From the NCBI GenBank assembly GCA_947305705.1, contig CAMZEB010000002.1, forward strand, positions 1 to 64,000: a stretch of DNA of 64,000 nucleotides, written 5' to 3'. The position numbers and the translations under genes were made by a program. Of this stretch, positions 1-64,000 are shown in pieces (position 1 is the first letter of the stretch; each line of letters opens with the position of its first letter). The DNA is from an uncultured Candidatus Saccharibacteria bacterium. Lineage in GTDB: Bacteria > Patescibacteriota > Saccharimonadia > Saccharimonadales > Saccharimonadaceae. The notes under the pieces were generated by a model that was given only the letters and a program-made list of their open reading frames with translations, searched no databases and was not told the origin of the DNA.

Positions 1-13
1 CGAGCAAAGAAAC

Positions 14-40
14 AAAAAATCTCCCTTCGGGAGTTTTTCT
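14..40. terminator. bidirectional terminator by tRNA-Gln
   Basis: A 5-bp hairpin (21-33, loop TTC) lies between A-rich and T-rich tracts, so it can stop transcription in both directions. On the minus strand it lies just past the CCA end of tRNA-Gln. Confidence 0.75.
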
Positions 41-49
41 GTTTCTTTG

Positions 50-124
50 TGGCTGGGCCGGTAGGATTCGAACCTACGAATGACGGGACCAAAACCCGTT
101 GCCTTACCACTTGGCGACGGCCCA
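50..124 (-). tRNA. tRNA-Gln (anticodon TTG)
   Basis: The minus strand folds as a cloverleaf. The 7-bp acceptor pairs 118-124 with 54-60, the anticodon stem ACGGG/CCCGT closes a TTTTGGT loop with anticodon TTG, and the T-arm carries GGTTCGAATCC. The 3' CCA is encoded (50-52). It decodes CAA. Genomes of this type usually charge tRNA-Gln through GluRS plus GatCAB, and the GluRS gene is at 40966, but that route is an inference. Confidence 0.95.
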
Positions 125-203
125 ATCTACAAGATATTCTAGCACAAATCCTCTCTGATTACCACAATTGAAAAGCGCCGCCAATTCGCGCTACAATATC
201 CTT

Positions 204-641
204 ATGTATACACCGCCAGAACAATACAAGCCGAAACCGTTCAACCCCAACAAAAAACCCGAGAAAGTCAAAGGTTTCACGGTGGCAAGTTTCTTCACAC
301 TTATGGCGACATTCGTGGCAAAATATCTGCTGGATTTTCTACTACTCCCAACTTTATTCCCGGCACTCTACCCATTCAGCGCCGGCGCAATCATCATCTG
401 GATAGTGACCACAATTGTCATTTGCTTCCTCGCGATCAAATTCATCACTGGCTTCGGCTACTTCTATATTCCAGCCTGCCTAATTTACGCCATTTGCGTC
501 GCCATTTGGCCAAATAATGTCTTCTATTTCGGCACCGTCATTCCAGCCATCGTCGGCGGGCTCATCGCCTACATCGCGAACCGCCTCATCGAGCGCGCGA
601 TACTCTGGATTTCCATCCTACTGTCTTTCGTAACGATGTAA
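204..641 (+). CDS. small multi-spanning membrane protein
   Basis: The product has 145 residues: a Pro/Lys-rich N-terminal cytoplasmic stretch, then four hydrophobic segments (roughly residues 28-50, 55-80, 84-105, 110-140). I recognise no family. The open frame extends upstream to a TTG at 168, but the ATG at 204 is preferred because TACAAT at 192-197 sits 6 nt before it, the same spacing seen at many genes here. It may be co-transcribed with the ABC pair downstream, although that pair has its own -10. Confidence 0.7.
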   Translation: MYTPPEQYKPKPFNPNKKPEKVKGFTVASFFTLMATFVAKYLLDFLLLPTLFPALYPFSAGAIIIWIVTTIVICFLAIKFITGFGYFYIPACLIYAICVAIWPNNVFYFGTVIPAIVGGLIAYIANRLIERAILWISILLSFVTM

Positions 642-662
642 TTTTTGCTACAATAAATACTT

Positions 663-1406
663 ATGGAAAGCGTTTTATTATCTACGCGTGGCCTGAAAAA
701 AATCTATGGCAGACGCGACACTAAATTCGAAGCGCTAAAAGGTATCGACCTAGATATCGAGAGCGGTGAATCCGTAGCAATCGTAGGCAAATCCGGCTCT
801 GGTAAATCTACTTTGATGCACCTACTAGCACTTCTAGATAAACCGACCGTTGGCAGCATCAAACTCAACGGCAAAAATACTAGCAAACTCAAAAGTCGCA
901 GGCTAAACCGCCTTCGCAACCGCGAGTTCGGCTTCGTGTTTCAAAGCTTCTTTATGAACGCAAATGACACCGTTCTAAACAACGTCATTTTGCCGCTCAA
1001 AATCGCCGGCATCCGTCGCAGCGAACGCCGCCGCCGCGCAATGGAAGCGCTCAAAGTCGTCGAACTAGACGACAAAGCAAAGAACAAAGCGAACGATCTT
1101 TCTGGCGGTCAAAAACAGCGCGTCTGTATCGCCCGCGCCATCGTCAATAATCCAAAGGTTATCTTCGCCGACGAGCCGACCGGTAACCTCGATTCCGCAA
1201 CCGGCGCAAAAATCGAAGATCTACTCTTTAGGCTAAATCGCGAAAAAGGCATCACGCTCATCATAGTCACTCACGACGAAGAGCTCGCCGCAAAATGTGG
1301 CCGCCAAATTCGCATCGCCGACGGCATCATCGTCACTGACGACACGACCAAAAAGAGCATCGCTAGCGGCAAAAAAGCAAAGAAAGTCACGGAGGTTAAA
1401 AAATAA
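663..1406 (+). CDS. ABC transporter ATP-binding protein, MacB/LolD type
   Basis: A 247-aa nucleotide-binding subunit. Walker [10 protein letters not shown] is at residues 42-50, the signature LSGGQKQR near 146-153, and Walker [14 protein letters not shown] near 165. The NLDS form after Walker B is typical of the LolD/MacB/FtsE group, which drives mechanotransmission rather than ordinary import. It has a Lys-rich C-terminal tail. TACAAT at 649-654 ends 8 nt before the ATG and no SD is visible. Its stop overlaps the start of the permease gene by one base (TAATG), so the two form one operon. Confidence 0.93.
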
Positions 1407-2710
1407 TGAAAGCACTCGATATTATACGTGACGCAAACGCCAACCTTTGGCGCAGCAAGCTTCGCAGTTTTCTAACAATTCTTGCGATTTTCGTTGGTAG
1501 TTTCACGATTATTCTAAACTCTGCCATCAACGCTGGCGTCAACGATTTTATGGACAAACAAATCGAAAATATGGGCGGCGAAGGCTATCTCGAAATGATG
1601 CCAACCGAAGCATACGAAAGCGCTATGAGTATGCTTGGCGGCAACGGTGTCCAAGAATATACAGACGACAAAGACAGCACCAACGCCTCGGCTTATATCA
1701 AAGATGATCAAATCGAAAAAGCCAAGAAAATCGACGGCATCAAAGTATTCAATGTCCTGCCAAACTCCAGCGCAGACTATATCACTAGCAGCAAAACTGA
1801 CAAACGCTATCGCCTCAACCTTAATCTCGTCGTAGAAGGCATCAGCTTCGATATGTCTAACGGCGTATCGCCAAACACCGACAAAAACGCCGGCTATGAA
1901 ATCGCCGTCAACGAAGACCTCGCGAAAGCCCTCGGCTACGAAAACGTCGCAGATATTGTCGGCCAAACCGTAAAAATTGCCGTTCCAAGCACCCTCAAAT
2001 GCTACACGGCCGTTAAGCGCAGCGAATGCCAAACTATCCTCGAAGTAAAAGTTTCTGGCACTCAAGCCCCAGGCATTTTATCGATGGGCGGCAGCCGCGC
2101 AAACCTCACGCTCTGGAATCGCATCAACGCCATTAACTACGAAGGTATGCCAAAGGAAACAAACCGCAGCTACCAAGCAACCGCCGATGTCGACCCAGAA
2201 CGCATTAACGAAATCAAAGCAAAACTCGAAGAAATCGGCCTAAAGGCAATGTCTGTCGAAGACGAAGTTGGTATGTTCCAAAGCTTCTTCGACGCAATAC
2301 TAATCGTGTTTAATATCTTCGGCGGAATCGCGCTTATTGCCGCTTCCATCGGCATTATTAACACGCTCTTTATGTCCGTCCAGGAACGCACCCGCGAAAT
2401 CGGTCTCGACAAAGCTCTCGGTATGAGCGACGCCAAAGTCTTCCTTAGCTTCACAGCAGAAGCCGTTATGCTCGGTTTCTGGGGCTCCGTCTTTGGCATT
2501 ATCGTTTCAATGATCGTCGGCAACGCCGCAAATATCATTGCAACCGAAACCTTCCTCAAAGATTTCCCAACCTTCAAATTAACAATCTTCGAGCCGCTCA
2601 CCATGATTAGTATCGCACTCGTAATTATGTTCATTGCCTTCCTCGCCGGCACGCTTCCAGCTCGCAGGGCATCGAAGAAAAACCCAATCGACGCATTGCG
2701 CTACGAATAA
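1406..2710 (+). CDS. ABC transporter permease, MacB/FtsX type
   Basis: A 434-aa permease with the MacB layout: TM1 at about residues 17-40, an extracytoplasmic domain (about 45-275), then three TM helices in the last 150 residues, with the FtsX-like stretch ERTREIGLDKALG before the second-last helices. The start overlaps the ATPase stop by one base. In a monoderm cell such pairs often export peptides or act in resistance or envelope maintenance; the substrate cannot be read from the sequence. Confidence 0.9.
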   Translation: MKALDIIRDANANLWRSKLRSFLTILAIFVGSFTIILNSAINAGVNDFMDKQIENMGGEGYLEMMPTEAYESAMSMLGGNGVQEYTDDKDSTNASAYIKDDQIEKAKKIDGIKVFNVLPNSSADYITSSKTDKRYRLNLNLVVEGISFDMSNGVSPNTDKNAGYEIAVNEDLAKALGYENVADIVGQTVKIAVPSTLKCYTAVKRSECQTILEVKVSGTQAPGILSMGGSRANLTLWNRINAINYEGMPKETNRSYQATADVDPERINEIKAKLEEIGLKAMSVEDEVGMFQSFFDAILIVFNIFGGIALIAASIGIINTLFMSVQERTREIGLDKALGMSDAKVFLSFTAEAVMLGFWGSVFGIIVSMIVGNAANIIATETFLKDFPTFKLTIFEPLTMISIALVIMFIAFLAGTLPARRASKKNPIDALRYE

Positions 2711-2723
2711 TCAAAAGCCATTC

Positions 2724-2757
2724 AAAAACCTCCAGCCCAGCTGGAGGTTTTTTCTTG
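2724..2757. terminator. bidirectional terminator
   Basis: A 10-bp stem (2726-2735 with 2741-2750) has a T-tract to the right and an A-tract to the left. It serves the plus-strand ABC operon and the minus-strand gene that ends at 2758. Confidence 0.9.
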
Positions 2758-3015
2758 TTAAGGCAACGGTATAAGTCTAAAAGTGCCAGAAATAAATAGC
2801 AATAATAAAATAGCAAGGATTAAAAACATCATTGCAAAACAAACATTGCTAACGCGTTTTATCGTCAAATCAGACGACTTCGGGCACAAGTAGACGGGGA
2901 TAACAACGACGAGCCAGAACACAAACAAACAAAGGGAATAAATCATAGCATTCGCCAATGCAATACCGACTACCTCAAGGATTTCTAAAAGGGCTCCAAT
3001 GTAGTTTGAAAACAT
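2758..3015 (-). CDS. small membrane protein, unknown
   Basis: An 85-aa protein with two or three hydrophobic segments (about residues 5-25, 27-43 and 60-78). No family is recognised. It is well supported as a gene: AAGGAGGGG lies about 6 nt before the ATG, a consensus promoter lies upstream, and a terminator lies immediately after the stop. It therefore forms an independent unit with a leader of about 40 nt, unlike the leaderless genes around it. Confidence 0.72.
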   Translation of the reverse strand: MFSNYIGALLEILEVVGIALANAMIYSLCLFVFWLVVVIPVYLCPKSSDLTIKRVSNVCFAMMFLILAILLLLFISGTFRLIPLP

Positions 3016-3064
3016 AAAATCCCCTCCTTTTATATTTTCTGCACGAACAATTGGCTACAACTAT

Positions 3065-3093
3065 ATTATATCACAGAACACACAAATAGTCAA
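3065..3093 (-). promoter_or_regulatory. promoter of the 2758-3015 gene
   Basis: On the minus strand, -35 TTGACT (3088-3093) and -10 TATAAT (3065-3070) are separated by exactly 17 bp. The -35 lies 6 bp beyond the stop codon of the ABC-2 operon that ends at 3099. Confidence 0.85.
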
Positions 3094-3098
3094 TTCGC

Positions 3099-4250
3099 TC
3101 ATGCAATCTTCTGCTTCTTGCGTGATATGTATGCAGCAAGCGCTACAAATGCAAAGCTAAAGCAAATCACAATCGCGATATTCAAAATAATCGGCCAGAG
3201 TGTATTCCAATCAAAACTCTCAATCGCCATTATCTTGTTATTTGCATCAATGTAATAGTAGCTCGGCAAAATATGCGCAAACGCCAGCACGGAATCTGGC
3301 AAATATTCCGCCGGCACAAAACCGCCGCACAAGAAGCTCGAACCGAGCGCTACAACATTCATTACGCCACTAATTGCGCTCTGGCTATGCACGAGCTTAC
3401 TCAAAACGTAAGCAATCGTTGTCGCACAAATCGTGAATACTAGCGAGTTTATTGTATATAGCAAACCGTACGCGCTCCAAAGCACATCCGAACCAATCGT
3501 GACGAATCCCAAGATTATATAGAGCAGCCAAACACCGAACGCATAAATGCAGCAATTCTTCAACAGGACACGATCCATCTGTTTTAGTTCAGTGCGACTA
3601 ATGAGATTTCGTTTACGAATCTCCACGCGGTTAAACGCCGACATTATCAGACAAATAATTGTAATCACACAGGCCAAAATCGAATAGTTCGCAAAGCTAA
3701 AATAACGCGTCGGCTTGCTATATTTCGACGTATCAACCGACGACTTGATATCTATCGTTACATTCTTTTCGAGAGTCTTATCAATCATCGCCGCAAGATC
3801 AGCTTCGCTCAAATTCGTCGCCGCATAAGCCTGCGCAATCGTCAAATAACGCTTCACGACAACCTTCGCAAGCTCTGCACTATATCCAGCCGAGGCTCGC
3901 ATTCGTATCTCAGGATTCCGCCCGAGCGCAATATCTTGGTGATAGTTTTCCGGAATATCAAGCGCCAAAGCAACATCCTCATAGAATAGCGCATCTTTCA
4001 ATCTATCATCGTCGGCATAATCTGTTTTTATGTCCGTATTCTTTTCGAGATACGTCATAAAACCATCCGTCACACCTTTTCGCTCATCGTGATTAAATAC
4101 CACAATCGATGGTTTCTTCGCCTCATACTGTGTAGTCGTGGTACTCGTATTCATATTTATCGAGCCAAACAATAGCAAGATAATCGTGTAGAGAATAATC
4201 GTCCCAATATTTTTAATCGCAATTTTCCAAAACGCCTTAGACACTATCAT
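3099..4250 (-). CDS. ABC-2 type permease (second of pair)
   Basis: A 383-aa membrane protein: TM1 near residues 12-30, a large extracytoplasmic domain to about 185, then five or six TM helices. This is the layout of ABC-2 exporters of the YhgE/DrrB-like group. It overlaps the upstream permease by 14 bp, so it is the last gene of a minus-strand operon. No terminator hairpin follows the stop; the promoter of the next gene begins almost at once. Together with the sister permease it probably forms a heterodimeric channel. Confidence 0.87.
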   Translation of the reverse strand: MIVSKAFWKIAIKNIGTIILYTIILLLFGSINMNTSTTTTQYEAKKPSIVVFNHDERKGVTDGFMTYLEKNTDIKTDYADDDRLKDALFYEDVALALDIPENYHQDIALGRNPEIRMRASAGYSAELAKVVVKRYLTIAQAYAATNLSEADLAAMIDKTLEKNVTIDIKSSVDTSKYSKPTRYFSFANYSILACVITIICLIMSAFNRVEIRKRNLISRTELKQMDRVLLKNCCIYAFGVWLLYIILGFVTIGSDVLWSAYGLLYTINSLVFTICATTIAYVLSKLVHSQSAISGVMNVVALGSSFLCGGFVPAEYLPDSVLAFAHILPSYYYIDANNKIMAIESFDWNTLWPIILNIAIVICFSFAFVALAAYISRKKQKIA

Positions 4251-5397
4251 AACGATTCCTCCTTAGGCTTCGAACCGACAATGCAAAGAAAATCGCAGCA
4301 ATCACGAGCAGACTCACGATATTCACAACATAACGCGAAATATCATCATAGTAATACAACGAATAGAAACCATCTGTAATTAGGCCAACAGGACTAATTT
4401 TATTTACAAATGGCAAAGCCTCATCGAAATAGTTTTTCATCCCACCAAACATTCCTGCAAACAAACAACCGACCATCGTCACGACCAGCACGATGACTTG
4501 TTTCGCGCCGCTCTTCGCTTTCAAGAATACCGACAAAAACATTCCCATCATCGTCGATGTCAAACTACCAACCACTGCGACTAGCAACATTAAAGCAATG
4601 TTGCTGCCGTATTCAATTCCTAGCACGAAACGCGTGAATAGAATGAGCAGCGTAACAGAGACAAATAGCAACAAATAACCCGCTAGCAAATTACTGCCAA
4701 CAATCACACTCTTGCGAGTTGGCGCAATCGAAACTCTCTTACCGCGATTCGTAATATTCGGCAGAGAACGATCCATCATTTCAGAACTAATCATCGCACC
4801 CTGCATACACGCCATCGCGACAAGCGTAAAGAACTCAATCGAAACGATATTCATAACGCGCGATTCGTCCTTCACATTCGGCTCCGCTTCCGAAACAATC
4901 TTCATCGCTTTCGCAGCAATTTCGGGTATATTAATTTCCTGTCCGCCAGAGCGCTGAATATCCGTTGCAACTATATCTTCCACCATCACAACACTCTGAG
5001 ATATCTGCTCCGACACCGTCGCAAGCACCGTCTGATTCGTCCCATTAGTTTTTACGGCAACGTGAATCTGACCATCAGCAATATAAACATAGCCTTCAAT
5101 TTCCTCATTTTCTAGCATTTTGTCCGCATCTTCACGACTGGCATATTTTATATTAAAGATTTTTTCATCACCCTCACTAAGCGCACTATATGCACTTTTT
5201 ATACCAATCGCATTTTGATACGATTCATCATTTACGATTGCAATATCAAAAGCTTCAAACACATCATAATCGTGCAACCGTGCGAATGCCAGATTGAAAA
5301 GCAGCGCCAAAATAAAAGGGAAGGCCAGCGTCCAAAAAATCAACTCGCGATTCTTAATGAGCGTCTTGAAGGCAAATTTGAAATTATGCCAAAACAT
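4237..5397 (-). CDS. ABC-2 type permease (first of pair)
   Basis: A 386-aa protein with the same layout as its downstream neighbour: TM1 near residues 20-40, an extracytoplasmic domain to about 185, and about five C-terminal TM helices. Start and stop overlap by one base with the ATPase gene upstream (TAATG), so the translations are coupled. The pair is a likely heterodimeric exporter; the substrate is unknown. Confidence 0.88.
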   Translation of the reverse strand: MFWHNFKFAFKTLIKNRELIFWTLAFPFILALLFNLAFARLHDYDVFEAFDIAIVNDESYQNAIGIKSAYSALSEGDEKIFNIKYASREDADKMLENEEIEGYVYIADGQIHVAVKTNGTNQTVLATVSEQISQSVVMVEDIVATDIQRSGGQEINIPEIAAKAMKIVSEAEPNVKDESRVMNIVSIEFFTLVAMACMQGAMISSEMMDRSLPNITNRGKRVSIAPTRKSVIVGSNLLAGYLLLFVSVTLLILFTRFVLGIEYGSNIALMLLVAVVGSLTSTMMGMFLSVFLKAKSGAKQVIVLVVTMVGCLFAGMFGGMKNYFDEALPFVNKISPVGLITDGFYSLYYYDDISRYVVNIVSLLVIAAIFFALSVRSLRRNRYDSV

Positions 5398-6335
5398 TAA
5401 TCGCGCAACTCCTTGCCGGTGAGTTCAAGAAATACGTCATTCAATGTCGGTCGCTCGGCAAAAATTCGGCTATAACTAATTCTGTTTGCTTTGAGATATT
5501 CAATCATCTCGGCCAAATTATTTTTGCCTTTGCCATACACGACTTTTAGCACGCCATTTTCATAGCTAACTTCGGCGACATTCTTGATTTTCTCAAAACC
5601 GCCCAATTGTTTCGGAGATAATTCCGCTACCTCCACGGTCACTTTTTCTTCAATTTTTGCCAATGCTTTTAGCTCGTCATTTGTGCCACTTGCAATGATT
5701 TTGCCGTGGTCAAGAATAATCACTCTATCACACAAAATCTCAACTTCTTCCATATAGTGCGTAGTGTAAATGATCGTCGCACCATCATCACGAAGTTTCT
5801 TAATACCTTCCAAAATATTGTTGCGGCTCTGCGGATCAACTGCCACCGTCGGCTCATCGAGGAAAATTAATTTCGGCTTGTGCGCAATCCCACAGGCAAT
5901 ATTTAAACGACGTAATAAGCCGCCCGACAACTGCTTCGGATATTGATTGCGATTTTCCTCAAGCCCAACAAGCTTCAAAGCATCTTCAACATACTGCGCG
6001 CGCGTTGTTTTGTCTTCGATATACAAGCCACAAAAATACTCAATATTGCCATAGACCGTTAGTTCGTCAAAGACCGCCACTTCCTGAAACACGACGCCAA
6101 TCTTTGCTTTCGTCTCATAGGCATCTGGCGCCATTTCTTCGCCAAAAATTTTTATCTTGCCTTCGTCAAACTTCAGCAACGCCAAAATGCAGTTCATTGT
6201 TGTTGTCTTGCCCGAACCGTTTGGCCCCAGCAAACCAAGAATCTCGCCCTCTTTTACCTCAAAGCTCAAGTCATCAACCGCTTTGTTCGATTTATAACTT
6301 TTGGTTAAGTGTTTAACTTCAATTACGTTTTTCAT
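5397..6335 (-). CDS. ABC exporter ATPase, DrrA/CcmA type
   Basis: A 312-aa ATPase with Walker A GPNGSGKTT near residues 36-44, Walker B LIFLDEPTVAVDP, and an H-loop THYMEE. The signature is LSGGLLRRL, with Leu where Gln or Met is usual. A C-terminal domain of about 80 residues follows, as in DrrA-type drug and polysaccharide exporters. It starts 9 nt after the stop of the surface-protein gene, with AAAGGA in the gap, so it is the second gene of a four-gene operon. Confidence 0.92.
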   Translation of the reverse strand: MKNVIEVKHLTKSYKSNKAVDDLSFEVKEGEILGLLGPNGSGKTTTMNCILALLKFDEGKIKIFGEEMAPDAYETKAKIGVVFQEVAVFDELTVYGNIEYFCGLYIEDKTTRAQYVEDALKLVGLEENRNQYPKQLSGGLLRRLNIACGIAHKPKLIFLDEPTVAVDPQSRNNILEGIKKLRDDGATIIYTTHYMEEVEILCDRVIILDHGKIIASGTNDELKALAKIEEKVTVEVAELSPKQLGGFEKIKNVAEVSYENGVLKVVYGKGKNNLAEMIEYLKANRISYSRIFAERPTLNDVFLELTGKELRD

Positions 6336-6344
6336 TTCAATCCT

Positions 6345-8165
6345 TTATTCAACTATGAATGGGTCCGTATATGCGCCAGTACCTTTAGTATAGCGCGTGC
6401 CCGGTTTCAATGATATTACTGGGTTATAACCATATGACGATTTCGGGTAGTTTTCATATGCCACGTTGCCAGAAATATCAACAGGATATCCGTTACCGCC
6501 ACTAAAACCAAAAAGAGCAGGCGTCATCGTCCATAACCTCGAACCGCTCGCATTATAATATGAAGAGCCATAATAACTACCAGTGCGTAACGACCCCGTC
6601 AATGTCGCTTCATCCAAGGTGATTAACCCAACACTGTAATCTAATGCACCATTTCCAATCGAAGATTCATTTTTCGTAAACGAATCATTTTTATAAGCGC
6701 ACTCAAGTGATGGCTTAACATATACTCCACTATATGCATAGCTGCTATCATTTTGAGAATAGGAATAGTATTTGTAGTCATCATTGGAATTATAGTTATT
6801 AATAGGACGATCCGTTAAAGCCCATGGATCTCTATCAATACAAAATACAGTGTCTTCCAATTTATCCTCATAATCAATTAAATTATTTTCAAACCATTCT
6901 TCAACCATTTGTTTCGCAAGCGAGCTATTTTCATTCCTTAATAACGAAGCATCCAACAAGGCGCGAGGAGTCTCATAACCAGTAATCTCGTAGTACGTAA
7001 ATCTTCTTTGGTTCATTGTAAGTAAAGACACGACACCAACCCTACTACAATCACCTATACAATAATACCGATACCCATCGGACAAGACCCTCTCTTTGAT
7101 ATCTTTATATTGACCCGTAATCGTATCATCGAAAGTATATATACCATTGCTTAAATGAGGCCCTTTATGAAAAGCAATATATTCATTTTCGGACGATAAA
7201 TCGACAGTTTGCGCCGAATTTAATGCAGGGTCATCATCACCATACATATATAGCGCCGACGATGCGTGATAGGAAACATTATTAAAATAACCGCTCACAG
7301 CGCTAGTAGCATTTTCAGGGCATTGTCTATTATCGCCAGTGCCAGTAGGCACACCTGTATAAATCAGTTTCACGCCACCCGTGTCAGTAGTTCTAAGAAC
7401 TCTCCAACAATAATCGGCAAAAATCACGCTATTATCATTTTGTGTAGACCCACGATAATAATAAACTGGATAATTACTACCGATTGATTGGGCGTAGGTA
7501 AACACGCCGTCACCAGAACCATTAGTGACACTAGGTAAATACGACAATTTCATATTGCTCAAGATGCCTTTCGTACGGCTAGCTACTTCGTTATATAACA
7601 CTTTCCAGCTATCAGTGGCATTCGCTTGAACCGTCTCAACCGAAACATTCAAATGATAAGTCGCATCACTATAAATACCATCAGAAGTTGCAGGTGAATT
7701 ATCGCTCGTATCCAAATTCGCATCGCAATTCAAAGTCACGCCGGTCAAAAGAGAAGAGGTCGTCGCGTTTGATGCAAGATTCGTATCGTAATAATAATAG
7801 CCGCCATCCCTCGTCCAGCCAGAGTTATCTGTAAAATTAATTATTGCCATCGTATTTCCAGAAGCGTCCGATACTAATGGGAGATGAGTCACGCCATCCG
7901 CCGCCAACCAATCTTCCTCTAGTCTAATTCGGACAGCAACATCAGCATCTGACTTATTTTTTACAGTAATTAATTTCTCAACAGTGTCACAAGTCTTCCA
8001 CCCAGAAGGAGACGAAAAAGTTTCCGTTGCTGCTGTTTCGTAATTAGCAATTACAAAAGTATTGCTCAAAACCGAGCTATCGTGACTGGCTGCTAGCGTT
8101 ACTCCAAAAAGAACACCAACAAGGAGCAGCCCAACCATTGCTACGAGCGAACCTCTTTTTTTCAT
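6345..8165 (-). CDS. large exported protein, SipW-type-like signal
   Basis: A 606-aa protein. Residues 1-27 are a charged start plus a hydrophobic segment ending in TLAAS. The following region (SNTFVIANYETA, then ITVKNKSDADVAVRI) resembles the start of TasA/CalY-like proteins that use a SipW-type signal. The rest is rich in Tyr, Ser and Asn, and the protein ends with a SLKPG...DPFIVE block often seen at the C-terminus of exported Firmicutes/CPR proteins. There is no C-terminal TM or sorting motif. The SD AGGAGGT precedes the ATG, with a -10-like TATATT at 8189-8194. It heads an operon with an ABC exporter. The function is unknown. Confidence 0.75.
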   Translation of the reverse strand: MKKRGSLVAMVGLLLVGVLFGVTLAASHDSSVLSNTFVIANYETAATETFSSPSGWKTCDTVEKLITVKNKSDADVAVRIRLEEDWLAADGVTHLPLVSDASGNTMAIINFTDNSGWTRDGGYYYYDTNLASNATTSSLLTGVTLNCDANLDTSDNSPATSDGIYSDATYHLNVSVETVQANATDSWKVLYNEVASRTKGILSNMKLSYLPSVTNGSGDGVFTYAQSIGSNYPVYYYRGSTQNDNSVIFADYCWRVLRTTDTGGVKLIYTGVPTGTGDNRQCPENATSAVSGYFNNVSYHASSALYMYGDDDPALNSAQTVDLSSENEYIAFHKGPHLSNGIYTFDDTITGQYKDIKERVLSDGYRYYCIGDCSRVGVVSLLTMNQRRFTYYEITGYETPRALLDASLLRNENSSLAKQMVEEWFENNLIDYEDKLEDTVFCIDRDPWALTDRPINNYNSNDDYKYYSYSQNDSSYAYSGVYVKPSLECAYKNDSFTKNESSIGNGALDYSVGLITLDEATLTGSLRTGSYYGSSYYNASGSRLWTMTPALFGFSGGNGYPVDISGNVAYENYPKSSYGYNPVISLKPGTRYTKGTGAYTDPFIVE

Positions 8166-8257
8166 AGACCTCCTAAATGCTTATCTTTAATATAACATAT
8201 TTAAGTTAGCAAAAGAAAGTTGCAAAAATACATTTATAACAGATATAATCAGATGAG

Positions 8258-9409
8258 ATGCAAGCAAAAATCGATAAGTTAGTTCCAGGCGGTCAAGGCA
8301 TCGCGACACTCGAAGACGGCAAAAAGGCCTTTATTTGGAATGCCTTGCCAGGCGAAACCGTCGATTTCGATATCACCAAAAGCAAACATTCCTATTGCGA
8401 GGGTATCGCGACAAAAATCTCGAATCCAAACCCACACCGCATTGCACCAAAAGACGAATGTTATCTTGCAACCAGCCCGTGGCAAATTATGGATTATCCT
8501 TACGAACTCGAGCAAAAACGCGCACTAGTCAAAGAGTGTTTTGCACAAAATCACATCGCAATCGAACCAGAAATCACTCAGACTGATGGCAAAGATTTCT
8601 TTTACCGCAACAAAATGGAATACGCACTCTATTGGGATAATGCCGACGGGCAAATTTATCCTGCCTTTCACCAACGCGGTACTCACCGCAAGACGCCAAT
8701 CGGGCAGAGTAGCATCGAACGACCAGAAATTTGGCGCAAAGCTACCGAAATTTTTGCCAAGCTAAATGCCGAGCACGCCGAAGCGCGCAAATACCAATCG
8801 CTGCTCATCCGCTGCGATCAAGTCGGCAATACGAGCGGCGACTTATTCGTAAATGGTCAGCCCCACCCAGTAATGCCAAATCTCACCGATACTCTTAACG
8901 GCCAAACTTATAGCTATTCGCCAAATGGCTTTTTCCAAATCAATCTGCCAGTCTACGAAATGGTTCTAAAGGAAATTCAAAACCACGTCACAACCGACAA
9001 AGTTCTCGACCTTTACTCTGGCGTTGGCAGCATCGGCCTCTCCGTCGCGCGTGACAAAGACCTCACACTCGTTGAAGTAAATGGCGCAGCCTATGAAGAA
9101 ATGCAAAAAAACGCCGCCGGCACCAGCGCAAAATGCATCCTCGCCAAATCTGAAGACGTCACAGAATACATCGCACCAGACCAAACCGTAATCCTCGACC
9201 CGCCACGCGCTGGCTGCGACCAAAAACTAATCGAACAGCTTTGCGCCACGAAACCACAATCGATTGTCTATTTGTCTTGCAATCCAATCACGCAGGCACG
9301 CGACATTGCTCTCCTAGCAAAAGAATACAAAATCGCCAAACTCACCCCCTACAACTTCTTTCCACGCACCCCACACATCGAATCGCTCGCTATTCTTGTG
9401 TTAAAATAG
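8258..9409 (+). CDS. 23S rRNA m5U methyltransferase-like (RlmD/RumA family)
   Basis: A 383-aa protein of the TrmA/RlmD family, which methylates C5 of a uridine using SAM. An N-terminal TRAM-like domain (1-60) is followed by the SAM motif LDLYSGVGSIGLS (about 247), the DPPRAGC motif (about 312) and the catalytic Cys in YLSCNP (about 340). The four-Cys Fe-S motif of RlmD is not intact: only one Cys (DECYLATSPWQ, about 66) is seen where CxxCGGC is usual. TATAAT (8244-8249) ends 8 nt before the ATG. Confidence 0.87.
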   Translation: MQAKIDKLVPGGQGIATLEDGKKAFIWNALPGETVDFDITKSKHSYCEGIATKISNPNPHRIAPKDECYLATSPWQIMDYPYELEQKRALVKECFAQNHIAIEPEITQTDGKDFFYRNKMEYALYWDNADGQIYPAFHQRGTHRKTPIGQSSIERPEIWRKATEIFAKLNAEHAEARKYQSLLIRCDQVGNTSGDLFVNGQPHPVMPNLTDTLNGQTYSYSPNGFFQINLPVYEMVLKEIQNHVTTDKVLDLYSGVGSIGLSVARDKDLTLVEVNGAAYEEMQKNAAGTSAKCILAKSEDVTEYIAPDQTVILDPPRAGCDQKLIEQLCATKPQSIVYLSCNPITQARDIALLAKEYKIAKLTPYNFFPRTPHIESLAILVLK

Positions 9410-9414
9410 TGCTT

Positions 9415-10194
9415 ATGAATATCACGATTCTCGGCGCTGGCGTCTTTGGCAAAGCTCTCGGCAAAATTTTAACCGACAATGGCCACGCCGTCGATTACTA
9501 CGACCCAGCCGTCTATCCTGATGTTGACCTCAAAATGGCTACCTACAAAGCCAACACTATCGTCATCGCAATTCCGTCAATTTTTCTCCCAGATTTTATC
9601 GCGACTTACCCAGAAGAGCTCAAAACTATCCCGACTATTCTGACGAGCAAGGGGCTTATGAACGCCGATTTATTCCAAGATTTTCGCCAATTTTCCGTCC
9701 TGTCAGGCCCTGCATTCGCCAGCGAAATTATGGAAGGCAAACCCGCAACTATGACCGCTTCTAGCCCATACCCATTCGGACTATTCAAGAATGACCAAAT
9801 CACCGTCGAACTTTGCGAAGACGCACTCGGTATCATCCTATGCGGCACACTCAAAAACATCTACGCAATCGGCGCCGGCTATCATAGTGACTCTATGAAC
9901 AACATCGCAACATACATCGAACGCGCCCACAATGAAATCGCAAGCTATCTTGAAAGACACGGTGCGGACCCGCATACATCTAACCTCGCCTGCGGTCTCG
10001 GCGATCTCATTTTAACCTGCACCAACGACACTTCACGCAATTTTACGTTCGGCAAACGCCTCAAAGCGGGCGAATATGTTGGCGATATTCTTAATGACCT
10101 CAAAACCGTCGAGGGCTACAGCGCCGCCCAAATTGTCGACAGTGAAGGCTACCCGCTAATTCAAGAAGTTCAATCCATCATCGCTAATACTTGA
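9415..10194 (+). CDS. gpsA: glycerol-3-phosphate dehydrogenase, short form
   Basis: A 259-aa protein: Rossmann motif GAGVFGKALG at residues 6-15, LSGPAFASEI (about 99), the catalytic-Lys region CGTLKNIYAIGAG and the C-terminal DLILTCTNDTSRNF. It reduces dihydroxyacetone phosphate to sn-glycerol 3-phosphate for lipids. The family is usually about 330 aa; mainly the C-terminal end and linkers are reduced. The open frame runs back to 9241 inside the methyltransferase gene, but the ATG at 9415 matches the family start. TAAAAT at 9402-9407, which overlaps the upstream stop codon, ends 7 nt before it. Confidence 0.87.
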   Translation: MNITILGAGVFGKALGKILTDNGHAVDYYDPAVYPDVDLKMATYKANTIVIAIPSIFLPDFIATYPEELKTIPTILTSKGLMNADLFQDFRQFSVLSGPAFASEIMEGKPATMTASSPYPFGLFKNDQITVELCEDALGIILCGTLKNIYAIGAGYHSDSMNNIATYIERAHNEIASYLERHGADPHTSNLACGLGDLILTCTNDTSRNFTFGKRLKAGEYVGDILNDLKTVEGYSAAQIVDSEGYPLIQEVQSIIANT

Positions 10195-10219
10195 CTTTTT
10201 CGCCATTTTTTGATATAAT
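10191..10219 (+). promoter_or_regulatory. promoter of the 10255 gene
   Basis: TTGACT (10191-10196) and TATAAT (10214-10219) are 17 bp apart. The -35 overlaps the gpsA stop codon. Confidence 0.85.
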
Positions 10220-10254
10220 ATAATCATATATTAACCTTTTCGTGGAGTAGGGAA

Positions 10255-11133
10255 GTGAAGAAGTTATTTTTTGCGACTATCATCGCAGTTTTTATGACAT
10301 TAGTACCGCAAAATGTCAATGCCGCGAACGCAACCGAATGCGTTATCACGGTAAATAGCGGCGAAACAAAAACCATCAATTATGACACCGAAGGTTGCCG
10401 CGTTGAGAACCGTGGCACCCTCAATATCGTTAATGGCGCAAAAATCGCCAAATACACTCAGAATTCTTACGCCTCAATCGATAACTATGGCGTTCTTAAT
10501 ATTTCTGGCGGTTACATTTATGCCGACTACGGCTACACTATCTTTAACAAGGCCGGCAGCGTCAACGTCTCTGGCGGCACCATCCACTCCATCCTCCACC
10601 AAGCCATCTGGGCAAGCACCGGCACAAATACAAAAATCACCGGCGGCACCCTCAAGGGCGCCATTGGCGGCGAAGAGGTTATCTACACCAAAGGTAACTT
10701 AAGTATCTGCGGCGGAACATTTAACAGCTCTCGCCGTTCAAACCTCGGCTATGACGCAGAGGTCGCAAATTGTCCAATCGCGGCAAAGCCAGTCGAGACC
10801 ACGCAAGTCGCAAAGCCAGCCGAGACCAAGCCTATCGCTAGCACGCAAACCGTTTCCCAGACTAAAACTGTCCAGGCCGCACCAAAGACTACCGTTCAAA
10901 CGCCAAAAGCCGAAGAAACCATCGCCATAAGCGAGCCAGAAGTCGAACAGACCAAAACAGTCGAAACTAAAAACGTCGAACCCGAGTCCGACGAACCAGC
11001 AGCCGGAGAAAGCCTCCCGGAGGCCGGCGCAACCGAAACACACCTCAACACCGGCGCCTTAATCACCGCCTTCGCCACCGCTTTCCTCAGCGGTATCATC
11101 GCAGCCTACGTCGTATCTCGCTCACGCCACTAA
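10255..11133 (+). CDS. exported repeat protein with sortase-like tail
   Basis: A 292-aa protein starting at GTG, with GGAG 7 nt upstream. A signal peptide (residues 1-23, ending VNA) is followed by about 130 residues of beta-helix-like short repeats (SGGYI, SGGTI, TGGTL, CGGTF), a Thr/Pro/Glu-rich linker (about 175-250) and the tail LPEAGATETH, a hydrophobic helix and SRSRH. The tail has the layout of a sortase sorting signal, with Ala in the Thr position of LPxTG. It could instead be a simple C-terminal membrane anchor. It is probably a wall- or membrane-attached surface protein with its own promoter and terminator. Confidence 0.75.
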   Translation: MKKLFFATIIAVFMTLVPQNVNAANATECVITVNSGETKTINYDTEGCRVENRGTLNIVNGAKIAKYTQNSYASIDNYGVLNISGGYIYADYGYTIFNKAGSVNVSGGTIHSILHQAIWASTGTNTKITGGTLKGAIGGEEVIYTKGNLSICGGTFNSSRRSNLGYDAEVANCPIAAKPVETTQVAKPAETKPIASTQTVSQTKTVQAAPKTTVQTPKAEETIAISEPEVEQTKTVETKNVEPESDEPAAGESLPEAGATETHLNTGALITAFATAFLSGIIAAYVVSRSRH

Positions 11134-11141
11134 CCCAACAA

Positions 11142-11168
11142 GGCCCGCCGTCAAAAGCGGGTCTTTTT
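11142..11168 (+). terminator. terminator after the surface protein gene
   Basis: A 7-bp stem (142-148 with 157-163 of the 11 kb block) is followed by five T residues. Confidence 0.85.
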
Positions 11169-11185
11169 GTTGCTATAATTAGAGT

Positions 11186-14100
11186 ATGGAATTCGAAAAA
11201 GCGTATAACAATCTTAACGAACAACAGCGCCAAGCCGTAGATTATATCGACGGGCCACTACTCGTCATTGCTGGCCCAGGCACCGGCAAAACCCAACTTC
11301 TTTCCGTCCGCGTCGCAAACATTCTCAAACAAACCGACGTCAGCCCAGACAACATTTTGTGCCTAACTTTCACCGACGCTGCTGCCGACAATATGCGCCA
11401 CCGCCTCTCGGATTTTATCGGCCCTGAGGCTTATAAGGTTCAAATTCACACCTATCACTCGTTTGGCTCTTATCTTCTTCAAGAACACCGTCCAGAGCTC
11501 ACGAGCAGCATCGACGAGCTCGAGCGCTTCACGCTTATTCGCAAAATTCAAAGCACTCTCAAAATCACCGCCCCGCTGCGTGGCGATTTCTGGACAAAAG
11601 ACATTATTAGCGCGATTAGCAATCTAAAAGCCGCCGCACTCGACGCCGACGACATCGACAAAATCATCTATCGTAACCAAGAAGACAACGGTAAAATCCT
11701 CAGCGCCATTGATGGCGACCTTCAGCAAATCGGCAAAAAATACCCAGCAAATATTCCGCACTATCAAGGCATACTCGAAGCACTCAAAGATTTCGTCGAG
11801 CAAGCGCCCGAATATATCACTGATCGCGTTGAGCCGCTCGCTCATATTTACTACCGTTCGCTTGCTGAAATCCTCCTAAAAAACGACGGCGAAACTAGTA
11901 TCGCCACCGACTTGCGCAAATGGCGCGATAAATTCTTCAAAAAAGACCAAAACGATAACTATATTTTTAGTGATAGCATCGCAAACGCCAAGCTCGCCGA
12001 CCTCTCATATATAATGCGTGAATATAGCCGTGAGCTCACCGAAAAAGGACTATATGACTACGACGATATGATCCTTATGGCAATCAATTTACTCAAGAAC
12101 GACGACGAAAAACGCTACAATGCCCAAGAACGCTTCCAATACATCCTTCTCGACGAATACCAAGATACGAACGACGCCCAAAGCCAACTCGTCGAACAAC
12201 TCACAAATAACCCAAGTAACGAAGGCCGCCCAAATATTATGGCCGTCGGCGATGACGACCAGGCAATTTACGGCTTCCAGGGCGCAAACAGCTCAAACTT
12301 CTTCGATTTTGACGCCAAATACCATCCGAAGCATATTCTTCTTAGCAAGAACTACCGCAGCAGCGCCGAAATTCTCGAACTCGCCCATAACGTCATAGAG
12401 CAGGGCGAAGACCGCTTCTGTAAAGCTTCCAACGTCAATATCGACAAGCGCATTACCGCCGAAAACCCGCCAGCCCAAACCGCCATCGATTACCGCGAAT
12501 TCAAAAGCTATCAGGCTGAATATTCGCATGTTGCAAAACAAATTCGCGCGCTCCTCGACCAAGGCGTCCCAGGCGGCAAAATTTCCGTCATCGCCCCTCG
12601 CCACAAACATCTCGTCTCCATTCTCCCCTATCTACACGCGCTAGACATTCGCATTTCCTACGAACGCCGCGAAAACATTCTCGAAAGTCCAAAAATCGCC
12701 ACACTCGTCGAATTCTGCAAATTCCTCCTCGCCCTCAGCGAGCAAAAACTCGATCGCGCCGATCAATACTGCTTCCATTTATTCTCACTTGATTGTTGGG
12801 GAATAACAGCGGCCGATATGCTCGCCCTCATTAGCGATTCGCACAAAAACCGCAGCACTGTTATTCAGACTATGATTAGCAACGAACAGCCTGAACATAT
12901 CAAGGCTGCCGCCACTTGGTGTCTCGAACTTGCCACCAAAGTAAAAACTTATTCCGCAGAATATATCATTACGCAAATTGTCGCCAAAGCCTTCTCCGAC
13001 ACCGACGATTACGATTTTTATAGCAATCTCAATACGCTTCGCGACGGCCTACTCAAACAGACCGCCGTCAAACTCTCGCTCGCCGATTTTGTCGCAAAAC
13101 TCGAAGCTTACCAAAACGCCGAAATCCAAATCCTTGACCGCTCGCCATACCACGAATCCGATGACGCCGTCGTCGTTCAAACCGTCCACTCCAGCAAAGG
13201 CCTCGAATATGACTACGTATTTCTCATTGCCGCCGACAACTATAACTGGGCTGACGCAAAGGGCAACACCGACCGCCTAACTCTCCCGCGCAACCTCGAA
13301 TATGTCCGTCATACTGGCGATTCTTCCGACGAAAAATTACGCGTTTTCTTCGTTGCTATCACCCGTGCTCGCGCCGAACTCCATATGAGTTTCAGCTGTT
13401 CCGATTTCTCTGGCAAAAACGTCGATCGCCTCAAATTCCTCGACACTTACGAAGAGAACGGCCACGCTTATTGCCGCACAATGCCAGAACAATTCCACGA
13501 AATCATCCCAAGCACTACAGCCGAAATCGAACCAAAAGACATTTCGCCATCACTCTGGCTCGACCAATATATTCCAGACGATGAGGTACGCAAAAATCTC
13601 TACCGTCCAAAAGTCGAGCATTTCCGCCTCTCGCCAACTATGCTCAACGCTTTCCTTGACGTCGAGTATGCCGGCCCGCTCAGCTTCTTCCAGTCGTATA
13701 TCATCGGCGTTCCAACTGAAAGCAATTTCTTTATGGACTACGGTAATTTTGTTCACGAAATAATGGACGAGATCAACAAAGAGAGTATTAGCAACGAAGA
13801 AGCCTACGAACGCTTCCTAAAGCTCGTCGATTCTGCCGATATGACCGAAGACGAGAAGCGTGACCTCCGCGACCGCGGCGAAGCAGAAATTATGAAATTC
13901 CTCGAAGCGCGCGGCGACCAACTCCGCAATACACACGCTGATTCGGAACGCAGCTTCTTTAGTGAAAATATTCTGCTCGAAGACATTCCGCTCGGCGGTA
14001 AAATCGACCGCATCGAAATCGACGACAATGCCAAAACTATCACTGTTGCCGACTTCAAGACCGCCAAGCCAAAAGCCAAATGGAACGACAAAGACAGCAC

Positions 14101-14380
14101 GCTCAAGTATAAGCTTCAGCTCTATTTCTATAAATTCCTCATCGAAGGTAGCCGCGACTACGCGAATTACAAGGTCACTACCGGCCGCATCGATTTTGTC
14201 GCCCCTGATGACAATGGCGACATTAGCTCGCTTGAACTCGAATTCAACGACGAAGAGGCCGCTCGTATCAAAAAGCTTATCAAGATTGTTTACGCCCATA
14301 TTAAAGCCTTAGATTTTCCAGATACCAGCGAGTTTAACGACTCAATACTTAACTTCATCAATTACCTTATCTCGGAATAA
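11186..14380 (+). CDS. UvrD/AdnB-like helicase-nuclease
   Basis: A 1064-aa superfamily 1A helicase: Walker A AGPGTGKTQ near residue 30, Walker B LLDEYQDTND near 321, motif III GDDDQAIYGFQGA, motif V TVHSSKGLEYDYV and motif VI VAITRARAEL. The last 200 residues contain a RecB-like PD-(D/E)XK nuclease pattern (GGKIDRIEID, then VADFKTAK and a QLYFY motif). The length and order match AdnB/AddA-like double-strand-break resection enzymes; the partner subunit is not in this window. TATAAT (11174-11179) ends 6 nt before the ATG and there is no SD. Confidence 0.9.
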   Translation: MEFEKAYNNLNEQQRQAVDYIDGPLLVIAGPGTGKTQLLSVRVANILKQTDVSPDNILCLTFTDAAADNMRHRLSDFIGPEAYKVQIHTYHSFGSYLLQEHRPELTSSIDELERFTLIRKIQSTLKITAPLRGDFWTKDIISAISNLKAAALDADDIDKIIYRNQEDNGKILSAIDGDLQQIGKKYPANIPHYQGILEALKDFVEQAPEYITDRVEPLAHIYYRSLAEILLKNDGETSIATDLRKWRDKFFKKDQNDNYIFSDSIANAKLADLSYIMREYSRELTEKGLYDYDDMILMAINLLKNDDEKRYNAQERFQYILLDEYQDTNDAQSQLVEQLTNNPSNEGRPNIMAVGDDDQAIYGFQGANSSNFFDFDAKYHPKHILLSKNYRSSAEILELAHNVIEQGEDRFCKASNVNIDKRITAENPPAQTAIDYREFKSYQAEYSHVAKQIRALLDQGVPGGKISVIAPRHKHLVSILPYLHALDIRISYERRENILESPKIATLVEFCKFLLALSEQKLDRADQYCFHLFSLDCWGITAADMLALISDSHKNRSTVIQTMISNEQPEHIKAAATWCLELATKVKTYSAEYIITQIVAKAFSDTDDYDFYSNLNTLRDGLLKQTAVKLSLADFVAKLEAYQNAEIQILDRSPYHESDDAVVVQTVHSSKGLEYDYVFLIAADNYNWADAKGNTDRLTLPRNLEYVRHTGDSSDEKLRVFFVAITRARAELHMSFSCSDFSGKNVDRLKFLDTYEENGHAYCRTMPEQFHEIIPSTTAEIEPKDISPSLWLDQYIPDDEVRKNLYRPKVEHFRLSPTMLNAFLDVEYAGPLSFFQSYIIGVPTESNFFMDYGNFVHEIMDEINKESISNEEAYERFLKLVDSADMTEDEKRDLRDRGEAEIMKFLEARGDQLRNTHADSERSFFSENILLEDIPLGGKIDRIEIDDNAKTITVADFKTAKPKAKWNDKDSTLKYKLQLYFYKFLIEGSRDYANYKVTTGRIDFVAPDDNGDISSLELEFNDEEAARIKKLIKIVYAHIKALDFPDTSEFNDSILNFINYLISE

Positions 14381-14391
14381 TCTAAAAACTA

Positions 14392-14420
14392 TTGACTTTC
14401 TAGACTTGTTATTATATAAT
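14392..14420 (+). promoter_or_regulatory. promoter of the zinc-ribbon gene
   Basis: TTGACT (14392-14397), 17 bp, TATAAT (14415-14420). The leader of about 55 nt contains an imperfect hairpin (GGC-A-GAGC pairing with GCTC-C-GCC) and ends in CTTTTCAAGGAGGT. Confidence 0.85.
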
Positions 14421-14479
14421 CATACCAATAAGGCAGAGCAGAGCGCTCCGCCTAGATCTTTTCAAGGAGGTATAATACC

Positions 14480-14704
14480 ATGGGTGAACCAATCGATATG
14501 ATATGCCCAAATTGTTTCAGACGAAGGATTTGCAGAGATGGCCTTTGTGATGATTGCAGGAATCATCTGCGAATAACGACAGGCTATACTGGCCCTAGCA
14601 GCTCTCAATCCAAGTGTTACACTTGTGGCGGATCTGGCAAAATTGTCCATATGTTCGGCCCAGACACCCCGTGTCCGAGCTGCGGCGGAACTGGCTGCCA
14701 GTGA
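14480..14704 (+). CDS. small Cys-rich zinc-ribbon protein
   Basis: A 74-aa protein with eight or more Cys. An N-terminal CPNC...C..GLCDDC ribbon is followed by two DnaJ-type CxxCxGxG-like units (CYTCGGSG and CPSCGGTGC). It probably binds two zinc ions. There is no J domain, so it is not DnaJ; it could be a small regulatory or RNA-binding zinc protein. AAGGAGGT sits 9 nt before the ATG. It has its own promoter and terminator. Confidence 0.75.
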   Translation: MGEPIDMICPNCFRRRICRDGLCDDCRNHLRITTGYTGPSSSQSKCYTCGGSGKIVHMFGPDTPCPSCGGTGCQ

Positions 14705-14754
14705 TTGTCCTACCTACCCCCTCTATGCATTATGTATTTTGAAATAATGCGCCC

Positions 14755-14782
14755 AGGCTGCCAAAATGGCAGCCTGTTTTTT
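14755..14782 (+). terminator. terminator after the zinc-ribbon gene
   Basis: An 8-bp stem (14755-14762 with 14768-14775) is followed by G and six T residues. Confidence 0.9.
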
Positions 14783-14786
14783 ATGC

Positions 14787-14792
14787 TATAAT
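14787..14792 (+). promoter_or_regulatory. -10 box for the 14893-dinB operon
   Basis: An extended -10 of the form TGC-TATAAT (TATAAT 14787-14792), directly after the preceding terminator. The leader to the first annotated gene is about 95 nt, longer than usual for this promoter type. Confidence 0.6.
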
Positions 14793-14806
14793 GTTTTTAT
14801 CGAGCT

Positions 14807-14896
14807 ATGCTTCGGCCCCTGGCTCTGATTCATAAATTTCCGACGCCAATATTGCGTCAACCTCTATCAACTAATATTTGCAAAGGATTTTTATGA
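14807..14896 (+). CDS. possible 29-aa leader ORF
   Basis: ATG at 14807 opens a 29-codon frame (begins MLRPLALIHK, ends ICKGFL). Its TGA overlaps the ATG of the next gene as ATGA, which suggests translational coupling. It starts 14 nt after the -10 box and has no SD. It may be a leader peptide that controls the downstream pair or simply a chance ORF. Confidence 0.3.
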   Translation: MLRPLALIHKFPTPILRQPLSTNICKGFL

Positions 14897-15171
14897 ATCA
14901 ATCTTCTTATCAAACCCCACTCCACGAACCAATCGACGTCGACGCGACTTTTTCGCGTAGTATTCTCGGACATTGTCGCCCAATCTGCTTCCGCACTAGC
15001 TCTGGCAGGGAAGTCCTGATTAGCGAAGTTGGCCTCGTCCACCCGCGTTACGACGGACTCAAAACCGTTTTCGCTTTCGACGTTACGGATGGTTCTAGCG
15101 ATTATCGCATTACACTCGATAGCGAATCACTCAATTGGTATCTCGAGTTTGAAGGAGACCAATATGCTTGA
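14893..15171 (+). CDS. small protein coupled to Y-family polymerase
   Basis: A 92-aa acidic protein with no recognised domain. The ATG at 14893 is preferred to an upstream TTG because AAAGGA lies 6 nt before it. It overlaps the dinB start by 8 bp, so the two are co-translated. In Firmicutes a small YolD-like protein sits in the same position before UvrX/YqjW polymerases; I see no clear sequence likeness to YolD, only the same arrangement. It may be a cofactor or regulator of the polymerase. Confidence 0.7.
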   Translation: MNQSSYQTPLHEPIDVDATFSRSILGHCRPICFRTSSGREVLISEVGLVHPRYDGLKTVFAFDVTDGSSDYRITLDSESLNWYLEFEGDQYA

Positions 15172-16402
15172 ACGCCGCCCACCTAACGATATTCTTTATA
15201 TTGATCTCAACTCCTGCTTTGCCACCATCGAGCAACAGAGCAGACCTATGCTCCGCGGTCGTCCCGTCGCTATTACCAACCGCCTCGTGCCAAATTCTTG
15301 TATTATCGCCGCTAGCTACGAGGCAAAAGCTTTCGGCGTCAAAGTCGGTATGCGCAGCCGCGAAGCCTCCGCCATCTGCCCAGGGCTCATCTACGCTGAG
15401 ACTGAGCCAGACAAATTTATTTTCGTACACGAAAAACTCAAACGCATCATGAACGATTATTCCGCCTCCGTCGTTATGAAGTCTATCGACGAGGGCGTCA
15501 TCGATCTCGCGCAAGCCCCGAGTCATATCTACGCGCGCGACCGTTTCGAGCTCGGCCGCGAGATTAAGCAACGCCTACGAGACGAAATCGGTTGCCATAT
15601 GCGCTGCAATGTCGGCATCGCCAGTAATCGCTTTCTTGCTAAACTCGCCGGAGAACTCCACAAGCCCGACGGCCTCGACGAAATCACTGCCGACAATCAG
15701 CGCGCGATTTTCGCCACACTCAAACTCACCGATTTACCCGGCATCAATGTCCGCATGGAAGCCCGCCTCAATGCGGTCGGCATTTTTACGCCTTTGCAAT
15801 TTTTAGACGCCGACGAAGACACTCTCGTAAAACTCGTCTGCAAAAGCATCGACGGACACAAATGGTACCGCCGTTTACGCGGCATCGAAGTCGATAGCTC
15901 CACTAGCGACATCAAGACCGTTGGCCGCCAATTCGTACTCGACGGCCGCAACCTTTCGCGCGAAGAAACCGAAGCACGCTTCGTTCATCTTGCCGAAGAT
16001 GTCGGCTACCGCCTCCGCAGCAAACAGCTCTATGCGCGCGGCATCTATGTCTGGACCTTTGATTTCACTCGCGGCTACAACCACACTCAGCTCATCACCA
16101 AAGAGGCCTTTAATAGCGATTGCGACATCGCGCGCCTCGCTCGCCAGCTTTACACTAAACTGCCAGCACCGGTGCGTATAATTGGCATCACACTCTACAA
16201 ACTCCAACCTACTGCTGACGCACAACTTTGCCTCGAGCAAGACAAAAAAGACCACATCGACGCCATCTGCGCCGCCGAAGACAAAATCAACCTCCGTTTC
16301 GGCGCGCGCAAAATCCATTGTGCCGACAGCCTCGGCACCGACCAAGTCAAATGCAAAATTCCGTTCGGCTCCACACGCTACCTCGACCATTCCATCAATT
16401 AA
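15164..16402 (+). CDS. Y-family DNA polymerase (DinB/UmuC-like)
   Basis: A 412-aa translesion polymerase. Metal-binding motifs are DLNSCFATIE (residues 15-24) and SIDEGVIDL (about 109-117). The VGIASNRFLAKLAGELHKPDG stretch matches the palm/thumb junction, followed by a helix-hairpin-helix (TDLPGINVRMEARL) and a little-finger domain to about 390. The ATG at 15164 is chosen because GAAGGAG lies 6 nt before it and the family start follows; an in-frame extension to 15029 lies within the upstream gene. No clear beta-clamp peptide was found at the C-terminus. Confidence 0.9.
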   Translation: MLERRPPNDILYIDLNSCFATIEQQSRPMLRGRPVAITNRLVPNSCIIAASYEAKAFGVKVGMRSREASAICPGLIYAETEPDKFIFVHEKLKRIMNDYSASVVMKSIDEGVIDLAQAPSHIYARDRFELGREIKQRLRDEIGCHMRCNVGIASNRFLAKLAGELHKPDGLDEITADNQRAIFATLKLTDLPGINVRMEARLNAVGIFTPLQFLDADEDTLVKLVCKSIDGHKWYRRLRGIEVDSSTSDIKTVGRQFVLDGRNLSREETEARFVHLAEDVGYRLRSKQLYARGIYVWTFDFTRGYNHTQLITKEAFNSDCDIARLARQLYTKLPAPVRIIGITLYKLQPTADAQLCLEQDKKDHIDAICAAEDKINLRFGARKIHCADSLGTDQVKCKIPFGSTRYLDHSIN

Positions 16403-16432
16403 AAAGAGCCGCCCGAGAGGGCAGCTCTTACA
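16399..16432. terminator. convergent terminator, dinB-like / dcd
   Basis: Stem AAGAGC-c-GCCC (404-414 of the 16 kb block) pairs with GGGC-a-GCTCTT. The left A-run gives a T-tract on the minus strand, so it mainly serves dcd. Confidence 0.8.
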
Positions 16433-16438
16433 GAGAAA

Positions 16439-17011
16439 TTAATCAGGCGTTCTGGTCGTATCCTGGCCCTGATATGCTCCGTTGTACGGAGTCGACGTTT
16501 CAGTGTCCAGATACTCAAAGATGATCTGGCTGACGATATCGCCGGGGAAGATCTTGATAGGTACCGGCGCTTCGTTCTTGAGCTCAAGCGTAAGCGTACC
16601 CTCAAATCCAGCCTGGATGTTCGTCGCCGTCTGAGTGACCAGACCGCGCCGACCAATCGATGAACGTGAATCAATCGTTGCGCAAATGTTTCTCGGAAGC
16701 TTGATGTATTCCATCGTAGTCGCCAGACAAAACTGCCCAGGCTGAATAAAATACGCTCCATCCCGATCGCAAGTCAGCTGCTCGTAATCAGGCTTAGAAT
16801 GTAAATCAATAAAGCCAGTACTAGAGCGCTTCAGCTCAAAGAACTGATGACCAACGCGCACGTCGAGGTTATTCGGCCCAACATTCGAAAGAACATACTC
16901 GAGATAAGGCATCGCCTTACCTTTCTCTTTTGAGAAAACCGTCGTCTTTTCGTCGCGAACCAAACCATTTTCCAGGATTAATTTCCTTATTGTATCTCCA
17001 GATAACTTCAT
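16439..17011 (-). CDS. dcd: dCTP deaminase (possibly bifunctional)
   Basis: A 190-aa trimeric dCTP deaminase/dUTPase-fold enzyme that makes dUTP (or dUMP) for thymidylate synthesis. The conserved block IDSRSSIGRRGL (about 118-129) is followed by the catalytic-Glu region GFEGTLTLEL. The ATG at 17011 is chosen from the family start MKLSGDTIRK and AAGGAGGTGG 6 nt upstream; the open frame runs to 17164 but crosses the promoter. Dcd and Dcd/Dut bifunctional forms cannot be told apart safely here. It is divergent from polA. Confidence 0.92.
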   Translation of the reverse strand: MKLSGDTIRKLILENGLVRDEKTTVFSKEKGKAMPYLEYVLSNVGPNNLDVRVGHQFFELKRSSTGFIDLHSKPDYEQLTCDRDGAYFIQPGQFCLATTMEYIKLPRNICATIDSRSSIGRRGLVTQTATNIQAGFEGTLTLELKNEAPVPIKIFPGDIVSQIIFEYLDTETSTPYNGAYQGQDTTRTPD

Positions 17012-17083
17012 TTTTTCCACCTCCTTATCTAGAGAAGCTATCAAATAACAAGCGGGGCTCTTCGCCTCGCTCAACATATTTAT

Positions 17084-17112
17084 ATTATAGCACACTTCAC
17101 TTAAAAAGTCAA
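17084..17112 (-). promoter_or_regulatory. dcd promoter, back to back with polA -10
   Basis: On the minus strand TTGACT (17107-17112), 17 bp, TATAAT (17084-17089). The polA -10 (TATAAT 17121-17126, plus strand) lies only 8 bp from the dcd -35. The dcd leader (about 70 nt) has a hairpin GCGAGGC/GCCCCGC with one A-C mismatch. Confidence 0.87.
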
Positions 17113-17132
17113 TATTAGAGTATAATAGAGTT

Positions 17133-19547
17133 ATGAAAGATAATCTCACAATCATCGACGGCAAAAGTGTTTTTTATCGCGGCTATTACGCAATGGGGCA
17201 TCTTTCGCTTCCAGATGGCACTCCGACTGGTGGCGTCTATGGTTTTGCCGCAATGCTAATTGAGATTATCGAGAAACTTCAACCGGAATATATCGCCGTC
17301 GCTTGGGATAAACCCAAGACGAATATTCGCCGCCGCCGCGAGATTTATGCCGATTACAAAGCCAACCGCAAACCAGCACCAGACGATTTTTACGCCCAGA
17401 TTCCGTTTTTGATGGAATTACTCCAGGCCTTCCATATACCACTATACGAATTTGACGATTACGAGGCTGACGATATTATCGGCACCCTTGCTCGCAGTGC
17501 CGCCAGCCAAGGCTTGCGCGTCGAGATTATTTCTGGCGACCTCGATATGCTCCAAATTGTCGACCAAGACATTCATATGTATCAGCTCAAACGCGGCTTT
17601 AGTGATGTTCAGAAATTCGACATCGCCGCCGTCGAAGCAAAATACGGCCTCAAGAAAAATCAATTCCTCGATCTCAAGAGCATCAAAGGCGATTCATCAG
17701 ACAACATACCAGGCGTGCCAGGCATCGGCGAGAAGGGAGCCGTAAAACTCCTCCAAGATTACGGCACCCTAGAAAACCTCTACGACCATATCGACGAAAT
17801 TCCAGGCGCCAACAGTCAAAAGCTACGAGACGGCAAAGAGCTTGCCTTCATTAGTAAAAAACTCGGTCAAATCCAGTTTGACGCACCGGTAGTTTTTGAC
17901 GCCAAAAACACCAAGCTATCCGACTTTAACCCAGACGAAGTTATCGCTGTGCTCAAAAAATATCAATTCAACTCTCTCGTGCCAAAGTTCAAAAAACTCT
18001 TTCCAGCAGCCGGTGCCGCACCAGTCAAAACCCCAGCCCCGACTAAACCTGTTGTAGAAAACACAACATCTTACAAGCTCCCAGCGCCACTCGATATCGA
18101 AGTCGAAATTCCAGACAATCTCTACATCAGCCGCAACGTTAAATCCGATATGCACGACAACCTTGCACTCGCGCAAGAAATCCTTGCTGGTCGCCCATTC
18201 TGGGATCTTGGCCAGGTCGATTTCTTGCTCGACCCGCTCGCTCGCAAAACCGAACAGCTCGAGCTCATCAGCGCGACCGACGTCAAAGACGATTACGTCA
18301 AACAACGCCAACAGCTTGCCGCCATTCCTTCGCTCGAAAAAATCGCTACCGATTTCGACCTCCCGCTCATTCCGGTCCTTTACAAGATGGAAACTGCCGG
18401 CATCAAAATCGACAAGAGCCGCTTCGATGCGCTTCGCACCGAATTTACATCCGAAATCGAACAACTCGAACAAGAAATCTACAAACTTGCCGGCCAATCA
18501 TTTAACATTAATTCGCCTATTCAGCTCTCCGAAATTCTCTACGAAAAGCTCCAGCTCTCAGCAAAGGGCATCAAAAAAACCACCCGCGGTTATTCTACTG
18601 GCGCCAAAGAGCTAGATAAACTCCACGGACTCCACCCAATTATCGAAAAACTCGAACGCTACCGCGAAGTTAGTAAACTACTCAGCACCTATATCACACC
18701 TTTCCCAACTCTTGCAGACAGCGACAACCGCATCCACACAACTTTCACGCAGGACGTCACAGCAACTGGCCGCCTATCGAGCGTCAATCCAAATCTCCAG
18801 AATATCCCAGTTCGCAGCGAAGACGGCAAACGCATCCGCGAATGTTTTGTTGCTGATGAGGGCAAAACTTTCGTTACTGCCGACTACGCTCAATTCGAGC
18901 TTCGCCTTGCCGCCGCCCTCGCAGGCGACCAAAACCTTATGGATGACTTTAATTCCGGCCTAGATATCCATACTAAGACCGCCAGCGACGCTTTCCACGT
19001 CCCGCTTGACCAAGTGACAAAAAATCAGCGCCGCGCCGCTAAAGTCATCAACTTCGGCGTCCTCTATGGTATGAGTCCAAAAGGTCTTTCCGATGCTGCC
19101 GAAATGAGCTTCCAAGAAGCCAAACAATTTATTGACCGTTATTTTGAACTCCGCGCACCAATCCGCAAATATCTCGACAACACCCTCAAGCAGGGTAGAC
19201 AAAAAGGTTACGTCGAAACCTACTTCGGCCGCCGCCGTCCAACTCCTGACCTTTCGGCGCCTAATTTTCTCGTCCGCACTGCCGCCGAACGCGCCGCCGG
19301 CAATATGCCAATTCAAGGCACCGAAGCTGACCTAATGAAAAAGGCTATGCTCGCCGTCAGCCAAGCTTTGCCAGATAACGCAAATCTCATTCTTCAAATT
19401 CATGACTCGCTCATCGTCGAATGTCCAGAACAAGACGCCCAACAAATCGCCACACTCCTCAAAGAAAAAATGGAGCAAGTCGCACCAGAACTTCCAGTCA
19501 AACTCGCTGTCGATGTAAAAATCGGCAATGACTGGGGCAAGCTATAA
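17133..19547 (+). CDS. polA: DNA polymerase I
   Basis: An 804-aa protein. The 5' nuclease domain (1-290) has YEADDIIGTLA and the GDSSDNIPGVPGIG H3TH motif. A middle segment (about 290-400) is too short and lacks the DxE and YxxxD proofreading motifs, so 3'-5' exonuclease activity is probably absent. The polymerase domain has motif A TADYAQFELRL (about 582), the O-helix RRAAKVINFGVLYG and motif C QIHDSL (about 758). TATAAT ends 6 nt before the ATG. Confidence 0.96.
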   Translation: MKDNLTIIDGKSVFYRGYYAMGHLSLPDGTPTGGVYGFAAMLIEIIEKLQPEYIAVAWDKPKTNIRRRREIYADYKANRKPAPDDFYAQIPFLMELLQAFHIPLYEFDDYEADDIIGTLARSAASQGLRVEIISGDLDMLQIVDQDIHMYQLKRGFSDVQKFDIAAVEAKYGLKKNQFLDLKSIKGDSSDNIPGVPGIGEKGAVKLLQDYGTLENLYDHIDEIPGANSQKLRDGKELAFISKKLGQIQFDAPVVFDAKNTKLSDFNPDEVIAVLKKYQFNSLVPKFKKLFPAAGAAPVKTPAPTKPVVENTTSYKLPAPLDIEVEIPDNLYISRNVKSDMHDNLALAQEILAGRPFWDLGQVDFLLDPLARKTEQLELISATDVKDDYVKQRQQLAAIPSLEKIATDFDLPLIPVLYKMETAGIKIDKSRFDALRTEFTSEIEQLEQEIYKLAGQSFNINSPIQLSEILYEKLQLSAKGIKKTTRGYSTGAKELDKLHGLHPIIEKLERYREVSKLLSTYITPFPTLADSDNRIHTTFTQDVTATGRLSSVNPNLQNIPVRSEDGKRIRECFVADEGKTFVTADYAQFELRLAAALAGDQNLMDDFNSGLDIHTKTASDAFHVPLDQVTKNQRRAAKVINFGVLYGMSPKGLSDAAEMSFQEAKQFIDRYFELRAPIRKYLDNTLKQGRQKGYVETYFGRRRPTPDLSAPNFLVRTAAERAAGNMPIQGTEADLMKKAMLAVSQALPDNANLILQIHDSLIVECPEQDAQQIATLLKEKMEQVAPELPVKLAVDVKIGNDWGKL

Positions 19548-19585
19548 TTATGCTATAATAAACAAAAAGCATAACCGTTTAGCCT

Positions 19586-21460
19586 ATGCCAACTATCAAC
19601 GTCAAAGAAGATACGCCTGCAAAAAGCGTCCAGATTATCGGCAACGTCACCAAGGACGTTTATTTGCGTATGGATAATCGCACGAACTCCTTTGAAACCG
19701 ATCAGAACAACATCAAATGGCTCGACATTTCATTTGACGGCAGTCATCATCGCTATTTTTCTCGTGTCAGCATTTACGGCGGCGCGAGTATTAGCCTAGA
19801 AGTTTTGAGCCGCTTCGGCATCGATGCTAACATTTCCGGCACGCCAGCCGTATTCCTCGACGGTCAATTCATCGCCAAAGACACCCACACGACCTATCGC
19901 TACATCCTTTGCCAAGACGACAACACAAGTCATCTCGAACCGAGCGAACCTAACTATACATCCTGGAAAGCCCCAGCAAAAGCACCAGACTGGCTATATT
20001 TGGACAGTTCTGCCTATATTTCGCCATCTCTGTCTTCCGAAATACTCGCTTATCTAGAGACTAACAGCAACACAAATTTCGCCTTCGCTATCAGCTCACA
20101 TAGCAACCCAAGCGCCAGCCATATCGCAGCACTCCTCAAACGTGCCGATATCATCGTTTCCGCTAAGAAGCTCCCGGAAGAGCGCGAATACATCCGCGTA
20201 ACCAAAAATGAAATCCAATACCTAGACCAACGCGTTTCCTGGGCCATCGACAAACACGACCTCTTCACTCATCTTTCCGCCTTCTCAACAATCGCCGCCT
20301 CGCTCGTTGGCGCACTCATCCTCGACAAAGACGCTCCCGAAGCACTACTTATCGCCCGCGCAAATATTCAAAAATCTAAGCTCGGCAGTACTTCAAATCT
20401 CGCAACACTCGAACGAACTATCGCCGACGATTACTACCGCACAGAAAAAATAAACAAGGAAGCAAGCAAAATGTCCGAAATAGAAGAAAACGCCAAAAAA
20501 CTCGTTGCCGCAGGCAAAGGCATCCTCGCCGCCGACGAATCTGGCGGTAGCATCCACAAAAAATTCGAATCAATGAATATCCCAGACGACGAACAGCATC
20601 GCCGCGACTATCGCAATATTTTCTTCACAACGCCAGAACTCGAAAAATACGTTAACGGCGTTATCTTATTCGACGAAACCGCCCGCCAAACCGCCGATAA
20701 CGGTCAAACCTTCGTCCAATTTCTCCAAGACCGCGGGATTATCCCTGGCATAAAAGTCGATCAAGGCCTCGTCAATTTCGATAATTCCGACGAAAAATAC
20801 ACCCAAGGCCTCGACGGTCTAGCCGACCGCCTCAAAGAATATTACGCGATGGGCGCTCGTTTCGCAAAATGGCGCGCCGCCTTTGAACTAACCGACCACA
20901 GCCCAAGCGATATGGCGATACAAAAGAACTGCGAAATACTCGCCAGTTATGCCAAAGAGTGCCAGGCTGCCAACATCGTGCCAATCGTCGAACCAGAACT
21001 CGTCTATGACGGCGACTATACCATCGAGCAAAACGCCGCCTGCACAGGCAAAATTCTCAAATGTCTCTTCCAAGAATTAGCCAAACAACAAGTTAATCTC
21101 GCTGGCTGCATTTTAAAAGTTAATATGATTCTCGCCGGCAAACGCCAAGCCACCCAATCAACTCCAGACGAAGTTGGCGCCGCTACCGCAAAGGTCCTCC
21201 GCGAAAACGTCCCAGCAGAACTCGCCGGTGTCGTATTTTTATCCGGCGGCCAAAGCGTCGTCCAGGCCACCGATAATCTCCAAGCCGTCACCAATAACGG
21301 CCCATTCCCTTGGCCAGTTACTTTCTCCTACGCTCGCGCTCTGCAAGATCCTGCGCTCCAAGCCTGGCAAGGCGACAACGCCAATGCCGATGCCGCCCGC
21401 AGCGCCTTCCACGAACGCCTCGTCGCAAACGCTAACGCTCTAATCCGCCATGCCAACTAA
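19586..21460 (+). CDS. PfkB-like / class I fructose-bisphosphate aldolase fusion
   Basis: A 624-aa protein. Residues about 1-290 resemble a PfkB sugar kinase (GGASISLEVLSRFG near 63, TTYRYIL lid region, ADIIVSAKKLPEE near 190, a C-terminal helix pair), but the catalytic GAGD motif is missing, so this half is probably not an active kinase. Residues 296-624 are a class I aldolase with GILAADESGGS and the Schiff-base Lys in GCILKVNM. Class I aldolases split fructose 1,6-bisphosphate into two triose phosphates. An in-frame ATG at 20471 after AAGGAA matches a normal aldolase start, so a free aldolase may also be made. TATAAT is at 19554-19559. Confidence 0.88.
   Translation: MPTINVKEDTPAKSVQIIGNVTKDVYLRMDNRTNSFETDQNNIKWLDISFDGSHHRYFSRVSIYGGASISLEVLSRFGIDANISGTPAVFLDGQFIAKDTHTTYRYILCQDDNTSHLEPSEPNYTSWKAPAKAPDWLYLDSSAYISPSLSSEILAYLETNSNTNFAFAISSHSNPSASHIAALLKRADIIVSAKKLPEEREYIRVTKNEIQYLDQRVSWAIDKHDLFTHLSAFSTIAASLVGALILDKDAPEALLIARANIQKSKLGSTSNLATLERTIADDYYRTEKINKEASKMSEIEENAKKLVAAGKGILAADESGGSIHKKFESMNIPDDEQHRRDYRNIFFTTPELEKYVNGVILFDETARQTADNGQTFVQFLQDRGIIPGIKVDQGLVNFDNSDEKYTQGLDGLADRLKEYYAMGARFAKWRAAFELTDHSPSDMAIQKNCEILASYAKECQAANIVPIVEPELVYDGDYTIEQNAACTGKILKCLFQELAKQQVNLAGCILKVNMILAGKRQATQSTPDEVGAATAKVLRENVPAELAGVVFLSGGQSVVQATDNLQAVTNNGPFPWPVTFSYARALQDPALQAWQGDNANADAARSAFHERLVANANALIRHAN
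20453..20473 (+). promoter_or_regulatory. possible internal ribosome start for the aldolase
   Basis: AAGGAA about 9 nt before ATG 20471, in frame with the fusion. The peptide from here starts MSEIEENAKK and aligns with the usual N-terminus of class I aldolases, giving a 329-aa stand-alone enzyme. Confidence 0.45.
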
Positions 21461-21896
21461 ACCGTCAAAAAATGCCAGTAAAAAACACGGCAAGGCTTTC
21501 CTTAACGAAGCTGTCGCGAAATCTGGCTACTACCGTAAACCTATCACCAAAAAACGCGCCATCACCGCCGGTGTCGTTGCAATCCTCCTATTCGGCAGCG
21601 TCGGCATCCACGATTTTATTATGCAAAACCGCAAACGCGGCCTCATTCATATGTTCATCGGCACTATTGCGTTCGGGATGTTTTTTGTACCGCTCTGCTA
21701 CGGCATTTCCGTTGTCTATCGCTGCAGGGATACCGGCGAATGCATCGACATATCAAGCTACGACGACACCCTAAACACCATCCTCGTTGCCGGCATTTTT
21801 TTCTTTCTCGCGAGCACCATCTGGGGCATCGTCGAAGGCATCATTATTTTAACCCACCTCGGGCGCTTCGTAGACAAAACAACAGATAAGAAATAA
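21450..21896 (+). CDS. TM2-domain membrane protein
   Basis: A 148-aa protein: a basic N-terminus (residues 1-38), then a hydrophobic helix, a GSVGIHDFIMQNRKRG turn and another helix, which is the TM2-domain pattern, and further helices near 108-135. The start overlaps the aldolase stop by 11 bp, so it is probably co-transcribed. Function unknown. Confidence 0.75.
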   Translation: MPTKPSKNASKKHGKAFLNEAVAKSGYYRKPITKKRAITAGVVAILLFGSVGIHDFIMQNRKRGLIHMFIGTIAFGMFFVPLCYGISVVYRCRDTGECIDISSYDDTLNTILVAGIFFFLASTIWGIVEGIIILTHLGRFVDKTTDKK

Positions 21897-21905
21897 TCCT
21901 TACCC

Positions 21906-21934
21906 TTGACAAAAAGTCATTTTTGGCGTATAAT
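21906..21934 (+). promoter_or_regulatory. promoter of the 21992 gene
   Basis: TTGACA (21906-21911), 17 bp, TATAAT (21929-21934), starting 9 nt after the preceding stop codon. Confidence 0.87.
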
Positions 21935-21991
21935 TATAATATAACTTTGTTCCATAAACAAACTAGCACATTAGAGAGAGGAGGGGGCTAT

Positions 21992-22447
21992 ATGTCTCTT
22001 ATTTTTAACTTAATAGGGAATACGTTAATGGTTGCTAATACAGATAACAGCAGCCAGGATCTGCAAAATTTAACGATTTTGCAGAGTGTAACAAAGCAAT
22101 ACGCCTCAAATGACAATAGAAGAGAAGCGCTCGATAGCAATGCGCTAAATATCTATTTCATTCAGGGTCCCGACGGAGTTAAATACGAATGTATCGAGGA
22201 AAATTACGGCACTATCCAACATAAACTCTTCGAATTTCTCCACGGTAGAGGCACTGTCCCGTATATGATTATGTATAAACACGGAGTAGAACTAATCGTA
22301 TGCGAACTGTCTATCCCAAAAGAAGAGAAACAGCACCCGTTTTGGCGTGTCATTAGGACACACAACTACAACATCAGAGAAATCGATTATCTCATCGAAA
22401 CAATGAGAAAAGCGAAGGTCTATATCTTCGGATTCGATTTCAAATAA
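21992..22447 (+). CDS. conserved-looking soluble protein, unknown
   Basis: A 151-aa protein with mixed alpha/beta character and no signal peptide or TM segment. No family is recognised. The ATG at 21992 is preferred over an upstream in-frame start at 21923 because GAGGAGGGGG lies just before it and the upstream start falls inside the promoter. It has a consensus promoter, a leader of about 50 nt and its own terminator. Confidence 0.68.
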   Translation: MSLIFNLIGNTLMVANTDNSSQDLQNLTILQSVTKQYASNDNRREALDSNALNIYFIQGPDGVKYECIEENYGTIQHKLFEFLHGRGTVPYMIMYKHGVELIVCELSIPKEEKQHPFWRVIRTHNYNIREIDYLIETMRKAKVYIFGFDFK

Positions 22448-22480
22448 AAAAATCCCGCCTTGTTTAAAAGGCGGGTTTTT
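22445..22480. terminator. bidirectional convergent terminator
   Basis: An 8-bp stem (22454-22461 with 22468-22475) flanked by A7 and T5. It serves both the 21992 gene and rplY. Confidence 0.92.
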
Positions 22481-22489
22481 CTTATCTTA

Positions 22490-23170
22490 TTACTCAGCTT
22501 TCGCTTCTTCAGCAGCTGGCTCAGCAGCGGCGGCAGCTTCTTCAGCAGCCTTAGCTTCGTCAGCGGCCTTGTCAGCTTCGGCTTTTGCTTCACGTTCTGC
22601 GGCCTCTGCAGCTGGATCATAAACGTTAGCAATTGGAAGCTCCATATCGATTTCCTTATCGGCAAATTCGACGCCCTTTGGAAGGACAATATCAGCAACC
22701 GTCAAGCCATCTTCGACGCCAGCAAGCTTGCTTGCATCAACTTCGATTAACTCTGGGAGATCAGCTGGCTTCGCCTTAACATCAATCTCTTCAAGAACGA
22801 TAGAGAGGACAAGGTGAGCTTTCGATGCATCGGACGTTTCAAAGTCAACAATCTTGATTGGGGCAGTCGCCTCAACAACTTCGTTTGCCTTGATTGCCTG
22901 GAACTCAATATTGCGAATAACGCGCTTTACTGGGTCGATATCGACGTTCTTTACGAGAACCATCTGTGCTTTGCCATCAATCGTAAGATCGATAGGTGAG
23001 TGATAACCAGCAGCACGGACAGCCTTCTCGGTCTCGTTGTAGCTAGACTGGGTTAGAATTGGTTCATTTTTACCAAAAACAACCGACGGAATCAAACCTT
23101 GATCGCGTAGGTTCTTTACTTTTTTACCTGACACTTCGCGTTTTGCGAGTGCTAATTTTGCTTCGCTCAT
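22490..23170 (-). CDS. rplY: 50S ribosomal protein bL25, CTC form
   Basis: A 226-aa protein. The N-terminal bL25 domain (about 1-92, 5S rRNA binding) includes GLIPSVVFGKNE and VDIDPVKRVI. The C-terminal TL5/CTC beta domain (about 95-185) has the usual VLPKGVEF. It ends with an Ala/Glu/Lys-rich tail of about 40 residues, which is long compared with most family members. AGGA precedes the ATG. Confidence 0.94.
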   Translation of the reverse strand: MSEAKLALAKREVSGKKVKNLRDQGLIPSVVFGKNEPILTQSSYNETEKAVRAAGYHSPIDLTIDGKAQMVLVKNVDIDPVKRVIRNIEFQAIKANEVVEATAPIKIVDFETSDASKAHLVLSIVLEEIDVKAKPADLPELIEVDASKLAGVEDGLTVADIVLPKGVEFADKEIDMELPIANVYDPAAEAAEREAKAEADKAADEAKAAEEAAAAAEPAAEEAKAE

Positions 23171-23204
23171 TAAAATTATTCCTATTTTTAAAAATCTACT
23201 CTAT

Positions 23205-23233
23205 ATTCTAAGATAAGCTCAAGAGAAAATCAA
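23205..23233 (-). promoter_or_regulatory. rplY promoter
   Basis: On the minus strand TTGATT (23228-23233), 17 bp, TAGAAT (23205-23210). It is divergent from the leaderless gene at 23258, whose -10 is at 23246-23251. Confidence 0.75.
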
Positions 23234-23257
23234 GCATAAACGTGATAAAATAGCTAT

Positions 23258-24325
23258 ATGGAAACATCTTTTGTTGTTGCCCAATCTTTGGCTGTCGTCG
23301 GCTGGTTTTTCCTGATTTACAGTTATTACAAAGAAGACATCCAAAAGCTCCTCCGTATGCAAATCATTGCATGCTCATTCGAAACCGCCAGCTACATCGC
23401 CCTCGGCGCATTCGGCGGCTTTTTTGCCTGCCTACTCGACCTTGTCAAAGTCATCCTTTACTATAAAACCGACAAAGATAAGCTCATCTTCCTCTCCACT
23501 CTGCCGTTTTATATTATTTTTGCCATCATTTCCGTCCAAGACGAAGGCTGGATCGCTTTATTGCCGGCCATCGGCGGCGTAATTGACGGCTACGTCCTCA
23601 CGCGCAACAAAACCACCGCCACTATCGGCTGCATTATATCTAGCACGCTTTGGATCATCTACGATTTAGTCGTACTCGCCTACGTCGCCGCCGCCGCCGA
23701 TACTATCTTGGTCTTCTCGAACTTCTTCGTGCTTTTCCTCGGTTACAGCCACATCTTACATATCAACCGCCTCCACGTCATCAAGTGCCGCTACCTCACC
23801 CACAGTATCAGCGCGAACATTATCAGCCTTGACCGTAGCAATTACGACACGCAATACCTCTGGAGCATTGAGCAGCAGCGCAATATTTTCAAACTTAACC
23901 CTGACTCAATTCTTTTAATTCGCGATAAAAAGCACACTATTGGCTACATCAACTACATCACCATTACAAAAGAAGCCTACGACCGCATCAAGCGTGCGCA
24001 CATTTTCTACCATAATTTCGAGCCAGAAGACATCACCGTTCTTCGCCGCCGTCACAAAAACTATCTCATCATCGAGAGTATTTCAATCAACAAATCTTAT
24101 GAATCGGACAAGATTATCGACCTTATTAGCAAGCATTTCCGCAGTATGCTTCGCCTCAAGCACAACCAAGGCTACAATGTCCACGGCATCATTTCTGTCG
24201 GCATTTCCGACTTCGAAAAAGAGTTTCTCAAAGCCAAAGGCTTCCTTCATATCAAAGATTATCGCGACGGCGAGTCACTCTACGAATTCGACGACATCGC
24301 CGTAGCAAAATACATCAAAGATTAG
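23258..24325 (+). CDS. YgjV-like membrane domain fused to GNAT-like domain
   Basis: A 355-aa protein. Residues 1-170 have six hydrophobic helices in the pattern of the YgjV/Imp family (LAVVGWFFLIYSYYKED, a family-like start). Residues about 185-355 are soluble and resemble a GNAT-type acyltransferase fold (SILLIRDKKHTIGYINYI, then later beta strands and GFLHIKDYRDGESLYEF), without a clear acetyl-CoA loop that I can confirm. TAAAAT (23246-23251) ends 6 nt before the ATG. Its TAG overlaps the uvrA stop on the other strand. Confidence 0.7.
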   Translation: METSFVVAQSLAVVGWFFLIYSYYKEDIQKLLRMQIIACSFETASYIALGAFGGFFACLLDLVKVILYYKTDKDKLIFLSTLPFYIIFAIISVQDEGWIALLPAIGGVIDGYVLTRNKTTATIGCIISSTLWIIYDLVVLAYVAAAADTILVFSNFFVLFLGYSHILHINRLHVIKCRYLTHSISANIISLDRSNYDTQYLWSIEQQRNIFKLNPDSILLIRDKKHTIGYINYITITKEAYDRIKRAHIFYHNFEPEDITVLRRRHKNYLIIESISINKSYESDKIIDLISKHFRSMLRLKHNQGYNVHGIISVGISDFEKEFLKAKGFLHIKDYRDGESLYEFDDIAVAKYIKD

Positions 24326-27192
24326 AGAATCTCTTTCAAATACTTGCCAGTCGCGCTCTTTTCGTTGCGCGCAACATCTTCTGGCGTGCCGGTCGCAATT
24401 ACTTTGCCGCCACCTTGGCCACCTTCTGGACCCATATCAATAATCCAGTCTGCCGACTTAATGACGTCAAGATTATGTTCAATCACAATCATCGAATTAC
24501 CACCATCCACCAAACGTTGTAAAATCGACAACAAACGTTTAACGTCATCAGTATGCAAACCAGTCGTTGGCTCATCAAGAATATAAAGAGTCTTGCCCGT
24601 CGAACGACGTCCAAGCTCCGTCGCGAGCTTAATGCGCTGAGCCTCCCCACCAGAGAATGTCGTGGCCGGCTGACCAAGTTTAATATAGCCGAGACCAACT
24701 TCTTGCAAAGTCTTCAATTTTCCAGCAATTAGCGGCATCGCATCAAAGAATTCAACCGCCTCATCAACCGTCATTTCAAGCACGTCTGAAATCGTCTTAC
24801 CTTTGAACTTCACTTCAAGCGCTTCGCGGTTATATCGTTTGCCGTGGCACATATCGCACGTCACGAACACGTCTGGCAAGAAATGCATTTCAATCTTCAA
24901 AACACCGTCGCCCTGACATTTCTCACAACGACCGCCTTTAACGTTAAAAGAGAAGCGCCCAGCCTTGTAACCACGCACCTGCGCTTCCGGCTGTTCGGCA
25001 AATAGTTCACGAATATTATTAAAAATTCCTGTATAAGTCGCTGGATTCGAACGCGGCGTGCGCCCAATTGGCGACTGATCAATCACGATAATCTTATTTA
25101 GATTCTCAATCCCGTCGATTCGCTCGTGCGCACCGGCAACTGTTTGTGCGTGGTTTAAGCGTGCCGACAACTCATTCGCAAGAATTTCATTCACGAGCGT
25201 CGATTTGCCAGAACCCGACACACCAGAAACAACCGTCATTACGCCAAGTGGGAACTTCACATCGATATTTTTCAGATTATTTTCGCGCGCGCCAATCACC
25301 TCAAGACAACGGTTTGTAACTTTACGGCGCTTCTTTGGCGTTGCAATTTTATCTTTGCCAGAAATATAGCGACCCGTAATCGAATCCGGATTCTTCGCTA
25401 CCTCAGCTGGCGTGCCCGCCGCAATCACTCGACCGCCATTCACGCCCGCGCCAGGGCCGATATCAACGAGATAATCTGCCTGCATAATCGTATCGTGGTC
25501 GTGCTCAACCACAATCACGGTATTTTTTAGGTCACGCAAATGCTTCAAAGTCGCAATCAAACGATCATTATCACGCTGATGCAGGCCAATCGAAGGCTCG
25601 TCAAGCACATAAAGCACGCCTTGCAAACCAGAGCCAATTTGCGTCGCGAGACGAATACGCTGCGCCTCACCACCCGACAATGTCGCCGCCGAGCGTCCAA
25701 GCTCAAGATAGTTCAAACCAACATCCTTCATGAAGCCAACACGCGCCTTGATTTCCTTCAAAATCGGGCCAGCTATCATCTGCTCATTCTCAGTCAAACC
25801 TAAATCCGAGTTCAAAACTTCAAGCGCCTGATCGACATCCATCGCGCACATATCCATAATATTCAAATCATGAATCGTAATCGCGAGCACAACTGGTTTC
25901 AAACGTGCACCATGACAAGTCTGACAAACACGTTCGCGCATAAAACGCTCGATATCTTTGCGTACGAAATCCGACTCCGTCTCTTTATAACGGCGTTCCA
26001 GATTCGGTATTACACCCTCAAATACGGCATCATATTCATAGCCATTACTGAGCCTAATGTGATATTTTTCGTCGCCCGTGCCATAGAGAATCTTCTGAAT
26101 TTGCTCATCCGTAAACTCGCGAATCGGTTGGCGCACAGAAAAACCGTGACGCTCACCAACCGCAGTTAAACGTTTTAGCCACCACGCATCTTGATTGATG
26201 CGATTATATGGACGAATACCCCCCTCGGCAATCGTGAGGTTCGGATTCATAACCAAATCCGGATCAATCTCCATACGCGTGCCTAGACCAGTACAAGTCG
26301 GACAAGCGCCCTGTGGCGCATTAAAAGAGAACAAGCGCGGTTCTAGTTCAGGAATAAGCTCATCTGGATGATCAGGGCAGGCATAGCGTTGCGAATAAGT
26401 CACAATTTCCGCATCGCCAGTATTGATGTTATTTTGCCCAATCGCCACAGACTGATCGCGGATGCAGAGCACTTTCATAATGCCATCACCAAGATCAAGC
26501 GCCTGCTCAACCGAGCTCGCCACGCGGCTTTCCATATCTGGCGCCATCACAAAACGGTCGACGATAATCTCGATATCGTGGCGCAAGTTCTTATCAAGTT
26601 CCGGCCACTCGTCAAGCGCATAAATAATTCCATCGACGCGCGCACGCGCGAAGCCTTTCGCTAAGTATTGCTCGCCAATATGCGAAAAAGAACCTTTTTT
26701 CTGCGTTACGATTGGCGCCAAAACCATCAGTTTGCTCGCCGTCGGCCACTGCATAACTTTATCAACAATGTCCTGCGTCGTGCGACGTGCAACTTCCTTG
26801 TGACAAATAGGGCAGTGCGGCACACCAATGCGTGCAAATAGCAAACGCAAGTAGTCATAAATCTCCGTGACCGTCGCAACCGTCGAACGTGGGTTACGCG
26901 AAGTCGATTTCTGATCAATCGAAATCGCCGGCGAAAGACCGGTAATCATATCAACATCCGGCTTATCCATCACGCCGAGGAACATACGCGCGTAGCTTGA
27001 AAGCGACTCAACATAGCGACGCTGGCCTTCAGCGTAGATCGTATCAAAAGCTAAGCTCGATTTGCCCGAACCGGAAAGACCTGTAATCACAACTAATTTA
27101 TCGCGCGGAATATCGATATCAATATTCTTGAGATTATTCGCGCGTGCGCCACGAATTCTAATCGCGTCACCTTCAAAATCCGAACTTTTCAT
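24322..27192 (-). CDS. uvrA: excinuclease ABC subunit A
   Basis: A 956-aa nucleotide-excision repair damage sensor with two ABC ATPase modules: Walker A GLSGSGKSS near the N-terminus and GVSGSGKST near 625, with two LSGGEAQRI/FSGGEAQRI signatures. Zinc-finger cysteines are present (CPICHK and a C-terminal CEKCQGDG...CDMCHGK). The start is placed at 27192, not at 27228: TAGAAT on the minus strand (27200-27205) ends 7 nt before this ATG, so the longer start would lie upstream of the promoter. Confidence 0.96.
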   Translation of the reverse strand: MKSSDFEGDAIRIRGARANNLKNIDIDIPRDKLVVITGLSGSGKSSLAFDTIYAEGQRRYVESLSSYARMFLGVMDKPDVDMITGLSPAISIDQKSTSRNPRSTVATVTEIYDYLRLLFARIGVPHCPICHKEVARRTTQDIVDKVMQWPTASKLMVLAPIVTQKKGSFSHIGEQYLAKGFARARVDGIIYALDEWPELDKNLRHDIEIIVDRFVMAPDMESRVASSVEQALDLGDGIMKVLCIRDQSVAIGQNNINTGDAEIVTYSQRYACPDHPDELIPELEPRLFSFNAPQGACPTCTGLGTRMEIDPDLVMNPNLTIAEGGIRPYNRINQDAWWLKRLTAVGERHGFSVRQPIREFTDEQIQKILYGTGDEKYHIRLSNGYEYDAVFEGVIPNLERRYKETESDFVRKDIERFMRERVCQTCHGARLKPVVLAITIHDLNIMDMCAMDVDQALEVLNSDLGLTENEQMIAGPILKEIKARVGFMKDVGLNYLELGRSAATLSGGEAQRIRLATQIGSGLQGVLYVLDEPSIGLHQRDNDRLIATLKHLRDLKNTVIVVEHDHDTIMQADYLVDIGPGAGVNGGRVIAAGTPAEVAKNPDSITGRYISGKDKIATPKKRRKVTNRCLEVIGARENNLKNIDVKFPLGVMTVVSGVSGSGKSTLVNEILANELSARLNHAQTVAGAHERIDGIENLNKIIVIDQSPIGRTPRSNPATYTGIFNNIRELFAEQPEAQVRGYKAGRFSFNVKGGRCEKCQGDGVLKIEMHFLPDVFVTCDMCHGKRYNREALEVKFKGKTISDVLEMTVDEAVEFFDAMPLIAGKLKTLQEVGLGYIKLGQPATTFSGGEAQRIKLATELGRRSTGKTLYILDEPTTGLHTDDVKRLLSILQRLVDGGNSMIVIEHNLDVIKSADWIIDMGPEGGQGGGKVIATGTPEDVARNEKSATGKYLKEIL

Positions 27193-27260
27193 CCCGGATA
27201 TTCTAGCATTTTTATCTTTAAAAGTCAATCCAGTAGACTATAATATGCTAAAATATAAGC

Positions 27261-28631
27261 ATGAACACTGAGGAACAACCAATATCTGGCGGGCGCTACA
27301 TCCGTGACCATTACTCCGAATTCATCTACGAATCCTACGAAATCAACAGCGACGCAAACGGTTTGCACGTAAAATACGTCTATCGTCTCGGTCAGCACGT
27401 CTTTGAGCCGACCGTAGATATCCCAATTTCAGATATGCGCTACAAATGGGCCAAACCAGAAGTCCTCAACAATCTCTTCTTCAACTTCGGCATCGCGAAC
27501 GCTATCAATTATTACAAACTCAGCCTCGCGCCAAAGTTCACAATCAAATGCGGCGAGCTCGATGCCGCGCAAAAAGAATTCTTCAAAAAACTGTTCTATA
27601 ACGGCCTCGGCGAACTTATGTATCGCAACGATATGCTCATGCCATACGATGAGTTTATGACAATCGACGCGCCAGAGCCAGCAGAGCAAAAGAAACTCTT
27701 TTTCGATAACGATTTTCACGGCAATCTTATCACTGTCGGCGGCGGCAAAGATTCCGTCGTCACGCTCGAAGCACTCGCTAGTATGCATAATGATAATCTC
27801 TGTATGCAGTTTAACCGCGATCTATATCCAGAAAACCGCGCCGCCCTCGATTGTATCCGTCTCGCCGGCTATAGCCTCAGCCAGATCTGCGACTTCAACC
27901 TTACCATCGACAAAAAACTCCTCGAACTAAATGAACAGGGCTTCTATAATGGCCACGTACCATTTTCTGGCATGCTTGCCTTCGCTTGTACAATCATCGC
28001 TTACCTCAACAATCTCGAATATATCGTCGTTAGTAATGAAGCCTCCGCAAACGAAGGCAACATCGCCAACACAACCATCAACCATCAGTATTCCAAGAGC
28101 TACGAATTTGAACACGATTTCGAAACCTACCTCCAAACTTACCTTTGCGACAAGATTCATTACTTTAGTCTCTTGCGCTGCATGAACGAATTTCAAATCG
28201 TCCAAAAATTCGTCAAGTTCCCAAGCTATCTTAATATTTTTCGCAGCTGTAATGTCGGCACCAAAACCAATAGCTGGTGCGGTCATTGCGCTAAATGTCT
28301 CTATGTTTACATTATGCTTTACCCATTTATTGACAAAGAAAAACTCATTGGCATCTTCGGCCGCGACCTTCTAGACGATATGACGCTTGGCCAAGTGTTT
28401 TACAGTCTCATTAACCCTGACATCACGAAGCCATTCGAATGCGTTGGCACTCGCGACGAAATCAACTACGCCTTGCGCCTCGCTATCAGTACTTACGGCG
28501 CGGCACCGCTTCCGCAGCTGCTCGAATGGTATCGCCAAAACGTAAACTACACGCCAAGCGACGTTGCAAACTATTTCAATCCAGAGCACAATATTCCAGA
28601 ACAATATCTAAAGGCATTACTCGCACTATGA
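27261..28631 (+). CDS. murL: UDP-MurNAc-L-Ala-L-Glu epimerase (MurL-like)
   Basis: A 456-aa protein with ITVGGGKDSVVTLE (about 154-167), an ATP-binding loop of the MurL type, and a CGHCAKC-like cluster (WCGHCAKCLYVY, about 340). MurL, described in Xanthomonas, turns the terminal L-Glu of UDP-MurNAc-L-Ala-L-Glu into D-Glu with ATP. The next gene, overlapping by ATGA, is a MurD-like ligase, the expected partner. TAAAAT (27249-27254) ends 6 nt before the ATG. Confidence 0.85.
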   Translation: MNTEEQPISGGRYIRDHYSEFIYESYEINSDANGLHVKYVYRLGQHVFEPTVDIPISDMRYKWAKPEVLNNLFFNFGIANAINYYKLSLAPKFTIKCGELDAAQKEFFKKLFYNGLGELMYRNDMLMPYDEFMTIDAPEPAEQKKLFFDNDFHGNLITVGGGKDSVVTLEALASMHNDNLCMQFNRDLYPENRAALDCIRLAGYSLSQICDFNLTIDKKLLELNEQGFYNGHVPFSGMLAFACTIIAYLNNLEYIVVSNEASANEGNIANTTINHQYSKSYEFEHDFETYLQTYLCDKIHYFSLLRCMNEFQIVQKFVKFPSYLNIFRSCNVGTKTNSWCGHCAKCLYVYIMLYPFIDKEKLIGIFGRDLLDDMTLGQVFYSLINPDITKPFECVGTRDEINYALRLAISTYGAAPLPQLLEWYRQNVNYTPSDVANYFNPEHNIPEQYLKALLAL

Positions 28632-29920
28632 AAGAACAAATCGTCAATTATCTACGCGGCAAAAAAATCCTAATCCTCGGCTTCGGCCGCGAAGGCAAAA
28701 GTTCGCTGAATTTTATCCGTCAAAATTTGCCCGAGGCAACCGTCGCCATCGCCGATCAAAACCCCATCGATGACCCAGATGTTGTAAATATTACAACAAT
28801 AACCGGCGAGAATTATCTCCAAGCCTGCGCCGACTATGACCTAATTCTCAAAGCACCTGGCGTCGTTATCAAAAACGACCTCGACGACGCAACCAAAGCA
28901 AAAATCACCAGCCAAACCGACCTATTTATGCGCGTCTATCATCAGCACGTCATCGGCGTTACTGGCACAAAAGGGAAAAGCACAACAAGCTCGCTAATCC
29001 ACCACGTTCTAAAATGCGCCGGATACGATTCGCAACTCGTCGGCAATATCGGCAAACCATCTTTTGATGTAATCGATTCCATCAACGAAAACACTATCAT
29101 CGTGTACGAATTGTCCGCCCACCAACTCGAATACATCAAAGCAAGCCCATACATCGCCGTATTATTAAATATTTACGAAGAGCATTTTGATCACTATGCT
29201 ACACCAGAAGATTACTATAATGCCAAGAAAAATATCTTCCGCTACCAAACCCAAAACGACCTATTAATATATGGCGACATTTTCCAACACGCCACGCCAG
29301 AAGAAATCGCCGCCGTCCCGTCTGCCAAAATCGACATCACCAAAAAAGAAATCATCCCAAACGACCAAATTCGCACTCAACTCATTGGCGCGCATAACCG
29401 CCTAAACATCCAGGTCGCCGCCGCCATCGCATATGTTTTCCGCATCGATGGGGAAGTATTCAAAGCCGCCATCGCATCCTTCCAGCCACTACCGCACCGC
29501 CTCGAATTCGTCGGCACTTTCCGCGGCATCAAATTTTATAACGATTCCATCGCTACTGCACAAGAAGCCGTCATTAATGCCGTCAAGGCACTCGGCGATG
29601 TCGATACTCTTATTCTTGGCGGTATGGACCGCGGGCTCGATTACCACCCACTTGTCGATTTCCTCCGTCACAGCAATGTCCGTAATGTTATTCTACTCCC
29701 AGCTACCGCCGAACGTTTCCGCCAAATCTTCGCCGAAGACCGCTATTTGCAAGGCCTATTCCCAGTCAAAGATATGCGTGAAGCAGTCGAGCAGGCCTAT
29801 AAACTCACAACTCCAAGCAAAAGTTGCCTTCTTTCTCCAGCCGCCGCCAGCTACGGTTTTTATAAAAACTTTGAAGAACGCGGCGACGATTACAAAAATC
29901 TCGTTAATATGCTAAAATAA
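28628..29920 (+). CDS. MurD-type ligase, probably MurD2 (adds L-Glu)
   Basis: A 430-aa Mur ligase: N-terminal Rossmann-like ILILGFGREGKSS, ATP loop GVTGTKGKSTTSS (about 109-121), the central-domain NIYEEHFDHY motif and a C-terminal domain with FYNDSIATAQEA. Next to murL it most likely joins L-glutamate, rather than D-glutamate, to UDP-MurNAc-L-Ala. The ATG at 28628 overlaps the murL stop; a longer frame to 28439 lies inside murL. The -10 of the next gene is inside its last codons. Confidence 0.88.
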   Translation: MKEQIVNYLRGKKILILGFGREGKSSLNFIRQNLPEATVAIADQNPIDDPDVVNITTITGENYLQACADYDLILKAPGVVIKNDLDDATKAKITSQTDLFMRVYHQHVIGVTGTKGKSTTSSLIHHVLKCAGYDSQLVGNIGKPSFDVIDSINENTIIVYELSAHQLEYIKASPYIAVLLNIYEEHFDHYATPEDYYNAKKNIFRYQTQNDLLIYGDIFQHATPEEIAAVPSAKIDITKKEIIPNDQIRTQLIGAHNRLNIQVAAAIAYVFRIDGEVFKAAIASFQPLPHRLEFVGTFRGIKFYNDSIATAQEAVINAVKALGDVDTLILGGMDRGLDYHPLVDFLRHSNVRNVILLPATAERFRQIFAEDRYLQGLFPVKDMREAVEQAYKLTTPSKSCLLSPAAASYGFYKNFEERGDDYKNLVNMLK

Positions 29921-29953
29921 ACATAACTATAAAAATAAGGAGAATAGTACAAA

Positions 29954-30517
29954 ATGTTCTTATCAAATTTATTGACAAGTGTCGCTAAGGCAACAATCAC
30001 TATCGGTAACAACACGTCAACTGTCAGCGACAGCGATTTCCTTGCAGTCTTTTGGGCAATTATGGGTGCAATCTTTATCCCATTAATTGCACTTGTAGTC
30101 TTGCAAATTGTTGCAATGTGGAAGATTTTCACAAAGTGCGGCGTCGAAGGCTGGAAGTCAATCATCCCTATCTATAATTACGTAGTTATGCTCCAGATCG
30201 TTGGTATCAACCCACTCTGGATCCTCGCTATGTTCATCCCATTCGTAGGTAGCATCGCAGGTCTTATCCTCACTATCGCCGCAAGCATTCGTCTCGCAAG
30301 AGGCTTTGGCAAGTCTGACGGCTTCGCAGTCGGCTTAATCCTTCTTAGCTTCATCTTCGAGCTAATCCTTGCCTTCGACAAGAGCACTTGGAATGCAAGC
30401 AAAATCAACTTCGATTCCTTCAGCTTCCTAAACAGCAAGGAACGCCCAGCTGGTGCAACCAAGTCCGGTGCAAAATCCGCTCCAAAGTCCGAAGATCCAT
30501 GGGTAAACGGCAAATAA
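29954..30517 (+). CDS. DUF5684-like membrane protein
   Basis: A 187-aa protein with four hydrophobic helices and the block VEGWKSIIPIYNYVVMLQIVG, shared by a family of small Patescibacteria/Firmicutes membrane proteins (DUF5684). It has a Lys/Ser/Pro-rich cytoplasmic tail. The -10 (TGCTAAAAT, 29910-29918) lies in the end of murD, and AAGGAG sits about 11 nt before the ATG. Confidence 0.78.
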   Translation: MFLSNLLTSVAKATITIGNNTSTVSDSDFLAVFWAIMGAIFIPLIALVVLQIVAMWKIFTKCGVEGWKSIIPIYNYVVMLQIVGINPLWILAMFIPFVGSIAGLILTIAASIRLARGFGKSDGFAVGLILLSFIFELILAFDKSTWNASKINFDSFSFLNSKERPAGATKSGAKSAPKSEDPWVNGK

Positions 30518-30537
30518 GTAATTAATTACTTCGAAAA

Positions 30538-30568
30538 AATATCCATATATCCAATATGGATATTTTTT
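30538..30568 (+). terminator. terminator after the DUF5684-like gene
   Basis: An 11-bp AT-rich stem (30538-30548 with 30554-30564) running into six T residues. Confidence 0.85.
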
Positions 30569-30583
30569 ATTCCTATACGAGAG

Positions 30584-30640
30584 ACTTACGGAGGCTGCTG
30601 CCGAGTACGAGACGGCGGCCACCCGTAAAGACGGGCCGAG
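30584..30640. repeat. 57-nt intergenic motif, copy 1
   Basis: It matches 49793-49849 at 46 of 57 positions with no gap. Both copies contain a CCCGT-N4-ACGGG hairpin followed by CCGAG. In this copy an inner stem GGCTGCTG/CGGCGGCC can form, and ATACGA (30575-30580) pairs with TCGTAT (30647-30652) around the motif. It lies between a terminator and the uvrB -10 box, so it is not expected in the uvrB mRNA. Confidence 0.6.
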
Positions 30641-30688
30641 ATGACGTCGTATCTGAAAGATAAAAGAAAAATATACTATAATAGACAT

Positions 30689-32662
30689 ATGGATTTTAAA
30701 CTCCACAGCAAATACCAGCCGACCGGCGACCAGCCTCAAGCAATTGAGCAACTTTTTCACGGTCTTACACGTGGCGAACGCGAACAAACATTACTTGGCG
30801 TAACCGGCTCTGGCAAGACCTTTACGATGGCGAATCTCATCGAAAAATACAATCGACCAACCCTCGTCCTCGCACACAACAAAACTCTTGCTGCTCAGCT
30901 CTATGCCGAATTCCGCGATTTTTTCCCAGAAAACGAAGTTCACTATTTCGTCAGCTATTTCGACTACTATCAGCCTGAAGCTTACATCGCTAGCACTGAC
31001 ACTTATATTGAAAAAGATAGCGCCATCAATGAGGAAATTGACCGCTTGCGTCACGGCGCGACAGAGGCGCTCCTCACGCGCAAAGATACTCTCATCGTGG
31101 CCTCCGTCTCTTGTATCTACGGCATCGGCTCACCAGAAAATTACCGCGCCATGGCCGTACGCGTTGCCAAAGGCGAAATGCGTGACATGTCTCAATTTAT
31201 CCGCACTCTGACCGAGATTCAATACAATCGCAACGACATCGCTTTTGAACGTGGCACCTTCCGCGTCCGCGGCGATACAATCGACGTTTTCCCAGCCTCC
31301 GGCGACCGCGCATACCGCATCGAATTCGGCTTCGATCAAGTCGAAAGCATCAAAATCATCGACCCGCTCACAGCCGAAATTTTTGCCGAACCAGAAGAAA
31401 TCGGTATTTTCCCAAACAGCCACTATGCGACTCCGAAAGAATCGCTAGACATGGCCATCAAAAAAATCCGCGCCGAATACGAAGACCGTCTTAAATTCTT
31501 TAATAATGAACATAAATATCTCGAAGCGCAGCGCCTTAGTCAGCGCATAAAATATGACCTCGAAATGCTCGAAAGCACCGGCTTCGTGAAGGGAATCGAA
31601 AATTATTCGCGCCACATTGACGGCCGTGCCCAGGGGCAACCGCCAGCCACTTTGCTCGATTATTTCCCAGACGATTTCCTCTGTCTCGTCGATGAGTCGC
31701 ATATGACAATCCCGCAAATTCGTGGTATGTACAATGGCGACCGCGCACGCAAAGAAACGCTCGTCGAATACGGTTTCCGTTTGCCAAGTGCCCTCGACAA
31801 CCGCCCGCTCACTTTCGCTGAATTTGATCGCCATATTAACAAGATCATTTACGTTTCCGCAACGCCAGGCGAATACGAACTTTCACATAGTCCAAAACCA
31901 GCCGAGCAAATAATCCGCCCAACCGGTCTACTCGACCCAGAAATCGAAGTTCGCACGAGCGACAACCAAATCAACGACCTCATCGAAGAAATCGATCAGC
32001 GCATTACCAAAGGTCAACGCGTGCTTGTTACGACTCTCACAAAACGTATGGCCGAAGATTTGTCCGAACATCTCAAAGAGCTCAAAATTAAAACCGCTTA
32101 TATTCACAGTGACGTTGATACACTCGAGCGCAGCGATATTCTTCGCGATCTTCGCAACGGCACTTACGACGTGCTCGTCGGCATCAATCTCCTCCGCGAA
32201 GGCCTCGATTTGCCGGAAGTCTCACTCGTCGCCATCCTCGATGCCGACAAAGAGGGCTTTTTGCGTAGTGAGTCCGCCCTCATTCAGACTATCGGCCGTG
32301 CTGCCCGTCACGTCGAAGGCAAGGTTATTATGTATGCCGACAATATGACTGGCAGTATGCAACGCGCCATCGAAGAAACTTACCGTCGCCGCGAGATTCA
32401 GCAAAAATACAACAAGGATCACAACATCACACCGCAGGGCATCAGCAAAGAAATTAGTATCGGCCTGCGCGCTATCATTCCGGAAAAAGAGAAGAGCAAC
32501 AAGCTCGACCTGCGCAAAATCCCACGCGAAGAACTGCCGCAAATCGTCAAGGAGCTCACATCGCAAATGCAACTCGCCGCGGCTAACCTCGACTTCGAAC
32601 ACGCCGCCGAACTCCGCGACCAAATTGAAGATATAAAACTTTCATTGCAACATAAAAGCTAA
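30689..32662 (+). CDS. uvrB: excinuclease ABC subunit B
   Basis: A 657-aa repair helicase: Walker A GVTGSGKT (about 38-45), the beta-hairpin region [17 protein letters not shown]-type [11 protein letters not shown], motif [11 protein letters not shown] and a C-terminal UVR motif ([15 protein letters not shown]) for UvrC or UvrA contact. TATAAT (30677-30682) ends 6 nt before ATG 30689; a 5' extension to 30641 would lie upstream of it. Confidence 0.97.
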
Positions 32663-32665
32663 TGC

Positions 32666-32694
32666 TTGGCTAGTAGTCAAAAACATTGTATAAT
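32666..32694 (+). promoter_or_regulatory. promoter of stalk gene 1
   Basis: TTGGCT (32666-32671), 17 bp, TATAAT (32689-32694). The leader of about 85 nt holds TTTTGTC/GACAAAA and GCAGC/GCTGC hairpins, then GAAAGGATGG. Confidence 0.7.
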
Positions 32695-32780
32695 GTAGCT
32701 AGTATTTTTTGTCAAATCGACAAAAATGCATAGTCTCAGTGCAGCATATTAGCTGCAAGTACATTGAAAGGATGGTGTAA

Positions 32781-33812
32781 ATGATGAAGAAAAAAGCATT
32801 GCTTGTCACTATCGTCGTGCTCGTTGCTGCACTTGGCCTTATAGCATTATGCATTTGCCTCGGCAAACGCCACAAGCCAGACGATGACGAATCCACTAGT
32901 GCGAACACCAGTGAAGTCGCATCGACGACAGCAACCGACCCAGACGAAACCAGCACGGAACAACAGACGACCGACAAACCCACGTCGACGTCCGATGATC
33001 CGACCACAGAGCCAGGGACGACCGAAAACCCGACTACAGAACCAGGGACCACTGAGGACCCCACTACGGAGCCGGGAACTACCGAGCCCAAGACGACTGA
33101 GGATCCGACCACGGAACCAGCAACTACGGAAGACCCCACTGAGCCCAGCTCAGACGAGCCTACCGAGCCAGAGATGCCCACTTCAACCGAAGGACAGCCC
33201 ACCGAACCGCCTACGGTTCCTCCGACTCAGCCCACAGTTCCGCCGACTGTACCTCCTACAGTACCGCCAACTCTGCCGCCAACCCCGCCAACCGAACCGC
33301 CCACACAGCCTCCGACTGTGCCTCCTACGGTACCTCCCACGATTCCGCCAACCGAACCGTCCACACAGCCTCCGACTGTGCCTCCTACGGTACCTCCCAC
33401 GATTCCGCCGACCGAGCCACCGACGCAACCTCCGACTGAGCCTCCTACGGTTCCGCCGACTGAGCCGCCGACGCAACCTCCAAAGATAGATCTAGTCACT
33501 GCCGCAAATGACATGCTGGATGAAATACTAGAATGTGGGAAAAAATACGGTTGGACAATAGAAGAAGTTAAGGTTATAAGAAATACAGACACACAATATG
33601 GTATATATATCTCAGCCTATATCGAACAAGGTTCGGATGGAGAAGAACACAGAAAAAACAATGCAATCAAAGCAGAGAATATAAATGGAACCCTAAGTAT
33701 CAACACGTATCAATATGGACTCGGCGGATACGATGATAAGTACGATTATGACGCATTCGACTTGATTTCAAATCCATTAAAATTCTATGCTAAATATGGA
33801 GTCGAAAAATAA
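32781..33812 (+). CDS. type II membrane Pro/Thr-stalk surface protein 1
   Basis: A 343-aa protein: an N-terminal signal anchor (residues 6-27), a long Thr/Glu/Pro-rich segment (about 35-235, TTEPGTTEDP-like then PPTVPPT-like repeats), and a C-terminal globular head of about 105 residues (DLVTAAND...TQYGIYISAY). The stalk would span the wall and present the head outside. The head and the leader are shared with 39857-40894, so the two are paralogues. No sortase motif. It has its own promoter, SD and terminator. Confidence 0.8.
   Translation: MMKKKALLVTIVVLVAALGLIALCICLGKRHKPDDDESTSANTSEVASTTATDPDETSTEQQTTDKPTSTSDDPTTEPGTTENPTTEPGTTEDPTTEPGTTEPKTTEDPTTEPATTEDPTEPSSDEPTEPEMPTSTEGQPTEPPTVPPTQPTVPPTVPPTVPPTLPPTPPTEPPTQPPTVPPTVPPTIPPTEPSTQPPTVPPTVPPTIPPTEPPTQPPTEPPTVPPTEPPTQPPKIDLVTAANDMLDEILECGKKYGWTIEEVKVIRNTDTQYGIYISAYIEQGSDGEEHRKNNAIKAENINGTLSINTYQYGLGGYDDKYDYDAFDLISNPLKFYAKYGVEK
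33291..33410 (+). repeat. two 60-bp tandem repeats in the stalk
   Basis: Units 33291-33350 and 33351-33410 differ at 2 of 60 positions and encode identical 20-residue Pro/Thr/Glu units apart from one Pro/Ser change. Neighbouring sequence is similar but more diverged, so the stalk length may vary by slippage. Confidence 0.85.
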
Positions 33813-33824
33813 CAAATACCATCC

Positions 33825-33859
33825 AAATGCGCCGTTTATTCAAAAACGGCGCATTTTTT
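33825..33859 (+). terminator. terminator after stalk gene 1
   Basis: A perfect 13-bp stem (33825-33837 with 33844-33856) ending in a T-tract. Confidence 0.93.
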
Positions 33860-33873
33860 GTTAGAATATAAAC

Positions 33874-34713
33874 ATGAGCGTAAATATCTCAGACGGAATA
33901 AACAATTCAGAGCATATAGAGAGAAAAAACCAGATTTCCGACTCAGACAGCAATAATACACCTATTGATGATGGAATTAATTTTGATATATACGCAAATG
34001 AGGATGAAAATATAAAAAGAAATAACTATAAGTTTCATTCTTCTAAAATCGCCTCCAAGACAAACCGCCCGTTCAATAACGAAGACGAGGAAAGCAAGAA
34101 GAAACTAAAAGACATTAGAAAAGCATTCAAAAAGCAAACTCCAGATAAACAAGCTAAATATAACACTAAAAATGAACTTAAGATACAAAGAAAAAATAGA
34201 ATTTCCGAGATATTCGCTAGAATCAAAAGAAATATCTGGCAGGGAAAGAGAAAAGTTATAACTCTTTTTATTCTTATTATTGTAATACCATCGATTATTA
34301 TTATTCCACATATAATAGAAAATATCATAAATGCTGAAGCCGAAAAACGTTTCGCCACCGAAGTTGCCGAAGGTGAGCAAAAAGCATTAGAAACACTCAA
34401 TACTGTCAATAAAAAAATGTTCATCGACCCAAATAATTACGACTTATGCGAAAAAATATACATTGATTCTATAGATAATGCTCAATCTAATACTGAAAAG
34501 ATGTTTCTCTCCGCATATTACGCTTTGTTTTTGACCGATTTATCTAGCGACTATGAAAAAGCAATTTCAATTCTAGATAATACAGATATTAAAAATACAG
34601 GGATTAACGCAAAAACGACCTACTATAATGCTTATATAAAAATATACGACTCGGAACATATGGATAATAGCGATAAATATCAGCATTATATTAAACTAAA
34701 GGAAGAATTATGA
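33874..34713 (+). CDS. single-TM protein with cytoplasmic disordered region
   Basis: A 279-aa protein: residues 1-120 are hydrophilic and very rich in Asn, Asp, Lys and Ser; a TM helix lies at about 129-150 (LFILIIVIPSIIII); the C-terminal 130 residues are helical with Tyr/Asn-rich repeats like TPRs. No family recognised. The codons are strongly AT-rich, unlike the flanking housekeeping genes. TAGAAT (33862-33867) ends 6 nt before the ATG. It overlaps the next gene by ATGA, so the two form an operon. Confidence 0.7.
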   Translation: MSVNISDGINNSEHIERKNQISDSDSNNTPIDDGINFDIYANEDENIKRNNYKFHSSKIASKTNRPFNNEDEESKKKLKDIRKAFKKQTPDKQAKYNTKNELKIQRKNRISEIFARIKRNIWQGKRKVITLFILIIVIPSIIIIPHIIENIINAEAEKRFATEVAEGEQKALETLNTVNKKMFIDPNNYDLCEKIYIDSIDNAQSNTEKMFLSAYYALFLTDLSSDYEKAISILDNTDIKNTGINAKTTYYNAYIKIYDSEHMDNSDKYQHYIKLKEEL

Positions 34714-37700
34714 CTATAAAAAAAATAATACTTCCCTCCATATTAATAGCCTGTTTCATTGCGCTAGTTTTTTCATCAATTGCTAATGCGAGCGGCTGGA
34801 TGGGTGAAGGCGAAGCTAACATGGGTAACGACAGTGATTATAATCCTAGTGGTGGAGGCGGAGGCGGAAGCGGTTGCACTGAAAAGGATGGCGCATTATG
34901 TAGCGGTTGGTCTTGGATATATTACAAATTTGTCGGAACACCCACCGACAAAAATAATCTCAAAAATCTCAATTTCCAATTTACTCCAGAAATTAACAAA
35001 GGAAACCCGCGCCTCAATAGCGACTGGAGCTATGCTGTTGGTGTTTATCAGATCGGCGACAGTACGGAAAATTGCGCCGATTATGGCGGTTTTTGGCACC
35101 GAGGAGAAAACTATACAACTAACGTAGAACTACCAAAACATCCAGGATACTATCTTTGGTCGTCGGAATATACAGCATCTAAGGAATATGGAAGAATGAG
35201 CGATCTATCATTCTTAATATTTCCTGGAATTACAAATTATGGTACACACGCAAATATCAACGATGCATGGAGAGCTTCGCATAACTACTTAATTAACGCA
35301 AACAGCACAAACGGAAGATATGCCTACTCGATCGGCGCAAAACATCTCGGTCACTACAAAACAGCAGTCGGAGCGAAAGCTAATTTAGCCAATCAAAAAA
35401 CTGTAAATAACACTAGTCTCATTAATACAAGCGCAACAGGAAACGACGAGAAAGCTCATACTTTATACTATAGAATGCCTAGTAGTAGTTTTGTTGGGCA
35501 ATGGCCTGGCCCACACGATGATTACGGCTGGCGCCAAGCATACAGAGCGACTATGTCATTGCCTGAAAGCGCCGGCACTAATTCAGACGAAGACGTATTT
35601 AAATATTTCAGCGATACCTACAAGCGCATTACGGGAAATGATTACGATGATCCCGATGACACCGAACGAATACCAGATAAATATTATGGCTTCTGCTCAA
35701 GCGACCCCAATGAAACAAAAAAACAAGCTAATTTCGAAGGCGAAACGACAATATATACCGACAATAATTATACTGGCTCAAATAATAAGTATAATAAAAG
35801 CAGCTATAATATAAAAATAAACCATAAGATAACACGAGTAAGCGGCGAGGAATTCCAGGCCGCAAATAATTATGAGACGCATCCTACTATGGGAGTAGGG
35901 AAAGAAAGTAGCGGAAATACCCAAAAGCCTAAAGCTACCATAACGACTAGTGACTCTGTCAAATCCGGCACTATTAACCCTGGGCAAACAGTTAGTTTTT
36001 GTAGTTATTTAACATTTGACAACATTGTATATTCAAACGGCACCGCAGAGCATAATGGAAAAACCAATCAACAATGTGTAACCATCACTCGACCACCAAT
36101 CTTATACAGCGGCTCTATCACTGCCAACGTCAAAGCAAAAAACAATGGCGGAAGCTTCGAAAATATGTCAGTATCCGCAACAAATAACACCATCACCCTA
36201 ACCGATAGCTATAATGGCGAATACGAAATAAAATTCACAGGCAACATTAAACGCACTGGAGACGAGGCGGGCCAAACATATGCGACAAGCTATTGGGCCA
36301 AAGCCGACGATAATTATACAGAAAAAGAGGGAAACAGTAGCCTCACGTGGTCGGAAGAAAAAACGAATGCTCTCGAAAATGGTAAAAGTCAGAATGTATT
36401 TACGGTTAAGTACACAGGAAGCCTGAACTACGGCGAATCAGTTAAGAAATGCACTAATTTAGAATACATAAACAAACAAGCATCTGGCGGCCAAAGAACT
36501 AAGGCAACCAATTCCGAATATTGCATCACTATCATCAGGCCAAAGCAGAAATGCGCCATCGATGGCAAAACCGAGTTTGGCGCAAACGACGGCGAAAACA
36601 TCGGCCGCGTCGGTGCAATCATTAACCCAAGCAGTAGCAACACGAGTTATCTATGGACCCCAGTAATCAATAGCGCCGAGAAAGTCTATACAGAAAGCGG
36701 AACAAGCAATTATTCAGCATTCTTCACGCAGAATAATAACAAAAATTACTGGGCAAAACCAGGCGACAATATTCGTTTTAGCTTCGAAGCTTGCGCAGGT
36801 GCATTCTATGTTATCGAAAATAATAGCTCTATAAGTGGCGGCACCCACTATGCAGCAAGTGGTAGCCTCATTCGCAACTATGCAGCTGCAGGGCAAACAG
36901 AAGTATTCTATAAACGCAACGCAAACGGTACCGACAACGACAATACGAACGCCACCGAGGATAAATCCAACGGCTTCCTATTTATTCCAGACAATTCAAA
37001 TTCGTTATGGGCCACAACCGTTGCTGGTATTGCGAAATACCGTGAGGGCGACAGTATGAAAAATCAATCCTACAAAAACCCAGTCGCAACCACGGACCTA
37101 ACAGGCATCAAAAATAACACGTCGATCCCTTATGCGACATGGACTACTGGATATAATGGCAACAATAAGCCAAAAAGCGGTTTTCTCAGTAACGAAAGCA
37201 ACAATATCGTAGCACAAATGTACGGCACTGACGCCGCCGCCACGCCATCACCTTCTTCATCCCACAAAATTTGCGGCACAAACGCAAAAAAATGCAGCCT
37301 CGGATACCAAGAGGTAGGAAGTAGAATCACTCAGACGCTCAGTTGGAACTATATGAAGATCACCAACGGGGAGAGCAATGTCGGAAAAAACAACTATAAG
37401 ACCCATAGTGCCACAGCCGCCGTCATGATTCCATACAATTATTTCCTTAAACCATACGTCAATAACGGCGCCGAAACCAGCACCAATGTTATATATCTCG
37501 GCGAAAACAGGGTGATGACCCCAGGAGTCCTCGTTATGCCAAGAGAGAACGCTTGGGTGGGGAATAACGGCACAACTTACGCCACCATCACAAAGCCTAC
37601 GACCGTAGAAGTACGCGCATATAATTTAAGAACCAACGAAACGCTCTACAGCGGAACATTCAATAATGTCCGCTTCAATAAAGACGGCAAATTAGGCATA

Positions 37701-39020
37701 GGCGATACTTCGCAGCTAATTGATGGGGATAGTTCTTTTAAGCCAGAAGGTGTAACTATCTACGCCGAAGATAACGGCAGAAATTACGTCGGCGATAAAA
37801 TCTGTACGAGCATCACAATATGGCCAATCGATAGCCACAATACATTTAATGATAGCAAGGTCTATGGCGCATATCAGTCGAATAAAAACATTACAAACAT
37901 GACAGCTATGCCAGCTCTAACTGATGCGTACGCTACCACCGGTGCCTATAAAGCTACCGCCACCTCATGCTCCACGATCGCCAAGCGCCCAACCATCAGC
38001 GTCGAATCCTCCAACGCCTACAGTGCCACAAAAATCACAACCGGCAAATACAACAAGGCCTTCAGTGATGGCAAGAAATACACCTTTGGTTCTTGGTCTG
38101 AATACGGTGTCTTCGCATCCGTAAATACAAAAGACACCTTCGTTTCCGGCGCCGCTATCGGATACCGAACAAATAATCCATATGGCAACAATAGCCTCAA
38201 TAGCCCTCGCGAAAATAATTCGGTTAATGTCGCAACCAGCACCAACAGCAATATTTGTACATTTATGACACAAACCTTCATCAACTCCGTAGATAATAAA
38301 TGCACGCCAGGCACGAACACTATCGGCAAGAGCTCCGCCGAGGAATTTGTCAATGACATCATTGATCGCTACGGCCGCAAAAACTATGGCGTCGCCGCCG
38401 GCAATAGTCTCAACAGCAATATGAACACAGAAGAATACCGCATAGAAAGCGGCAACAGCAACAGCCCAGTCGTCATTCGCGCCGATGGTAGCACTACTTT
38501 GTCTGGCATTCCAGCCATCAACGCTACCGAGGACAATCCTAATCCGAACCGCACCATCGTCTATAACATCAATGGCAACCTAAACATCACCGGCAACATT
38601 AACGACCAGAGAGGCGCCAACAAGACGAGCCTAAACGACATCACTGGCGTTGTCATTATTGCAAACCAGGTCAATATTGATGCCGCAGTAAACTACATTA
38701 ACGCAACGATTATCGCAAAAACATCCATAAATACCTGTTATTCAGACCAAGGGACAGTTATTAGTATCGGCACAAGCAAGGAAGACCGAGGCACCCTCAA
38801 TTCGGCAAGATGTTCCCAAACCCTCCAATTCGACGGCCCAGTCTTTGCCAAAAAAGTCATCTTGAACCGCACTGCCGGCGCTAATTACGGCAACGATTCC
38901 ATCAAGCGCGCCGAAATCTTCAACCTCAATATGGCCACTTACCTCTGGAGTTACTACCAAATGACAAATTACAGCCAAGCCATCACTACCTACTCCCGCG
39001 AGCTACCGAGCCGCTACTAA
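34710..39020 (+). CDS. giant exported surface protein
   Basis: A 1436-aa protein with a signal peptide (residues 1-27, ending ANA), a Gly-rich stretch (about 50-56), and a long Asn/Thr/Ser/Tyr-rich body. Two or more Cys-containing units resemble each other (about 400-460, ending QQCVTITRPP, and about 575-610, ending EYCITIIRPK). The last 150 residues contain NINGNLNITGNIN and ANQVNIDAAVNYINATIIA, a beta-solenoid-like pattern. There is no C-terminal TM or sorting motif. It is probably secreted or surface bound, perhaps held by the upstream membrane protein. No known family assigned. Confidence 0.72.
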   Translation: MTIKKIILPSILIACFIALVFSSIANASGWMGEGEANMGNDSDYNPSGGGGGGSGCTEKDGALCSGWSWIYYKFVGTPTDKNNLKNLNFQFTPEINKGNPRLNSDWSYAVGVYQIGDSTENCADYGGFWHRGENYTTNVELPKHPGYYLWSSEYTASKEYGRMSDLSFLIFPGITNYGTHANINDAWRASHNYLINANSTNGRYAYSIGAKHLGHYKTAVGAKANLANQKTVNNTSLINTSATGNDEKAHTLYYRMPSSSFVGQWPGPHDDYGWRQAYRATMSLPESAGTNSDEDVFKYFSDTYKRITGNDYDDPDDTERIPDKYYGFCSSDPNETKKQANFEGETTIYTDNNYTGSNNKYNKSSYNIKINHKITRVSGEEFQAANNYETHPTMGVGKESSGNTQKPKATITTSDSVKSGTINPGQTVSFCSYLTFDNIVYSNGTAEHNGKTNQQCVTITRPPILYSGSITANVKAKNNGGSFENMSVSATNNTITLTDSYNGEYEIKFTGNIKRTGDEAGQTYATSYWAKADDNYTEKEGNSSLTWSEEKTNALENGKSQNVFTVKYTGSLNYGESVKKCTNLEYINKQASGGQRTKATNSEYCITIIRPKQKCAIDGKTEFGANDGENIGRVGAIINPSSSNTSYLWTPVINSAEKVYTESGTSNYSAFFTQNNNKNYWAKPGDNIRFSFEACAGAFYVIENNSSISGGTHYAASGSLIRNYAAAGQTEVFYKRNANGTDNDNTNATEDKSNGFLFIPDNSNSLWATTVAGIAKYREGDSMKNQSYKNPVATTDLTGIKNNTSIPYATWTTGYNGNNKPKSGFLSNESNNIVAQMYGTDAAATPSPSSSHKICGTNAKKCSLGYQEVGSRITQTLSWNYMKITNGESNVGKNNYKTHSATAAVMIPYNYFLKPYVNNGAETSTNVIYLGENRVMTPGVLVMPRENAWVGNNGTTYATITKPTTVEVRAYNLRTNETLYSGTFNNVRFNKDGKLGIGDTSQLIDGDSSFKPEGVTIYAEDNGRNYVGDKICTSITIWPIDSHNTFNDSKVYGAYQSNKNITNMTAMPALTDAYATTGAYKATATSCSTIAKRPTISVESSNAYSATKITTGKYNKAFSDGKKYTFGSWSEYGVFASVNTKDTFVSGAAIGYRTNNPYGNNSLNSPRENNSVNVATSTNSNICTFMTQTFINSVDNKCTPGTNTIGKSSAEEFVNDIIDRYGRKNYGVAAGNSLNSNMNTEEYRIESGNSNSPVVIRADGSTTLSGIPAINATEDNPNPNRTIVYNINGNLNITGNINDQRGANKTSLNDITGVVIIANQVNIDAAVNYINATIIAKTSINTCYSDQGTVISIGTSKEDRGTLNSARCSQTLQFDGPVFAKKVILNRTAGANYGNDSIKRAEIFNLNMATYLWSYYQMTNYSQAITTYSRELPSRY

Positions 39021-39032
39021 GCATAAGTTCTA

Positions 39033-39061
39033 TTGACTTTTTAACCTATTTGTGCTATAAT
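39033..39061 (+). promoter_or_regulatory. promoter of the alarmone synthetase gene
   Basis: TTGACT (39033-39038), 17 bp, TATAAT (39056-39061). The leader of about 40 nt forms AGTATTGGC/GCC..AATACT and a hairpin that includes the SD. Confidence 0.88.
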
Positions 39062-39107
39062 AGCAGTATTGGCTTATGCCAAAATACTTTTCCAAGGGGA
39101 GGGGCAA

Positions 39108-39755
39108 ATGGACGAACCTTCAAAAGAACTCACAAAAGAAGAATTCGAGCGCTACTCTGTAATGTGCGGACTAGCAATCGACGAGGTGATGACTAGTATC
39201 AACAGTCTAAACGAAGAGGAGAAATACCTCAGAGGTAGGACCTTGTACGACGAGGCAAAAAACAGAGTAAAGACTTTCGAGTCGACGGCCACGAAGCTCG
39301 AGCAAAAAGGGCTTCCAAAGTCTATCGAAGCAGTTGAAAGTGGAATTCACGATGTCGCCGGAGTCCGTATCATCACGTTCACGATAAGTGATGTATATAA
39401 TCTTTATGAAATCCTCAGAAAACACCCTAAATTTGAGGAATATAAAGAGCCAAAAGACTACATCAAAGAGCCGAAAGAGAATGGCTACAGTAGCTTTCAT
39501 ATGTTTATCAAAGTGCGCATCTCGTTCGACGGAATGATTCGTTCTATTCCGGTCGAAATTCAGATTCGTACTTTGGTCATGGACGTATGGGCAAAAATTC
39601 ATCACAGACTCGTGTACCAGAACACTAAGAAAGCGCCAAATGTGTCTAGCGAAACCGAAAAGACACAGGAGTTTCTGAAGCGCGCAAAAGGCTTGCGCGA
39701 CTTCGACATCAAGATCAACGGTTGGGTACCGAAGAACACTAGCCGCCTCACTTGA
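39108..39755 (+). CDS. small alarmone synthetase (RelA/SpoT synthetase domain)
   Basis: A 215-aa protein with the ppGpp synthetase domain only: HDVAGVRI (about 81-88), DYIKEPKENGYSSFHM and VEIQIRTLVMDVWAKIHH, which carry the catalytic Asp/Glu and nucleotide-binding residues. No HD hydrolase, TGS or ACT domain. It would make (p)ppGpp from ATP and GDP/GTP. The start at 39108 follows AAGGGGAGGGG; an in-frame start at 39069 has no SD. The stop lies inside the terminator stem. Confidence 0.88.
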   Translation: MDEPSKELTKEEFERYSVMCGLAIDEVMTSINSLNEEEKYLRGRTLYDEAKNRVKTFESTATKLEQKGLPKSIEAVESGIHDVAGVRIITFTISDVYNLYEILRKHPKFEEYKEPKDYIKEPKENGYSSFHMFIKVRISFDGMIRSIPVEIQIRTLVMDVWAKIHHRLVYQNTKKAPNVSSETEKTQEFLKRAKGLRDFDIKINGWVPKNTSRLT

Positions 39756-39766
39756 GGCGGCTTTTT
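39741..39766 (+). terminator. terminator overlapping the synthetase stop codon
   Basis: A stem of about 9-10 bp (39741-39750 with 39753-39762) and five T residues; the TGA at 39753-39755 lies within the stem. Confidence 0.9.
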
Positions 39767-39769
39767 CAA

Positions 39770-39798
39770 TTGTCTAAACATAAAAATTATTGTATAAT
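39770..39798 (+). promoter_or_regulatory. promoter of stalk gene 2
   Basis: TTGTCT (39770-39775), 17 bp, TATAAT (39793-39798). The leader contains GCAGCA/TGCTGC and GAAAGGATGG, as in stalk gene 1. Confidence 0.72.
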
Positions 39799-39856
39799 AT
39801 AATTACCCTGTGCAGCAATCGTGCTGCAAGCTCATTGAAAGGATGGTGTGAAAAAA

Positions 39857-40894
39857 ATGAAGAAAAAATCATTTCCTGCTGCCGTCATTATCATCGCTGT
39901 ACTAAGCGCCGCCATAATATGTCTTGCATCCTGCGAGCACGAAAAAGCGGACAATGACGAATCCGTCAGCGCTAGTACAAACGAAGAAACGACAATCAGC
40001 AATCGAAAATCTAGTGCCGGCCCCGAAACAGCCGAGAGCTCGACGACCAAGGATTCGACAACCGAGGATTCGACATCCAAGGACCCGACGTCCAAAGATT
40101 CGACAACCGAAAGCTCCACGGCCAAAAAAACAACGCCAGCACCAGAGACTACCGAGGAGCCCTCGACGGAGCCTACAACTCCCGAGCCTACTGAGCCTAG
40201 CTCAGACGACCCGACCGAGCCAGAACAACCGACTTCGACCGAAGGCCAGCCCACGCAGCCGACCGAGCCAACTCCGACTCAACCCACGGCTCCGCCTACA
40301 ACTGAGCCGCCGAAGCCCACTCAACCTACGGTCCCGCCGACCCAGCCGACCGAGCCGACAATTCCGCCGACCCAGCCGACCGAGCCTACGGTTCCACCCA
40401 CGCAGCCTACAACCGAGCCGACTACTGAGCCTCCGAAGCCCACGCAGCCTACAACTGAACCGACCACTGAGCCACCGAAGCCCACGCAGCCCACGACCGA
40501 GCCGACTACTGAACCGACTCAGCCTACCACAGAGCCGCCGAAGCCGACCGAGCCGACCATAGATTTAGCGACAAGCGCAAATGCCGAGTACGAAATACTC
40601 AGGAAGAGCGCAAAGGTCAATGGCTTCAAGACTCAAGACGTAGTCACGATTAGGGATACCGGCACGCAGTACGGACTTCACTTTGTGGCCGACAATCTCC
40701 ATGGCTTAAACGATGGACATTACACAATTGAGCTCGTAGTAAAAGCTGAACTAGTTGACGGCAAAACAGTCGTCACAATTTGCCAGCAAGATCCAAACTG
40801 TAACGATCCTCACGATTACGACCAATATACCGTACCAATTGGCCGTTTCGACGTTGCAGATTTCTTCGAATCGTACGGCTCGTACGCTTTCTAA
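39857..40894 (+). CDS. type II membrane Pro/Thr-stalk surface protein 2
   Basis: A 345-aa paralogue of 32781-33812: a membrane segment near residues 6-22 (AAVIIIAVLSAAIICLASC), a Thr/Ser/Lys- then Pro/Thr-rich stalk (about 40-235, repeated TQPTEPT and TTEPPKPTQP units) and a head of about 110 residues (TQYGLHFVAD). The Cys at LASC could also be a lipobox, making it a lipoprotein. ATG 39857 is used; a GTG at 39848 is too close to the SD. Own promoter and terminator. Confidence 0.8.
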   Translation: MKKKSFPAAVIIIAVLSAAIICLASCEHEKADNDESVSASTNEETTISNRKSSAGPETAESSTTKDSTTEDSTSKDPTSKDSTTESSTAKKTTPAPETTEEPSTEPTTPEPTEPSSDDPTEPEQPTSTEGQPTQPTEPTPTQPTAPPTTEPPKPTQPTVPPTQPTEPTIPPTQPTEPTVPPTQPTTEPTTEPPKPTQPTTEPTTEPPKPTQPTTEPTTEPTQPTTEPPKPTEPTIDLATSANAEYEILRKSAKVNGFKTQDVVTIRDTGTQYGLHFVADNLHGLNDGHYTIELVVKAELVDGKTVVTICQQDPNCNDPHDYDQYTVPIGRFDVADFFESYGSYAF

Positions 40895-40908
40895 CAACAC
40901 ACCCCCAC

Positions 40909-40936
40909 AGCGTCGCTTCAACAGCGGCGCTTTTTC
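40909..40936 (+). terminator. terminator after stalk gene 2
   Basis: A 9-bp stem with one G-U pair (40909-40917 with 40923-40931) and a T5 run. Confidence 0.88.
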
Positions 40937-40965
40937 TAGCCAGAAAATATGTTATAATAACAGAT

Positions 40966-42411
40966 ATGAAAACCGTTACTCGTTTTGCGCCGTCGCCAAC
41001 CGGCTATATTCACATTGGCAACTTACGTTCCGCTATCTACCCATACCTCGTTGCGAAGCAAGAGCAGGGCACCTTCATTTTACGCATCGAAGATACCGAT
41101 CGCGCGCGTTACGTAGAAGGCGCAACCGAGCTCATCGAAGACACGATGAAATGGATCGGCCTCGATTGGGACGAAGGCCCAGAAAAAGGCGGCGAAAACG
41201 GCCCATATTTCCAAACTCAGCGCCGAGAAATCTACGTTAAATGGGCAAAGAAACTCATCGCTGCCGGCCGCGCTTACGCCGACCCAACTTCTAGTGAGCA
41301 AATTGCAAAATACCGCGAAGAAGCCAGCAAAAACAAGCAGGCCTTCCTTTACCGCAATTACCGCCCAGACAACACTCCAGAATGGGAACCAGGTATGCCA
41401 CTTCGTTTCAAAGCCAACCCAAAAACCCGCACCTACCACGACGAAGTTTTTGGCGATATGACGATGCTTCCAGAAACTCAAGACGATATTATTCTCATCA
41501 AAGCCGACGGTCTTCCGACCTATAATTTCGCCCACATCGTCGATGATGCCACGATGGGCGTCACCCATATCTTCCGCGGCCAAGAGTACCTGCCAAGTAT
41601 GGGCAACTATCTCGCAATCTATGAAGCCTTGGGCCTCAATACACCAAAGTTTGTCCACTTGCCACATATTCTCGCACCGAGCGGCAACAAAAAACTCGGC
41701 AAACGCGATGGCGCCAAATCCGCCGTCGATTACCGCGCCGACGGTATCTTGCCAGAAGCTATGCTAAACTTCCTCGCCTGCCTCGGCTGGAACGACGGCA
41801 CCGAAGACGAAATTTACAGCAAACAAGATTTAATCGAAAAGTTCAGCATCGACCGCATCCAGCACGCCGGCGCCCGCTATGACGAGCAGAAACTTATCTG
41901 GCTCAACGGCCAATGGATTCGCCGCCTCTTTGCCGAAGACGCGAAGGCGCTCTACAGCCGCACGAAAGATTTTTGGCCAGCAGAAGCCGACAGCTCCGAT
42001 AACGACTATAAGTTCAAAATTTTCAGCATCATTTACGACCGCCTCAAGACACTCGGCGACCTCAAAACGATGACGAATTATTTCTTCGCCGACCCAGCTG
42101 TAGATATGACGATGATCGAGTCTAACAAGGCTCTCAAAAAGCTCTCTGAACACGAAATCCAAGACATTCTCCGCCAAACCATCGACAAACTTCGCGATGT
42201 CGAAGATTGGACTGCAGAAAATCTCCAAAACGCCCTCAATGAACTTCTCGAATCTACCGGCCGCAAACCGGCCGAACTCTTCGGCCTTATCCGCCTCAGC
42301 GTCAGCTTCGCACCATTTAGCCCAGCCCTCCACGACACGCTTAGCGTCCTCGGCCGCGACCGCAGCCTCGCCCGCCTCAACGCCGTCATCACCGCCTACT
42401 CGCGCGATTAA
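40966..42411 (+). CDS. gltX: glutamyl-tRNA synthetase
   Basis: A 481-aa class I synthetase. The HIGH-type motif HIGN is at residues 16-19 (PSPTGYIHIGNLRSA) and the KMSKS-type motif KLGKR near 244. It charges tRNA-Glu (a tRNA-Glu gene is at 49253), and perhaps tRNA-Gln for GatCAB amidation. TATAAT (40953-40958) ends 7 nt before the ATG. Confidence 0.95.
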   Translation: MKTVTRFAPSPTGYIHIGNLRSAIYPYLVAKQEQGTFILRIEDTDRARYVEGATELIEDTMKWIGLDWDEGPEKGGENGPYFQTQRREIYVKWAKKLIAAGRAYADPTSSEQIAKYREEASKNKQAFLYRNYRPDNTPEWEPGMPLRFKANPKTRTYHDEVFGDMTMLPETQDDIILIKADGLPTYNFAHIVDDATMGVTHIFRGQEYLPSMGNYLAIYEALGLNTPKFVHLPHILAPSGNKKLGKRDGAKSAVDYRADGILPEAMLNFLACLGWNDGTEDEIYSKQDLIEKFSIDRIQHAGARYDEQKLIWLNGQWIRRLFAEDAKALYSRTKDFWPAEADSSDNDYKFKIFSIIYDRLKTLGDLKTMTNYFFADPAVDMTMIESNKALKKLSEHEIQDILRQTIDKLRDVEDWTAENLQNALNELLESTGRKPAELFGLIRLSVSFAPFSPALHDTLSVLGRDRSLARLNAVITAYSRD

Positions 42412-42444
42412 TCAGCCGCTGCCACCCCCCACACGCCTCCCAAC

Positions 42445-42472
42445 ACCCAACAAAGTGAACTTTGTTGGGTTG
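42445..42472 (+). terminator. hairpin after gltX, weak terminator
   Basis: A perfect 11-bp stem (42445-42455 with 42460-42470), but the following tract has few T residues. Confidence 0.5.
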
Positions 42473-42517
42473 CGCAAAAGGGAAATGCGCGAGACGCAAA
42501 AATGATATAATATAACC

Positions 42518-43714
42518 ATGAACGGCAAGCAACTCTACTACGGTAATATCAAAGCTCGCAGAAACAAAAAATCCAACAATAAGCTAGCCGACCTTTATCA
42601 AGAAAGCGAAGCAGCAGACAATTCTCTCGAAAGCCCAGTCATAGAAGAAAAACGACCACGCAAAAAAGGTCATAAGGGCATTTTTATCCTCATTTTCCTC
42701 CTGCTCGCAATCGCCGGCGGCTGCGTATGGTTCTTCTTGAGCGCCGAATCAAAAACGAACGAGCTAGACGCGCTCGCTAATAACGACGTCGCCCCAGACG
42801 AAATCTACTATTCGCCACTCACCGGCATCGAGACAAACAACAAAGCCGTCCTCACACAAGCCGCCACCTGTATTATGATCGAAAACAGCCCAGACGCCCG
42901 CCCACAATCCGGCCTCAACGAAGCCGGCGTCATCTACGAAGCAATCGCTGAAGGCGGCATCACACGTTTCCTCGCAATCTTCCAGGAAGCCAAGCCGAAC
43001 TACATCGGTCCAGTCCGCAGCGTTCGTATGACCTTCGCTGAACTTGCCAAGCCTTATCAATGCTCCATCGCTCACGTCGGTGGCAGCGACAACGCCCTTA
43101 GCCTAATTCGCAACAACCCAGAATTTCGCGACATCGATCAATTCTTCAACTCTAACTACTACTGGCGCATCCGCAGTCGCTACGCCCCACACAACGTCTA
43201 CACGCGCTTCAGTATGCTCGACGAACTAAACAACAAAAAAGGCTACACCTCTAGTAGTTTCAATGGCTTTGCCCGTACCAAACCAGACACAGCACCGGCC
43301 GTCCCAGATCAAAAAGCCAATAAAATCACCATTAATATGAGCAGCAACCTTTACAGCCCGGTTTACAATTATGACGCCAACACCAACAAATATCTCCGTT
43401 CCTATGTCCAAGGCGGCGTCCATTACAGTATGTACGAAGATGGCACAAAAGTTCAGAACTCGCCAGACGTCGTCATTGCTATGAAAGTCAATTCCATCAC
43501 TCGCAGCGGCACGCCGTATGCCGACTACGTCACGACCGGCTCTGGCGATGCAACCATTTTCCAAAACGGCGGCGTCATCGCAGCGCACTGGAGCAGGGAA
43601 AACGTCAATTCCGAGCTCAAATTTACCGACGCGAACGGCGAAGAAATCAAGCTCAACCGCGGCCAAACCTGGATTTCTCTTTACCCAAGCAACAAATCAG
43701 TATCTTGGGAATAG
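42518..43714 (+). CDS. DUF3048 (YerB-like) membrane-anchored protein
   Basis: A 398-aa protein: a cytoplasmic basic region (1-52), one TM helix (about 53-73), then the extracytoplasmic DUF3048 domain (SPLTGIETN, MIENSPDARPQSGLNEAGVIYE, GPVRSVR, ending GQTWISLYPSN). The family is widespread in monoderm bacteria; its role is unknown, probably in the envelope. TATAAT (42506-42511) ends 6 nt before the ATG. Confidence 0.87.
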   Translation: MNGKQLYYGNIKARRNKKSNNKLADLYQESEAADNSLESPVIEEKRPRKKGHKGIFILIFLLLAIAGGCVWFFLSAESKTNELDALANNDVAPDEIYYSPLTGIETNNKAVLTQAATCIMIENSPDARPQSGLNEAGVIYEAIAEGGITRFLAIFQEAKPNYIGPVRSVRMTFAELAKPYQCSIAHVGGSDNALSLIRNNPEFRDIDQFFNSNYYWRIRSRYAPHNVYTRFSMLDELNNKKGYTSSSFNGFARTKPDTAPAVPDQKANKITINMSSNLYSPVYNYDANTNKYLRSYVQGGVHYSMYEDGTKVQNSPDVVIAMKVNSITRSGTPYADYVTTGSGDATIFQNGGVIAAHWSRENVNSELKFTDANGEEIKLNRGQTWISLYPSNKSVSWE

Positions 43715-43729
43715 TGTTACAATAGAGAT

Positions 43730-45259
43730 ATGTACACGAATAATCAAATTCTCGTTGGTAAGACCAGTGAGAAAAAAGAATTATCCATTCTTCTAGATAA
43801 AGCAAATCGCCACGGCCTTATCACTGGCGCATCTGGCTCAGGCAAGACTATCACGCTCAAAGTTATGGCCGAAAGTTTTTCCGACGCCGGCGTCCCAGTT
43901 TTTCTCGCCGATGTCAAAGGCGACCTTGCTGGCACCGCATTTCCGGGCACAATTAACGAAAAAATCCAAAGCCGCCTCGATTCGCTCGAACTCTCTGGTT
44001 TTGAGGCTAAATCTTATCCTGTTTGCTTCTGGGACCTTTATGGCAAAAACGGCCTCCATCTTCGCGCAACTGTCAAAAGCGTTGGCGCTGACATCTTCTC
44101 GATCATCCTCGGCCTCAGCGAAGCTCAAGAGGGAATCCTCGCTATTGCATTCGCTATCGCCGAAGACGAAGACCTGCAGCTCGATACCATCGCCGATCTT
44201 CGCGCCGTCCTACAATTTATCGCCGACAATCGCGCGGATTACAACACAAAATACGGCCAAATCACCCCGCAAAGCGTCGGCGCAATTCAGCGCAGCCTCC
44301 TCCAACTCCAAAACCAAGGTGCCGACAAATTCTTCGGCCGCCCAATGCTCGATATTGACGATTTCTATAAAACCACCAATGGCCGTGGCGTGATTAATAT
44401 TCTCGACTCCGTCAAACTTTTCCAAAGTCCAGACCTCTACGCCTCGTTCCTGCTCTGGATTTTGAGCGAACTCTTCAATAAATCCCCAGAGGTCGGCGAC
44501 CAAGATAAACCTCGGCTTGTCTTCTTCTTCGACGAGGCGCATCTCCTCTTTAATAATATGCCAAGTTACCGCCTCAAGCGCATTACTCAAATCGTCAAAC
44601 TGATTCGCTCTCGCGGTATCGGCCTCTACTTTATTTCTCAAGCTCCGACCGATATTCCAGGCGAAATTCTTGCCCAGCTCGGCAACCGCGTCCAGCACAC
44701 CCTCCGCGCTTACACGCCAGCAGAGAAGAAGACCGTCAAAGCCGCCGCAGATGCTTTCCGCACAAACAAAGAATTCAACACCGAGCAAGCCATTCTCGAG
44801 TTAGGTACCGGCGAAGCTCTAATTTCCTTCCAAAACGAAAAAGGCGCCCCAGAAATCGTCGAGAAAGCCACCATTTTGCCACCACAAAGCCGTATGGGAA
44901 CAATTACGAAGGATGAACGCAATTCTATCATTGCCGCTAGCCCACTCGCTGCAAATTACGTCGCAGAGCCGCCAAAACGCAGCGAATATGCCCCACCAGC
45001 ACCAGCCAAAGCCGAAACCAAAAAAATCGACCCAAGCCAAGCGCAAGCTGAAGCGCTCGCTCGCTATTCCTCAAAATATAACACTGGTGGCAAACCAGCC
45101 GAACAGCCAACAAAAGTTGAGAAACCAGCCACCAAACAGACCAAAACCACAAAACGCGGCAAATCTGTTGTCGAAAAATCCGGCGAACGTTTCTTCACAA
45201 ACCTTGCAGGTTCGCTCGGCCGCAACATTGGCAACTTCTTCAAAAAACTCGGCAAATAA
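43730..45259 (+). CDS. HerA-like ATPase, DUF853/YjgR family
   Basis: A 509-aa protein: Walker A GASGSGKTIT (about 32-41), FLADVKGDLAG, Walker B VFFFDEAHLLF (about 264), and the GLYFISQAPTDIPGEILAQLG block of the YjgR group. C-terminal 90 residues are low-complexity Lys/Pro/Ala and end with a basic region. HerA/FtsK-type pumps move DNA; the partner is unknown. TACAAT (43718-43723) ends 6 nt before the ATG. Confidence 0.87.
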   Translation: MYTNNQILVGKTSEKKELSILLDKANRHGLITGASGSGKTITLKVMAESFSDAGVPVFLADVKGDLAGTAFPGTINEKIQSRLDSLELSGFEAKSYPVCFWDLYGKNGLHLRATVKSVGADIFSIILGLSEAQEGILAIAFAIAEDEDLQLDTIADLRAVLQFIADNRADYNTKYGQITPQSVGAIQRSLLQLQNQGADKFFGRPMLDIDDFYKTTNGRGVINILDSVKLFQSPDLYASFLLWILSELFNKSPEVGDQDKPRLVFFFDEAHLLFNNMPSYRLKRITQIVKLIRSRGIGLYFISQAPTDIPGEILAQLGNRVQHTLRAYTPAEKKTVKAAADAFRTNKEFNTEQAILELGTGEALISFQNEKGAPEIVEKATILPPQSRMGTITKDERNSIIAASPLAANYVAEPPKRSEYAPPAPAKAETKKIDPSQAQAEALARYSSKYNTGGKPAEQPTKVEKPATKQTKTTKRGKSVVEKSGERFFTNLAGSLGRNIGNFFKKLGK

Positions 45260-45270
45260 CCCCTCGCCGG

Positions 45271-45299
45271 TTGCAACAGATAGCTTTTTGTGCTAAAAT
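45271..45299 (+). promoter_or_regulatory. promoter of the pyrophosphatase unit
   Basis: TTGCAA (45271-45276), 17 bp, TAAAAT (45294-45299) with an extended TGC. Leader of about 70 nt to the small ORF. Confidence 0.7.
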
Positions 45300-45374
45300 T
45301 AGCCAAAGCATACAGAGAGGTATGTCTTTTTTGTGTATCACACTCTAGTTCTTTTACAAAGGAGGGAAACTTAA

Positions 45375-45464
45375 ATGGGTTACTCTTTTATAGTTCTCGG
45401 CGGTCCGCCAGGTATTATCCCTGCGGCAAATCGCTACGGCGTCCATCTGGACATTACACCATGA
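45375..45464 (+). CDS. 29-aa leader peptide before hppA
   Basis: ATG 45375 has AAAGGAGG 8 nt upstream. The 29-residue peptide begins MGYSFIVLGG and ends GVHLDITP; TGA is at 45462-45464. hppA starts 18 nt after, with its own AAGGAGG. The strong SD argues that the peptide is translated; it may be a leader peptide or a small membrane-associated peptide. A GGCGG/CCGCC palindrome lies inside it. Confidence 0.55.
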   Translation: MGYSFIVLGGPPGIIPAANRYGVHLDITP

Positions 45465-45482
45465 TGAAAAGGAGGAAAAATC

Positions 45483-47597
45483 ATGTTAGTGTATCTCGCA
45501 GTAATTGCAATCACTCTCTTGGCACTCTTGTATGTTATGTATAACTACGCAAAACTCAAGAAAATGCCCGAAGGAACGGAGAGCATGGTTGAGCTTGGCG
45601 AGATAATCCGTGACGGCGCTCGTACTTTTATGCTCGCCGAGTACAAGATTATCGTGCCAGTTATCGCAGTGATTGCAATCATCTTTTCGTGCTTCATTGA
45701 AGCGACATCCGGTCTAACCTTTATCTTTGGTGCTACTATGAGTAGCCTTGCGTGCGTTATCGGTATGCGCAGCGCAACTTATGCGAATGTGCGTACTGCC
45801 AACACTGCAAGAGAAACCAAGAATATTGGCAAAACCACCCAGACCGCCCTTCGCGGCGGCAGCATTTCCGGTCTGAGCGTTCCTGCATTTGGTTTGTTCG
45901 GAATCGTTGTTATTATCCTTGTTACTGGCGGAATCAAAATTGGCGCCACCGGCAAAGGATTAATCGTTTCTTTCACCTGCAACCCGACCATTATGCGCTT
46001 TACAACCTATTCGTTAGGCTGTAGCCTTGTCGCAATGTTCAATCGTATTGCAGGCGGTAACTACACCAAGGCAGCCGATATTTCCGCCGACATCGTTGGC
46101 AAAAATATCTTCGATATGCCTGAAGATGACTCCAGAATGCCCAACACTATCTGCGATTTTATCGGAGATAACGTAAACGACATCGCCGGTAACTGCAGCG
46201 ACCTTTTGGAAAGCTTTGTTGCTACAATCGTAGCCTGCCTTCTGATTTCCGCTTCATTATCTAACGGCGGCGCAAGTGACGCATTCTTTAAATCGGCAAG
46301 CATTTTCCCGATTATCATCGCTGGCGCAGGCCTTCTTGGCAGCATCATCGGAATCGCTTATGCATTGCTCCACAAAGCAAGCGACCATCCGTCAAGGGAA
46401 CTCGACGTTGCGACATATATTTCTGCCGGCATCGTCATCATCGCAAGCTTCATCGCATCCTACGTCGTATTCGGCAATATCGAGTTAATCGACAAATTCA
46501 AACTCGGCTGGATTTCGCCCTGGATCGCTAGCGCACTCGGCATGTTCAGTGGCGTATTAATCGGCAAGATCACCGAGTATTACACCGGCACTGATTTCAA
46601 ACCGGTTAAATCCTTAGCACAAATGGCAAAAGAAAGTGCCGCGTTCGTCGTTACAAAAGGCGACGCCATCGGTTCACGTTCTTGCCTGCTTCCAATCGGG
46701 CTCATCGTAACATCGCTCATCATTTCCGGCTCTCTCTGCGGTATCTACGGTATCGCACTGGCAGCACTCGGTATGCTGAGCTTCGTCGGCACGACTGTTT
46801 CAATCGACGCATTCGGCCCCATTGCAGACAATGCTGGCGGCATTGCAGAAAGTTGCAAACTCGAGCACGATATCCGTAAAATTACCGATAAGCTCGATGC
46901 CGTAGGTAACACCACTGCCGCAATCGGCAAAGGTTTCGCTATCGGCTCCGCTGCATTCGCAACTGTCAGCTTGATTGTTGCCTACGTTGAAAGTTATTCA
47001 ACGGGCGGCGTAGCAACACTGAATGCTGCAAGTTTTATGATTATCGCCGGCCTCATCTTTGGCGGCGCAATCATCGAATACTTCTCGGCACTGCTGACTG
47101 ACAACACTATCGACTCTGCATATCTTTTAGCAGAGGAAGGCAAACGCCAGCTGCTAGCTGACAACAAAGCTGTTCTCAAGGGCACAAAACGCCCCGATTA
47201 CGAAAGATGTATCTCGATGGCCGCGAATGAAGCCTTGCGCAAAATGCTCATTCCGTCGCTGCTCGCACTCTTCGTGCCGGCAATTGGCGGTATCCTGTTT
47301 GGCGCAGAATTCGTCGGCGGAATCCTGCTCGGCGCTACAATCGTTGCCATCCCGAAGGCTATCTTTATGGGCAACTCCGGCGGTGCTTTCGATAATGGCA
47401 AGAAAGCCATCGAATCCGGCCTCGTCGAAGGAGCAGAGAAAGGCTCCGAAGCCCACAAAGCAGCCGTTGTCGGCGATACTATCGGCGACACCAGAAAAGA
47501 CGTCGTTGGCGTTGCGCTCGACATCGCTATCAAGCTGATGTCCACCGTCGCAAACACGCTTGCACCCGTCTTTGCATCGTTCCACATTATCGGCTAA
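45483..47597 (+). CDS. hppA: membrane-bound ion-pumping pyrophosphatase
   Basis: A 704-aa, about 16-TM pump that uses PPi hydrolysis to move H+ (or Na+). Substrate-site motifs are DISADIVGKN...PEDDSRMPN, NDIAGNCSDL and DNAGGIAE. The switch residue in GNTTAAIGKG is Ala, the form of K+-dependent enzymes (Lys is typical of K+-independent ones). AAGGAGG lies before the ATG. Confidence 0.93.
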   Translation: MLVYLAVIAITLLALLYVMYNYAKLKKMPEGTESMVELGEIIRDGARTFMLAEYKIIVPVIAVIAIIFSCFIEATSGLTFIFGATMSSLACVIGMRSATYANVRTANTARETKNIGKTTQTALRGGSISGLSVPAFGLFGIVVIILVTGGIKIGATGKGLIVSFTCNPTIMRFTTYSLGCSLVAMFNRIAGGNYTKAADISADIVGKNIFDMPEDDSRMPNTICDFIGDNVNDIAGNCSDLLESFVATIVACLLISASLSNGGASDAFFKSASIFPIIIAGAGLLGSIIGIAYALLHKASDHPSRELDVATYISAGIVIIASFIASYVVFGNIELIDKFKLGWISPWIASALGMFSGVLIGKITEYYTGTDFKPVKSLAQMAKESAAFVVTKGDAIGSRSCLLPIGLIVTSLIISGSLCGIYGIALAALGMLSFVGTTVSIDAFGPIADNAGGIAESCKLEHDIRKITDKLDAVGNTTAAIGKGFAIGSAAFATVSLIVAYVESYSTGGVATLNAASFMIIAGLIFGGAIIEYFSALLTDNTIDSAYLLAEEGKRQLLADNKAVLKGTKRPDYERCISMAANEALRKMLIPSLLALFVPAIGGILFGAEFVGGILLGATIVAIPKAIFMGNSGGAFDNGKKAIESGLVEGAEKGSEAHKAAVVGDTIGDTRKDVVGVALDIAIKLMSTVANTLAPVFASFHIIG

Positions 47598-47620
47598 CCC
47601 ATTTACTTTTTTCTCCCTAA

Positions 47621-47656
47621 AATCCCTCGGTCGCATTTCGGGCCGGGGGATTTTTT
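47621..47656 (+). terminator. terminator after hppA
   Basis: AATCCC pairs with GGGATT and the stem extends by CGG/CCG, then a T6 run. Confidence 0.85.
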
Positions 47657-47721
47657 ATGCAAATCTTTAGCTTATTTTTAAGCTTCAGCATTTATAATTA
47701 AACAAAACACAAGGAGTATAT

Positions 47722-49200
47722 ATGCAAAATCAAGGACAACAACCAGGCGGCATGCCACCAAACGGCAATCCAGGCGGAGTACCAGGTGGGCAGAGTTCAA
47801 ATAATATTTCCCATAGTGGCGCTACCGAGCTAACTAGCGACGCGACTTTGTCGGATCAAAGTTATTCTAGCACCAGTTCAGCCCAGAACGCTCTTTTAGT
47901 TTCTGGTGCTACCGTCTCTATTTCTAACCCTACAATTACCAAGACTGGCGACGATAACGGTGATAGTTCTGATTTCTATGGCACCAACGCCGCAGTGTTT
48001 GCATATAGTAATGCTACCTTGAATATTACAGGCGGTACAATAACCACCAATGGCTCACACACTAACGCCGTTTTTGCTTATGACTCCGGTACAATAAACA
48101 TTTCCGACACAAAAATCACCACTAGCTCCAATAATTCTGGCGGCGTTATGGTTACTGGTGGTGGCACACTTAATGCGACTAATCTAACCGTAGAAACTTC
48201 TGGTAATTCCTCCGCGCCAATCCGTAGCGATCGTGGCGGCGGCACACTTACGGTTGAGGGCGGTAGTTATACTTCTAGTGGCACTGGCAGCCCTGCAATC
48301 TATTCTACTGCCAATATTATCGTCAAAAATGCCAATCTTACCGCAACTGCGTCCGAGGGCGTTGTAATTGAGGGTTTAAATAGCGTTACGCTCGAATCTA
48401 CCACTGTTACTGATACGAATAATACCTTGAATGGTAATTCAGAAACCTACAAAAATATCTTCATTTACCAATCGATGAGTGGCGATGCTGAAACCGGTAC
48501 TGGTACTTTTACGGCCAAAAATAGCACATTTATTACAAACAAAGGCGACCACTTCTTTGTAACTAATACAACCGCAGTCATAAATCTCACTGGCAATAAA
48601 TTAACAAATAACGACTCAACCGGAGCGTTCTTGCGCGCACAGAGCGGCAAATGGGGCAACTCTGGCTCGAACGGCGGCAATGTAACTTTGAATGCGACTT
48701 CACAAGAGATTATTGGCGATATCGTTATCGATAGTATTTCTTCATTAAACATGAGTCTAACCGAAAGCTACTACAAAGGCGCCATTAAGAACGACGGAAA
48801 CATAAAACTAACATTAGACACAGAGTCCATCATCGTTTTGACCGGTAATTCATACATTACTTCACTAGAAAACGCTACTTCCGATAATTCAAACATTTAC
48901 GCTAATGGCTATAAACTTTACGTCAATGGGACAGAGGTCTCCATCAATCAAAGCACTGCGCCAGAGTCGACCATTGGTGATACTACGGGCGAGGTGCAGG
49001 ATGTTTCTAATAACAATACAGATACGAGCATAAACATCCCGATCCTAATTTCCTGTATCGTTGGCGGAGTCTTAATTATTGGCGCAATAGTGGCGAAAAT
49101 CATAAAGAAGAAGCACGACCGTAAACCAAAAACACCTGAGATTGTTTCTAGCGAAAGCAATCAAAACTCAGGCCCAATCAACCCATCGCAGGGACTATGA
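47722..49200 (+). CDS. beta-helix-like surface protein without signal peptide
   Basis: A 492-aa protein. The Gly/Pro/Asn-rich N-terminus (1-30) has no hydrophobic signal. Residues about 35-420 are parallel beta-helix-type repeats (NATLNITGGTITT, SGTINISDTKITT, GGTLNATNLTVET). A single TM helix lies near 444-466 followed by a basic tail. Similar repeat proteins occur in Firmicutes. If no upstream signal exists, export is puzzling. AAGGAG is 5 nt before the ATG; TATAAT is at 47693-47698. Confidence 0.72.
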   Translation: MQNQGQQPGGMPPNGNPGGVPGGQSSNNISHSGATELTSDATLSDQSYSSTSSAQNALLVSGATVSISNPTITKTGDDNGDSSDFYGTNAAVFAYSNATLNITGGTITTNGSHTNAVFAYDSGTINISDTKITTSSNNSGGVMVTGGGTLNATNLTVETSGNSSAPIRSDRGGGTLTVEGGSYTSSGTGSPAIYSTANIIVKNANLTATASEGVVIEGLNSVTLESTTVTDTNNTLNGNSETYKNIFIYQSMSGDAETGTGTFTAKNSTFITNKGDHFFVTNTTAVINLTGNKLTNNDSTGAFLRAQSGKWGNSGSNGGNVTLNATSQEIIGDIVIDSISSLNMSLTESYYKGAIKNDGNIKLTLDTESIIVLTGNSYITSLENATSDNSNIYANGYKLYVNGTEVSINQSTAPESTIGDTTGEVQDVSNNNTDTSINIPILISCIVGGVLIIGAIVAKIIKKKHDRKPKTPEIVSSESNQNSGPINPSQGL

Positions 49201-49213
49201 TAGCTCAATGAAT

Positions 49214-49242
49214 AAAAAACAGCCCTACGGGGCGTTTTTTAT
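49214..49242. terminator. bidirectional terminator, UNCG-type loop
   Basis: GCCC-TACG-GGGC (49222-49233) flanked by A6 and T6. The loop is of UNCG form (UACG). It serves the beta-helix gene and tRNA-Glu. Confidence 0.85.
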
Positions 49243-49252
49243 AGAATAATTT

Positions 49253-49329
49253 TGGTGATCTCGGAGGGAGTCGAACCCTCGATTTTCTGGATGAGAACCA
49301 GACGTCCTGGACCACTAGACGACGAGACC
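49253..49329 (-). tRNA. tRNA-Glu (anticodon CTC)
   Basis: The minus strand gives an acceptor GGTCTCG/CGAGATC (with one G-U pair), anticodon stem TCTGG/CCAGA with loop TTCTCAT (anticodon CTC), a T-arm with GGTTCGACTCC and an encoded CCA. It decodes GAG. Confidence 0.94.
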
Positions 49330-49396
49330 ACTGAAGAATATTCTAACAAATTATCAGAGCAATTGCAAATAATAGCAATTTATTTTCTAAAAATAG

Positions 49397-49732
49397 CTAA
49401 TCATCGTTTTTCGCGCGGTGCTTCGAGCGTTCTTCCGAAAAGCCCTCCGGATAGCGCGCCTTGAGCTTCGCAATATTACGTTCAAAAACCTCAGACAGAT
49501 CACAATCGAGCGCATAGGCCGTAATCGCTAGATACCACGCTACATCGCCAAGCTCCTTTATCATGTGGTCGCGATCGAGCTCGTGGCCATGCATCATATG
49601 CTTTTTGAGCGCATCAATAACCTCACCAGATTCGCCGCAAAGCCCCATTGCGCCATTCAGTAAGACTTGTTTCTTATCTAAATCACCATTAAGCGTCCTT
49701 AATGCTAACTCCTGATATTTGTTCGCATCCAT
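49397..49732 (-). CDS. MazG-like nucleotide pyrophosphohydrolase
   Basis: A 111-aa all-alpha protein with the Mg-binding ExxE...ExxD pattern: GESGEVIDALKK (about 34-45) and KELGDVAWYLA (about 58-68). The family hydrolyses NTP or dNTP side products. The ATG at 49732 follows GGAGGT; a frame extension to 49852 is rejected because it crosses a -10-like TATAAT (minus strand, near 49753) and the intergenic repeat. Confidence 0.85.
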   Translation of the reverse strand: MDANKYQELALRTLNGDLDKKQVLLNGAMGLCGESGEVIDALKKHMMHGHELDRDHMIKELGDVAWYLAITAYALDCDLSEVFERNIAKLKARYPEGFSEERSKHRAKNDD

Positions 49733-49768
49733 AAAAACCTCCATTACATCTATTATACAAGACTTTGT

Positions 49769-49884
49769 CGTAAAGGCAGACCTCTTGGCGGGACTTGCGG
49801 AGGCTACGGCCGAGCACGAAGCAGCGCTCGCCCGTAACGACGGGCCGAGCAACTACTGTGCCCGCCGAGAGGTTTGCATTTACG
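49769..49884. ncRNA. 24-bp stem enclosing 57-nt motif, copy 2
   Basis: 49769-49792 pairs with 49861-49884 over 24 positions: one G-A mismatch, two G-U pairs. Inside is the 57-nt motif (49793-49849) seen also at 30584. The element lies between divergent mazG-like and vanZ-like genes and ends 13 nt before the vanZ-like -10. It may be a small RNA or a DNA repeat; no own promoter is certain. Folding is judged by eye only. Confidence 0.5.
49793..49849. repeat. 57-nt intergenic motif, copy 2
   Basis: It matches 30584-30640 at 46 of 57 positions, with the CCCGT-N4-ACGGG hairpin and CCGAG preserved. Codon-by-codon comparison shows no excess of synonymous changes, so coding conservation is unlikely. 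Confidence 0.6.
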
Positions 49885-49934
49885 GCAAAAACATAGTATA
49901 ATATATGAAACCACAACTGGGAGACAAAGCAAGC

Positions 49935-50426
49935 ATGAACACAATCAAGCGATATTGGCGAATCATTTTTCCAATCTTCTTCATCATCGTAATCTGGATA
50001 TTCTCGTCGAATAACGGCGATGCTTCCGCCTCTCAATCTACATTCTTTGCCAACATCTTTGGCCTTCCAAACGAACTCATCCGCAAATTCGCTCATTTCA
50101 TTCTCTTTGGCGCCCTCGGTTACAGCTGCACTAGCTTTATCAAAGGCCTCCATCCGCTCACTTTCCCGAAATACACTCAGGTCTTTTACCCAGTTATCAT
50201 TACCGTCGTCTACGGTGCGCTTGACGAAGTCCATCAGCTCACTGTCATGGGTCGCAACGGTAGCATCTCCGACGTCTTCATCGACGCCCTTGCTGGCCTC
50301 GCTGGCGTCCTAGCCTATATCGCATTCTTCTGTTTCTATCGTATATACAAATCAAAACGTCAGACAGCCAACGCCGCTATCGAACTTCAACAAGAAGTCA
50401 TCGAAGAAGCTCTTCAAGAAAAATAG
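49935..50426 (+). CDS. VanZ-like membrane protein
   Basis: A 163-aa protein with four TM helices and the VanZ pattern IFSSNNG, KFAHFILFGALGY, GALDEVHQL and RNGSISDVFIDALAG. The open frame begins at 49905, but TATAAT (49897-49902) ends only 2 nt before that ATG, so ATG 49935, with GGGAG upstream, is more likely. VanZ homologues are linked with envelope and glycopeptide tolerance; the role here is unknown. Confidence 0.83.
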   Translation: MNTIKRYWRIIFPIFFIIVIWIFSSNNGDASASQSTFFANIFGLPNELIRKFAHFILFGALGYSCTSFIKGLHPLTFPKYTQVFYPVIITVVYGALDEVHQLTVMGRNGSISDVFIDALAGLAGVLAYIAFFCFYRIYKSKRQTANAAIELQQEVIEEALQEK

Positions 50427-50506
50427 CGTCCGGATCACTCCAAAACGCATTATACCCTTATTATATCACACTTTACATTTTTTGTCAATTCTGCTAGAAT
50501 TAAGCT

Positions 50507-51811
50507 ATGAAATTACCGGTAGTAGCAATCATTGGCCAGACCAATGCTGGCAAGTCTAGTCTATTTAATCGCCTCGTTCGCAAATCGACGGCGATTGTTG
50601 CGCGCGAAGCCGGTACTACCCGCGATAACGTCGTTAGCAAAGTAAACAACCAATATGTCCTCGTCGATACCGCCGGTCTCAAGGACCCAGACGACGAATT
50701 CGAGGCTCACATCCAAGATCAAATCGAAGATGCCGTCGCTAACGCCGACCTTATCTTGCTCGCGCTCGATAGCAGCAAATACCCGGATCACAACGACAAA
50801 ATGATAGCCAAAAAAGCTTTCAAATCCGGTAAGCCAATCCTTTTCTTGCTCAATAAATCCGACCTTGGCGAAGCCCTTCCGAATGAGGAATTTCTCACGC
50901 TCGGCGCCAAAAATCCAATCCGCGTCTCCGCAACGACAGGCATGGGCCTCAACGAACTCCGCGATAAAATCCTTGCTGAACTCAAAGGTCTCGGTTTCGA
51001 CACTCGCGAAAGAGCAGAGCAGCCAGACAATCGCATTAAGATTGCTCTTATTGGTCGCCCAAACGTTGGCAAGTCCAGCCTCTTTAACTCTCTTGCTCAG
51101 AAACAGCAAGCCGTCGTCGCCAACCTCGCCGGTACCACCCGCGATGTCAATCGCACCGAAATTCGCTACAAAGGTCAGACTATCGAATTACTAGACACCG
51201 CTGGTCTCCGCAAGCCAGGCAAACGCGAAGTTGGCATTGAGAAATTTTCCGCCCTTCGTAGCCTTTCCGCCATCGAAGAAGCTGACATTTGCTGCATGCT
51301 CGTCGACAGCACCGAGCCTCACTCCAAGCTCGACCAGAGCCTCGCAGGCCAAATCGTCGACGCAGGCAAGGGCATCATTCTCGTCGTTACCAAGACCGAC
51401 CTCGAGCACAAAGATAGCGACGAAATTCTCGACAACCTCGAATATGATTTCAACTTCATTCCATATGCGCCAGTCGTTATGACTAGCTCCGTTACTGGCA
51501 AAAATGTCACCAAGATCTTCGAACTCGCTGCCCAAATCGACCGTGCTCGCCACGCCGAGCTCAAGACCTCCGACCTCAATAAGCTTCTTACCGATGCCGT
51601 CAACTCTCATCCACCTGCCGGCCTCAAGAATACTCATCCAAAACTTCGCTATATGGTCCAGACCGACACCTGCCCACCTTGGTTCGTCATCTACGGCAGC
51701 AACCTCAGCCTCCTTCACTGGAGCTACAAACGTTATCTTGAGCGCCGCCTCCGCGAGAGCTTCGACTTTGGCGGCACCCCAATTTTCTTCTCCTTCCGCA
51801 ACCGCGACTAA
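50507..51811 (+). CDS. der: ribosome biogenesis GTPase Der/EngA
   Basis: A 434-aa protein with two tandem GTPase domains: P-loops GQTNAGKSS (8-16; Asn-Ala in place of Pro-Asn) and GRPNVGKSS (about 182), with NKSD and TKTD specificity motifs, and a C-terminal KH-like domain. It acts in 50S subunit assembly. TAGAAT (50495-50500) ends 6 nt before the ATG. Confidence 0.95.
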   Translation: MKLPVVAIIGQTNAGKSSLFNRLVRKSTAIVAREAGTTRDNVVSKVNNQYVLVDTAGLKDPDDEFEAHIQDQIEDAVANADLILLALDSSKYPDHNDKMIAKKAFKSGKPILFLLNKSDLGEALPNEEFLTLGAKNPIRVSATTGMGLNELRDKILAELKGLGFDTRERAEQPDNRIKIALIGRPNVGKSSLFNSLAQKQQAVVANLAGTTRDVNRTEIRYKGQTIELLDTAGLRKPGKREVGIEKFSALRSLSAIEEADICCMLVDSTEPHSKLDQSLAGQIVDAGKGIILVVTKTDLEHKDSDEILDNLEYDFNFIPYAPVVMTSSVTGKNVTKIFELAAQIDRARHAELKTSDLNKLLTDAVNSHPPAGLKNTHPKLRYMVQTDTCPPWFVIYGSNLSLLHWSYKRYLERRLRESFDFGGTPIFFSFRNRD

Positions 51812-51821
51812 TTACACCATC

Positions 51822-51850
51822 TTTACAAAATTTGTCAAATATGCTATAAC
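51822..51850 (+). promoter_or_regulatory. promoter of the PIN-PhoH gene
   Basis: TTTACA (51822-51827), 17 bp, TATAAC (51845-51850). The leader is about 80 nt with AAAGGGGG before the start. Confidence 0.7.
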
Positions 51851-51938
51851 TAAAAGAAGCAAGTGGGCGTCTTAATAGGATGCCTATTTTGTTCAGTACA
51901 TTAACAGGGAAACACATATCCGAAAGGGGGAAATACGA

Positions 51939-53567
51939 ATGGCAAGACCCAAAAGTATACCAACAAACAATGGCATGCAGCAAGCAGCCAAGGAGGCAGT
52001 CACTAAGGCTAGAGCAGCACAGAAGCGTTCCACTCAAGATTACGCTAACGCACAGAAAAGAGCTCAGGCCGAAAAAGCCGCCGCTCTGGCACAGCTAGAA
52101 AAAGGCTACCATTACGCAATCGTTCCAGCGCTCGACGCGCTGATCGGCGAACCAAAACTCATCAATCCAGACCCGGACACAAAGAAGAAAGCAGGCGAGA
52201 TGCTGATTCCAAATCAGTATGTCGACCGCCTTGCGGAATTTCTCGATGAGGGCATCACTAGCCGCGGCGAAGCGGCTTATATCCTCTTAGGATATATCAC
52301 TAATATGCTTGAGGAGATCCACAACAATCACCTCGAGTATTACACCTGCAAAAACGGTATGAAGATTCGGTTCATCTCGACCGATGACCAAACTTTCTAC
52401 AAAGATGACAGCAGGAAGAGTACCAAGGCAAGTGCGCTCGCAACCGCATCGTATTACAACAAGTTCCACCCTGGCGCTGTTGCAATTCTCTCCGGAGACC
52501 CCGCGATGCTTGCAAAAGCGCTCCAGCGTAATATCGACATCGCTAGAATCAATCCCGAGATCTACACTGGCCGCCGCAAACTCTTACTACCAGAAAGAGC
52601 ATACGATAAATGGTTCGGCAAAGGTTATCTGACCGTGGATGATTTCGCTAGATACTTCCCGGACGAAAAACCGCTCCTCTGTAACGAATTCGTCGAATTT
52701 ATCTTCGACGAGAAGACTATTGCTTGCTATCAGACGACAGGCAATTACAGAGAACTTGCGAATCGCATCGGACGCTTCGAAGAAGAGTGCGGCGAAAACG
52801 GCGTGAAAACCGGCGAATGGGCTCTCCATCAGCTTCGTCATATTGCCAAGCCAAAAGAAAACTTCAAGGGCATCCCGATCGAACCGCTCAACGCCGGCCA
52901 GGCTATGCTTTATGAAGCGTTGCTTGCCCCCGACATCGATATTGTCATCTGTGCAGCTACATTCGGTACCGGCAAGACTTATCTTTCCGTTAATGCCGGA
53001 CTCAATGCCGTCAGAGATCCAAAATCGCAGTTCGACAGAGTATTCATTTGTCCGCGTGACCCCCATTGGGGCGAGCAAATCGGCTTCCTGCCTGGCGACG
53101 AACACCAAAAAACCCTCGCCAACGCAATGCCGATCGTCGACAATATTCGCTCTGGCCTCAAGCAAAAAGGCGACAAGTGCAAAAATGGCGAGAAAAAGAG
53201 CAACGCTCAAATCAACGATGAGGTTAACAAAATCATCGAAGATTGGTGCGAGCTCACCTCTATGGTACATATGGGTGGTCGTAGCCTTGCCGATTCGTGG
53301 ATTATCTACGATGAAGCGCAAGATTTCGAATGGAGCCAGATGTTGCAGCTCGTAGAGCGTATCGGCGACCATTCAAAGATGGTCATCATCGGCGATCCGG
53401 AACAGGTACACAACAAGCATCTCAGCAAAAATAGCTGTGGCTTGAGCCGCGCTATGTCGAAGTTTGCCGGAGGCAAATGTATCGCCATCGTAACTTTGAC
53501 AAAAGATGAAATTGAACGTTCCAGAGCCGCTCGCGAAATCGCGCGCCTCTTGAACCGCCAATACTAA
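51939..53567 (+). CDS. PIN-PhoH family ATPase (PhoH2-like)
   Basis: A 542-aa protein. After an Ala/Lys-rich helix (1-55), residues about 90-230 resemble a PIN nuclease (FISTDDQTF, then GAVAILSGDPAMLAKALQRN). Residues 300-542 are a PhoH ATPase: Walker A ATFGTGKT (about 345), Walker B WIIYDEAQDF (about 450) and IIGDPEQVHN. PhoH2 proteins combine RNA cleavage and helicase activity. The PIN acidic residues are not fully assigned, so nuclease activity is uncertain. Confidence 0.83.
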   Translation: MARPKSIPTNNGMQQAAKEAVTKARAAQKRSTQDYANAQKRAQAEKAAALAQLEKGYHYAIVPALDALIGEPKLINPDPDTKKKAGEMLIPNQYVDRLAEFLDEGITSRGEAAYILLGYITNMLEEIHNNHLEYYTCKNGMKIRFISTDDQTFYKDDSRKSTKASALATASYYNKFHPGAVAILSGDPAMLAKALQRNIDIARINPEIYTGRRKLLLPERAYDKWFGKGYLTVDDFARYFPDEKPLLCNEFVEFIFDEKTIACYQTTGNYRELANRIGRFEEECGENGVKTGEWALHQLRHIAKPKENFKGIPIEPLNAGQAMLYEALLAPDIDIVICAATFGTGKTYLSVNAGLNAVRDPKSQFDRVFICPRDPHWGEQIGFLPGDEHQKTLANAMPIVDNIRSGLKQKGDKCKNGEKKSNAQINDEVNKIIEDWCELTSMVHMGGRSLADSWIIYDEAQDFEWSQMLQLVERIGDHSKMVIIGDPEQVHNKHLSKNSCGLSRAMSKFAGGKCIAIVTLTKDEIERSRAAREIARLLNRQY

Positions 53568-53581
53568 TTCGGTGTTTCCCG

Positions 53582-53608
53582 AGCCGCCTCGAAAGAGGCG
53601 GCTTTTTC
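53582..53608 (+). terminator. terminator after the PIN-PhoH gene
   Basis: A 9-bp stem AGCCGCCTC/GAGGCGGCT with GAAA loop and a T5 run. Confidence 0.92.
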
Positions 53609-53624
53609 TTGGTATAATAATGCT

Positions 53625-54146
53625 ATGAGATTAATTATTGGTTTCGGGAATCCAGGCAATCAATACAACTTCACGCGCCATAATTTCGGCTTTCTAGCCC
53701 TCGATTTTTATGCGAAGCTAAATAACCTAACTTGGGCCGAAAAACCGCGCTGGCGCGCTCTCGTGGCCGAAAACAAGGCAAATGACGCGCTACTCATCAA
53801 GCCACAGACTTTCTACAACGATCAAGGTAGCTGCATCCGCACAATTAGCGACTTCTATAAGGTTAAGCCTAAGGATATTTTGATCATTTGCGACGATTTC
53901 AATCTGACGTTCGGCCAAATCCGTTTTCGCGAACGGGGCAGCGCTGGCGGCAATAACGGGTTAAAATCCACCATCCAGCATCTCGGCACTGATGATTTTC
54001 CACGCCTCCGCCTTGGCACCGGCAACGACGAACTTCGTAACCGCATCGGCGATGTCGATTTCGTTCTCAGCAAGTTTACCGAGGAAGAGCACGCCAATTT
54101 GCCTGAAACTCTTCGCAAAATTGCCGATTTTGTGTCAAAATACTAA
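53625..54146 (+). CDS. pth: peptidyl-tRNA hydrolase
   Basis: A 173-aa enzyme that releases tRNA from peptidyl-tRNA. Motifs: GFGNPGNQYNFTRHNFGF (residues 5-22, with the catalytic His), DDFNLTFGQIR and RGSAGGNNGLKS. TATAAT (53613-53618) ends 6 nt before the ATG. No terminator follows it directly. Confidence 0.94.
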   Translation: MRLIIGFGNPGNQYNFTRHNFGFLALDFYAKLNNLTWAEKPRWRALVAENKANDALLIKPQTFYNDQGSCIRTISDFYKVKPKDILIICDDFNLTFGQIRFRERGSAGGNNGLKSTIQHLGTDDFPRLRLGTGNDELRNRIGDVDFVLSKFTEEEHANLPETLRKIADFVSKY

Positions 54147-54276
54147 AAAATTGCCTATTTTATAACACTTTTTTGCAAAATAACAATAAGCGGAATCACC
54201 TCTTAAAAATAAACATAACCAGAGGTAGAAAACAGCCGAAATTCTATTGATTTTACAAAAAAGTGTGCAAAAACTA
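54147..54276. other. gap after pth holding a large inverted repeat
   Basis: 54165-54181 is complementary to 54250-54266 (16 of 17). Nested inside are AATA/TATT (54185, 54245), GAAT/ATTC (54193, 54241) and ACCTCT/AGAGGT (54198, 54221), so the whole forms one long imperfect hairpin. No ORF with a start signal was seen, and no DnaA-box cluster. It may be the 3' UTR of pth, a separate RNA or a DNA site. Confidence 0.45.
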
Positions 54277-54305
54277 TTGACTATTCTGCAAATAAGTGCT
54301 AAAAT
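54277..54305 (+). promoter_or_regulatory. promoter of the candidate ncRNA
   Basis: TTGACT (54277-54282), 17 bp, extended -10 TGC-TAAAAT (54300-54305). No coding start lies within the next 300 nt that has an SD. Confidence 0.82.
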
Positions 54306-54311
54306 GATTAC

Positions 54312-54609
54312 AGTTTTAGCCGAAAGGCTAAGTACTGCACCTAAATAATCTATAACTTTGTTAAAACTTAGTTTTAACAATTGTTGCGTGCTATAGAAAC
54401 CCATTCGGCCTTCAAATTTCTCCTATATAGTTTGAAGTGAAAAGTATTACCTCCACTTAGAATGCAAGTTTCTATGGCTAGCAACCCCTTTAAACCGGCG
54501 GACCCCATTTGTGTGAGGTGGGTCGCGCTTCCGTCTTCCGGTACCATAAGAGGTGTGTTTAAAGGGTTAAATAGCCGCAGGTGATGCCCACCCTTACCTG
54601 CGGCTTTTT
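54312..54609 (+). ncRNA. candidate structured RNA of about 298 nt
   Basis: It runs from the predicted start after the promoter to a strong terminator. Helices seen by eye: TTAGCC-GAAA-GGCTAA (54316-54331), an 8-bp stem (54360-54378), 54389-54400 with 54468-54483 (about 12 bp with a 4-nt bulge), CTTCAAA/TTTGAAG (54410, 54431), 54483-54495 with 54557-54568 (12 bp, one bulge) and the terminator stem. RNase P RNA, tmRNA and 6S core motifs were not found. It may be a novel RNA or an unrecognised leader of topA. Exact ends and folding are not proven. Confidence 0.68.
54573..54609 (+). terminator. terminator of the candidate ncRNA
   Basis: A 10-bp stem (54573-54582 with 54596-54605) with a T5 run, ending 32 nt before the topA ATG. 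Confidence 0.9.
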
Positions 54610-54640
54610 GATGATAAAATGTGTGATAATATATAACAAT

Positions 54641-56905
54641 ATGGGCAAGAATTTAGTAATAGTAGAGTCTCCAGCCAAAGCGCACACTATCGAGAAATAC
54701 CTCGGCAGTGATTTTACCGTGCTCGCATCGGTTGGGCATATTCGCAAAGATACGAAAGTCGACAAGAATACTTTTGATGTCACTTATGAGGTTGACCCAG
54801 GCCACAAGAGTATTATTGCCGATTTAAAGAAAGCCGCCAAAGAAGCCGATAAAATCTGGCTCGCAACGGATGAGGACCGCGAGGGAGAAGCTATTTCTTG
54901 GCACCTTTGCGAAGTTCTTGGTCTTCCAAAAGACACCGCTCGTATCACTTTTCACGAGATTACAAAACCTGCTCTCGACGCCGCAATCAAAGCGCCACGC
55001 ACCGTCGATATGGATATGGTTGCCAGCCAGCAGGCCCGCCAAACTCTTGATATGCTCGTCGGTTTTGATCTTTCTGGCATCGTTCGCAAAAAAGTCCCAG
55101 GCGCCGTTTCTGCTGGCCGCGTCCAGAGCCCAGCCCTCCGCCTCATCGTCGAGCGCGAACAGGCTATTGAGAAGTTTGCTAGCAAATATACCTACAAAGT
55201 CTCTGGCGATTTCGGCTTCCCAGCAACCCTCGACCACGATTTCGACAACGAAGACGAGGCAAAAGCCTTCCTCGAAAAGCTAATCGGTGCCGAATATACC
55301 GCCTCCGCCGTAGAGACCGCCCCTGGCGAACGCAAACCGCAGCCTCCTTTTACTACTGCATCTATGCAGATTGAAGCCAACTCCAAACTCGGCTTTAGTG
55401 CAAAGACCACAATGCAAGCCGCCCAAGCACTCTACCAAGCCGGTCATATTACTTACCATCGTACCGACAGCCTAAACCTCAGCAAGCAGGCCATCGCCAG
55501 CATTTCCGGCTACGTCGAGCAAAACTTCGGCAAAAACTACGTCAAAGTCCGCAATTTCAAAACCAAGGATGCTAGCGCCCAAGAGGCCCACGAGGCAATT
55601 CGCCCAACTCATATCGAGGTCGAAACCGCTGGCAAAAACGACTACGAAAAACGTCTCTACGCATTAATTCGCACCCGCGCCCTCGCCACCCAAATGGCAG
55701 ACGCCAAGCTCGAAAAGACCACCATTACAATCTCCACTCCAACCGAGTATTCATTCGAAGGAAAGGGTGAGGTTATCATTTTCGATGGCTTCCTCAAGGT
55801 TTACGGCCGCTTCAAAGAGAGCGAACTGCCAAAAGTATCCGTCGGTGACAAATTAACCGCCGCAAGCATCATTGCGAAACAAAATTATGCCAAACCACCT
55901 GCCCGTTACACCGAGGGTTCGCTTGTTAAAAAACTTGAAGAACTCGGCATCGGCCGCCCATCAACCTACGCGACTATTATGACCGCCATCCAGGCCCGCG
56001 GCTACGTCGAAAAAGGCGAAAGCGAAGGCGAAGAGCGCCAAATCACCCAGTTCAAACTCGAAAACGGCCAAATTTCAGAAGAAAAAGTCACTGAAAAATA
56101 CGGCGCCAACAAAGGCAAACTTCTACCGACTCCAATCGGTGAGCTAATCGCCGGCTTCCTTGTTGACCATTTCCAAAACATCGTAGATTACAAATTTACC
56201 GCAAATATCGAAAAAGATCTCGACCTTGTCGCCGAAGCGAAACTCGACCGCGTCAAAATGCTCCGCGATTTCTACGGCCCATTCAACGACGAAGTACTCG
56301 CAAGCGAAGGCATCGAACGCTACAATAACGCCCGCCTTCTCGGTCACGACCCTGAAACTGGCAAAGCAATCTATGCCAAGGTTGGCAAAAACGGCGGCTT
56401 CATCCAGCTAGGCGAGAACGAAAAAGAAACCGGCGAGAAGCCACGCTTCGCACCACTGCCGAAGCGCAAATCCGTCAAAACCGTCACTCTAGAGCAAGCT
56501 CTGAAACAGCTCGCCCTTCCTCAGCTCCCACGCACCCTCGGCAAAGCCGCCGATGGTGCCGAGATTATTGCCGCCTCTGGTCCATTTGGCCCATATCTCA
56601 AAGCCGGCAAGTACAATATCCCACTCAAAGATTTCGATCCATACACTATTACGCTCGAAGATGCCGAGCCACTATATGAGGCAAAACGCGATTCATATAT
56701 CGCCGACTGGGGTGAAATTCAGATTATTAATGGCGCCTACGGTCCGTACGTAAAGGGGCCTGGCCGCCGCAACTTCGTCCGTATTCCGAAAGACGTCGAT
56801 CCAAAAACCATCACAAAAGAGCAGGCCGAAGAATATCTCGCCAACAAGCCAAAGAAAACCACCCGTCGCCCAGCGAAGCGCACCCGCAAAACAGCGAAAA
56901 AATAG
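54641..56905 (+). CDS. topA: DNA topoisomerase I
   Basis: A 754-aa type IA topoisomerase: TOPRIM with VESPAKAHTIEKYL and DEDREGEAI, catalytic Tyr in ITYHRTDS (about residue 272), and C-terminal repeats GPFGPYLKAG and GAYGPYVKGPG that replace the usual zinc fingers, then a Lys/Arg tail. ATG 54641 is chosen from the family start MGKNLVIVESPAK; a frame to 54581 crosses the terminator. -10-like GATAAT is at 54625-54630. Confidence 0.96.
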   Translation: MGKNLVIVESPAKAHTIEKYLGSDFTVLASVGHIRKDTKVDKNTFDVTYEVDPGHKSIIADLKKAAKEADKIWLATDEDREGEAISWHLCEVLGLPKDTARITFHEITKPALDAAIKAPRTVDMDMVASQQARQTLDMLVGFDLSGIVRKKVPGAVSAGRVQSPALRLIVEREQAIEKFASKYTYKVSGDFGFPATLDHDFDNEDEAKAFLEKLIGAEYTASAVETAPGERKPQPPFTTASMQIEANSKLGFSAKTTMQAAQALYQAGHITYHRTDSLNLSKQAIASISGYVEQNFGKNYVKVRNFKTKDASAQEAHEAIRPTHIEVETAGKNDYEKRLYALIRTRALATQMADAKLEKTTITISTPTEYSFEGKGEVIIFDGFLKVYGRFKESELPKVSVGDKLTAASIIAKQNYAKPPARYTEGSLVKKLEELGIGRPSTYATIMTAIQARGYVEKGESEGEERQITQFKLENGQISEEKVTEKYGANKGKLLPTPIGELIAGFLVDHFQNIVDYKFTANIEKDLDLVAEAKLDRVKMLRDFYGPFNDEVLASEGIERYNNARLLGHDPETGKAIYAKVGKNGGFIQLGENEKETGEKPRFAPLPKRKSVKTVTLEQALKQLALPQLPRTLGKAADGAEIIAASGPFGPYLKAGKYNIPLKDFDPYTITLEDAEPLYEAKRDSYIADWGEIQIINGAYGPYVKGPGRRNFVRIPKDVDPKTITKEQAEEYLANKPKKTTRRPAKRTRKTAKK

Positions 56906-56914
56906 CCCTACCTA

Positions 56915-56943
56915 TTGACTTTTTAAAGCGTTTGTGCTATAAT
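56915..56943 (+). promoter_or_regulatory. promoter of the 57011 gene
   Basis: TTGACT (56915-56920), 17 bp, TATAAT (56938-56943); nearly the same sequence as the alarmone-synthetase promoter. Confidence 0.88.
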
Positions 56944-57010
56944 AGAACTGTTGTTCACGCAACGCGCCTACTTGTATAAGTAGAGCTCTTTTCCAAAAGG
57001 AGGTGCTCGT

Positions 57011-57292
57011 ATGAACGCCAATATTATCAACGGTCCTAGCAAATTGGACCTGATTGCAAGCTTGCTTTTCTGCTGCAATCTTAAGTCCCAAAGACACCCG
57101 GTTACCTTCACTGTCAAGCAGGGCGATGCCGAGCCTATCAGAAAGTTTGACGTGGTGGTCAATATAACCTCTATGCAAATAGAGGACGGGTCCGGCGAAA
57201 GCTGGAATCTCGAGGGTCTGCTAAATAATGGCGAACGAATTAGTTTCTACTATCGCACAGACTCCCGAAAGGGTCACATCGATAAGATGTGA
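57011..57292 (+). CDS. small orphan protein
   Basis: A 93-aa protein of alpha/beta character without signal or TM. No family recognised. The leader has CTACTT/AAGTAG and a hairpin CTCTTTT-CC-AAAAGGAG that covers the SD; ATG follows 7 nt after AAGGAGG. It has its own promoter and terminator. Confidence 0.68.
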   Translation: MNANIINGPSKLDLIASLLFCCNLKSQRHPVTFTVKQGDAEPIRKFDVVVNITSMQIEDGSGESWNLEGLLNNGERISFYYRTDSRKGHIDKM

Positions 57293-57320
57293 CCATACCT
57301 GCAACCTACCTACCTCCACA

Positions 57321-57349
57321 TGCCCCGACAATTTGTCGGGGCATTTTTT
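57321..57349 (+). terminator. terminator after the 57011 gene
   Basis: A 10-bp stem (TGCCCCGACA/TGTCGGGGCA) and T6. The rest of the gap to 57466 is AT-rich with a possible weak promoter (TATAAT 57433-57438). Confidence 0.92.
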
Positions 57350-57466
57350 AAGCAAAAGCACAATTATCACATAACAATTCGCTTGCGTTTAAAAGTTTAA
57401 TAAAATTATTTTCAAATATCGTAAAAATTCTGATATAATAAACAGTAAGTGAAGATAATTTGCTTG

Positions 57467-57495
57467 TTGACAACACAAATACTTGGTGTTATAAT
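57467..57495 (+). promoter_or_regulatory. full-consensus promoter of the sigma4-HARE gene
   Basis: TTGACA (57467-57472), 17 bp, TATAAT (57490-57495). Leader of about 80 nt with a possible 10-codon ORF (ATG 57509, MKANYFGVIL). Confidence 0.88.
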
Positions 57496-57582
57496 TTAAA
57501 AAGACAAGATATGAAAGCTAATTATTTTGGCGTCATATTATAATATCAAACGGACGGAAAGGTAAGAAAAAACGGCAGTATC

Positions 57583-58614
57583 ATGAATAATGCGGACATT
57601 ATTGCCAAGGCAATTTCAAATAGTCTAGACATCATCGAGCAGGAGCGTGAAAGGGAAATCATCTCCCGCAGGTTTGGACTCAACGAACACAAAGAGACAC
57701 TTGAACAAATTGGGGAAATGTTATCTATTACACGCGAACGTGTTCGCCAGCTTGAAAAAGCAATTCTTATCCGTCTTCGCATCGCCGCTGAAGAAGACAA
57801 AATCAGCAATCTCGCAGCAGCCGAAAAACTTATTATCCGCAATCTTACCGAAATGGGCCGCGTCGCCCGCGTCAATGATCTCGCCAAAAAAGTCCTTGGC
57901 AAAGAACCAACCGCCACTCAAAAAGCCGAATTTAGCTTCCTAGGCGAAATTTCACCAGCTCTCAGCATCCTCGCCGAAAACGACAAATACCACGCCTCTA
58001 TCGGCATCGCCGAATACGGCTCCGAGAAGGAAATCCGCACCAAAACCGACGAAATCGTCAACATTATCAAGGCCAACAAAGCTCCAATGACTATCGACGA
58101 GCTCGACGAGAAGCTCAACTACGAGCACCCAAGCCACATCGAGGCAATCGCTCGCGTCAGCAAACTCCTCTCGACTCTTAACAACCAATGGGGTCTCGCA
58201 AAGTGGCCAACTGTCAACCCAAAGAATATTCGCGACAAAATCTTTGTCGTTCTCGAAGAACACAAAGAGCCAATGCACTTCAATGACATCGCCAAAGCAA
58301 TCAGCTCTTCCGATTTTAAGCGCAAAGATGTTACTGTCCAGGCTATTCACAATGAGCTTATCAAAGATTCTCGCTTCGTTCTCATCGGTCGCGGCATTTA
58401 CGCCCTAGACAAGTGGGGCTTCAGCAAGGGAACCGTCGCTGACATTATCAGCAAGATTCTCAAGAAAGCTGGCGATGAAGGTCTCAGCCGCAAAGAAATC
58501 GTCAAGCAAGTTCTCAAAGAGCGCAAAGTCAAAGAGACTACTGTTCTACTTAATCTCCAAAACAAAAATCTCTACACTCGCGTCGGTAAAGATCACTACA
58601 AACTTGCCGCCTAA
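57583..58614 (+). CDS. orphan sigma region 4 / HARE-HTH regulator
   Basis: A 343-aa protein with no sigma region 2. Residues about 20-66 match sigma-70 region 4 (REIISRRFGLNEH, then TLEQIGEMLSITRERVRQLE). Residues about 215-275 match the HARE-HTH winged-helix domain known from RNA polymerase delta subunits (HFNDIAKAISSS, FVLIGRGIYALDKWG). A further winged helix lies near 280-340. It is likely to bind RNA polymerase or DNA near promoters. It is not a sigma factor by itself. GGAAAGG lies well before the ATG. Confidence 0.82.
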   Translation: MNNADIIAKAISNSLDIIEQEREREIISRRFGLNEHKETLEQIGEMLSITRERVRQLEKAILIRLRIAAEEDKISNLAAAEKLIIRNLTEMGRVARVNDLAKKVLGKEPTATQKAEFSFLGEISPALSILAENDKYHASIGIAEYGSEKEIRTKTDEIVNIIKANKAPMTIDELDEKLNYEHPSHIEAIARVSKLLSTLNNQWGLAKWPTVNPKNIRDKIFVVLEEHKEPMHFNDIAKAISSSDFKRKDVTVQAIHNELIKDSRFVLIGRGIYALDKWGFSKGTVADIISKILKKAGDEGLSRKEIVKQVLKERKVKETTVLLNLQNKNLYTRVGKDHYKLAA

Positions 58615-58619
58615 AAATC

Positions 58620-58641
58620 GCCCCGCAAGGGGCTCTTTTTT
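58620..58641 (+). terminator. terminator after the sigma4-HARE gene
   Basis: GCCCC-GCAA-GGGGC, GNRA loop, then T6. Confidence 0.88.
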
Positions 58642-58692
58642 ATGGTAAACTAAGATTAAATAAAGCTTAAGCATATAAGGAGAATAGAACTT

Positions 58693-59139
58693 ATGCAAAA
58701 AAGTGGTAAAAAGACTGGTCTTATCGCCGGCATCATCGGTGGCGTCGTTGCGCTTATCGCAATCATCGTCGTCGTCCTCATTATCGTCCTCAATGGCGGC
58801 AACAAACTCGTCGGCACCTGGAAACTCGTCGGTATGAAATATGGTAGCGAAACCGCCGACGCAAAGATGCTAGAAGAAATGGGCACCAGCGCAACAATCG
58901 AATTTAAGAGCGATGGCACCGGTACCGTAAAGACAACCGATACTTCTATGCATTGCGAATACGAAGACGGCGAAAGCAACTGTACTTCAACCCCAGAAAC
59001 CAGTGAGCATAAAATTACCTACGACAAAGATAAAAAGACCCTCAAGACGGATGACGGTGAAGGTACTTACGAAATCAAAGACGACGGCAAGCTCTATCTC
59101 ACAAACGACGGCGTCACCCAAATCTACGAGAAAAAATAA
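58693..59139 (+). CDS. membrane-anchored lipocalin-like small protein
   Basis: A 148-aa protein: a TM signal anchor (residues 9-32) and an extracytoplasmic beta-rich domain (LVGTWKLVGMKYGSE, SATIEFKSDGTGTV, GEGTYEIKDDGKLYL) like lipocalin-like/DUF5640 stress-domain proteins. AAGGAG precedes the ATG by about 10 nt. Confidence 0.75.
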   Translation: MQKSGKKTGLIAGIIGGVVALIAIIVVVLIIVLNGGNKLVGTWKLVGMKYGSETADAKMLEEMGTSATIEFKSDGTGTVKTTDTSMHCEYEDGESNCTSTPETSEHKITYDKDKKTLKTDDGEGTYEIKDDGKLYLTNDGVTQIYEKK

Positions 59140-59151
59140 TTAAAATCTCAA

Positions 59152-59180
59152 CAAAAAATCCCCCGAAAGGGGGATTTTTT
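59152..59180. terminator. bidirectional convergent terminator
   Basis: AATCCCCC-GAAA-GGGGGATT (59157-59176) flanked by A and T tracts. Confidence 0.92.
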
Positions 59181-60276
59181 ATTTCTGGTCGTAGACTTTC
59201 TCGAGTGCTTTTACGGTATTCTGAATATCGTATTCCTGAACCTTTTCGTTTTTTATCGCCTCGCCACGCTTCTCGGCAGCGACAATATACGGCGTCCAGC
59301 TATCATTAAGCGACAAAAATTCCGCCGAATCAAGCAACTTTGTCTCCGCAGGAACTTTATCGCTAAAAAGACACTTCATTCCGCAAGCCTGTGCCTCGAT
59401 ACCAACCGTTGGCACCCCCTCAAACAGGGAAGGCATCACGAACACATCCGCCATCGAGTAAAAACGCTCGACCTTATCCTGCATCGGTAGTAGCATTACC
59501 GAATCGCCAAGCCGTTCGCTCGCAATTTGATCTTCCAAATTCTTTTTGAGCGACCCCTCGCCAATAATCACTAGGCGCGCATTTTTATCTTTGCGCACAT
59601 AATACGAGAAAATATCAATCAAATGCTCCTGATTTTTCTGTTCCTCAAATCGGCCAACATTCAAAAGCACCATCGCATCTGATGCAATGCCATATTTTTC
59701 GCGCATCGCATGACGAATATTTGAATTATAACGAAACTTCTGCAAATCAATGCCGTTGTGTATGACTGTAAATTCTTCTTTCTCGCCATACAAATACTCG
59801 CCAGCCGCCTGCCCGCACGCCAAACGCGTTGTAACATTTTTGTTAAGCTTCCTGCGCAAGCAAGCCGCCACGAAGCGCATCTTACGAGAGTTAATCTTCG
59901 AATTATTCGTATTGTGTGAATGCGAAATCCTCTGCGCCACGCCCGCCTTCTTCGCAGCCGTTATCGGAAGCGCCGACATAAAGTCAATATGGCTATGAAT
60001 AGCGTCATATTTCCCCTCAGCCAACACGCGCGCCACATCTTTCATAAATTTCTTTGGATGGCGGAAGCGGTTATCTTCGATTTTCGTTATTTCTACGCCA
60101 AGTTCCTTGAGTTCATCTTCGTAATAATACTTCTTGCCGTCGCGTGGCTCCAAAAAAGTCAAAATCCCAAAGCTATACTTTTTGCGGTCAATATTCCGCA
60201 AAGTGTTCATAATAAACGATTCTGTATCGCCAAAATCCATATCTTCAACAATATGTAGAATCTTTCGCATAGTCAT
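59179..60276 (-). CDS. GT4-family glycosyltransferase
   Basis: A 365-aa GT-B glycosyltransferase. N-terminal Rossmann half; C-terminal half has LLNVGRFEEQKNQEHLI, ARLVIIGEGSLK and the donor-site FEGVPTVGIEAQACG. It resembles EpsF-type exopolysaccharide enzymes. The -10 TATAAT (minus strand, 60285-60290) ends 8 nt before ATG 60276. Donor and acceptor unknown. Confidence 0.88.
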   Translation of the reverse strand: MTMRKILHIVEDMDFGDTESFIMNTLRNIDRKKYSFGILTFLEPRDGKKYYYEDELKELGVEITKIEDNRFRHPKKFMKDVARVLAEGKYDAIHSHIDFMSALPITAAKKAGVAQRISHSHNTNNSKINSRKMRFVAACLRRKLNKNVTTRLACGQAAGEYLYGEKEEFTVIHNGIDLQKFRYNSNIRHAMREKYGIASDAMVLLNVGRFEEQKNQEHLIDIFSYYVRKDKNARLVIIGEGSLKKNLEDQIASERLGDSVMLLPMQDKVERFYSMADVFVMPSLFEGVPTVGIEAQACGMKCLFSDKVPAETKLLDSAEFLSLNDSWTPYIVAAEKRGEAIKNEKVQEYDIQNTVKALEKVYDQK

Positions 60277-60367
60277 TAAATGAGATTATAGCGCAATCCA
60301 GCCGAAATTTTAAACATTAAAGAGTAGACTACTCGCTTTTTCTAGATGTTTATGCTAAAATATCTCT

Positions 60368-63202
60368 ATGGAGTACATTATTCATTTTCTTGCTACGCCG
60401 ATTGTCTGGATTACTATTGTTGTTGTTCTTGTTATCCTTACCTATCGCAATTACAAAAAGATTAACCGCCTCAAAGTCATCAATGTAGACTCTGTTCTTT
60501 TGATGCTCGAGATTCCGAAAGATAATGACAAAAAAGAGCTCAGCGCTGAGCAGCTTTTTGCCTCTCTACACGGCATCCTACGTGACGCAAACGCTCTCAA
60601 ACATTCCGGCGGCGTCCAAGAGCATCTCTCTTTCGAGATCGCATCAACCGGCAACCAGATCCGCTTCTTCGTTTGGGTGCCAAAAATCTACCAGTCATTC
60701 GTCGAAGGGCAGATTTACTCTCAATATCCTAGTGTCCAAATTTATCGTATGAAAGAAGATTACGCTGACCGCCGCGACAAATATCCAGTCAGCTACAGCT
60801 CCGAAATCTCCCTTATTTACGATGATTCTTTGCCAATAAAGACCTTCGAATCTTTCGAAGTTGACCCACTCGCCGGTATCACTGGTACGCTCGCGAAGCT
60901 TAATCCGAACGGTGGCGAAGAGCTTTGGATTCAAATCCTTACTCGCCCAATCGCCGACGATTGGCACACTAAGACCGACAAATGGGTTCAAAAAATCAAA
61001 GCTGGCAAATCTTTCAGTCTCGGCAGCATTGATTTTGCTTGGTTCGCGCAAATTTTCGCTGCACTCTGGCGCCCACCAGAGGGAGGCACGAAGTCCGAAG
61101 TAAAAGTCGAGCTCTCTGAGCGTGCTAAAACTCAGGTTGCCAAAGCCGAAGAAAAAGCCACCAAACTTGGCTACGAAGTCAAAATTCGCCTCGCTTATGT
61201 CGGCGAAAACGAAGTTAATGCCCAGCTTAATATGCAGGCTCTCGTCGGTACTTTTAAGCAGTTCAACTCAACTAACCTAAACGGCTTCAAGATGACCGGC
61301 GCCACTTTTGATAAAAGCGCGCTCGATGCTTACAAAAAACGCCAATTCAGCGATCACGGCTTTATTCTTAATATTTCCGAGCTTGCTAGCGTTTATCATT
61401 TGCCACACACGAACGTCGAGACACCTAACATCGTCTGGGCCTCTAGCAAGACCGCAGAGCCACCTGCCAAGCTTCCAATGCTTACTGGTAATCCAAGCTA
61501 CGACGAAAACATCTCCGCCTTCGGCCTCACCGATTTCCGCGGCATCAAGCACCAATTTGGTATGTATCGCCGCGACCGCTCTCGCCACGTCTATATCATC
61601 GGTCAAACTGGTTCAGGTAAGTCTGGTCTCTTAACTCTCTTTGCATTAAGCGATATCTATCACAACCAAGGCTATTGTATTATCGACCCGCACGGCGACC
61701 TTGCGATGGATAACCTCAAGTTTATCCCAGAAAACCGCATCAAAGACGTCGTTTATTTCAACCCAGCTGATACGCAATATCCGATGGCATTTAACCCGTT
61801 GGAAGTTTATGACCCAGCCCGCAAACCAAATATCTCTTCCGAGGTTATTGGCGTTCTAAAGCGCATGTTCGGCGAATCTTGGGGTCCTCGTCTTGAGCAT
61901 ATTCTCCGTTACACCCTGCTCGCACTTCTCGATCGCCCGAACACGACTATGCTCGACATTTCGCGTATGCTTACAGATAAAGAATTCCGTAAAGAAACTC
62001 TTACCTACTGCCAAGACGTCACCGTTCTCCAATTCTGGAAACAAGAGTTCGGTTCTTGGGGCGACAAGCAGGTCACTGAGTCTGTAGCGCCAATTCTTAA
62101 CAAGGTCGGTGCCTTCACCGCTAACCCAATCATCCGCAATATTATCGGCCAGCCAAAGTCTAGTTTCGATATTCGCAAGATTATGGACGAAGGCAAAATT
62201 CTCGTCGTCAACCTCTCCAAAGGTCTCATCGGCGAAGATAACGCCGCTATTCTCGGTGCCTTCCTCGTAACAAAGGTTCAGCTTGCCGCAATGAGCCGTT
62301 CAGATATTCCGAATATCGACGACCGCCGTCCTTTCTATCTCTATGTTGATGAGTTCCAGAACTTCGCAACCGATTCCTTCGCCGTCATTCTTTCCGAGGC
62401 GCGCAAATACGGCCTCAATCTCACTGTTGCTAACCAGTACACTAGCCAGATGACCGACACTGTTCGCGATGCTGTCTTTGGCAACGTCGGTACTACGATT
62501 AGCTTCCGCGTCTCCGCCGACGATGCCCCTATCTTATCAAAGCAATTCGAACCAGTTTTCGAGGCTCAAGACCTTCTCAATCTCAACAACCGTCACTTCG
62601 TTCTCTCGATGATTATTAATGGCGAAAAGACTCCAGCCTTCTCTGCAACAACCCTTAGCATTCCAAAGCCGCCAAACGATCTCACCCCGCAAATCGTCCG
62701 CAACTCTCGTATGACTTATGCACGCTCGCGCGCCGAAGTCGAAAAAGAGATCAAAGAGGCTATCGAGGCAGCAGAGAAGTGGAAGAAAAACCTCTCCGAT
62801 TCCGGTCGCGAAGCCGGCGAACGTGGCGCTGAAAAACCAGCCTACACTGTTGCTAAGCACGAAAAACCAGTCTTTGAATTCACTCCACAGGCCGAATTCC
62901 GCAAGCAAAAGATCTCCCCTTCTCAGGCACAAGGCGAGAAGACCGGCCCAGGCCTCAAGGATTTAGGTGCCCTCATCGCCGCTCAACAAAGTAGCCCAAA
63001 CATTCAATCATTGACTACCGAAGAAAAAACCGCCCCAGAGGCCCCTAAATCGACGCGTGGTGACGATGACGAAGAAGGACGACAAATTATCACTAGCGAC
63101 AAAAAAGGCCAAGCCAAAGTCCAAACTATCAAGAAAAAAGGCCGCAAGATCAGCTATCACAAACACGGCAACGAACACGGTAATCACCCAGTTCAGAACT
63201 AA
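60368..63202 (+). CDS. VirD4/TraG-like ATPase with DUF8128-type N-terminus
   Basis: A 944-aa protein: TM helix at about 9-30, a long alpha/beta domain (about 40-380), then a coupling-protein ATPase with Walker A IIGQTGSGKSG (about 416) and IDPHGDLA, Walker B YLYVDEFQNF (about 660) and ANQYTSQM. Lys/Glu-rich tail. Such proteins feed DNA or proteins to type IV secretion or pilus-like machines. No other T4SS gene is in this window. TAAAAT (60356-60361) ends 6 nt before the ATG. Confidence 0.87.
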   Translation: MEYIIHFLATPIVWITIVVVLVILTYRNYKKINRLKVINVDSVLLMLEIPKDNDKKELSAEQLFASLHGILRDANALKHSGGVQEHLSFEIASTGNQIRFFVWVPKIYQSFVEGQIYSQYPSVQIYRMKEDYADRRDKYPVSYSSEISLIYDDSLPIKTFESFEVDPLAGITGTLAKLNPNGGEELWIQILTRPIADDWHTKTDKWVQKIKAGKSFSLGSIDFAWFAQIFAALWRPPEGGTKSEVKVELSERAKTQVAKAEEKATKLGYEVKIRLAYVGENEVNAQLNMQALVGTFKQFNSTNLNGFKMTGATFDKSALDAYKKRQFSDHGFILNISELASVYHLPHTNVETPNIVWASSKTAEPPAKLPMLTGNPSYDENISAFGLTDFRGIKHQFGMYRRDRSRHVYIIGQTGSGKSGLLTLFALSDIYHNQGYCIIDPHGDLAMDNLKFIPENRIKDVVYFNPADTQYPMAFNPLEVYDPARKPNISSEVIGVLKRMFGESWGPRLEHILRYTLLALLDRPNTTMLDISRMLTDKEFRKETLTYCQDVTVLQFWKQEFGSWGDKQVTESVAPILNKVGAFTANPIIRNIIGQPKSSFDIRKIMDEGKILVVNLSKGLIGEDNAAILGAFLVTKVQLAAMSRSDIPNIDDRRPFYLYVDEFQNFATDSFAVILSEARKYGLNLTVANQYTSQMTDTVRDAVFGNVGTTISFRVSADDAPILSKQFEPVFEAQDLLNLNNRHFVLSMIINGEKTPAFSATTLSIPKPPNDLTPQIVRNSRMTYARSRAEVEKEIKEAIEAAEKWKKNLSDSGREAGERGAEKPAYTVAKHEKPVFEFTPQAEFRKQKISPSQAQGEKTGPGLKDLGALIAAQQSSPNIQSLTTEEKTAPEAPKSTRGDDDEEGRQIITSDKKGQAKVQTIKKKGRKISYHKHGNEHGNHPVQN

Positions 63203-63206
63203 AAAA

Positions 63207-63234
63207 ATAACCCCTTAGCTAAGGGGTTATTTTT
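63207..63234. terminator. bidirectional convergent terminator
   Basis: A perfect palindromic stem (ATAACCCCTTAG/CTAAGGGGTTAT) with A and T flanks. Confidence 0.92.
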
Positions 63235-63250
63235 AATAGGGAAGAGCAGA

Positions 63251-64000
63251 TTATTTTTTCTTCTCTGTTAGCTTCTCTGCTTCTGCTATTGCGCCCTTGC
63301 CGTTATAGATATTGAAGGCAATTGCACCGGCAATCATTGGCAAATAATACGTTATAGCGCGCCAGACGAGCACAAATACGTTTAATGCCGGCCCTGTCAC
63401 AAAATTGCCAAAGAAGCCCATAAAGCCCGCTTCCATGCCGCCTGAAGCGCCAGGAATCGGCACATAGCAACCCATCACATATACGAATGAGCTCGCCGTA
63501 AAGACATTTATAACGTCTAGGTTGTCCGCACAGCCAATCGCAAACGCAATAAAAATCGGCAGTAAATAGTAAGTCAGAAGCGCCAAGCACTGATAGCACA
63601 CCCCTTTTGCGAACACTTTCTTATTCCTTAGCAGCTCGCGCCCATTCTCGTAATAGTTCTTACAAGCCGCCTCCCACTTCTCGATACGCGCCTTTTTGTT
63701 CCGCACGAGGCCAAACTTCGCTAGCGCATTAATAACGCCACGCGCCACGATACGGTTAAAGTTCTTCGAAAAGCTCACAAACAACAATACGAGCAATATT
63801 ACCAAGTTAATCACAAAGCCAGTAATCATCATACTCTGCAAGACTGGAACATATTGGAAGAAATGGAAAATCTGATCGAATATCACGCTTATGACCGCTG
63901 TCATCATCAAGGCAATCTGGAACATCATATAAGCCTGCACCTCTATATTCGCCCCTGTTGAGACCGGCACGCCCTTCTTTTTGAGCTCATATATCTGCAT
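63251..64000 (-). CDS. flippase-like membrane protein, 5' truncated
   Basis: The visible 249 residues are the C-terminal part of an LPG-synthase-TM/AglD-type flippase-like protein: six or more TM helices, GCYVPIPGASGGMEAGFMG and a charged end. The window edge is at a Met codon, but the family usually has about 100 more N-terminal residues, so the gene most likely continues past 64000. The group is tied to lipid or glycolipid movement. Confidence 0.75.
   Translation of the reverse strand: MQIYELKKKGVPVSTGANIEVQAYMMFQIALMMTAVISVIFDQIFHFFQYVPVLQSMMITGFVINLVILLVLLFVSFSKNFNRIVARGVINALAKFGLVRNKKARIEKWEAACKNYYENGRELLRNKKVFAKGVCYQCLALLTYYLLPIFIAFAIGCADNLDVINVFTASSFVYVMGCYVPIPGASGGMEAGFMGFFGNFVTGPALNVFVLVWRAITYYLPMIAGAIAFNIYNGKGAIAEAEKLTEKKK

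Follow-up and report, generated by a model that had tools for sequence, protein, structure and literature searches.

We identified a structured RNA gene, predicted to be non-coding, that lies between pth and topA in the genome of an uncultured Saccharibacterium, and covariance-model searches have shown this candidate RNA to be near-universal in the source genome's order and, within the genomes searched, restricted to it. The gene occupies positions 54277 to 54609 on the forward strand of the window, by which we mean the whole 64,000-nt stretch of DNA that was analyzed. It is preceded by pth (peptidyl-tRNA hydrolase; 53625 to 54146, forward strand, with the stop at 54146), a conserved neighbor that lies outside the RNA, and it is followed by topA (DNA topoisomerase I; 54641 to 56905, forward strand, with the ATG at 54641). 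An earlier reading of the sequence alone had suggested an undescribed RNA of Saccharibacteria at this place, and the suggestion is supported by the lack of a match in Rfam, the order-wide occurrence in single copy, the covariation of the helices, and the presence of its own promoter and terminator. Overall, we consider it probable that the locus encodes a stand-alone, trans-acting, structured RNA, present in single copy and representing a new family near-universal in its order; a proposed link to translation is the weakest part of this interpretation.

Locus, promoter and coding potential

A predicted extended sigma-70 promoter is located at 54277 to 54305 on the forward strand, with TTGACT at 54277 to 54282, a 17-nt spacer, and TGC followed by TAAAAT at 54300 to 54305. 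The consensus promoter noted in the sequence-only reading is thus present with an extended TGn -10 element, and it was found upstream of all 157 homologs with readable upstream sequence; the spacing was 17 nt in 155 of these, TGn was kept in 154, and the consensus was perfect in 65. The predicted transcript (54310 to 54609, forward strand), whose homologs were found throughout the order by covariance model, would start at approximately 54310 to 54312 and end at the U-run of a terminator. The occurrence of a strong promoter and a terminator of its own throughout the homologs showed, as judged by sequence, that the RNA is independently transcribed. From the quality of the promoter alone, we infer that the RNA would be abundant.

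The predicted folding energy of the sense strand was -107.4 kcal/mol and that of its dinucleotide shuffles -76.3 +/- 5.0 kcal/mol (z = -6.2), with not one of 100 shuffles reaching the stability of the native sequence. The reverse strand gave z = -5.2, which is to be expected of helical DNA. The approximately 298 nt that had been described as lacking a credible open reading frame were examined for coding potential. Since the longest sense-strand ORF within the transcript has 40 codons and the indels among homologs have lengths that are not multiples of three, no credible ORF is predicted, confirming the assignment of the locus as a non-coding RNA gene on sequence grounds. A strong terminator just before topA had also been noted, at a distance of 32 nt; the terminator is there, and the separation between its end (54609) and the start of topA (54641) measures 31 nt. 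The claim that this is the largest gene-free gap of the window held in part. It is fair in that the other candidate long gaps contain gpsA, a tRNA or small ORFs, but a mechanical count of ORFs yields longer gaps than the 494 nt between pth and topA, and the claim is not strictly shown.

Folded structure, covariation and the terminator loop

From the 5' end, the predicted domains are P1, box A, P2, P3 (which encloses P4 and P5), P6 (which encloses P7 and the variable P8 and P9), and the P10 terminator; all coordinates given here are on the forward strand. The P1 hairpin (54311 to 54337) is supported by both the predicted fold and covariation and carries a GAAA loop of the GNRA type at 54322 to 54325; in an alignment of 126 sequences, its pairs 25-43, 26-42, 27-41 and 30-38 rank 4, 47, 40 and 39 of 53,628 column pairs, respectively. 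It is followed by box A (54337 to 54348), a conserved and largely unpaired stretch that reads GCACCUAAAUAA in the window and GCACCUUAUACCCCC in most other genera, and by the P2 hairpin (54358 to 54380), which is predicted by the fold and in which pair 74-89 covaries (CG/UA/UG). The central domain is closed by the long helix P3 (54383 to 54485; GUUGC...GCAAC), for which the evidence is covariation: replacements of GC by AU and of CG by GC are seen at pairs 98-193 and 99-192, and pair 107-184 ranks 3 of 53,628. Within P3 lie the P4 arm (54410 to 54437), which is missing in distant genera, and the P5 hairpin (54442 to 54458), whose loop displays box B at 54446 to 54454 (AUUACCUCC; UACCCUCC in distant genera). 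In P5, ACCUCC of box B was invariant in all 21 own-genus sequences and ACC(C)UCC was found in 20 of 20 distant loci, and the stem occurs in variants such as AAGU/ACUU and AUAGU/ACUAU.

The 3' domain is closed by P6 (54486 to 54566), in which CCCUUUAAA (54486 to 54494) pairs with UUUAAAGGG (54558 to 54566). All nine of its pairs were kept in 43 diverse sequences (100% of cells paired), seven of the nine showed compensatory change, and the top-ranked covarying pair of the RNA belongs to this helix. The P7 hairpin (54497 to 54529; GGCGGACCC with GGGUCGCGCU) had 98.2% of cells paired, and it is swapped as a unit in the two loci L253 and L254 (AACG/CGUU and AGU/ACU). Therefore, the GNRA-capped and long-range helices that had been proposed from the sequence are borne out, with GAAA capping P1 and with P3 and P6 covarying.

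Sequences of the same genus (21 in the alignment) have a mean identity of 80% per column with long invariant stretches, and their consensus fold has 67 pairs, 22 of them with compensatory change. Among the top 50 covarying column pairs of the 126-sequence alignment (of 53,628), 13 were structural, where 0.07 would be expected. The top two, in P6 and in the terminator stem, lay above a phylogeny-based null; as this null is heavy-tailed and only two pairs reached E = 0, rank statistics and counts of compensatory cells were used alongside it. In the 43-sequence alignment, 97.7% of cells were paired and 140 compensatory cells were counted, compared to 33.7 in shuffles (none of 500 was as high) and to 12 to 19 when the partners were slid by one to three columns. 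These computational results showed that the predicted helices covary and are kept across genera, as is required of a new RNA family; the earlier reading had named the absence of conserved pairing, together with the absence of a transcript, as a finding that would speak against it, and conserved pairing is what was obtained.

The P10 terminator hairpin (54573 to 54609) consists of a 12-bp stem (54573 to 54584 with 54594 to 54605), the loop UGCCCACCC (54585 to 54593) and the U-run. It closes all 38 homologs that were inspected, and in all 38 the loop core GCCCACCC is unchanged while the stem changes freely, pair 288-318 occurring as GC, CG and AU. Thus, the hairpin was shown computationally to be a conserved 3' domain, and its loop would belong to the RNA. 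The complement of the loop, GGUGGGY, is present upstream in 165 of 167 homologs, where approximately 5 would be expected from dinucleotide shuffles. In the window it forms part of the element GAGGUGGGU (54515 to 54523), of which GGUGGGU (54517 to 54523) is complementary to GCCCACC of the terminator loop, and the two are proposed to pair as pseudoknot PK1. In the window's genus and its relatives the complement lies in P7, approximately 60 nt upstream of the terminator; in most distant families it lies beside P6, approximately 25 nt upstream, and sometimes both places are occupied. The two exceptions have shorter or shifted complements (GGGUGG in L239 and GGGUGGGA in L249), and L238 has a local GGGUGG, its sole GGUGGGY lying at a distance of 458 nt. 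Because the complement relocates while the loop stays unchanged, which is good though indirect evidence, formation of a pseudoknot between GCCCACC and GGUGGG is supported, short of being shown, by conserved complementarity and relocation rather than by compensatory change, both sides being almost invariant. In the window's genus, PK1 would share nucleotides with the 3' strand of P7, so that the two may form in alternation.

Distribution and size of the RNA

A blastn search found the element in 22 of 24 genomes of the same genus. A covariance model across related genomes, which the sequence-only reading had named as a check, was built in two forms. Model R1, covering the central 182 positions, matched 46 of the 247 order genomes searched, representing 13 genera. 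Model R2, which comprises P6, P7 and the terminator and was built on 43 diverse sequences, detected the RNA in 131 of 156 genera of the order (339 of 393 genomes), nearly always as one copy. A phylum-wide draw of 380 genomes yielded matches in 32 genomes, every one of them inside the order, and no match in the genomes outside it. Because all 32 fell inside the order, the empirical false-positive rate at that threshold is near zero, which supports the weaker hits as a group; weak hits (E 0.001 to 0.01) in some families are individually uncertain. Approximately 14% of the genomes of the order had no match, for which stringent filtering and the incompleteness of assemblies are partly responsible.

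When 84,980 species genomes were scanned with a motif, at least 118 loci were obtained, including those of the oral taxa HOT-350 and HOT-351 and of Nanosyncoccus alces. Among the 80 loci listed, all were Saccharibacteria by title except for a few entitled 'bacterium' and one Nomurabacteria. In the latter, on the contig JAIRRY010000010.1 labeled Candidatus Nomurabacteria, the RNA (1691 to 1781) lies in the typical pth/topA setting, and the contig is probably from a misbinned or misnamed Saccharibacterium.

The predicted RNA is approximately 300 nt here and longer in some other families, and its size varies outside the core because some genera carry a large insertion in the P7 region. Such an insertion was seen in loci L235 to L239, L243 and L244, in which the R2 match spans approximately 180 to 220 nt compared to a model length of 139. 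Families f31 and f16 (L250, L251 and L252) have an additional hairpin between P6 and the terminator, and the terminator loop of these three loci is richer in C (GGUGCCCACCCCC).

Gene neighborhood, known RNA families and possible functions

Across approximately 150 distinct loci, the RNA was placed between pth and topA in every case in which both genes could be reached. In this set, topA was downstream on the same strand in 78 loci and on the other strand in 21; for pth, the counts were 76 (same strand, upstream) and 23 (opposite strand). In addition, the RNA was opposite topA in 20 of 20 loci from distant families and genera, and opposite pth wherever pth was in reach. The standing of the predicted RNA at its locus, INDEPENDENCE from neighbors, was shown computationally by this flipping of its strand relative to pth and topA between lineages, which supports a trans-acting RNA. 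In each of the 95 loci with a dprA hit, this gene lies immediately upstream of the RNA and is transcribed away from it. In the window's genus dprA is gone from the RNA locus, and a remnant of its start is recognized at 54240 to 54262 on the reverse strand (CKINRIS, compared to MKIN-IS in relatives), so this genus seems to have lost dprA here. The simplest reading of these arrangements is an ancestral order topA-dprA-RNA-pth with the RNA and dprA divergent, followed by an inversion and, in this genus, by loss of dprA with retention of the RNA. A conserved upstream sequence, TTGATTTTCAT, was rejected as a promoter element, as it corresponds to the start of dprA read on the reverse strand.

These arrangements bear on two explanations that tie the RNA to its neighbors. 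The sequence-only reading had offered, as its alternative, a 5' leader that controls topA by attenuation; the terminator does end shortly before the topA start in the window and most loci have topA close to the RNA, but same-strand topA is often 400 to 4000 nt away, and opposite-strand topA, in the 21 scanned loci as in the distant ones, lies behind the promoter of the RNA. Because the strand flips and topA is often distant, a leader is excluded as the general role, topA is as a rule not regulated in cis by the RNA, and we assign this explanation almost no probability. It is very unlikely, too, that the RNA is a regulator of adjacent genes, for example a divergent RNA controlling dprA (DNA uptake) or pth. 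The position of dprA and the preservation of the pth-dprA-topA neighborhood across the order would fit such a role, but in the window's genus, without dprA at the locus, the RNA is as conserved as elsewhere, its orientation relative to pth and topA flips, and its conserved loops have no special link to dprA, pth or topA.

Other explanations assign the RNA to a known family or activity. A search of the window with Rfam 15 (4227 models, gathering score) returned only two tRNAs, both elsewhere; the locus gave nothing credible at a permissive threshold (E up to 10), the 20 distant loci gave no match at the gathering score, and near and distant homologs gave nothing credible at permissive thresholds. 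Thus, the Rfam check proposed with the sequence-only reading yielded no family at the locus or in its homologs. That reading had also noted that known core sequences of RNase P RNA and tmRNA are absent, in agreement with the presence of RNase P RNA (RF00010) on contig 17 (156 bits) and of tmRNA (RF00023) on contig 14 (79 bits) of the same genome and with the lack of RF00010 and RF00023 matches at the locus. A strongly diverged housekeeping RNA (RNase P RNA, tmRNA or SRP RNA) would be nearly universal and single-copy, as this RNA is, and SRP RNA is otherwise undetected in the order: models RF00169 and RF01854 found no match at the locus, in the homologs or in the genome, and RF00169 was not above its cut-off in 247 genomes of the order. 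Nevertheless, such an origin is extremely unlikely, given that two of the three RNAs are encoded elsewhere, that no homolog, however distant, has an Rfam hit, and that an SRP RNA would lack its partner, as the Ffh RNA-binding domain PF02978 was detected in all 14 controls but in none of 100 genomes from the order and none of 192 from the phylum. Since Ffh is undetected phylum-wide and the RNA is confined to the order, the absence of SRP does not track the RNA, and the RNA was rejected as a replacement for SRP RNA. As an observation apart, with PF02978 and RF00169 undetected in the genome copies searched, from which stretches may be missing, these ultrasmall bacteria may be without a signal recognition particle.

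A functional counterpart of 6S RNA, which would bind RNA polymerase and tune transcription, appears unlikely. In its favor are the predicted strong expression, the near-universal single copy, and the existence of lineage-specific polymerase-binding RNAs of similar size, such as Ms1 of mycobacteria; the 6S model RF00013 found no match at the locus, in the homologs or in the genome, but this is weak evidence as the model detected 6S RNA in only 8 of 14 control genomes. 6S RNA is a single long hairpin with a central bubble that mimics an open promoter, whereas the fold predicted here is multi-domain. It is also rather doubtful that the RNA is catalytic or a scaffold with a role outside translation and transcription, in the manner of other large bacterial RNAs of unassigned function. 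The invariant unpaired boxes (A, B and the terminator loop) and the likely pseudoknot suggest a compact tertiary fold; against this, positive evidence for catalysis is lacking and the catalytic families in Rfam show no similarity to the RNA.

For the stand-alone, trans-acting RNA that we favor, we infer from the invariant unpaired boxes that it would work as a ribonucleoprotein. Under this proposal, the strong promoter would give rise to a discrete RNA of approximately 300 nt that folds into P1 to P7 and P10, the terminator loop GCCCACC would pair with the GGUGGG element to form the pseudoknot, and hairpin P5 would display UACC(C)UCC, whose CCUCC core could pair with the ribosome-binding sites of mRNAs. 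Because the P5 loop UACC(C)UCC is present throughout the order and carries this anti-Shine-Dalgarno core, our tentative best guess, held with low confidence, is a translation-linked ribonucleoprotein or riboregulator. Shine-Dalgarno-like sequences precede 16 of 44 gene starts of the window, compared to 5.7% at random positions. The anti-Shine-Dalgarno role is a reading of a motif, and a C-rich loop could also bind a protein or a different segment of the RNA. A farther-reaching version, in which the RNA would be an order-defining housekeeping ribonucleoprotein RNA with a standing like that of 6S RNA or tmRNA, with the terminator-loop pseudoknot and with the anti-Shine-Dalgarno loop acting globally on translation, seems on the unlikely side.

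Several other pairings were considered. In the window's genus, ACCUC of box B can form 5 bp with GAGGU of P7, but this pairing is weaker elsewhere, and it was set aside as a general element and kept as a caveat. Box A (GCACCU) matches AGGUGYG near P9 as a pairing partner in the window's genus, but the pairing fails in the next genus. A three-strand switch at the base of P3 (CUAAC/GUUAG/CUAAC) is possible in distant genera and weak in the window's genus.

A literature search of open-licence papers found no description of the RNA and, as far as searched, the class is new, although large bacterial RNAs without an assigned function are already known as a kind. Like 6S RNA, it has a predicted strong promoter and is probably a housekeeping RNA that stands alone, is abundant and occurs in single copy, but it differs in having no match to Rfam and, besides its several domains, a proposed pseudoknot and a terminator domain. 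It resembles SRP RNA in being near-universal in its lineage and single-copy, and RNase P RNA and tmRNA in size and elaborate fold, but differs from them in the points given above. OLE, GOLLD, ROOL and Ms1 are lineage-specific, elaborate, abundant or presumed abundant, and often unclear in mechanism; this RNA is likewise lineage-specific, elaborate and presumed abundant, but its distribution follows a whole order and it has a fixed chromosomal place. Staphylococcal RsaE and the actinobacterial 6C RNA expose a loop rich in C that can pair with G-rich ribosome-binding sites, as this RNA appears to do; in contrast to them, it is approximately 300 nt in length and far more structured and conserved.

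It is rare to find a housekeeping RNA that is retained throughout a bacterial order, and this one, unlisted in Rfam and tied to a fixed chromosomal place, is kept in single copy in genomes of approximately 0.6 to 1.3 Mb that shed most dispensable functions. Saccharibacteria live as host-dependent epibionts and are common in sludge, in animal guts and in the human mouth; the regulation of their gene expression is poorly understood. The covariance model and the motif allow existing Saccharibacteria RNA-seq data to be checked directly, and oral strains that can be cultivated offer a way to target the gene.

Elsewhere in the window, a 74-codon ORF (14480 to 14704) with several CxxC motifs (zinc-ribbon-like) stands alone in a 648-nt gap, and a 93-codon ORF (57011 to 57292) stands alone in a 677-nt gap downstream of topA.
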